Below, one piece after another: positions 1-22,024 of a stretch of DNA of 22,024 bases. Below the pieces are notes generated by a model. It worked only from the letters and a program-made list of their open reading frames with translations. It searched no databases and had not been told where the DNA came from. Origin of the DNA: a virus. The DNA lies in IMG/VR virus record IMGVR_UViG_3300010392_000972, positions 1 to 22,024 of that record, one strand, 5' to 3'. Position numbers and translations under genes: made by a program. Positions within the stretch are counted from its first letter, which is position 1, and every line of letters starts with the position of its first letter.

Positions 1-5
1 ACCAA

Positions 6-17
6 GGCCCGCGGGCC
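6..17. repeat. 12-bp perfect GC palindrome
   Basis: GGCCCGCGGGCC reads identically on both strands and lies in the GC-rich left edge. It could form a hairpin or be a protein-binding site. No run of T follows closely enough to make it a standard terminator. Confidence 0.6.
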
Positions 18-120
18 GCGCACCGCGCGACCCCCATCCCCCCTTTTTGCGCCCCCGCCTCCGTGCGCGCCGACCTTTATTATTAGTATCATAAAAAATG
101 TCAGACCTAATTACGTTGGG

Positions 121-139
121 CCACAAGTAGACCACAAGT
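121..139. repeat. CCACAAGT direct repeat, operator-like
   Basis: CCACAAGT occurs at 121-128 and again at 132-139, an 11-bp period that places both copies on about the same face of the helix. A 7/8 copy, CCACATGT, lies at 171-178, just before the candidate promoter. Repeats phased like this upstream of a first gene often bind a regulator. The binding role is inference. Confidence 0.4.
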
Positions 140-239
140 TACCCATCCCCCTCTTAATCAGGCAAATGCGCCACATGTTTTCCGCTTACAAAAATCGCGG
201 GGATATTTTCGTTCGGGTCTTTGTGGTAGGATCGGTAGC

Positions 240-434
240 ATGTTTGTCCCGTTGATCCTCATATGTAGCCTTGAGCTAGGTTGTAAGACCATCGCAGGTC
301 CGATGGTCGAGGACCTAGAGTCGTGCTACGCGGCTCTCGACGCTGGATCCTTGGTCCTTGCACCTCGGTTGGTTGATGGTGCGAAGATATCCGGGGGTCA
401 TTGTTTAGAGTGGATTTCTGGGGAGCCTGCTTAA
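240..434 (+). CDS. Small four-cysteine phage protein, unknown function
   Basis: A 64-residue protein that starts with a hydrophobic stretch (MFVPLILICSLELG) and has four cysteines, at about residues 9, 15, 29 and 54, spaced as if for two disulphides or a metal site. The hydrophobic start could be a beta strand or a weak export signal. The residue three before Cys15 is Glu, which argues against a lipoprotein signal. The stop codon overlaps the next start as TAATG, so the two genes are probably translationally coupled. Its style (small, Cys-rich, GP and GG turns) resembles small hypothetical proteins of marine phages, but I cannot name a function. It is the first gene after the non-coding region. 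Confidence 0.6.
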   Translation: MFVPLILICSLELGCKTIAGPMVEDLESCYAALDAGSLVLAPRLVDGAKISGGHCLEWISGEPA

Positions 435-919
435 TGTTGGATGAGATTAAGGTTATCGCGGGCATTATGGCCGCGGTTGTTGGCGTGTTCAGCGGTGTAG
501 TTACGTTGAGCGGCAAGTTGGGTTTTGAGTTCTGGAGTCGTCCTATTTTGGAGTGGGCTCCGGAGCAGTTTGAGATTGTTGGTGGTCCAGCTGACGGTGG
601 GTTTAAGGTTGTAGCTGCGAGGACCAAGTTGCGGGATGACTGTGAGGTGGTTGGTTTTGCTGTGGAGATTAGGGATGCTGACTACATTGTTTATCCTGCT
701 ACACCTAGTGCGACTCGATTTAGCGGAGCTGCGAGTGGTGTGGTTGAGAAGTTTGGATTTTATGTATTTTTGCATGAGATGGATGTACACAAGGTTCGTC
801 CTGGGACTGCGACATTGCTGGCTCAGATTAAGTATGATTGTCCGGAGGGTGAGCAGATTGTGACGTATCCTCCGATGTTGAATTTTCAGATTGAGGAGCC
901 TGGTGATGTTGGTTCGTGA
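434..919 (+). CDS. Membrane-anchored phage protein with beta-rich outer domain
   Basis: A 161-residue protein. The start at 434 is chosen over an upstream ATG at 401 because it overlaps the previous stop as TAATG. Residues about 5-28 form one hydrophobic helix (IAGIMAAVVGVFSGVV), likely a membrane anchor. The rest is a beta-rich domain with conserved-looking segments such as VEIRDADYIVYP, ATLLAQIKYDCPEGEQ and a closing LNFQIEE strand, giving an Ig-like impression. The domain has two cysteines. Codons end mostly in T or G (TTG Leu, GTT Val), unlike the C-ending capsid genes. A role in the envelope, such as spanin-like or superinfection exclusion, is possible, but nothing in the sequence decides it. 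Confidence 0.75.
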   Translation: MLDEIKVIAGIMAAVVGVFSGVVTLSGKLGFEFWSRPILEWAPEQFEIVGGPADGGFKVVAARTKLRDDCEVVGFAVEIRDADYIVYPATPSATRFSGAASGVVEKFGFYVFLHEMDVHKVRPGTATLLAQIKYDCPEGEQIVTYPPMLNFQIEEPGDVGS

Positions 920-1007
920 GGATTTGCCTGAGTATTCTGTTTATGGCCGGGCTCGTGCTAGGAGCTTTTTCTGGTTGCCTGTGGAATTATTTTTGTATGC
1001 ATGGTAG
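906..1007 (+). CDS. Possible 33-residue protein
   Basis: A short frame that begins inside the end of the preceding gene (14-base overlap) and ends at TAG 1005-1007. GAGGAG at 893-898 lies 7 bases before the ATG, a good ribosome-binding site. The peptide has a charged first half (MLVREDLPEYSVYGRARAR) and a hydrophobic aromatic second half (SFFWLPVELFLYAW), as in small membrane-associated peptides. It fills most of an otherwise empty 120-base gap. At this length it could be chance. The ribosome-binding site and the overlap are the only support. Confidence 0.35.
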   Translation: MLVREDLPEYSVYGRARARSFFWLPVELFLYAW

Positions 1008-1018
1008 GGTTCTTGGGA

Positions 1019-1041
1019 CTTGAACCTCGGACCTTGGACCT
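1019..1041 (+). promoter_or_regulatory. Heptad-repeat leader element, copy 1
   Basis: Directly before the ATG at 1042 stand three 7-base units, TTGAACC, TCGGACC and TTGGACC. The 20-base core (1019-1038) matches 19 of 20 bases of a second element at 2243-2262 that also sits just before a start codon. GGTTC at about 1009-1013 can pair with GAACC inside the element. No ordinary Shine-Dalgarno sequence is visible at this start. The element may be a translational or transcriptional control site; the function is inferred only from its repetition and position. Confidence 0.5.
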
Positions 1042-1512
1042 ATGGCTAACGACAAAATTGAAGGCATTATTGCGCAGTATCTGAGCATGGGCGATATTGC
1101 GCGTATGCGTGATGCCCCGACGGGTGGTTATTTGTCCACGGAGCGACAGATCCACCGCCTTGGTCAGGACAACCGTGACACCACCCGGCATATTCCTTTG
1201 GAGACGAAACAAGACCGTATTCCCGTGGGGGTGTCAGAGGCGTATCGCGATCTTAGGTATGATGATTTTATTGGGTCTGATGACTTTGATAACCGTCCTG
1301 GTCTTCCGTACTATGATCCTGAAACCAAAGAATACATGTCGTTTGATCTAGGTAAGCCAAGCTCAACGAACTCAGATGCAAATATGCTGGAATTATACAT
1401 GGGCGAAGTTCTTGCCTTGCAGCGCAAGGCCGAGGCCGGAGAAGCGAGTCCCGAGGAGCTAGAGCTTTTAGACGCATATAACGAGTTCTTTAGAACACGA
1501 ACGGGAGGATAA
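1042..1512 (+). CDS. Hypothetical acidic phage protein
   Basis: A 156-residue protein I do not recognise. It begins MANDKIEGIIAQYLSMGDIA, has a polar middle rich in Asp, Tyr and Arg (YRDLRYDDFIGSDDF, GLPYYDPETKEYMSF) and ends in a helical, Glu-rich segment (LQRKAEAGEASPEELELL). No membrane segment, cysteine cluster or catalytic motif is visible. The start is the ATG immediately after the heptad-repeat element. Its stop is one base from the next ATG, and that gene's ribosome-binding site (GGGAGG) lies inside this gene's last codons, so the two are probably co-expressed. Confidence 0.75.
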   Translation: MANDKIEGIIAQYLSMGDIARMRDAPTGGYLSTERQIHRLGQDNRDTTRHIPLETKQDRIPVGVSEAYRDLRYDDFIGSDDFDNRPGLPYYDPETKEYMSFDLGKPSSTNSDANMLELYMGEVLALQRKAEAGEASPEELELLDAYNEFFRTRTGG

Positions 1513-1513
1513 G

Positions 1514-1798
1514 ATGTCCGTGATTCCATTTAAGGATGACGACGATTTCAAGAAGCACAACCTGAAGGCTACTGAAGAGGCTGCGAAGGAGCTTCAGGAG
1601 TTTGTTCAGGATTTAGAGTCGTTGGACGCGCAGATGGCGGATTTGCAGCGTGACCGCCAGGACATTTTGACTGTTGTTAAGTCGAAGGGTTACAACGTTA
1701 AGGCTCTTCGGAGGCTTTTGGCTGAGCGCAAGCGCGATGCTGGAGAGTTAGCGGAAGAGAAAGAGACGATTGAGCTCTACCGTAACCTATTGCTGTGA
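1514..1798 (+). CDS. GapR-like DNA-binding protein (DUF2312 family)
   Basis: A 94-residue, almost wholly helical protein. Residues about 24-94 fit the DUF2312/GapR pattern: a coiled-coil helix (LQEFVQDLESLDAQMADLQ), then the family signature KSKGYNVKALRRLLAERKRD at about 56-75, then a Glu-rich helix ending LYRNLLL. In Caulobacter, GapR is a nucleoid-associated protein that clamps overtwisted AT-rich DNA ahead of replication forks and stimulates topoisomerases. Phage copies may bind phage or host DNA during replication. The acidic N-terminal extension (KDDDDF) is an addition relative to the core. The family centres on Alphaproteobacteria, which hints at the host. GGGAGG upstream supports the start. 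Confidence 0.85.
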   Translation: MSVIPFKDDDDFKKHNLKATEEAAKELQEFVQDLESLDAQMADLQRDRQDILTVVKSKGYNVKALRRLLAERKRDAGELAEEKETIELYRNLLL

Positions 1799-1862
1799 CA
1801 TAGTAATCGCATAAAAACTGTGCTACGGTCTGCGCGAAAGACACCCAAGCGCGGAATTTGTT

Positions 1863-2237
1863 GTGTCGAAAAGCACGAGTGTAGGGCGGGCAGGCGAGTT
1901 CCTGGCTGCGTACATCCTGGAGACGTATGGCGTCGAGGTACACCATGTGGACCGCGCGGGATCTGACCTTTGGTGCAAGGTCCAAGGTTCGATACTCACG
2001 GTGCAAGTCAAGTCGAGCAGCAAGCCTGTCCGTTATGGTAACGACACGAAGGAGATGTACACGTACCATACTCCTAAGACGGTTGTTGACTGGTATTGTT
2101 TTGTGGCCTTGGACCGTCAGTTGCTGCTGATGAAGCGCGAGGGTTCGTTTGATACTGCGAAGTTTCGGATCTTGCCTAATGAGTTCAACGAGGCTAATCA
2201 GCGAAGAACGATTGAGGAATTTATGGAAGTCTGTTAG
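1863..2237 (+). CDS. PD-(D/E)XK endonuclease-like protein
   Basis: A 124-residue protein with a GTG start; no closer ATG preserves the conserved N-terminus. The PD-(D/E)XK pattern can be read in order: helix with GRAGEFLAAYIL (Glu12), GSDLW (Asp35), and TVQVKSS (Gln48-x-Lys50), where Gln replaces the usual acidic residue. Gln in that position also occurs in functional members of the superfamily such as some homing endonucleases and related PDDEXK families. It therefore probably cleaves DNA, perhaps as a resolvase or in host DNA breakdown, but substrate specificity cannot be read. A 64-base gap precedes it. The ribosome-binding site is weak (GCGGAA), so it may be expressed at low level. Confidence 0.75.
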   Translation: MSKSTSVGRAGEFLAAYILETYGVEVHHVDRAGSDLWCKVQGSILTVQVKSSSKPVRYGNDTKEMYTYHTPKTVVDWYCFVALDRQLLLMKREGSFDTAKFRILPNEFNEANQRRTIEEFMEVC

Positions 2238-2242
2238 AGTTC

Positions 2243-2263
2243 CTTGAACCTTGGACCTTGGAG
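2243..2263 (+). promoter_or_regulatory. Heptad-repeat leader element, copy 2
   Basis: TTGAACC, TTGGACC and TTGGAGA follow one another here. The core 2243-2262 differs by one base from copy 1 at 1019-1038. The element ends 7 bases before the ATG at 2270, and its last GGAGA (2260-2264) may double as the ribosome-binding site. GTTC just upstream can pair with GAAC across a CTT loop. Its role is inferred from the repetition before two separate genes. Confidence 0.5.
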
Positions 2264-2269
2264 ATAGAC

Positions 2270-2563
2270 ATGGCTCCCAAAAAATCCCTACGCCCTAAGA
2301 TGCGTGAAGATCGCCCATATTTGCCGGAGCATGAGATGTCGGCAAATCAAGCTACTATTCCTGATGCGATTGAGCCGAAGAGTTCTGTTCGCCCGAAGGC
2401 TCGTCCTAAGTATATTGAGGACGATGCTGCTGCGGTGGAGCGTGGTCGTCGGTCCTATGAGCGTGAGATGGAAGACATGCCTCAGAAGTTTGCAAAGGGC
2501 GGCATGGTCCGCGGCTGCAAATCTGAGCAGGTTTCTGGTAAGGGCTTCAAGGGCACGTACTGA
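2270..2563 (+). CDS. Basic small phage protein with KGGMVRG tail
   Basis: A 97-residue protein. ATG 2270 is preferred to an in-frame TTG at 2258 because GGAGA lies just upstream of the ATG. The N-terminal half is rich in Lys, Arg and Pro (MAPKKSLRPKMRED, SVRPKARPKY). The middle is a charged helix (VERGRRSYEREMEDM). The C-terminus is the most distinctive part: FAKGGMVRGCKS, then SGKGFKGTY. The same KGGMV-K/R-G word recurs in the 46-residue protein at 15234. Tails of this style are frequent in uncultured marine phage proteins of unknown role. The next gene starts within the stop (TGATG). Confidence 0.7.
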   Translation: MAPKKSLRPKMREDRPYLPEHEMSANQATIPDAIEPKSSVRPKARPKYIEDDAAAVERGRRSYEREMEDMPQKFAKGGMVRGCKSEQVSGKGFKGTY

Positions 2564-3411
2564 TGGTTAACTTCGCTGAGAGAAGTCGTAATGACATCGC
2601 TATGGATGTCTACACTGCGTTTCGGAACTCTGGTTTTTCGGATGCGCAGTCTCGGGCTTTGACGGCGGAGATTAACCGCGAGAACAGTTTGCGTCCATCG
2701 TTGTTGTTTGGGTCTCATTCGGATCCGTACAACAAGGCGACTAATGTGGGTATGCTTAGCTGGCAGGGGTCTCGCGCTCCTAAGGTTATGAAGTACTTGG
2801 AAGAGCGTGGGTTGATCACGGACAAGGGTACGATTCAGCCTAGTTTCGAGGCTCTTCAGGCTCAGACCGATTTCATTCGCCAGGAGATGGAGGAGAACCC
2901 CTCGTATGCCAAGACGGTTGAGGAGTTTTTGTCCAACCCTGACGTAGATCCGGAGACCGCGAGCCGCGTTCTTGGTGACAACTACATTCGTTGGCGGCGC
3001 ACGGACCCTAAGTACAGCAAGTCTGGTTATGATCGGATTGCCGAAGGGTATCAGTTGCTGGCTTCTGAGGAGCTTTCTGGGGGTTATGCTCCGCCTCGTA
3101 TCTCTACTATGGGCGGTGCGGAGCCTACGGCTTCGGAAGAATTGTACGGGATGTTTGGCGACGTATACGCCACGCCGGAAGAGCGTGCTGCGGCGGATGC
3201 GGAGATGTTGAAACAATCGAAAGCGGCAAATAGGGACGTTGCGGGTGGGGACGCAATGGGTTATTTGTCGGATGCACTAGAATACTTAGACCTGTCACAA
3301 CTAGCGAAAGGACCGTCGGTCCCGAGATCAGTTGGCCCAGGTGTTTATCGTCCTCGTGGGGGCGCTGGAACTAGGGCTCTTCAGCGGTTTGGGATCGCTA
3401 GCTTAGCATAA
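2563..3411 (+). CDS. Phage tail lysozyme-type muramidase
   Basis: A 282-residue protein. Residues about 12-146 match the tail-lysozyme (Phage_lysozyme2) pattern: a helix SGFSDAQSRALTAEINREN with catalytic Glu at about 40, then VGMLSWQGSRAPKVM (67-71 WQGSR being the family hallmark), then a QTDFIRQEME helix and a closing segment GDNYIRWRR. It should cleave the glycan strand of peptidoglycan. The remaining C-terminal part (about 150-282) is low-complexity and unassigned; it might tether the enzyme to the virion. No signal peptide is visible, so it would need a holin or act from the particle. It overlaps both neighbours by one base (TGATG and TAATG). Endolysin or virion enzyme cannot be decided here. 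Confidence 0.75.
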   Translation: MVNFAERSRNDIAMDVYTAFRNSGFSDAQSRALTAEINRENSLRPSLLFGSHSDPYNKATNVGMLSWQGSRAPKVMKYLEERGLITDKGTIQPSFEALQAQTDFIRQEMEENPSYAKTVEEFLSNPDVDPETASRVLGDNYIRWRRTDPKYSKSGYDRIAEGYQLLASEELSGGYAPPRISTMGGAEPTASEELYGMFGDVYATPEERAAADAEMLKQSKAANRDVAGGDAMGYLSDALEYLDLSQLAKGPSVPRSVGPGVYRPRGGAGTRALQRFGIASLA

Positions 3412-3875
3412 TGGAATACAAAACATTCGCCATCGAGCGTTTGCGGGACATTTTGACCTTAGGGATCGCCATGCAGCAGGAGGGCGCGTATAGCGTCATC
3501 CCTTTTGACATCGAAAGAGCTGCTCAATCTATCATTCACATGGTTATCAACAACCCGAACGGGTTTGGTTTGCTGGCATATGACGGCGACAAACCTGTTG
3601 GTATGATTGCTGGAGCTATGGCCCCATATTTTTTTGGTGCCGGAGAGTTAGCCTCTGACTACGTTTGGTATATCGAACCCGAGTACCGAGGTTCACGGGC
3701 CGCGATCCGTTTGCTCAAGGAGTTTAAATCTTGGGCCACGGACATGGGTGCTAGTGAGTTGTACATGGGTGTAACGACCGGGGTATCTGCGGAGCGCACT
3801 GGTCAGCTTTTGCAGCGCCTTGGTTTTAAGCCTGTCGGCGGGAACTACAAGGTGGAGTTGGATGTCAAATCTTAA
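3411..3875 (+). CDS. GNAT-family N-acetyltransferase
   Basis: A 154-residue protein with the GNAT fold signature. An N-terminal alpha/beta part is followed by a strand FGLLAYDGDKPVGMIAGAM, then the acetyl-CoA-binding motif A, VWYIEPEYRGSRAAIRLL (a variant of R/Q-x-x-G-x-G/A), then a helix and the terminal strand region containing GVSAERTGQLLQRLGF. Such enzymes move an acetyl group from acetyl-CoA to an amine on a protein or small molecule; the substrate cannot be predicted. It sits directly before the large terminase and overlaps it by 14 bases, a position where a small terminase is often found. Similar GNAT genes occur near packaging genes in other aquatic phages. Confidence 0.8.
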   Translation: MEYKTFAIERLRDILTLGIAMQQEGAYSVIPFDIERAAQSIIHMVINNPNGFGLLAYDGDKPVGMIAGAMAPYFFGAGELASDYVWYIEPEYRGSRAAIRLLKEFKSWATDMGASELYMGVTTGVSAERTGQLLQRLGFKPVGGNYKVELDVKS

Positions 3876-5349
3876 TGCTTTACCTGATGAGGTACTGAAG
3901 GAGATTCTGGCTCTTACGGAAGCCAAGAAGAAGCTGGATATTCGCGAGAAGGCTACGAACAGTTTTATGGCCTTTGCGCATCATGTGTATGAGAACTTCA
4001 TTGAGGGCGAGCATCACCGGATTATTGCGGAAAAGCTGGAGCGTGTTGCGCGTGGCGAGTTGAAGCGTTTGATTATCAACATGCCGCCTCGTCATTCGAA
4101 GTCTGAGTTTGCTTCATTTTTGATGCCTGCTTGGTTTTTGGGCCGGAATCCGAAGCTCAAGATTATTCAAGCGACACATAACACGGAACTGGCGGTACGA
4201 TTTGGTCGCAAGGTTAGGGATTTGATTGATGACCCGGCATACAAGGAAGTCTTCCCAGGCACCGTCCTTAAAGAGGATAACAAAGGGGCCGGTAAGTGGG
4301 GCACTAACAGGGGTGGCGAATACTTTGCTGCTGGTGTCGGCGCTGCCGTTACTGGCCGCGGCGCTGACTTGTTCATCATTGACGACCCTCACTCGGAACA
4401 GGACGCGTTAAGCGAGACGGCGTTTGATCACGCCTATGAGTGGTACACTTCTGGTCCTCGACAGCGTCTTCAGCCTGGCGGCGCCATCATTTTGGTTATG
4501 ACCCGTTGGGGTAAGAAGGATTTGACGGGCCGTTTGCTAGCAAATCAGACGTCGGATGCCATGGCTGATCAATGGGAAGTTGTAGAGTTTCCGGCGTTGT
4601 TGCCTTCTGGTAGACCACTATGGCCTGAGTTTTGGGAAAAAGACGCACTTCTGTCGATTAAGGCGTCACTTCCGCTTGGTAAGTGGTCGGCTCAGTGGCA
4701 GCAGCAGCCCACGAGTGCGGGTTCGGCCATTGTGCGCCGCGAGTGGTGGCGGAAGTGGGAGAAAGAGAAGATCCCACCGCTGAAGTACATCATTCAAGCC
4801 TACGATACTGCGTTCTCGAAGAAGGAAACGGCGGACTACAGTGCCATTACAACGTGGGGCGTCTTTGAACCCGAGGAGGGGGACAAGGATCACCTGATAC
4901 TTTTGGATGCGCAAAGGGGCCGATGGAGCTTTCCGGAGCTAAAAGAAGTAGCCTTTGAAGAGCATCAGTACTGGGAACCGGACATGGTCATTATTGAGGC
5001 CAAGGCTACGGGTAAACCTCTGATTGACGAGCTGCGCGCTCGGGGTATTCCCGCCCTGGGTTTTTCTCCAGGTAGACGTGCAGGCGGAGGTGGTGTAGAT
5101 AAGACAACTAGAATGCATATGGTGTCACCTTTGTTTGAGGCGGGCTTGGTATGGGCTCCTGAGGACAAAAGATTTGCAGAAGAGGTCATTGAAGAGGTGT
5201 CTTCATTTCCGAATGGCGATCACGATGACTTTTGTGATAGTATGACCCTAGCATTGATGCGTTTCCGCCAAGGCGGGTTCGTGACTATACACGATGAAGA
5301 GCGGCTTGATTTCGCGGATCAGGCGCCTCGTAAACGGGAGTATTATTGA
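3862..5349 (+). CDS. terL: Terminase large subunit
   Basis: A 495-residue DNA-packaging motor and nuclease. ATG 3862 is chosen because GGTGGAG lies just before it; an upstream in-frame ATG at 3820 lies well inside the acetyltransferase gene. ATPase motifs: Walker A MPPRHSKS at 74-81, Walker B LFIIDD at 170-175, and a coupling motif MTRW at about 213-216. The RNase H-like nuclease carries YDTAF (Asp315), VIIEAK (Glu379) and GDHDDFCDS (Asp455, Asp456 and Asp459 region). The architecture matches the PPRH-K-S type of phage terminase with a C-terminal nuclease domain. It would cut concatemers and pump DNA through the portal encoded next. No residue needed for activity looks missing. Confidence 0.95.
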   Translation: MSNLNALPDEVLKEILALTEAKKKLDIREKATNSFMAFAHHVYENFIEGEHHRIIAEKLERVARGELKRLIINMPPRHSKSEFASFLMPAWFLGRNPKLKIIQATHNTELAVRFGRKVRDLIDDPAYKEVFPGTVLKEDNKGAGKWGTNRGGEYFAAGVGAAVTGRGADLFIIDDPHSEQDALSETAFDHAYEWYTSGPRQRLQPGGAIILVMTRWGKKDLTGRLLANQTSDAMADQWEVVEFPALLPSGRPLWPEFWEKDALLSIKASLPLGKWSAQWQQQPTSAGSAIVRREWWRKWEKEKIPPLKYIIQAYDTAFSKKETADYSAITTWGVFEPEEGDKDHLILLDAQRGRWSFPELKEVAFEEHQYWEPDMVIIEAKATGKPLIDELRARGIPALGFSPGRRAGGGGVDKTTRMHMVSPLFEAGLVWAPEDKRFAEEVIEEVSSFPNGDHDDFCDSMTLALMRFRQGGFVTIHDEERLDFADQAPRKREYY

Positions 5350-7850
5350 TGGCGCTACCACCGCAGCCGTTTGGCAACATGGTAGAGCGTGATGCAGGCC
5401 CCATCGGTCCGATGGATGGGGCTGGTGTGGAAGTTCCGGTAGATATGCCGATGGACTTTGCTGGCGGCGCTCAAGTAACCGAAACACCTGACGGCGGTGC
5501 GCTGATTGAAGCCTTGGCTGGTATGCCCATGGATGGCTTTTCGCAAGAAGAGTTAATTCCGTTTGATTCGAATCTTGCCGATTTTCTAGAAGAAGATACT
5601 CTTGGTGAGATCGCATCTGATCTGGTTGGCGCGTATGAAGACGACCTCGCCTCTCGTGAGGACTGGGAAGAAACATACACGAAGGGTCTAGATCTTCTAG
5701 GCGTCAAGTCAGAGGAGCGAACAACTCCGTTTGAGGGTGCATCTGGCGTAACCCATCCTTTGGTTGCGGAAAGTGTAACTCAGTTCCAGGCGCAGGCTTA
5801 CAAAGAGCTTTTGCCTGCTGGCGGTCCGGTGAAGACCAATGTCATTGGTCTGAGCACCCCGGAGCGTATTGAGCAGGCCCAGCGCGTTAAGGATTACATG
5901 AACTATCTGATCGTTGATCGGATGGAAGAGTATGATCCTGATACGGACCAGATGCTGTTTTACCTGCCTCTGTCAGGTTCGACATTTAAGAAGATTTACT
6001 TTGACCCAACCAAGGGTCGTCCTGTAGCCAAGTTTGTTCCTGCGCAGGACGTTGTTGTTCCGTATTCAGCTACGGATTTGCGCAGCGCGCCTCGCATCAC
6101 CCACGTTTTGAAGATGTCGGACAACGAAGTCCGCAAGCTCCAAGTTTCGGGGTTCTATCGTGATGTAGAGTTGTCCTCTGGTGCTGACGACGACGAGGAT
6201 AGCGTATCCAAGAAGGTGGACGAGCTGCAGGGCACGTCGCGGTCCTCATATAAGGATGACGTCCGCACCATTCTGGAAATGCATGTCGAGCTGGACTTGG
6301 ACGGCTTCGAAGATGTCGGCATGGATGGTGAGCCCACTGGGATCAAGCTGCCGTACATCGTAACGATTGACGAGGGCAGCAACGAGGTTTTGTCGATCCG
6401 CCGGAACTATCGTGAGGATGACGTCAACAAGGAATCGATTCCTTACTTTGTGCATTACAAATTCTTGCCGGGTTTGGGTTTCTATGGCTTTGGCCTGACT
6501 CACATGATTGGTGGCTTGGGTCGCGCGGCGACCAGCATCCTGCGTCAGTTGATTGATGCCGGTACGTTGTCGAACCTTCCTGCTGGCTTTAAGGCCCGCG
6601 GCATTCGTCTTGCGAATAGCGACGAGCCGTTACAGCCGGGTGAGTTCCGTGACATTGATGCACCGGGTGGCAACATCCGTGACGCTATTATTCCTCTGCC
6701 GTATAAAGAGCCTTCCGCAACTCTAGCTCAACTGTTGGGTGCATTGGTCGATGGCGGGCGCCGTTTTGTTTCTGTTGCTGACCAGCAGGCTCAGAACATG
6801 GGCCAAGAGCAACCTGTCGGTACAACTGTGGCGTTGCTTGAACGCGGCATGAAAGTTTTGTCCGCCATTCATAAGCGCCTGCACTACAGCCAGAAGCAAG
6901 AGTTTAAGATTCTTGCTCGCATCATTGGCGAAAGCATGCCCGACCCATACCCGTATGAGTTGGCAAATGACGGGCAGCAACTAAAGCAGCAGGATTTTGA
7001 TGGCCGCGTAGACATCCTTCCTGTTAGCGATCCGAACATTTTCTCGATGGCACAACGTGTGGCGTTGGCCCAGGAGCAATTAAAGCTGGCTCAGACCAAT
7101 CCGCAGATGCACAACTTGCATACTGCGTATCGTCGTATGTATCAGGCTCTTGAGGTTCAGAATATTGACGAGATTCTGCCTCCGCCTCCGCAGCCAGAGC
7201 CCGTTGACCCGGCCATGGAAAATGGTCGTGCTGTAGTTGGTACGCCTCTCCAGGCTTTTGAAGACCAGAACCACGAGGCGCATATTAAGGCGCATGTGCA
7301 GTTCTTTAAGCTTCCGTTTGTGCAAGCCATTCCGCACGCTGTCACGGCGTTGCTGGCTCATATAATGGAGCACATTGCCATGTATGCTCGTCAGCAGATG
7401 CTTCAGCAAACGCAGGATATGATCCAGCAGATGCAAATGGCAATTCAAACTGGGGCCGTTGACCCACAACAGGGTCAGCAGCAAATCCAGCAGACTCAGG
7501 CGGCGCTTCAAGATCCGAAGCATGCGGCTGATTATGCGGCCCTGTTGCAGCAGCAGATGTTGGAAACGATGCTTCCAGAGATCATGCCGCCGCAGCCAGA
7601 TCCAATGGCCGACCCTCTGGTTCAGATCCGCAATGCAGAACTTCAGCTCAAGCAGCAGGAGGTGATGCAGGACGGTCAGTTGGACCAGGCTAAGCTTGCC
7701 ATGGAGCAGGCAAAGATGGAGCAAAAAGCGGCAGGCGAAGCTGCTCGTTTGGAGCTTCAAGAGGATATTGCAGATGATCGCAACATGGTGAACCGTGAGC
7801 GTATCGCTGCTCAAATGGCAATGGCAATGCAAAGAGGTGGCCAGCAATGA
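5349..7850 (+). CDS. Portal protein, P22-like
   Basis: An 833-residue protein that begins inside the terminase stop (TGATG). Its length and features fit large podovirus portals. An acidic N-terminus leads to REDWEETYTKGLDLLG (from about residue 103), PFEGASGVTHPLVAESV and AQAYKELLPAGGPVKT, a block typical of this portal family. The middle holds the wing and stem (FLPGLGFYGFGLTHMIGG). The C-terminal part, from about 680, is very rich in Gln and Met with long helices, as expected of a helical barrel that extends into the head. The portal dodecamer is the DNA entry ring and docks the terminase and then the adaptors encoded at 15523 and 16484. Confidence 0.9.
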   Translation: MALPPQPFGNMVERDAGPIGPMDGAGVEVPVDMPMDFAGGAQVTETPDGGALIEALAGMPMDGFSQEELIPFDSNLADFLEEDTLGEIASDLVGAYEDDLASREDWEETYTKGLDLLGVKSEERTTPFEGASGVTHPLVAESVTQFQAQAYKELLPAGGPVKTNVIGLSTPERIEQAQRVKDYMNYLIVDRMEEYDPDTDQMLFYLPLSGSTFKKIYFDPTKGRPVAKFVPAQDVVVPYSATDLRSAPRITHVLKMSDNEVRKLQVSGFYRDVELSSGADDDEDSVSKKVDELQGTSRSSYKDDVRTILEMHVELDLDGFEDVGMDGEPTGIKLPYIVTIDEGSNEVLSIRRNYREDDVNKESIPYFVHYKFLPGLGFYGFGLTHMIGGLGRAATSILRQLIDAGTLSNLPAGFKARGIRLANSDEPLQPGEFRDIDAPGGNIRDAIIPLPYKEPSATLAQLLGALVDGGRRFVSVADQQAQNMGQEQPVGTTVALLERGMKVLSAIHKRLHYSQKQEFKILARIIGESMPDPYPYELANDGQQLKQQDFDGRVDILPVSDPNIFSMAQRVALAQEQLKLAQTNPQMHNLHTAYRRMYQALEVQNIDEILPPPPQPEPVDPAMENGRAVVGTPLQAFEDQNHEAHIKAHVQFFKLPFVQAIPHAVTALLAHIMEHIAMYARQQMLQQTQDMIQQMQMAIQTGAVDPQQGQQQIQQTQAALQDPKHAADYAALLQQQMLETMLPEIMPPQPDPMADPLVQIRNAELQLKQQEVMQDGQLDQAKLAMEQAKMEQKAAGEAARLELQEDIADDRNMVNRERIAAQMAMAMQRGGQQ

Positions 7851-8416
7851 TGAATAACAACGCGCAATCGTTAGGGATTGGTAGCCTGGTTCAGGACTTG
7901 TACACTCCAGAACAATACAATCCTGCTGAATATACACTTATGGGTTACGACCCTAGTGCAGATATTTATGGCATGTATGGTGACCCAGGCATGTACATGG
8001 ATCCTGCAACGGAAGCTTACTTAAATGCAGGCATGGACGCAGGCATGGGTGCGGGCACGGGTGCAGGCATGGATACAACCATGGATCAAGGCACTGTGGC
8101 AGGTGAACCTACCAACGCAGAAATTGAAGCAATGGCGGCTGAGAACGCTCGCATTTCGGCTGCGGCTGCAGACCCAATGAACAAATACCACCCGTCAATG
8201 GGTATTCAAGGTCTTCCCACAGGACAAGCCGTTGGTTTTGGTGGGTACGACGCTGAAGGTATTCGATACGATAAAGAGGGTAATGGGTACGACGTATTGG
8301 GCAGGCAGGTTCGTGACTCGCAGGGTCGTGCAACAGTCGGTCTGACAGCACAACAGTGGGGTATCACGCCTGAAATGGCGGCACGCGGTTACACCATTGC
8401 GGATATGATGGGGTAA
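7847..8416 (+). CDS. Hypothetical Met/Gly-rich protein after portal
   Basis: A 189-residue protein starting at ATG 7847 or the adjacent ATG 7850, which overlap the portal stop; AGAGGTGG lies upstream. The first part is rich in Tyr, Met, Asp and Pro (YGMYGDPGMYMDPATEAY). A low-complexity stretch of short AGMDAGMGAGTG units follows at about 60-80. The C-terminal third has Gly/Tyr/Asp turns (GGYDAEGIRYDKEGNGYDV) and ends in a helix (GITPEMAARGYTIADMMG). No membrane segment or known domain is evident. Its place between portal and capsid genes suggests a head-assembly or minor virion role, which is inference. Confidence 0.75.
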   Translation: MMNNNAQSLGIGSLVQDLYTPEQYNPAEYTLMGYDPSADIYGMYGDPGMYMDPATEAYLNAGMDAGMGAGTGAGMDTTMDQGTVAGEPTNAEIEAMAAENARISAAAADPMNKYHPSMGIQGLPTGQAVGFGGYDAEGIRYDKEGNGYDVLGRQVRDSQGRATVGLTAQQWGITPEMAARGYTIADMMG

Positions 8417-8419
8417 AAG

Positions 8420-8623
8420 ATGCCACTCAAAAAAGGCAAATCGCAAAAGACCATTTCGGCTAACATCGGCACGCTGACCGAAGAAGGCTATCCGCAGAAG
8501 CAGGCGGTTGCGATTGCCTTGTCTAAGGCTGGCAAGTCGAAAAAACAGAAGAAAGCGGAGGGTGGGGTTATTGAGTCATTCAGCCCCATCGCCCGTCCTC
8601 AAACCTTTAGGGGAGTATTCTAA
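8420..8623 (+). CDS. DUF6496-like small basic protein
   Basis: A 67-residue, Lys-rich protein. [17 protein letters not shown] followed by [20 protein letters not shown] is a pattern I recognise as a widespread small phage protein resembling DUF6496, of unknown function. The core is two short helices around a [14 protein letters not shown] signature. A C-terminal extension ([22 protein letters not shown], in two pieces) adds a GG turn and an aromatic end, which recalls the GFKGTY end of the 2270 protein. A DNA- or protein-binding role in particles is possible given the charge. It ends in TAATG with the next gene. Confidence 0.75.
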
Positions 8624-8997
8624 TGCCCGCAATTACGATTGTGTTCGGGGAGATGACCCCCGTTGATAAGATGGAAGAGAACGAAGAAGGCAAGAGCTGT
8701 CCTCTTCCTACTCAGGATGCTGATCTCAACGCTGAGAACAAGCAGAAAGCAGTAGAGACTGCTGACTACCGAGATCCAGCGGACAGCGGTGCTTTCCGTC
8801 TGACCGAGGTTTGCGGTAACTGTGCGGCGTATAACCAGACCGAAGACATGCTTGAGTGCATTGGCGACGAGTCCGGTGATCTTGGGTATTGCCAGCTTCT
8901 CAAATTTGTGTGTGAATCGGAGTACACATGTGATAAGTGGGCAGAGGGTGGCCCAATCACATCCGAAATAGAAGATGATCATGGTGAATACCTATAA
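8623..8997 (+). CDS. Cysteine-rich protein with HiPIP-like spacing
   Basis: A 124-residue protein, acidic in its first half. Seven cysteines lie at 26, 64, 67, 79, 90, 97 and 103. The central four read CGNC, then Cys79 and GYC (Cys90), close to the C-x2-C ... C ... G-W/Y-C spacing of high-potential iron-sulphur proteins; two more, FVCESEYTCDKW, follow. An Fe-S or zinc site is therefore plausible. It ends with AEGGPITSE and an acidic tail. Similar Cys-rich proteins with a terminal CxxW and GGPI are familiar from marine phages, but their role is unknown. It overlaps both neighbours as TAATG. An iron-sulphur assignment is inference from spacing only. Confidence 0.75.
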   Translation: MPAITIVFGEMTPVDKMEENEEGKSCPLPTQDADLNAENKQKAVETADYRDPADSGAFRLTEVCGNCAAYNQTEDMLECIGDESGDLGYCQLLKFVCESEYTCDKWAEGGPITSEIEDDHGEYL

Positions 8998-9209
8998 TGG
9001 ATGTTGTAGACTTCGCATCACACATGTATAAGTTGTTGCGTCGGCGGCAGGATGACATAAAAGAAGTACTTGCTGCCGACGGTCTTCCCAGCTGGGAAGA
9101 ATACAAGAAGTTGGTTGGGGAGCTACGGGGCCTCTCCTATGCAGCCGACGAGATCAAAGCCCTGCTGGAGAATCACGCGGACTATGACGAAGACACTTTA
9201 TCTTCCTGA
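8997..9209 (+). CDS. Small helical phage protein, unknown
   Basis: A 70-residue protein, probably all helical: MDVVDFASHMYKLLRRRQDD, WEEYKKLVGELRGLSYAAD, then EIKALLENHADYDED. The pattern of a short helix, a basic LLRRRQ patch and a KLVGELRGL helix recurs in small proteins between portal and capsid genes in related phages, with no known function. It overlaps the gene before by one base and the co-chaperonin start by 26 bases. A small chaperone or connector role is possible, but the sequence does not show it. Confidence 0.7.
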   Translation: MDVVDFASHMYKLLRRRQDDIKEVLAADGLPSWEEYKKLVGELRGLSYAADEIKALLENHADYDEDTLSS

Positions 9210-9690
9210 CCACGTCGCGCAGAAAATCAACGCTGAGAAAGCTGCAAAGGCAGCAGCCTCGAAAGAGGACAGCGCGGAAGCTTCTCTCGACAAAGCGTAT
9301 GTCGATCAGACTGATCGCGTACTAGATCCATCCCTCTTAGAAAAACCGCTACTAGACCGTCTCCCGCAGCCTACAGGTTGGCGGGTTTTGGTTATGCCGT
9401 ATCAAACGGCGGTACAAACAAAGGGCGGTTTGTTCATTCCGGACGAAGTCCGGGAGCGAGAAACGGTAGCCACGGTTGTGGCGTACGTTCTTCGTGTTGG
9501 GCCTTTGGCGTATCAAGATCCTGCTAAGTTTGGATCGGAGTGTACTCCTTGGTGCAAGCAGGGGGACTGGGTTTGCATTGGCCGGTATTCCGGCTCTCGA
9601 TTCAAGATTGACGGAGGCGAGGTTCGCATCATCAATGATGATGAAGTGATCGCCACGGTTCTTGAGCCGACTGACATTAAATCTGTTTGA
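9184..9690 (+). CDS. GroES-like co-chaperonin
   Basis: A 168-residue protein. ATG 9184 is preferred to farther upstream in-frame starts because the earlier frame overlaps the 8997 gene and lacks family similarity. A charged Ala/Lys-rich helix (about 15-40) precedes a Cpn10 domain at about 60-160: LPQPTGWRVLVMPYQ, a mobile-loop region with TKGGLFIPDEVRERET, then VGPLAYQDPAKF, a QGDWVCIGRYSGSRF strand pair and EVRIINDDEVIATV. The sequence is longer than host GroES (about 95 residues) because of the N-terminal addition and an insertion near 108-125 containing two cysteines. Like T4 gp31 it would cap host GroEL and help fold phage protein, most likely the capsid protein encoded downstream. Confidence 0.9.
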   Translation: MTKTLYLPDHVAQKINAEKAAKAAASKEDSAEASLDKAYVDQTDRVLDPSLLEKPLLDRLPQPTGWRVLVMPYQTAVQTKGGLFIPDEVRERETVATVVAYVLRVGPLAYQDPAKFGSECTPWCKQGDWVCIGRYSGSRFKIDGGEVRIINDDEVIATVLEPTDIKSV

Positions 9691-9700
9691 GGAGAAGGTT

Positions 9701-10588
9701 ATGGCAGAGGAAGCCAGACAAGCCGTCGAAGACGATCAGGAAATTGAGATCGTACAAGAGACGGAAGAGCCGGAGGAAAAGCTTTCTGCTGACACCGATG
9801 ATGACGAATCTGGTGACAGCGAACTTGAGAGTTATAGTAAAGGCGTACAGAAACGTATTTCTCGCCTTACGGAAAAGTACCGTAAGGAAGAACGGGATCG
9901 CCAGGAGGCGGTTCGTGTAGCTCAGCAGCTTCTGATTGAGAAGCAGCAGCTTGAAGGGCGGTTAAAGCAGCTCGACAGTGGGTACTTAAATGAGTACGGC
10001 GCTCGTTTAGAGGCGCAGATCAACTCTGCTCGTCGCTCTTATAAGGAAGCCTACGAGGCTGGTGACACGGATAAGATGATCGAGGCCCAACAAGCGTTGG
10101 CGCGTGCGACATCTGATCAGGATCGTTATAATCTTGCTAAGGCTCGCGCTGAACAGCGCATGATGGTTGAGCAGAAGCAGGCGCAGTATATTCCGCAGCA
10201 GCAGTATGTGCAGCCGCAGCAGGAGTATCAGCCACAGGTAGATCCTAAAGCTCAGTCTTGGGCTGAAAAGAATGAATGGTTTGGTCAAGACGAAGTTATG
10301 ACCTACGCAGCATTTGGTATTCATCGGAAGCTGGTCGAAGAAGAAGGTTTTGACCCACAGACCGAAGAATACTATAGTGAGATCGACCGTCGAATGCGTT
10401 CGGAGTTTCCGAACAAGTTCAAGAAGTCGAAATCTTCGGGGAATAGTCAGGTCGCACCCGCTGGCTCTTCAGCATCCCGCAGCACAAAACAGGGGCGCAG
10501 GACCGTGAAGCTAACTCCTTCGCAGATCGCTATTGCGAAACGGCTGAATGTTCCTTTGGAAGAATATGCCAAGTACGTAAAGGATTGA
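9701..10588 (+). CDS. Capsid scaffolding protein
   Basis: A 295-residue protein starting at ATG 9701 after GAGGAGAAGG. The first 50 residues are highly acidic (EIEIVQETEEPEE, DTDDDESGDSELE). The middle is a long charged coiled coil (KRISRLTEKYRKEERDRQEA to about 150). A Gln-rich linker (QQQYVQPQQEYQPQ) follows, then a folded-looking segment (WAEKNEWFGQDEVMTY), a basic low-complexity part, and a C-terminal helix (SQIAIAKRLNVPLEEYAKYV). This architecture, and its place before the decoration and capsid genes, fits a phage scaffold that templates the procapsid; the basic C-terminal helix would bind the shell. An inverted repeat lies inside at 9865-9887. Confidence 0.8.
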   Translation: MAEEARQAVEDDQEIEIVQETEEPEEKLSADTDDDESGDSELESYSKGVQKRISRLTEKYRKEERDRQEAVRVAQQLLIEKQQLEGRLKQLDSGYLNEYGARLEAQINSARRSYKEAYEAGDTDKMIEAQQALARATSDQDRYNLAKARAEQRMMVEQKQAQYIPQQQYVQPQQEYQPQVDPKAQSWAEKNEWFGQDEVMTYAAFGIHRKLVEEEGFDPQTEEYYSEIDRRMRSEFPNKFKKSKSSGNSQVAPAGSSASRSTKQGRRTVKLTPSQIAIAKRLNVPLEEYAKYVKD

Positions 10589-10592
10589 TCTG

Positions 10593-11054
10593 ATGGCTGA
10601 GAACACACGCACCCCACGGGCAACACAAACACGCGAGAAAGAAACGCGCCGTAAACCTTGGGCACCGCCCAGTCGCCTAGATGCTCCGCCCGCACCTGAT
10701 GGGTATGTGCATCGTTGGATTCGAGTCGCAATGCGTGGCGAGGAAGATAAGACGAACGTCTTTACCAAGCTACGTGAAGGATGGGAACCTGTCCGTGCTG
10801 ATGAGTATCCTGATTACCAGGCACCTGTCATTGATGATGGCAAGTATGCTGGGGTAATTGGCAATGGTGGCTTGATGCTGTGCCGTATACCTGTCGAAAC
10901 TGCTAACGAAAGATCCGAGTATTACGGGCTCCGGACCCGCGAACAAATGCAGGCTGTCGATCAGGACCTGATGAAGGAATCTCATCCTTCAATGCCGATT
11001 CATCAAAGTCGGCAAAGTCGTGTCTCATTCGGTGGACGTGGTTCCGCCGAGTAA
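10593..11054 (+). CDS. Conserved phage protein between scaffold and capsid
   Basis: A 153-residue protein. A basic N-terminus (TRTPRATQTREKETRRKPW) leads to the recognisable block YVHRWIRVAMRGEEDKTNV, REGWEPVRADEYPD and GGLMLCRIPVETANERSEYY, and ends with MPIHQSRQSRVSFGGRG. This arrangement (a WIR strand, a GWEPV turn, GG-L-LC and a C-terminal R-S/T-V-FG) is a family familiar from aquatic podoviruses, always near scaffold and capsid genes. The function is not established; a capsid-associated or assembly role is likely from context. Confidence 0.75.
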   Translation: MAENTRTPRATQTREKETRRKPWAPPSRLDAPPAPDGYVHRWIRVAMRGEEDKTNVFTKLREGWEPVRADEYPDYQAPVIDDGKYAGVIGNGGLMLCRIPVETANERSEYYGLRTREQMQAVDQDLMKESHPSMPIHQSRQSRVSFGGRGSAE

Positions 11055-11078
11055 ACTGAAAGCTAAAGGAGCTGAAAA

Positions 11079-11720
11079 ATGGCCAATATCAATGGCGCAT
11101 TCGGTCTTCGTCCCATCGGCAAGATGGGTCAGAACACCAACAGCACCGGTGCTACCGAGTATCGTATTGCATACGACAATACGAACGCGATCTATCAGGG
11201 TACTCCTGTCATCCCGCTGGCCGCAGGTGTCATTGACATCATTGCAGCTAACGATACGACAGTAGGCCTGTTGGGTGTGTTCGCTGGTTGTGAATACGTT
11301 TCCTCGACCACCGGTAAAACCGTCTGGTCCAACTACTGGCCCGGTACGGGTGCTGACTCGAACTTCCCCGTCAAGGCATTCGTCTATGACGATCCCGCAC
11401 AACTGTTCGTGATTGCCACTGGCAACGTGACCACCTCGTGGGATACCGAAGCTGAGCTGCGTGCTGCGATCTTCGCAAACGCAAACTTCGGCGGGGCAAC
11501 TGCTGGTTCGTCCACCACTGGCATTTCGACCGGTTACCTGGACACCAACACCATCGCCACCACCAACACCCTGAACCTGCGCATTATGGGCATTCAGGAA
11601 GATCCGGAAAACTCGGATTTCACCGTTGCTGGTATTCCTGTAATCGTTCGTCTGAACAACCACTTCAACTCGCCCAATGGCGCGATTGCTGGTGGTACTG
11701 TTTCGACGACCGGCGTTTAA
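11079..11720 (+). CDS. Putative capsid decoration protein
   Basis: A 213-residue, beta-rich protein starting after AAAGGAG. It opens with INGAFGLRPIGKMG, the GAFGLRP signature of a phage structural family encoded next to capsid genes. Then come alternating strands (TPVIPLAAGVIDII, VGLLGVFAGCEYVS), Thr/Gly/Ser loops (GGATAGSSTTGIST) and a strand NLRIMGIQED. Family members are thought to sit on the outside of the shell. Codons end mostly in C, as in the capsid gene, indicating high expression. It lies 13 bases before that gene. The decoration role is inference from family and position. Confidence 0.7.
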   Translation: MANINGAFGLRPIGKMGQNTNSTGATEYRIAYDNTNAIYQGTPVIPLAAGVIDIIAANDTTVGLLGVFAGCEYVSSTTGKTVWSNYWPGTGADSNFPVKAFVYDDPAQLFVIATGNVTTSWDTEAELRAAIFANANFGGATAGSSTTGISTGYLDTNTIATTNTLNLRIMGIQEDPENSDFTVAGIPVIVRLNNHFNSPNGAIAGGTVSTTGV

Positions 11721-11733
11721 GGAGGGCTGAAAT

Positions 11734-12648
11734 ATGGCTATCTCGCGCGCACAACTCGCGAAAGAGCTGGAGCCGGGTCTTAACGCCCTCTTCGGCATGG
11801 AGTATGGTCGGTACGAAAACCAGCACTCCGAAATCTACACCACCGAGTCGTCGGATCGTGCATTTGAGGAAGAGGTTATGCTGTCGGGCTTCGGCGCGGC
11901 ACCGACCAAATCCGAAGGTTCTGCGATCAACTTTGACGATGCCAACGAAGCGTACACCGCCCGCTACAATCACGAAACGATTGCGCTGGCGTTCTCGCTG
12001 ACCGAAGAAGCCGTAGAGGACAACCTCTATGACCGCTTGGGTTCGCGTTACACCCGTGCGCTGGCTCGTTCGATGGCTCACACCAAGCAGGTTAAAGCTG
12101 CTGCCGTGCTGAACAACGCCTTTGATGCAGGTCCGACTGCAGGTGGCGACGGCAAAGCTCTGTGTGCAACTGACCACCCGCTGACCAGCGGTGGCACTTT
12201 TGCCAACGAGCCCAGCGTTCCTGCTGACCTGAACGAAACCTCGCTGGAAGACGCCTTGATCAACATCGCGGGCTTCGTTGACGAGCGTGGTCTGAAAGTT
12301 GCCCTGCGCGGCATGAAACTCATCATCCCTCGCCAGCTGCAGTTTGTTGCTGAGCGTCTGATGGTTTCGAACCTGCGTGTCGGCACTGCAGACAACGACG
12401 TTAACGCGATCCGTTCGATGGGCATGCTGCCCGATGGTTACACCGTCAATGACTTCCTGACCGACCCTGATGCTTGGTTTGTGAAGACTGACGCGCCTCG
12501 TGGCTTCATCCACTTTGAGCGCACCCCGCTGTCGACCGGCATGGAAGCCGACTTCGACACCGGCAACATGCGCTTCAAGGCTCGTGAGCGTTACAGCTTT
12601 GGCTTCTCGGACCCCCGTGCGGTGTTCGGTTCGCCTGGCGCAGCATAA
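11734..12648 (+). CDS. Major capsid protein (Mu gpT-like, HK97 fold)
   Basis: A 304-residue protein preceded by the strong ribosome-binding site AAGGAGGG. It looks like the Mu gpT-like branch of HK97-fold capsid proteins. An N-terminal arm (ISRAQLAKELEPGLNALFG) is followed by DRAFEEEVMLSGFG, then the spine helix with SLTEEAVEDNLYDRLG, then ATDHPLTSGGTF at about 145-156, then the P-domain strand LKVALRGMKLIIPRQLQF, and a C-terminal FKARERYSFGFSDPRAVFG. No N-terminal delta domain is apparent, consistent with a separate scaffold. Almost all third bases are C or G (CTG, TCG, AAC, CGT/CGC), in contrast to the T/G-ending early genes, as expected of the most highly expressed gene. A strong terminator follows. 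Confidence 0.88.
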   Translation: MAISRAQLAKELEPGLNALFGMEYGRYENQHSEIYTTESSDRAFEEEVMLSGFGAAPTKSEGSAINFDDANEAYTARYNHETIALAFSLTEEAVEDNLYDRLGSRYTRALARSMAHTKQVKAAAVLNNAFDAGPTAGGDGKALCATDHPLTSGGTFANEPSVPADLNETSLEDALINIAGFVDERGLKVALRGMKLIIPRQLQFVAERLMVSNLRVGTADNDVNAIRSMGMLPDGYTVNDFLTDPDAWFVKTDAPRGFIHFERTPLSTGMEADFDTGNMRFKARERYSFGFSDPRAVFGSPGAA

Positions 12649-12679
12649 GCCTACTACTCCTCCCTGTGGCTTATCGACT

Positions 12680-12711
12680 GGGGCGGTCTTCGGATCGCCC
12701 CTTTCTTTTTC
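12680..12711 (+). terminator. Intrinsic terminator after capsid gene, UUCG loop
   Basis: GGGGCGGTC (12680-12688), loop TTCG, then GATCGCCCC (12693-12701) form a 9-bp stem with one G-T pair and a C(UUCG)G tetraloop, one of the most stable RNA loops. TTTCTTTTT follows at 12702-12710. It lies 32 bases after the capsid stop. The next 75 bases, up to 12788, hold only a weak TATGAT (12725-12730) and a few CTGACA-like words, so a new promoter there is possible but not clear. Transcripts from the capsid side would largely stop here. Confidence 0.85.
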
Positions 12712-12788
12712 TGCACAGCTCCTGTATGATTTCGGCATCCCTGACAGTCGCATGGTGCGGCTGACACTAGCCACGACAGGAGATCTCC

Positions 12789-13298
12789 ATGGCTAACACG
12801 ACTTTTTCGGGACCAGTTCGCTCCGAGAACGGGTTCAAAACAATCACCAAAAGCGCAACCACTGGTGCGGTAACTGAGATTTCGACTGTTGGTGGGGCTC
12901 CAGTAGCACTGGCCGACGGCGATGTTACTCTTACCAACGCTACCCACAGCGGGCGTGTTTTGGTTGTTCCGGATGGCACTCAAGACAACACCTACACCTT
13001 GCCAAGCCCTGTAGCAGGGGCGATGTTCACCTTTGTCTATGGCGGTGCCGCAGCGGATGCGACGGATTTCATCGTAGACGCAGGTTCGGACACCAACTTC
13101 TTCATTGGCAACGTCGCGTTTAATGACACTGACGATGGCGCAGCTTCGGTGGTTTTTGCTGACGGCAACTCCAACAGCAAACTGCAAGTAAACGTTCCCG
13201 GCTCTGCTGTCATCAACATCATGGCGAAGGACAGCACCAACTGGTACGTTTGGGGTTCCGTTACTGGCGCAACCGCTCCTGCCTTCGCTGACCAGTAA
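12789..13298 (+). CDS. Beta-rich virion protein, putative
   Basis: A 169-residue protein preceded by ACAGGAGA. The sequence MANTTFSGPVRSENGFKTI, with many Thr, Gly, Ala and Asp residues and regular short strands (RVLVVPDGTQDNTYTLP, AMFTFVYGG, DFIVDAG, NWYVWGSV), fits a small all-beta structural protein of aquatic phages. No enzyme motif is visible. It is the first gene after the terminator and is followed by two further beta-rich proteins, so it is probably a head- or fibre-associated component. Codons are mostly C-ending. Confidence 0.7.
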   Translation: MANTTFSGPVRSENGFKTITKSATTGAVTEISTVGGAPVALADGDVTLTNATHSGRVLVVPDGTQDNTYTLPSPVAGAMFTFVYGGAAADATDFIVDAGSDTNFFIGNVAFNDTDDGAASVVFADGNSNSKLQVNVPGSAVINIMAKDSTNWYVWGSVTGATAPAFADQ

Positions 13299-13309
13299 GG
13301 AGGTCAGAT

Positions 13310-13936
13310 ATGGCTGGCTCTGACGTAAAAGCCAAATACATCGCAGCAGACACAACTGCTGCCGACGCGGACGGAGTCTGCCAGTCGCAAACTCCAGCTG
13401 GTGGTGGTGAGCAAAATCTCACCATCAACGGCGCGTTGGCATCTGGTGGTGTTGCTACGTTCACAGCAGCGCGATTCATCACAATCGCCTGCGCAGGTGC
13501 TGACGATGGTCGTACTTTCACCATCACAGGCACCGACGTAAACGGTGACGCGCAAACGGAAACGATTGCGGGCGCCGACACCGGCACGTCCACTGGTACG
13601 TTGTACTTCCGCACAGTCACTCAGGTGACTGTGGATGACGACACCGCTGGCGCTATCACTGTTGGTATGGCAAACGATGCTATTGATGTGATCTATGCTG
13701 GTCGCGCGCGTCTGCGCGGGATCTACTTGATCCACTCAGGCACAGCAGGTGTGTTGTCGTTCGCTGACGGCAGTGCAACAGGCACAGCTCATTTGCAGCT
13801 GGCAACTGTTGCTTCTGCAGGCAGCGACCGTGACATCATCATCCCTGATGAGGGGATCATGTACGACAGCGGGATCTACCTTCCGTACACAGCTGGAACC
13901 ACTGTGTTCTCTAGCTTCACTGCTATGTACAACTGA
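13310..13936 (+). CDS. Beta-rich virion protein, putative
   Basis: A 208-residue protein, starting after TAAGGAGG, which overlaps the end of the previous gene. It is rich in Thr, Ala, Gly and Asp with repeated strand-turn units (RFITIACAGADDGRTFTI, TLYFRTVTQVTVDDD, RLRGIYLIHSGTAGVLSF), giving an Ig-like or jelly-roll impression. Residues about 23-75 look like one domain and about 120-208 a second. No catalytic residues are apparent. Position and composition make it a likely head-surface or fibre-base component. I do not recognise a specific family. Confidence 0.65.
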   Translation: MAGSDVKAKYIAADTTAADADGVCQSQTPAGGGEQNLTINGALASGGVATFTAARFITIACAGADDGRTFTITGTDVNGDAQTETIAGADTGTSTGTLYFRTVTQVTVDDDTAGAITVGMANDAIDVIYAGRARLRGIYLIHSGTAGVLSFADGSATGTAHLQLATVASAGSDRDIIIPDEGIMYDSGIYLPYTAGTTVFSSFTAMYN

Positions 13937-13944
13937 GGTGCCAG

Positions 13945-14691
13945 ATGCCGACCTACGACATCAGATCGATTACGCAGGTCGGTACTTCTGAGCCGTTTGA
14001 ACTTCAAGTGGCCAGGGGTCAGATCCCTGGCCACTCTTTCCTTTCTCGTCAAGGCCGTGTTTCGGCAATGTCACAGAACCAAACTGGTACACTGTGGGAT
14101 GTCGACGACACGATTTATCCTTGGAGTGCTTGGGATACCGCAGGCACTGTAACGGTAAGCCGTGCAAACGCCGCTGATGCGGACAAGAATGTGATAATTT
14201 ACGGGCTGGATGCAGACTACAATCCTGTCTCCACCACAATCACGCTGACAGCCGCGTCTGGCAACACCTCCTCCACTGTTTTCAAGCGCATAGACACCGT
14301 TCGAATGAACGGTACGTCTGCAAATGTAGGCCAGATCAATGTGCTGAAAGGTGCAACAACTGTAGGCCGCATTATTGCAGGTGTGGGTCAATCTTTCAAA
14401 GGAACATACACTGTACCTGCAGGCTACACTGCTTACCTGATCCAAGGAACAATGTCCCTGCAGGAAGGCGCGGATGCCAGTGGCTTCTTTTATTACCGTG
14501 TGCTTGGCGACCGTTTTGTCGTCGGGCATACGTTCGAGCTTGCAAGTGCGCAATATACCTACACCTTTGCTTGCCCCCTTGCTCTACCGGAGAAAACAGA
14601 CATCGATGTCCGCGCGACGGTGCGTTCAAACAACGCTCGTGCCACGGCAGCATATGACATGATCCTGATCAAGAACGGAGGCCCGCTCTAA
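13945..14691 (+). CDS. Conserved virion protein (VARGQIPGHS family)
   Basis: A 248-residue beta-rich protein. Near the start it has FELQVARGQIPGHSFLSRQG, a signature I recognise from a conserved structural protein of marine podoviruses. Then come WDVDDTIYPWSAWDTAG, VIIYGLDADYNPVSTTITL, a strand GQSFKGTYTVPAGYTAYL and a C-terminal FVVGHTFELASAQYTYTF. Two Ig-like domains are plausible (about 60-150 and 160-248). Its function is unknown; its place between capsid and connector genes suggests a head or head-fibre component. Codons 22-30 also encode the long RNA hairpin at 14007-14035, formed partly by the only AGG arginine codon of the gene. It ends in TAATG with the next gene. Confidence 0.75.
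   Translation: MPTYDIRSITQVGTSEPFELQVARGQIPGHSFLSRQGRVSAMSQNQTGTLWDVDDTIYPWSAWDTAGTVTVSRANAADADKNVIIYGLDADYNPVSTTITLTAASGNTSSTVFKRIDTVRMNGTSANVGQINVLKGATTVGRIIAGVGQSFKGTYTVPAGYTAYLIQGTMSLQEGADASGFFYYRVLGDRFVVGHTFELASAQYTYTFACPLALPEKTDIDVRATVRSNNARATAAYDMILIKNGGPL
14007..14035 (+). repeat. Long inverted repeat (RNA hairpin) inside a gene
   Basis: GTGGCCAGGG (14008-14017) and CCCTGGCCAC (14025-14034) are perfect complements around the loop GTCAGAT. An A-T pair (14007 with 14035) and a G-T pair (14018 with 14024) extend the stem to 12 bp. TCTTTCCTTTCTC follows at 14035-14047. This has the outline of an attenuator, but it lies within codons 22-30 of the 13945 gene. Whether it ends or slows transcription, affects translation, or is a processing site cannot be told from sequence. 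Confidence 0.8.
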
Positions 14692-14936
14692 TGGCTAAGA
14701 TAGACAAGAGCAAGATGGCCTGCAACAAGCCCAAGCGTCAGGTTTCGGGTGGCAAGAAGTTTGTTGTGAAGGCCTGCGACAAGGGCAAAGAAAAGATTGT
14801 TCGTTTTGGTGATGCCAACATGACGATCAAGAAGGACAACCCCAAACGCCGCAAGTCGTTTCGTGCGCGTCATGGTTGTGATAAGGGAAAATTGGATAAG
14901 ATGTCGGCCAAGTATTGGTCGTGCAAGATGTGGTGA
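14691..14936 (+). CDS. Conserved small basic phage protein (KxSKMxCNKP type)
   Basis: An 81-residue, strongly basic protein: KSKMACNKPKRQVSGGKKFV, then VKACDKGKEKIVRFGDANM, KRRKSFRARHGCDKGKL and the ending KYWSCKMW. I recognise this order from small proteins in aquatic phages (and similar motifs in some giant viruses), where the function is not known. Four cysteines (in ACNKP, KACDK, HGCDK and WSCKMW) could bind metal or form disulphides. With about a third of its residues Lys or Arg it may bind DNA or RNA; that is inference. It begins a run of tiny genes and starts inside the previous stop (TAATG). Confidence 0.75.
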   Translation: MAKIDKSKMACNKPKRQVSGGKKFVVKACDKGKEKIVRFGDANMTIKKDNPKRRKSFRARHGCDKGKLDKMSAKYWSCKMW

Positions 14937-14940
14937 CACA

Positions 14941-15180
14941 ATGAATGACATTGAGAAAGATGTACATGACATCGACAAGCGCCTTGTAAAGATTGAGGCC
15001 GTTCTGGATCGTCTTGAGAATAATCATCTTTCTCATATGGAGAAGGACATGTTGCGGTTGGCCAATGCCATCGAGAAAGTCGAGAACCGGCTGTATCATG
15101 GTACGATGGCCTTTTACGCACAGATCGCGCTGACTCTTCTCGCGATTACGGCCTTCTTCGCAACGAAAGCTTTGTGGTAA
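14941..15180 (+). CDS. XhlA/holin-like small membrane protein
   Basis: A 79-residue protein starting at ATG 14941; farther upstream in-frame starts overlap the previous gene. Residues 1-50 are an amphipathic coiled coil (MNDIEKDVHDIDKRLVKIEA, HMEKDMLRLANAIEKVEN). Residues about 57-78 form one hydrophobic helix (MAFYAQIALTLLAITAFFAT), followed by a short KALW end. This N-in coiled coil plus C-terminal membrane helix is the layout of haemolysin XhlA-type holin-like proteins. It could let the lysozyme at 2563 reach the wall, or be a membrane-binding virion part. The pairing with a lysozyme 12 kb away is inference; no other holin candidate with several membrane segments is seen. Confidence 0.65.
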   Translation: MNDIEKDVHDIDKRLVKIEAVLDRLENNHLSHMEKDMLRLANAIEKVENRLYHGTMAFYAQIALTLLAITAFFATKALW

Positions 15181-15233
15181 AGACAATGACAATGATGCGT
15201 GGTAATATGGCCAAACAAATAACGGAGGTTCCG

Positions 15234-15374
15234 ATGGCTGGTTGCAAATCCAAAGGTATGAAGATGGGCGGCAAAGTAAAAGCTGGCTACAAAAAAGGCG
15301 GCATGGTTAAGGGCTACAAGAACGGCGGCGCTGTGATGCCTGGCAAAGGTCCTAAGCCCTGTAAGATGTCGTAA
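15234..15374 (+). CDS. 46-residue Lys/Gly-rich protein with KKGGMVKG motif
   Basis: ATG 15234 is chosen because GGAGG lies 5 bases before it; in-frame ATGs at 15186, 15192, 15195 and 15207 would add up to 16 residues with poorer sites. The peptide reads as short Lys/Gly turns: MAGCKSKGMKMGGKVKAGYK, then KGGMVKGYKNGG and the end MPGKGPKPCKMS. It has two cysteines and almost no acidic residues. The words GCKS and KGGMVKG also occur, in reverse order, in the tail of the 2270 protein. The function is unknown; nucleic-acid binding would fit the charge. Confidence 0.65.
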   Translation: MAGCKSKGMKMGGKVKAGYKKGGMVKGYKNGGAVMPGKGPKPCKMS

Positions 15375-15526
15375 TGGCTAAGAAACCCGGACTCTATGCC
15401 AACATTCACGCCAAGAGAAAGCGGATTGCTGCTGGCTCTGGCGAGAAGATGAGGAAGCCCGGCTCTAAGGGTGCGCCTACAGCTAAGGCGTTCAAACAGT
15501 CGGCCAAAACGGCGAAGAAAAAATGA
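15374..15526 (+). CDS. 50-residue Lys/Arg-rich conserved protein
   Basis: ATG 15374 overlaps the previous stop (TAATG), and the stop at 15524-15526 overlaps the next start (ATGA). The protein MAKKPGLYANIHAKRKRIAA, then GSGEKMRKPGSKGAPTAKAF, then KQSAKTAKKK has 16 Lys/Arg and a single acidic residue. I recognise the GLYANIHAKRKRI / GSGEKMRKPGSKGAPTA pattern as a frequent small protein of aquatic phages without assigned function. Its extreme charge suggests binding to DNA, RNA or an acidic protein. It is part of the tiny-gene cluster just before the adaptor genes. Confidence 0.8.
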   Translation: MAKKPGLYANIHAKRKRIAAGSGEKMRKPGSKGAPTAKAFKQSAKTAKKK

Positions 15527-16188
15527 CAACGTCAGGTACACGAGACTTCAACCTCGACGTCGCGGAAGCGATTGAAGAGGCTTTTGAGCGCATCGGTCAA
15601 GAGGTGCGGACGGGCTATGACGCCAAGACGGCTCGTCGCTCGTTAAACCTGATGTTTGCCGAATGGGCCAACCGCGGCTTGAATATGTGGACCGTGGCCC
15701 AAGGTACGACGACCGTGACGCAAGGCACGTCTCAATACACGCTTGCGGAAGATGTTGTAGATATCCTGGACATGGTCTTGCGCCGTGACGGCACGGACTA
15801 TGAGATGGAGCGCATCAGCCGCGCGGATTATCTGAACTTCCCTAACAAGACAGACCAGGGCCGTCCATCGCAGTTTTACTACGACCGTCAGATTGCGCCT
15901 GTTATCAATCTCTGGCAGACACCGGAAAACTCCACTGATCAGCTGGTGTACTACTATGTGCGCCGGATCGAGGACGCAGGCACTCTGATTAACACTACGG
16001 GTATTCCTTTCCGTTTTTATCCCTGCATGGTTTCTGGACTTGCCTACTACCTTGCCATCAAGCGCGCTCCTGATCGCGTGCAGATGATGAAGTCGATTTA
16101 CGAAGAAGAGTTTAAGCGCGCGGCTGATGAGGATGAAGCCCGCGTTCCTCTAAAGCTGCAGCCTAGTGTTCGTTATCTGAGGGTCTGA
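15523..16188 (+). CDS. Head-tail adaptor (gp4/gp11-like)
   Basis: A 221-residue protein whose start overlaps the previous stop (ATGA). A helix bundle opens it (LDVAEAIEEAFERIGQEVRT, then TARRSLNLMFAEWANRGLNM), followed by a beta insertion (TTVTQGTSQYTLAEDVVDIL, FYYDRQIAPVINLWQTPEN, LVYYYVRRIEDAG) and closing helices (FYPCMVSGLAYYLAIKR, MMKSIYEEEFKRAADEDEAR). This is the fold order of podovirus head-tail adaptors such as P22 gp4 and T7 gp11. The protein would bind under the portal dodecamer to seal packaged DNA and receive the tail. Longer than P22 gp4, it is closer to the T7 gp11 length. Confidence 0.8.
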   Translation: MTTSGTRDFNLDVAEAIEEAFERIGQEVRTGYDAKTARRSLNLMFAEWANRGLNMWTVAQGTTTVTQGTSQYTLAEDVVDILDMVLRRDGTDYEMERISRADYLNFPNKTDQGRPSQFYYDRQIAPVINLWQTPENSTDQLVYYYVRRIEDAGTLINTTGIPFRFYPCMVSGLAYYLAIKRAPDRVQMMKSIYEEEFKRAADEDEARVPLKLQPSVRYLRV

Positions 16189-16487
16189 TGTCATTCGCAT
16201 CTGGTAAAAACGCATGGGGTATTTCTGATCGGTCTGGTTTCCGATACCGTCTTCGCGACATGAAGAAGGAATGGACTGGTGCGTTAGTTGGTCCAGACGA
16301 ATACGAAGAAAAGCATCCTCAACTGTATCCACCAAAAGCGGGCCCAGACCCACAGGCTCTAAAAGATCCCCGTCCGGACCAAGCAGAAAGCCTGAAGGTT
16401 TATGTGGATCGGATTACGGTTGAAACTCCCAATGCAACCTTGATTCGTGCTATAGGTAAGGTCGGACAAGTTACGGTGACGACATGA
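16188..16487 (+). CDS. Conserved small protein between adaptors
   Basis: A 99-residue protein overlapping both neighbours (TGATG at its start, ATGA at its end). The first part, KNAWGISDRSGFRYRLRDMK then KEWTGALVGPDEYEEKHPQL, is a distinct and conserved-looking block with Trp, Asp and Arg. A Pro/Lys/Asp-rich linker follows (YPPKAGPDPQALKDPRPDQA), and the end is a pair of strands (VYVDRITVETPNAT, GKVGQVTVTT). I recognise the block from phages with this gene order, but no function is known. Its constant place between the two adaptors suggests a role in the connector. Confidence 0.75.
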   Translation: MSFASGKNAWGISDRSGFRYRLRDMKKEWTGALVGPDEYEEKHPQLYPPKAGPDPQALKDPRPDQAESLKVYVDRITVETPNATLIRAIGKVGQVTVTT

Positions 16488-17131
16488 CGATGACCTACGG
16501 CGAACTGAAGCAGGCCATTCAGGATTACACGGAGAACGACGAGAGCACTTTCGTCAACAACATCCCTTTGTTCATCCGCCTAGCGGAAGAACGGATAATG
16601 AAGAATGTGCAGCTTAATCTGTTCCAGAAAAACCAGTCTCTCAGCATGACGAGCGGCGACGAGTTTTTGACAGCTCCTGCTGATTTCCTGGCGCCGTTTT
16701 CGTTGTCAATTGACGTGAGTGGCAGCAAGGAGTTCTTGTTGTTCAAGGATCTGGATTTCCTCCAGAGTTACACTCCGGATTCTACAACCACAGGACAGCC
16801 TAAGTATTATGCCCAGTACGATGTGGATACGTTCATCATCGCTCCAACACCTGATGCCAACTACACGGTTGATATTCACTATTTGTACAGGCCTGCAAGT
16901 CTGACGGCAGGCAGCGACAGCGGTACGAGCTGGCTGTCTGAGAATGCCGAGATCACTCTACTTTACGGGTCACTTGTAGAGGCATACACCTTTATGAAGG
17001 GCGAACAAAATTTGCTGGGGCTTTACAGCCAGCGTTTCATGGAAGCTCTCTCGCGCTTGAAAAACCTGGGCGAGGCCCAAGAAACGATGGACGAATACCG
17101 TTACGGGCAGCTCCGCAAGCAACGAACATAA
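16484..17131 (+). CDS. Second adaptor protein (SU10-like)
   Basis: A 215-residue protein starting at ATGA over the previous stop. Helical start (TYGELKQAIQDYTENDESTF, NNIPLFIRLAEERIMKNV), beta core (FLTAPADFLAPFSLSIDVSG, PKYYAQYDVDTFIIAPTPDA, YTVDIHYLYRP) and a long helical end (ITLLYGSLVEAYTFMKGEQN to QETMDEYRYGQLRKQR) match adaptor proteins of the phage SU10 type. Such a ring would sit below the first adaptor and link head to short tail. Two different adaptors next to each other are consistent with a podovirus. Assignment is by motif order and context. Confidence 0.75.
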   Translation: MTMTYGELKQAIQDYTENDESTFVNNIPLFIRLAEERIMKNVQLNLFQKNQSLSMTSGDEFLTAPADFLAPFSLSIDVSGSKEFLLFKDLDFLQSYTPDSTTTGQPKYYAQYDVDTFIIAPTPDANYTVDIHYLYRPASLTAGSDSGTSWLSENAEITLLYGSLVEAYTFMKGEQNLLGLYSQRFMEALSRLKNLGEAQETMDEYRYGQLRKQRT

Positions 17132-17143
17132 GGAGCTACCATC

Positions 17144-17578
17144 ATGGCTTTTACTGGGAACTTTCTTTGTACATCCTTCAAGGTTGAACTCTTGAAGGGT
17201 GTTCACAACTTTTCAGCTTCTGGCGGTGACACATTTAAGATTGCTCTGTACACCAGCTCGGCAACTCTGGATGCTTCTACTACTGCGTACTCGGCTACCA
17301 ACGAGGTGAGCGGAACGGGTTACACTGCGGGTGGCGCGGCATTGACCAACGTAGAACCCACCTCGAGCGGCACTACTGGCTATCTTGATTTTTCGGATGT
17401 GACTTGGTCGGCTGCAACGATCACGGCCCGAGGTGCGTTGATCTACAACTCATCAGCGGCGGGCAACCCGGCTGTTGCAGTCTTAGATTTTGGCGTAGAT
17501 AAAACATCTACGGCTGGAGACTTCATTGTGGTCTTTCCCACCGACGATGCTTCTAACGCGATTGTCCGCATTGCGTAG
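17144..17578 (+). CDS. Conserved beta-rich structural protein
   Basis: A 144-residue protein, preceded by AAGGAG. It reads MAFTGNFLCTSFKVELLKGV, DTFKIALYTSSATLDASTTA, VSGTGYTAGGAALTNVEPTS, then LIYNSSAAGNPAVAVLDFG and a closing FIVVFPTDDASNAIVRIA. I recognise it as a frequent small structural protein of marine phages, where it sits between connector and fibre genes; its exact place in the particle is not established. No enzyme motif is present. A further short frame overlaps its stop (see 17571). Confidence 0.8.
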   Translation: MAFTGNFLCTSFKVELLKGVHNFSASGGDTFKIALYTSSATLDASTTAYSATNEVSGTGYTAGGAALTNVEPTSSGTTGYLDFSDVTWSAATITARGALIYNSSAAGNPAVAVLDFGVDKTSTAGDFIVVFPTDDASNAIVRIA

Positions 17579-17690
17579 GATTGTTTCAAACGAAGATCCG
17601 AGTTACAATCCGGAAACACCAACGCAATCCCCCGGCTGGTCCTTAGATGTTTCTTTGCAATCGCCGGTGCGGACCCGCATAGCAGCATAA
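17571..17690 (+). CDS. Possible 39-residue protein in fibre-leader gap
   Basis: A TTG-started frame overlapping the previous stop by 8 bases and ending at TAA 17688-17690, just before the fibre gene. It fills most of a 120-base gap. The peptide has protein-like composition: VSNEDPSYNPETPTQSPGWS followed by LDVSLQSPVRTRIAA. No ribosome-binding site is visible, so it could be translated only by coupling, or could be chance or the remnant of a longer gene. The gap otherwise shows nothing but the fibre gene's weak leader (AAAGGTTTAATCC). Confidence 0.3.
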   Translation: MRRIVSNEDPSYNPETPTQSPGWSLDVSLQSPVRTRIAA

Positions 17691-17701
17691 AGGTTTAATC
17701 C

Positions 17702-19738
17702 ATGCCTAGTACGTATACGTTAAACAACGGCATCGAACTAATCGGGACCGGGGAACAGTCCGGTACGTGGGGCGACACCACGAACACCAACTTTAACTTG
17801 ATCGACACCGCTCTTGACGGTCAGGTTACTGTAACGCTGGCTTCGGCTGGTACATCTGGTTCTCCTAACGCTTTGCCTATCAGCGACGGTACGGCTTCGA
17901 ACGGCCGCAACCGCATGATTATTTTTGATGACGGTGGGGACTTGGGTGCGACTGCTTACGTACAGCTGACACCTAACGACGCCGAAAAGATCGTGTATGT
18001 CCGCAACGACCTGTCTGGTTCGCGCAGCATTATCCTGTTTCAGGGCACGTACAGTGCGTCTAACGACTATGAGGTTCCTGCTGGAACAACTGCAGTTGTC
18101 TACTTTGATGGTGGTGGTTCGGGCGCGGTAGCTGCCAACGTCTTCAACAACGCTTACTTCGACAGCCTGCGTTTAGGCAGCGTGTCTGTAACTGCGATCC
18201 TTGATGAAGACAACATGGCGTCGGACAGCGCAACTGCACTGGCCACGCAGCAGTCGATCAAGGCCTATGTTGACTCGCAGGTAACTGCCCAAGACTTGGA
18301 TTTCGACGCAGATACGGGCACTGGTGCTGTAGACCTTGATAGTCAGACGTTCAGCATTATTGGCACGTTCAACCAGATTGACACCACGGCATCTGGGCAG
18401 ACTCTTACGATCAGCCTTCCGTCGACGATTGCGACGACTACCGCAGATCTCACCAACTTAGAAGTTACAAACATTAAAGCTAAGGATGGAACGGCTTCGG
18501 TTTCCATCGCAGATGTAACGGGTGTTATGACCATTTCGTCTGCCGTATTGACTACAGCGGACATTAACGGCGGTACGATTGACGGTTCTGTTATTGGTGG
18601 TGGCACTGCTGCCGCGGGGTCGTTCACTACTCTTTCGGCTTCGACCAACCTGACGATTAACGCGACAACGACTATCAACGGCATTATTGACGATGACACA
18701 ATGGCTACCGCATCAGCGACAACGCTGGCGACATCGGAGTCTATTAAGCAGTACGTTGATGACAACGTCACGGCCCAGGATCTGGACTTTGCTGGTGACA
18801 CAGGCACAGGCGCCGTTGATCTAGACAGTCAAACGTTCACCGTTGCCGGTACTACAAATGAGATTGAAACATCGGCATCCGGTCAGACCATTACCATTGG
18901 TCTGCCGAACGCTGTGACAATCTCTAGTCTGACAGCTACGACTGCCGACATTAACGGTGGTACGATTGATGGAACTACCATTGGTGGTTCTGTACCAGCT
19001 GCAGTCACCACCACTGCCCTTGTCGCTACGACTGCTGACATCAACGCAGGCACCATTGACGGCACCACTATTGGTGGGACGTCTGCCGCGGCTGGTACTT
19101 TTACCACGGCTACAGCAACCACTGGTAATATCACGACTGTGAATGCCACAACGGTTGACACCACCAATATTGAAGTGACCAACATCAAGGCCAAGGATGG
19201 TACATCTGCTGGCAGCATTGCTGATGTTACTGGCGTCGTTACTCTTGCATCTTCGGTACTCACCACTGCCGACATTAACGGCGGTACAATTGACGGTACG
19301 ACTATTGGCGGTACAACCCCTGCTGCAGTTACTACCAGTGCGTTAGTCGCCACCACTGCCGACATCAATGCTGGTACAATCGATAACACGACTATTGGTG
19401 CGACAACCGCCGCGGCTGGTACGTTTACCACGCTCAACGCAACAGGTGGGGGCTCGCTGACTGGAACATGGTCAGATCTTGGTTCTGTCACCACAGTTGA
19501 CATCAACGGCGGTACAATTGACGGGACTGTGATTGGGGGCGCCTCTGCTGCTGCAGCCACTGTCACAACCCTGACGGTCAACACTTCTGCAACGATGGAA
19601 CTTGATCAGATTACGTCGACGTCCGACCTACCTGTTTCCCTTGGCGGCACTGGCGCTTCGACCGCTGCCGCAGCACGAACAAATCTTGATGTAGACCAGG
19701 CTGGCACTGCGCTGGCGTTGGCCATCGCACTTGGATAA
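17702..19738 (+). CDS. Long repetitive tail fibre protein
   Basis: A 678-residue Thr/Ala/Gly-rich fibre. The N-terminal 150 residues look like a base domain (NNGIELIGTGEQSGTWGDTT; YVQLTPNDAEKIVYVRNDLS). The shaft consists of repeats: six TADIN-G/A-GTID-G/N units, for example TTADINGGTIDGTTIGG, at about 18551, 18940, 19028, 19264, 19354 and 19492. Two larger modules are duplicated: SIKAYVDSQVTAQDLDF to SGQTLTISLP, and EVTNIKAKDG to ADVTGV. The end, LPVSLGGTGASTAAAARTNL, is typical of phage fibres. It probably trimerises and contributes to host binding. No receptor-binding tip or chaperone domain is visible at its C-terminus. Confidence 0.8.
   Translation: MPSTYTLNNGIELIGTGEQSGTWGDTTNTNFNLIDTALDGQVTVTLASAGTSGSPNALPISDGTASNGRNRMIIFDDGGDLGATAYVQLTPNDAEKIVYVRNDLSGSRSIILFQGTYSASNDYEVPAGTTAVVYFDGGGSGAVAANVFNNAYFDSLRLGSVSVTAILDEDNMASDSATALATQQSIKAYVDSQVTAQDLDFDADTGTGAVDLDSQTFSIIGTFNQIDTTASGQTLTISLPSTIATTTADLTNLEVTNIKAKDGTASVSIADVTGVMTISSAVLTTADINGGTIDGSVIGGGTAAAGSFTTLSASTNLTINATTTINGIIDDDTMATASATTLATSESIKQYVDDNVTAQDLDFAGDTGTGAVDLDSQTFTVAGTTNEIETSASGQTITIGLPNAVTISSLTATTADINGGTIDGTTIGGSVPAAVTTTALVATTADINAGTIDGTTIGGTSAAAGTFTTATATTGNITTVNATTVDTTNIEVTNIKAKDGTSAGSIADVTGVVTLASSVLTTADINGGTIDGTTIGGTTPAAVTTSALVATTADINAGTIDNTTIGATTAAAGTFTTLNATGGGSLTGTWSDLGSVTTVDINGGTIDGTVIGGASAAAATVTTLTVNTSATMELDQITSTSDLPVSLGGTGASTAAAARTNLDVDQAGTALALAIALG
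18551..19530 (+). repeat. Diverged in-gene fibre repeats
   Basis: Six imperfect copies of a roughly 50-base unit coding for TADIN-G/A-GTID-G/N-(T/S) recur here, most of them paired about 90 bases apart. Shared words such as GGCGGTACAATTGACGG occur in more than one copy. They reflect duplication of shaft segments and could recombine with each other. Confidence 0.75.
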
Positions 19739-19750
19739 AGGATTGCTACA

Positions 19751-20059
19751 ATGGCAAACGTCTTTAAAAACTACGTAGACACTGGTGTGGGTACATCGCC
19801 TAGCACGTCTTACACTGTTCCAGCTTCTACTACTGCAGTTATGATTGGCATGACGGTAGCTAACGTAGAGGCTTCTCAAATCACCATCGACGTACAGTGT
19901 GCGGGTGCTTACCTCGTGAAGGGTGCAGCTATCCCTGCTGGTTCGTCACTGTCGGTGCTTGACGGTAAAATCATCTTGGAGACCACTGATACTGTCGTCG
20001 TGACAAGTGATACTGCTGCAAGTGCAGACGTTATCATTTCAGTTCTGGAGCAGAGCTAA
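19751..20059 (+). CDS. Small fibre-region structural protein
   Basis: A 102-residue beta-rich protein between two fibre genes, with AAAGGA upstream. ANVFKNYVDTGVGTSPSTSY, then TVPASTTAVMIGMTVANVEA, then LVKGAAIPAGSSLSVLDGK and VVVTSDTAASADVIISVLEQ fit a small family that accompanies fibres in aquatic phages. A single jelly-roll or Ig-like domain is likely; it may cap or connect fibres. It ends in TAATG with the S74 fibre. The function is inferred from family and neighbours. Confidence 0.75.
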   Translation: MANVFKNYVDTGVGTSPSTSYTVPASTTAVMIGMTVANVEASQITIDVQCAGAYLVKGAAIPAGSSLSVLDGKIILETTDTVVVTSDTAASADVIISVLEQS

Positions 20060-21444
20060 TGGCTGGATATCTTGGTTCTAAAGCAGTTCTTCTCAGCACC
20101 ACTGCTGCGAATGTAACTGGCAACGCAAGCATTACTGGCGATCTGACTGTTGGCACTATCACCAGCGACGCGCTGACTGTTGATAATATTAGTGTGAATG
20201 GAAATACCGTAGCATCTACAACTGGCTCTTTAGTTTTGGAGGCGGCAGGAACTTTCACGCTTGATACAAACTCAGTGGAAAGACTTAGAGTAGCCTCCAA
20301 CGGCGACATCAGCTTCTACGAGGACACAGGTACCACGCCTAATTTCTTCTGGGATGCGAGTGCTGAGTCGTTGGGGATTGGGACGAGTTCTCCTAGCCAA
20401 ACCTTGCATGTTGAAGCCAGCAAAGCCAGCACAGATCTTGTTTATTTTAACAACACAAACGGAACAGCCTCTGACGTTCTAAGGCTGAACACAGCAGGTG
20501 TCGGCTCAGGAACAACTGTTTTTGATGCTCAATCTGGTGGCACTACTAGATTTATGGTGCGAGGCGATGGTAACGTAGGCATTGGCACAAGCAGCCCCTC
20601 TGCACCTCTTGACGTGGTTGGCTCTCCGGGGACGCTTGCTGAGTTTCGTGATGGTGTTTCGGCAAACTTTATTGTTGAGACATCAAGCAATGTAACCACT
20701 ATTGGCAACCAAGCTGGCAGTTCTATTTTGGCGTTCAAGTCGTCAAACAGTGAAGCCATGCGCATCGACAGCAGCGGTAACTTGCTGGTGGGCAAGACGA
20801 GTTCTAGTGGCCTTTCGGCTGGCGCAGAAATGCGTTCAGATGGTTATGCGGTTATTACCCGTGATGGGGACGTCCCGATGCAAGTTCGTAGGCTAACCGA
20901 CGATGGTGAGCTGATTGGCTTTTACAAAGACGGCACCACTGTGGGGAGTATTGGGACTTACAGTGGCAATATTTACATGGTTAGGGGTTCGATTTCTGGT
21001 GTAGGGATTGCAGGTGGTGGACAGTTCGTTGCAACAGACAGTTCTGGGGCATCTTCAGATAATACCAGAGATCTTGGTGCAGCGACCGTTCGCTGGGATG
21101 ACGTTTACGCTACCAACGGTACCATCCAAACCTCTGACGCTAACGAAAAGCAGGACATCGACGTTCTGTCTGACGCAGAGCAACGTGTAGCCGTAGCCGC
21201 CAAAGGTCTGCTGCGTAAGTTCCGCTGGAAGTCTGCCGTAGAGGAAAAGGGTGACGACGCCCGTATTCACTTTGGTATCATCGCACAGGACTTGCAGGCT
21301 GCTTTTGAAGCTGAAGGACTGGATGCTGGTGACTACGCCATGTTCATTCACTCTACTTGGACTGACGAAGAAACTGGCGAAGAGAAATCACGCATGGGTG
21401 TTCGCTACAGTGAACTTCTAGCGTTCATTATTGGAGCAATGTAA
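20059..21444 (+). CDS. Tail fibre with C-terminal S74 self-cleaving chaperone
   Basis: A 461-residue fibre. A beta shaft contains VGIGTSSP-type turns (LGIGTSSPSQTLHV, NVGIGTSSPSAPLDV) and a GNLLVGKTSSSGLSAGAEM segment. The C-terminal domain starts at ...GTIQTSDANEKQDI, where Ser359 and Lys364 show the S-x4-K spacing of the S74 intramolecular chaperone catalytic dyad. Then come FGIIAQDLQAAFEAEGLDAG and the end GVRYSELLAFIIGAM. After the fibre trimer folds, such domains cut just before the serine, here releasing about 103 residues. The protein is therefore a likely receptor-binding fibre or spike. Its start overlaps the preceding stop (TAATG), and so does its end with the next gene. Confidence 0.88.
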   Translation: MAGYLGSKAVLLSTTAANVTGNASITGDLTVGTITSDALTVDNISVNGNTVASTTGSLVLEAAGTFTLDTNSVERLRVASNGDISFYEDTGTTPNFFWDASAESLGIGTSSPSQTLHVEASKASTDLVYFNNTNGTASDVLRLNTAGVGSGTTVFDAQSGGTTRFMVRGDGNVGIGTSSPSAPLDVVGSPGTLAEFRDGVSANFIVETSSNVTTIGNQAGSSILAFKSSNSEAMRIDSSGNLLVGKTSSSGLSAGAEMRSDGYAVITRDGDVPMQVRRLTDDGELIGFYKDGTTVGSIGTYSGNIYMVRGSISGVGIAGGGQFVATDSSGASSDNTRDLGAATVRWDDVYATNGTIQTSDANEKQDIDVLSDAEQRVAVAAKGLLRKFRWKSAVEEKGDDARIHFGIIAQDLQAAFEAEGLDAGDYAMFIHSTWTDEETGEEKSRMGVRYSELLAFIIGAM

Positions 21445-22024
21445 TGAGCGGATATATCGGAAACATACCGACGCCTCAGGCTACCCAAACCCGTCAGACA
21501 TTCACTGCGACTGCTGGCCAAACTTCTTTTGCTACCCTTGGGTACACCCCTAACTTTGTCTCGGTGTATCTCAACGGTGTTAAGCTGATCGATGGTACCG
21601 ACTACACTGCAACCAACGGCAGTGACATTGTGTTGACTTCTGCTGCTGCTCTTAATGATACCCTTGAGATGGTAGCCTTCACTACCTTTGAGGCTAACAG
21701 CCAGAACTTCACTGGCGACTTCTCTGTCGATACTGACACTCTGTATGTGGACAGCACGAATAATCGTGTTGGGGTTGGCACAAGCAGCCCATCTGATACT
21801 CTTGATGTAACTACGTCAACGAATGGCACGCCTACCCGTATTCGTCTTACTGCCAATGACACGGGAGGGACCGCAAGAAGCGGTAATGTATTCTTTGATG
21901 CAGACACAAACACCGTTGGGTTTCGCAATGGTGGTTCAAATGTGCTTCATGTGGATAGCAGCGATAATGTAGGCATTGGGACGAGTTCGCCCGCCGCAGT
22001 ACTTCATGTAAACTCTAATTTGGC
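21444..22024 (+). CDS. Tail fibre protein, partial (runs off window)
   Basis: At least 193 residues, open at the right edge, starting inside the previous stop (TAATG). The N-terminus, MSGYIGNIPTPQATQTRQTF followed by LGYTPNFVSVYLNGVKLIDG and ALNDTLEMVAFTTFE, is the well-known phage fibre adaptor domain that attaches a fibre to the tail. Shaft turns follow, VGVGTSSPSDTLDV and NVGIGTSSPAAVLHV, which match the previous fibre even at DNA level. The receptor-binding end lies outside the window. Together with the two preceding fibres it suggests several distinct fibres or a branched assembly. Confidence 0.85.
   Translation, partial: MSGYIGNIPTPQATQTRQTFTATAGQTSFATLGYTPNFVSVYLNGVKLIDGTDYTATNGSDIVLTSAAALNDTLEMVAFTTFEANSQNFTGDFSVDTDTLYVDSTNNRVGVGTSSPSDTLDVTTSTNGTPTRIRLTANDTGGTARSGNVFFDADTNTVGFRNGGSNVLHVDSSDNVGIGTSSPAAVLHVNSNL

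Follow-up and report, generated by a model that had tools for sequence, protein, structure and literature searches.

Dispersed tandem heptads in a phage lineage related to HTVC023P, found before start codons and in a promoter-like signal that precedes the small-terminase gene of relatives

The virus record IMGVR_UViG_3300010392_000972, which is classed as linear and possibly a fragment, was analysed over all of its 22,024 bases, and this whole stretch is referred to here as the window. Its portal protein shows 44-57% identity to those of the pelagiphages HTVC023P and HTVC027P, the Roseobacter phages CRP-901 and CRP-902 and phage DSL-LC04, and its closest relative, a contig of 30,178 bases, comes from almost the same phage, three of its proteins being 99-100% identical. 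Gene calls were the greedy longest ORFs, uncurated, and the part of the window of interest here contains the following features.

344-364, + strand: weak array, in sense within a small ORF at 240-434
1013-1040, + strand: array A, TTGGGAC TTGAACC TCGGACC TTGGACC, then T, then ATG at 1042
1042-1512, + strand: gene A, 156 aa, without a hit to Pfam or PHROG at E 0.001
1514-1798, + strand: conserved protein with a GapR-like DNA-binding domain, 94 aa (PF10073, E 5e-14)
1863-2237, + strand: conserved nuclease-like protein, 124 aa, weakly similar to PHROG 5018 and without a Pfam match
1972-1992, − strand: inverted array (core match 1974-1993), inside the nuclease-like ORF, over the codons for WCKVQGS
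2239-2264, + strand: array B, GTTCC TTGAACC TTGGACC TTGGAGA, then TAGAC, then ATG at 2270
2270-2563, + strand: gene B, 97 aa from the ATG, or 101 aa if the in-frame TTG at 2258 is used

The phage-encoded GapR-like protein gene thus sits between arrays A and B. PHROG 5018 is a family of unknown function, and we take the 124-aa protein to be nuclease-like by eye, its D..QVK resembling the PD-(D/E)XK motif. A tRNA or tmRNA as the origin of the motif was rejected, ARAGORN having found neither in the window, and the sole Rfam match in the window at gathering scores was Mu-gpT-DE, far from the arrays. This RNA lies at 12739-12791 on the + strand (73.8 bits against a gathering score of 49), 3′ of the major capsid gene at 11734-12648, which matches Phage_capsid_4 and Mu-like gpT.

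The original prediction had drawn attention to two 20-base cores, CTTGAACCTCGGACCTTGGA at 1019-1038 and CTTGAACCTTGGACCTTGGA at 2243-2262, as near-identical leaders of separate genes, and they do differ at a single base and stop 3 nt and 7 nt short of the ATGs at 1042 and 2270, respectively. Array B begins directly 3′ of the stop codon of the nuclease-like gene, and its last heptad holds a Shine-Dalgarno-like GGAG, 6 nt from the ATG at 2270. The resemblance is, as had been supposed, improbable by chance; allowing up to three mismatches, the core has three matches in the window, compared with a mean of 0.01 in shuffled sequences, none of 100 of which reached three. The single heptad TTGRACC is ordinary (11 occurrences against 6.2 expected, a number reached by 6 of 100 shuffles), and what is unusual is the tandem order of the heptads rather than their count. 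The inverted array at 1972-1992 is probably a protein-driven coincidence with the WCKVQGS motif, because its match decays as the protein diverges. Insertion of an array into the nuclease-like gene was rejected, since the homologs are equally long there save for a one-residue alignment gap. A long-range pairing of 1976-1990 with 2246-2260, exact over 15 nt, was also discarded, as L024 and L016 lose the nuclease half and keep array B.

Arrays A and B do not stand alone as a pair but belong to a dispersed family of direct repeats with a period of 7 and the core GRWCC. We examined 28 contigs (245,781 bases), which comprised the window and, after removal of near-duplicates, contigs from 42 hand-picked loci, mostly the closest, out of 198 protein-query rows with overlaps kept; the window itself had been chosen by the finding, and a search by array had likewise led to the contigs of L007 and L340. 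Pairs of GRWCC occurred 155, 66 and 39 times at distances of 7, 14 and 21, against 14.9 expected, and 3-26 times at each of the remaining distances from 5 to 30. After merging over strands, 78 arrays were obtained at period 7, compared with 0-4 at eight other periods (5, 6 and 8-13). The tandem heptads of the original prediction therefore stand, with their period of 7, but the unit is wider than the proposed TTGRACC, since only GRWCC is constant and the other two bases vary; several loci in this analysis of the unit core, as in those of cultured phages and of small-terminase upstream regions, had been fetched for carrying arrays.

Further copies, on whose absence the prediction would have foundered, are present both in the near-identical longer contig and in other relatives. 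The pattern (TYGRACC)3 was found with up to three mismatches in 10 of 12 records, namely the 30,178-base contig and relatives, with one control match overall; when at most two mismatches were allowed, 11 of 15 records had it and the control gave none. Some of the records in both counts had been found by array. Among loci of at least 6 kb, duplicates included, arrays are present in 12 of 47 terminase relatives, 11 of 21 nuclease-like loci and 24 of 35 small-terminase loci, and the first of these fractions confines the feature to part of the lineage. The cultured relatives HTVC027P, CRP-902 and DSL-LC04 were rejected as models because they have almost no arrays: the first 50,000 bases of each gave no TYGRACC array with up to two mismatches and one with three, and under the core definition DSL-LC04 has arrays at three places (24006, 31848 and 49368), all within annotated genes, and HTVC027P and CRP-902 have none over the same length. 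In two other viral contigs, L012 and L015, heptads resembling TTGGACC or TTTGATC form runs at several places.

Both arrays recur at orthologous places. Array A is the same, or differs at one base, in L007, L008 and L340, and in L340 and L009 the same array is followed by a different gene, of 441 aa; an array also stands before the gene that precedes the GapR-like gene in L319 and L321. In L321 it precedes ATGGCTGAC as in the relatives, while the frame behind it is interrupted, so that reading from the ATG behind its array A does not lead without a break into the homologous ORF. For array B we scored the three best in-register cores in the 60 nt after the nuclease-like gene, and 11 of 24 loci (the window, L316, L317, L320, L026, L321, L024, L016, L028, L030 and L031) had at most two core mismatches; the near-identical pair L324 and L326 had four, and the other 11 loci, one of them cut short, had 5-7. 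The nuclease-like proteins of the carriers include ones only 39-60% identical to that of the window. L016 and L024 have one extra heptad at this site, seen as a clean 7-nt alignment gap, and the DNA past array B often differs between relatives, although in L317 it stays similar. The recurrence at the same places, together with the preference of arrays for the bases before starts described below, bears out the proposal of a shared cis-element.

Repeats of this kind might be neutral simple-sequence DNA, made by slippage and without function. Many bacterial phyla among the matches listed have (TYGRACC)n arrays, of 3 to 32 units (loci L095-L212), slippage seems likely in many of these bacterial genomes, and the extra heptad of L016 and L024 demonstrates that units can be gained or lost whole. 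The phage arrays, however, have 3-5 units as counted here, and neighbouring heptads are identical in only 6 of 175 cases, compared with 454 of 762 in the bacterial loci, which were chosen by an exact three-unit pattern that favours like units. Neither the identical neighbours nor the variable length expected of slippage is therefore seen in the phages, and since adjacent units hardly ever match exactly, slippage is unlikely as a recent source of their arrays. The core moreover recurs at orthologous sites amid diverged surroundings, and the promoter signature described below is almost confined to one gene context, so that we regard a neutral origin as decidedly improbable. Given their presence in many bacterial phyla among the matches listed, the heptads point to no one host.

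Among the 78 arrays, 31 are mainly non-coding and 47 lie mainly within predicted ORFs, where some fall on conserved protein motifs. Thirteen stop no more than 20 nt short of a predicted start, compared with 4.4% of random positions, a rate that comes from a set including L039, L417 and L412, which were added after their arrays had been seen and are omitted from the count of 78. The start-touching arrays include those at the place of array A in the window, L007 and L340; in L319 the last heptad contains the ATG of the gene before the GapR-like one, and in L026, L320 and L321 the heptads abut the start of the GapR-like homolog. A probable start codon also lies within heptads at 104-122 (−) of L320 and 3193-3447 (−) of L350, whose proteins would begin MTKVQEP, letters set by the repeat. 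Bacterial arrays collected by pattern alone have a same-strand start no more than 40 nt downstream in 22 of 119 distinct cases and one on the other strand in 7 of 119 (random rate 2.3%; p 0.004 for the strand bias). Viral arrays chosen by pattern also prefer starts, with a weak strand bias (11 versus 7 of 73, p 0.24).

These positions are those that would be expected if the heptads served translational control, an RNA-binding protein recognising them as tandem sites within the mRNA leader. Arrays A and B end 1 nt and 5 nt before their ATGs, B carrying the GGAG, and starts lie in or abut heptads in L319 and, for the GapR-like gene, in L026, L320 and L321; the bacterial strand bias has the same direction. 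On the other hand, the viral strand bias is weak, the most distinctive site lies in a promoter-like signal rather than in RNA, and the five leaders that we folded singly gave z values of −1.06 (A), 0.04 (B), −3.01 (L024), 1.23 and 0.74, with no common fold detectable by eye. The pairing of GTTC with GAAC that had been proposed for both leaders is available in the sequence, where the two stand close together (GTTC CTT GAAC in B), but the predicted folds of leaders A and B are ordinary and the best fold of A avoids it. The leader hairpin envisaged as the site of a translational repressor finds no support in these five single folds, which have nothing in common, although L024 does fold better than its shuffled versions; the most distinctive copy, moreover, lies upstream of the would-be transcription start, and 47 of the 78 arrays are mainly in ORFs. 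Taken together, we consider translational control through the leader unlikely.

A further characteristic of the arrays is their position at the ends of homology. In a blastn comparison of the window with L340, homology stops at 1050 and 2265, the 3′ ends of arrays A and B; the 5′ part of gene B has no homology there, and its 3′ end (2498-2566) is homologous. An end of homology lies within 10 nt of 32 of the 78 arrays, against a random value of 12.4 (sd 3.1, maximum 23 in 300 sets), and occurs at 9 of 13 start-upstream segments with an array compared with 114 of 348 without (Fisher p 0.009). The heptads could accordingly be imagined as hinges, short homologies at which modules are exchanged, any regulation being secondary. 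Such hinges would leave the constant geometry before the small-terminase gene unexplained, homology ends occur at array-free gene borders too, and a kept array beside diverged DNA would itself create an end of homology; recombination as the primary role thus appears quite unlikely to us.

The most distinctive site of the family was found in relatives of the window, upstream of a gene whose product is assigned as the small terminase through a 41.5% identical homolog so annotated in HTVC027P. Here three heptads are followed by TG and a hexamer TATAAA, TACAAA, TATACA, TATAAT or TATGRT, an arrangement in which 17 nt separate the −10 from a TTGNNC hexamer ahead of it. The exact pattern TTGNNCCTYGRNCCTYGRNNCTGTAT has 38 matches in viral contigs, near-duplicates included. 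In 36 of them a homolog of the small terminase, 50-98% identical to the query, is encoded further along the same strand, with an extrapolated start 115-417 nt downstream. The other two are L433, a fragment of a contig that does have the gene at its other locus, and L434, which lacks it. The pattern leaves the final three hexamer bases open, and these complete TATAAA in 15 of the 36 loci, TATGGT in 11, TATGAT in 6, TATAAT in 2, and TATACA and TATGTT in one each, so that one of the first four hexamers is formed in 34. Because TTGNNCCTYGRNCCTYGRNNCTGTAT fixes the heptad skeleton and TGTAT, and thereby sets the spacing itself, independent support comes from a pattern without the −10 and from loci obtained by protein queries. 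The heptad-only pattern gave 22 loci in a second phage group, 20 of which have TGTAT next and a small-terminase homolog. Among 85 distinct small-terminase upstream regions, 26 fit the site with no or one mismatch and 59 do not; 18 of the 26 had been fetched by array patterns only, and five (L349, L355, L358, L360 and L371) come from protein queries alone. In the closest relative of the window, heptads stand before the small-terminase gene with no −10, and this, like the 59 regions without a fit, speaks against a universal role.

The unit is TCGGACC in one of the two main groups and TTGAACC or TCGAACC in the other, and in both the 7-nt skeleton runs through the spacer (the row for L225 in this comparison is another array of that locus, not its small-terminase site). 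A blastn search of the promoter-like site of L351 against phages returned only four weak matches, at E 0.6. Some 40-50 nt downstream of the site there is a second shared string, TGATTCGT, in L351, L349, L340, L010, L354, L358 and L360, and the row for L371 is cut within it. Judged by sequence, then, the heptads of the small-terminase site are the −35 element and spacer of a promoter-like, sigma-70-type site, whose 17 nt fall within the 16-18 nt between the hexamers of such promoters, and would act as DNA rather than RNA. Since a promoter needs neither particular letters nor a period in its spacer, the heptads seem to hold a DNA-level constraint of their own. At arrays A and B there is no −10 hexamer at 16-18 nt, and none of the five promoter-like sites found in positions 1-4000 of the window falls on either array.

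The heptads look like real control DNA rather than chance. We tentatively favour, at somewhat less than an even chance, the reading that the arrays are cis-control DNA, tandem binding sites of one putative sequence-specific DNA-binding regulator. The family, present in part of the phage lineage, would then provide the −35 box and 17-nt spacer of the small-terminase promoter, followed by TG and a TATAAA- or TATGRT-like hexamer, and a regulator encoded by phage or host may bind the heptads and so set transcription of the packaging gene. Arrays A and B, directly before a start codon, with no −10 and marking the left edge of segments in which relatives differ, may belong to the same system, copies at other gene starts putting an inserted gene under the same control. 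As these two arrays have no promoter-like site, a single mechanism for all sites is something that we infer rather than observe. More doubtful is the extended form of the regulator reading, in which the degenerate heptad code would be a genome-wide control address and the putative regulator would read stacked GRWCC units both in the spacer of the packaging-gene promoter and where exchangeable genes start.

The cassettes of promoter and stem-loop in T4-type phages, known as PeSL, offer one parallel, being likewise short control elements that border exchangeable phage genes; in the present phages, in contrast, no common stem-loop is seen and neither array A nor array B has a promoter-like site. 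Bacterial heptamer repeats have been recorded before in several genomes, without a mechanism (PMC4679880, PMC2700814, PMC4692102). TAACTGA direct repeats occur in Beggiatoaceae, some Cyanobacteria and Bacteroidetes as heptamers before start codons, for which MacGregor (2015) proposed a translational role through an RNA-binding protein (PMC4679880). They resemble the arrays described here in having units of exactly 7 nt and several sets per genome. They differ in having one exact unit instead of a degenerate unit with a GRWCC core, and in belonging to cellular genomes, mostly with no ribosome binding site, rather than phages (PMC4679880); in the present family, sets just upstream of starts are a minority (13 of 78 within 20 nt) and one orthologous site lies inside a promoter-like signal. 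The Gmet_H4## elements of Geobacter metallireducens, annotated as putative regulatory, are four tandem heptanucleotides of consensus GGACCGG in 49 copies, and they share with our arrays the GGACC core plus two bases, the four units and dispersal between and within genes (PMC2700814). They have a fixed linker and are known from one genome, and no link to start codons or promoters is described in the available part of that report (PMC2700814). The G-rich GGGAATC heptamers of Xanthomonas, similar in Nostoc and studied as possible G-quadruplex formers, are also dispersed arrays, most xanthomonad ones having four units, but they reach 26 units and contain runs of at least three G, which are mostly absent from the phage heptads (PMC4692102). 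In the part of the literature searched, no title or abstract opening among the papers listed described such repeats in phages, and the words promoter and intergenic do not appear in the available main text of the paper on HTVC023P-type phages (PMC9599517).

Here such repeats occur in phages, and at one orthologous site they keep the same promoter-like geometry ahead of a gene that is already known, which makes the question of the role of heptamer repeats testable with a simple reporter. A link between arrays and the borders of differing segments would bear on how swapped phage modules retain control signals and, if the heptads do serve as a control address, any gene landing behind an array would join the same programme.

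Follow-up and report, generated by a model that had tools for sequence, protein, structure and literature searches.

A covarying RNA hairpin inside a phage virion gene abuts a predicted fold over the start signal

The virion gene, its surroundings and the hairpin

The window, meaning the whole 22,024 nt stretch of DNA that was analysed, carries a tailed-phage head module in which the terminase, portal, major head protein and small head genes are followed by an SU10-type adaptor. Within this module a virion gene on the + strand (13945–14691) encodes a 248 aa product assigned to phrog_8198, a family of unknown function. Relatives of the product came mostly from records of cyanophages and other marine phages. 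Approximately 30 N-terminal residues (...EPFELQVARGQIPGH) are common to the relatives, with strong divergence after them. The preceding small virion gene (13310–13936, + strand, 208 aa) is a candidate coupling partner. It includes a hairpin of its own at 13394–13440, about +84 (GGTGGTGAGCAAAATCTCACC), which scored a z of about −4 to −5 relative to synonymous recodings. Further upstream, a match to Rfam RF03012 (Mu-gpT-DE RNA) was found at 12739–12791, in the interval that separates the capsid gene from the following one, and a terminator-like hairpin with a T-rich tail lies before it, just 3′ of the capsid gene (12680–12701). In L012, L019, L249, L274 and L275, extra ORFs were found inserted downstream of the capsid gene, with starts that by eye are like those of GIY-YIG endonucleases (for example, VIYKIRNVVNGKFYVGSA).

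The hairpin, here called P2, is at 14007–14035 on the + strand, where a preliminary description of the sequence had placed it, and spans codons 22–30 of the virion gene (V A R G Q I P G H). The arms (14007–14019 and 14023–14035) enclose a 3 nt loop, the sequence being AGTGGCCAGGGGT-CAG-ATCCCTGGCCACT followed by CTTTCCTTTC. The stem had been described as a perfect 10 bp, or 12 bp with flanking pairs. It is present, though that length is slightly low; 13 pairs were found, 11 of them consecutive Watson–Crick pairs, then a G.U and a U-A, with eight G-C pairs in all. P2 was the most stable 40 nt fold on the + strand of the window, and the segment 13990–14060 folded at −27.4 kcal/mol (z −3.1). When the stretch was recoded synonymously in the window's own sequence (L081 in the locus set), none of 200 recodings folded as well (z −4.9, p 0.005), so the stem is not a product of chance. 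The 13 Arg codons of the gene comprise 11 CGN, one AGA and one AGG and, as had been noticed earlier, the unique AGG is inside the stem. P2 occurs once, no second copy being found elsewhere in the window, and no Rfam 15 covariance model matched 13880–14120, even at E<=1.

The body of the gene (14035–14691, + strand) is exchanged as a whole among phages whose backbones are nearly identical. Exchange of everything after residue 30 was seen in the pairs window/L059, L215/L213, L207/L206, L035/L134 and L209/L080. In phages with 89–97% identical capsid-gene DNA, homology on the 5′ side passes through P2, ends at its 3′ end and is back near the stop codon. The end fell within about 3 nt of the 3′ end of P2 in window/L059, L035/L134, L044/L002, L004/L079 and L209/L080. 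Judged from sequence, the layout of a constant anchor and a variable body resembles that of an adhesin.

Distribution and covariation in relatives

Via the peptide just upstream of the stem, 161 genes were collected and their stem energies scored against synonymous recoding. The z values were bimodal, with about 65 below −2.2 and about 85 near zero. P2 was found in 41 of the 53 loci with a capsid identity of at least 77%, being missing from the other 12, and in one of 54 below 77%. P2 is a trait of one capsid clade. Among capsid relatives in MAG contigs with a capsid identity of at least 77%, no gene matched the anchor peptide pattern.

Covariation was assessed in 63 distinct sequences picked by capsid identity alone, blind to the stem. 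In this set 88.2% of pair cells were paired, compared with 31–54% when the pairing was slid. The covariation score was 0.238 against 0.150±0.007 in shuffles (0/500 as high), and cells with double changes numbered 32 against 8.1±2.1. Individual codons showed the same matching. Arg AGG was found with Pro CCT in 13/13 instances while Arg CGN was found with CCT in 0/40 (Fisher 1e-12), and the choice of AGG, which the preliminary description had tied to the stem, is explained by pairing. Where Ser (TCN) replaced Ala, the Gly codon was GGA or GGG in 10/10 instances, compared with 4/47 with Ala (2e-8), and with Ala at the same place Gly was GGC or GGT in 43/47. A change from Pro to Thr was accompanied by CGT/ACG pairing. 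On the capsid-gene tree, AGG had changed at least five times and Ser six times, and the independent contrasts agreed in 4/4 and 4.7 of 5, with none opposed. As the relatives are not independent and the independent covariation events are few (about nine contrasts), the shuffle statistics are to be weighed accordingly. These are two-sided compensatory changes in independent lineages, the covariation standard for a conserved structured RNA. P2 has been maintained during evolution by silent and coding changes that match each other. The covariation of paired codon bases that had been put forward as a check was thus found, and the compensatory pairs bear out the earlier suggestion that the RNA structure is under selection. 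RNAalifold recovered only five pairs from alignment A1, probably because stemless rows were in the alignment.

Conservation of the GTG codon in the stem was 0.98 in stem-bearing members, a subset picked by stem strength, compared with 0.83 for the best-conserved Val codon of the capsid gene. An internal start at this GTG was considered and is unlikely, as the stem persists in L004 and L007, where this codon is GTT.

The composition of the pairs bears on which nucleic acid is selected. The third base of the Ala codon opposite the fixed Gly G (A3-G1) was C in 41 sequences, T in 18–20, G in one and A in none, although more than half of the Ala codons in these genes end in A or G. Pairs at the first base of the Ala/Ser codon were G-C in 40, G.U in seven, U-A in six and U.G in four, and only G.U wobbles were freely tolerated in the stem. 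That G.U is tolerated while A.C is not identifies the sense-strand RNA as the target of selection, rather than duplex DNA or the other strand; single-stranded sense DNA is formally possible.

Structure at the start signal and in neighbouring genes

The start signal of the virion gene overlaps the end of the upstream gene (13934–13945, + strand), with the stop codon TGA at 13934–13936, an SD-like GAGG at 13935–13938 and the A of the start codon at 13945. The upstream stop thus begins 11 nt before the start. Among the 58 stem-bearing loci that have an ORF upstream, 57 had its stop at most 18 nt from the start, most often at −12 or −11, a proximity that fits translational coupling. When 13920–14040 was folded (−52.5 kcal/mol, z −5.0), two adjoining structures were predicted, P2 and a fold designated P1 (13934–14006, + strand) that ends one base before it. 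The helices of P1 pair the stop codon and SD with codons 19–21 (13934–13939/14001–14006) and the UG of AUG and codons 2–4 with codons 11–14 (13946–13954/13976–13984), and the remaining helices are 13940–13941/13992–13993, 13942–13945/13987–13990, 13956–13957/13973–13974 and 13960–13962/13968–13970, all on the + strand. P2 abuts P1 with no gap, starting at +63 in the window and 57–66 nt past the start-codon A in relatives, and the same layout of P1 and P2 was found in other clade members.

Extra structure in codons 2–21 was shown to be selected. Pairing between the GTSEPFELQ codons and the start region exceeded what synonymous codon choice would give by chance (mean z −0.94 and −1.08, against −0.05 and 0.00 in controls), and the MFE of −25 to +62 against synonymous recoding gave z of −1.84±0.14 and −1.98 in the clade, compared with −0.73 outside it. 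The Gly codon follows codon 2, being GGY in 12/12 genes with Pro and GGA or GGG in 40/44 with Ala (p 3e-9). In genes that start with Met-Ala, AUGGC pairs with the GCCAU of the EPF codons, and in those that start with Met-Pro, including the window, codons 1–4 pair with the codons for QVGT. Most stemless clade members (for example L069, L103 and L142) pair codons 1–6 with codons 20–25 in a long rod, and in more distant relatives such as L087, L032 and L050 the SD, start and codon 2 pair with GAGCCNTTYGAGCTTC-like codons. Homologues that encode VARGQIPGH with no stem, which the preliminary description had named as counting against its proposal, do exist (L066, L070, L064, L024 and L078), but they are not simply unstructured, as the same codons fold into another structure that reaches the start codon.

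The SD and start codon are paired in the fold predicted for the window. In stem-bearing relatives, the mean unpaired probability of the start site was low (0.31) and close to the 0.335 of synonymous recodings (mean z −0.17±0.09). As accessibility is not clearly below that of recodings, occlusion of the start itself is not established as a selected trait. The accessibility of the window's own start was 0.16 against 0.34 when recoded (p 0.08). Recoding P2 alone left the predicted accessibility unchanged (43 stem-bearing relatives, 16 up, p 0.20), so that in the equilibrium model, where coaxial stacking is left out, P1 does not depend on P2. The idea that P2 insulates the ribosome-binding site was dropped for this reason.

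Strong hairpins were also found in other genes of the region. Those of −19 kcal/mol or lower occurred at 8.2 per 1000 windows at +30 to +59, compared with 0.3–2.6 elsewhere, a density 3 to 28 times that of other intervals, and many gene families in these phages showed a smaller enrichment of structure between +30 and +60. Two or more hairpins of this kind were found in each of several phages (L023 and L276), at comparable distances from the respective start codons. The simplest reading is that the hairpins are linked to the start codon and not to one gene or operon position; the possibility of one hairpin per operon position was discarded because several phages carry two.

Individual families provide examples. 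A virion-gene family with KNFR(S/P)TKSGAGMT (L266, L269, L270, L276, L277, L241, L238, L148 and L229) includes a codon-selected intragenic hairpin at about +40 to +75 (for example, CCGCTCCACAAAAAGTGGGGCGG), with the paired changes TCC/GGA and CCC/GGG in its stem. A strong stem of this family and a strong EPFELQV stem were not seen together. Strong hairpins at about +30 to +75 were found in small head genes of the MSRSDIKAKR type and their kin (L016, L002, L023, L041 and L036) and of the MVGSEVTS type (L214, L223 and L219).

Interpretation and comparison with known systems

The most likely reading, which we hold with moderate confidence, is that P1 and P2 form a structured translation-initiation region over the first 30 codons, subject to translational coupling, with P2 as its downstream half. 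This agrees with the translation-control site that was one option in the preliminary description. P1, as the 5′ half, would limit initiation by pairing the SD and start codon with codons 11–21, and ribosomes ending the upstream gene would melt it so that the virion gene is translated. That ribosomes on an upstream gene unwind structures which block the next one is a recognised model of coupling (PMC7538156). P2, which begins on the base after P1, may stack on P1 and keep it shut. Alternatively, it may slow a ribosome whose footprint covers the 3′ strand of P1, keeping P1 open; stacking and pausing would be predicted to have opposite effects. A specific form of pausing, in which P2 acts as a speed bump, appears unlikely. 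The coupled first ribosome would pause with a footprint of roughly +36 to +63, covering the 3′ strand of P1 (+32 to +62), so that P1 could not re-form and the next ribosome would initiate freely. If so, the on-switch would be held by the ribosome itself, and unrelated neighbouring genes that have strong hairpins in the +30 to +60 interval may use the same trick.

The preliminary description had also offered P2 as an attenuator, and an intrinsic terminator that lowers transcription of downstream genes would have a suitable shape, as P2 has the G+C-rich stem (13 pairs, where about 5–14 are usual) and short loop of a terminator hairpin, is followed by CTTTCCTTTC and was the top match of a terminator scan. 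The number of T in the 8 nt after the stem was also higher in stem-bearing than in stemless relatives (3.26 vs 2.05). However, these values are near the synonymous expectation (2.83 and 2.01, respectively), and five or more T were observed in nine cases where 7.3 were expected. The T-rich tail is thus mostly set by the amino acids. Only 8/70 stem-bearing relatives have at least four T in the first 5 nt after the stem, which is retained where the tail reads AAAACTGTG or CGGTTCGTG, and the site is within an ORF rather than at the end of a unit. The stem is conserved and the U tract is not kept with it, and on that account termination was rejected as highly improbable. A role for P2 in mRNA stability or processing, either as a barrier to 3′ exonucleases that protects the upstream capsid and decoration messages or as an RNase site, would fit a stable hairpin just 3′ of genes whose products, to go by gene order, are presumably needed in high copy. 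It is nonetheless improbable, as hairpins recur within a phage at similar offsets from start codons (L023, L276), which suggests that the start codon and not the operon sets their position, and cleavage would destroy the hairpin's own message.

Coat or Com proteins regulate mRNAs by binding in other phages, and a compact, stable, clade-restricted stem could be the site at which a phage or host protein regulates its own mRNA. No candidate protein was identified, several pairs on both arms vary so long as pairing holds, and the loop is conserved no more than its Gln codon requires. Any recognition would therefore be mainly of shape, and we regard a protein site as doubtful. P2 lies where the constant anchor meets the exchangeable body, which raises the question of a DNA recombination site, since near-identical backbones carry differing bodies and the 5′ homology ends at the 3′ end of P2 and is regained near the stop codon. 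Homology is, however, visible only as far as the conserved peptide extends, and the crossover may lie elsewhere than at this border. The tolerance of G.U on one strand only and the different bodies of stemless sister lineages (L064 and L024) also make recombination very unlikely. The chance is similarly slight that P2 is a functionless mutational by-product, with VARGQIPGH encoding a near-palindrome that template switching perfects. Many positions pair whatever the codons, and perfect forms differ between lineages. Template switching would yield Watson–Crick pairs, yet T is kept opposite G while A and G are avoided, and unrelated genes repeatedly have strong hairpins at this offset that encode different peptides.

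Whatever its role, P2 constrains silent sites. Natural variants solve the same stretch in three ways, as a local hairpin, a start-to-EPFEL helix or a long rod, and could serve directly as alleles for testing. Should the class of hairpins at +30 to +60 prove widespread in late virion genes, it would bear on how phages set protein ratios within one late message.

A limited literature search found no strong covarying RNA structure like P2 inside the coding sequence of a dsDNA phage, only analogues. P2 is like intrinsic terminators in the shape and stability of its stem, and unlike them in lying inside a coding sequence with a U tract that is not conserved. It shares with RF03012 the character of a conserved phage RNA near capsid genes, but is separate from that element, which is 1.2 kb upstream. 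In dsDNA viruses structure is avoided at the start and tends to be higher further downstream, as a weak genome-wide average (PMC3072339), whereas P2 is one discrete covarying stem that is far stronger. In MS2, the replicase start is masked by the folded coat gene upstream of it, and the two genes are translationally coupled (PMC9894550). The downstream start is likewise within RNA structure here, with opening by upstream ribosomes proposed, but MS2 is an RNA phage, whereas in this dsDNA phage the start is predicted to pair with codons 11–21 of its own gene, and a second hairpin is directly downstream. The translation-start structure of the phage Mu mom gene is melted by Com (PMC6483171). There, as predicted here, the start codon is in a hairpin stem of a dsDNA phage message, but Mu uses an activator protein and none is known for this gene. 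We know of no counterpart of P2 in Mu. Start-occluding structures and coupling (MS2, Mu mom) and a weak trend to downstream structure are thus already known, and what is new is a discrete covarying intragenic hairpin, with no Rfam match, that adjoins a start-covering fold and is replaced by alternative architectures in relatives.
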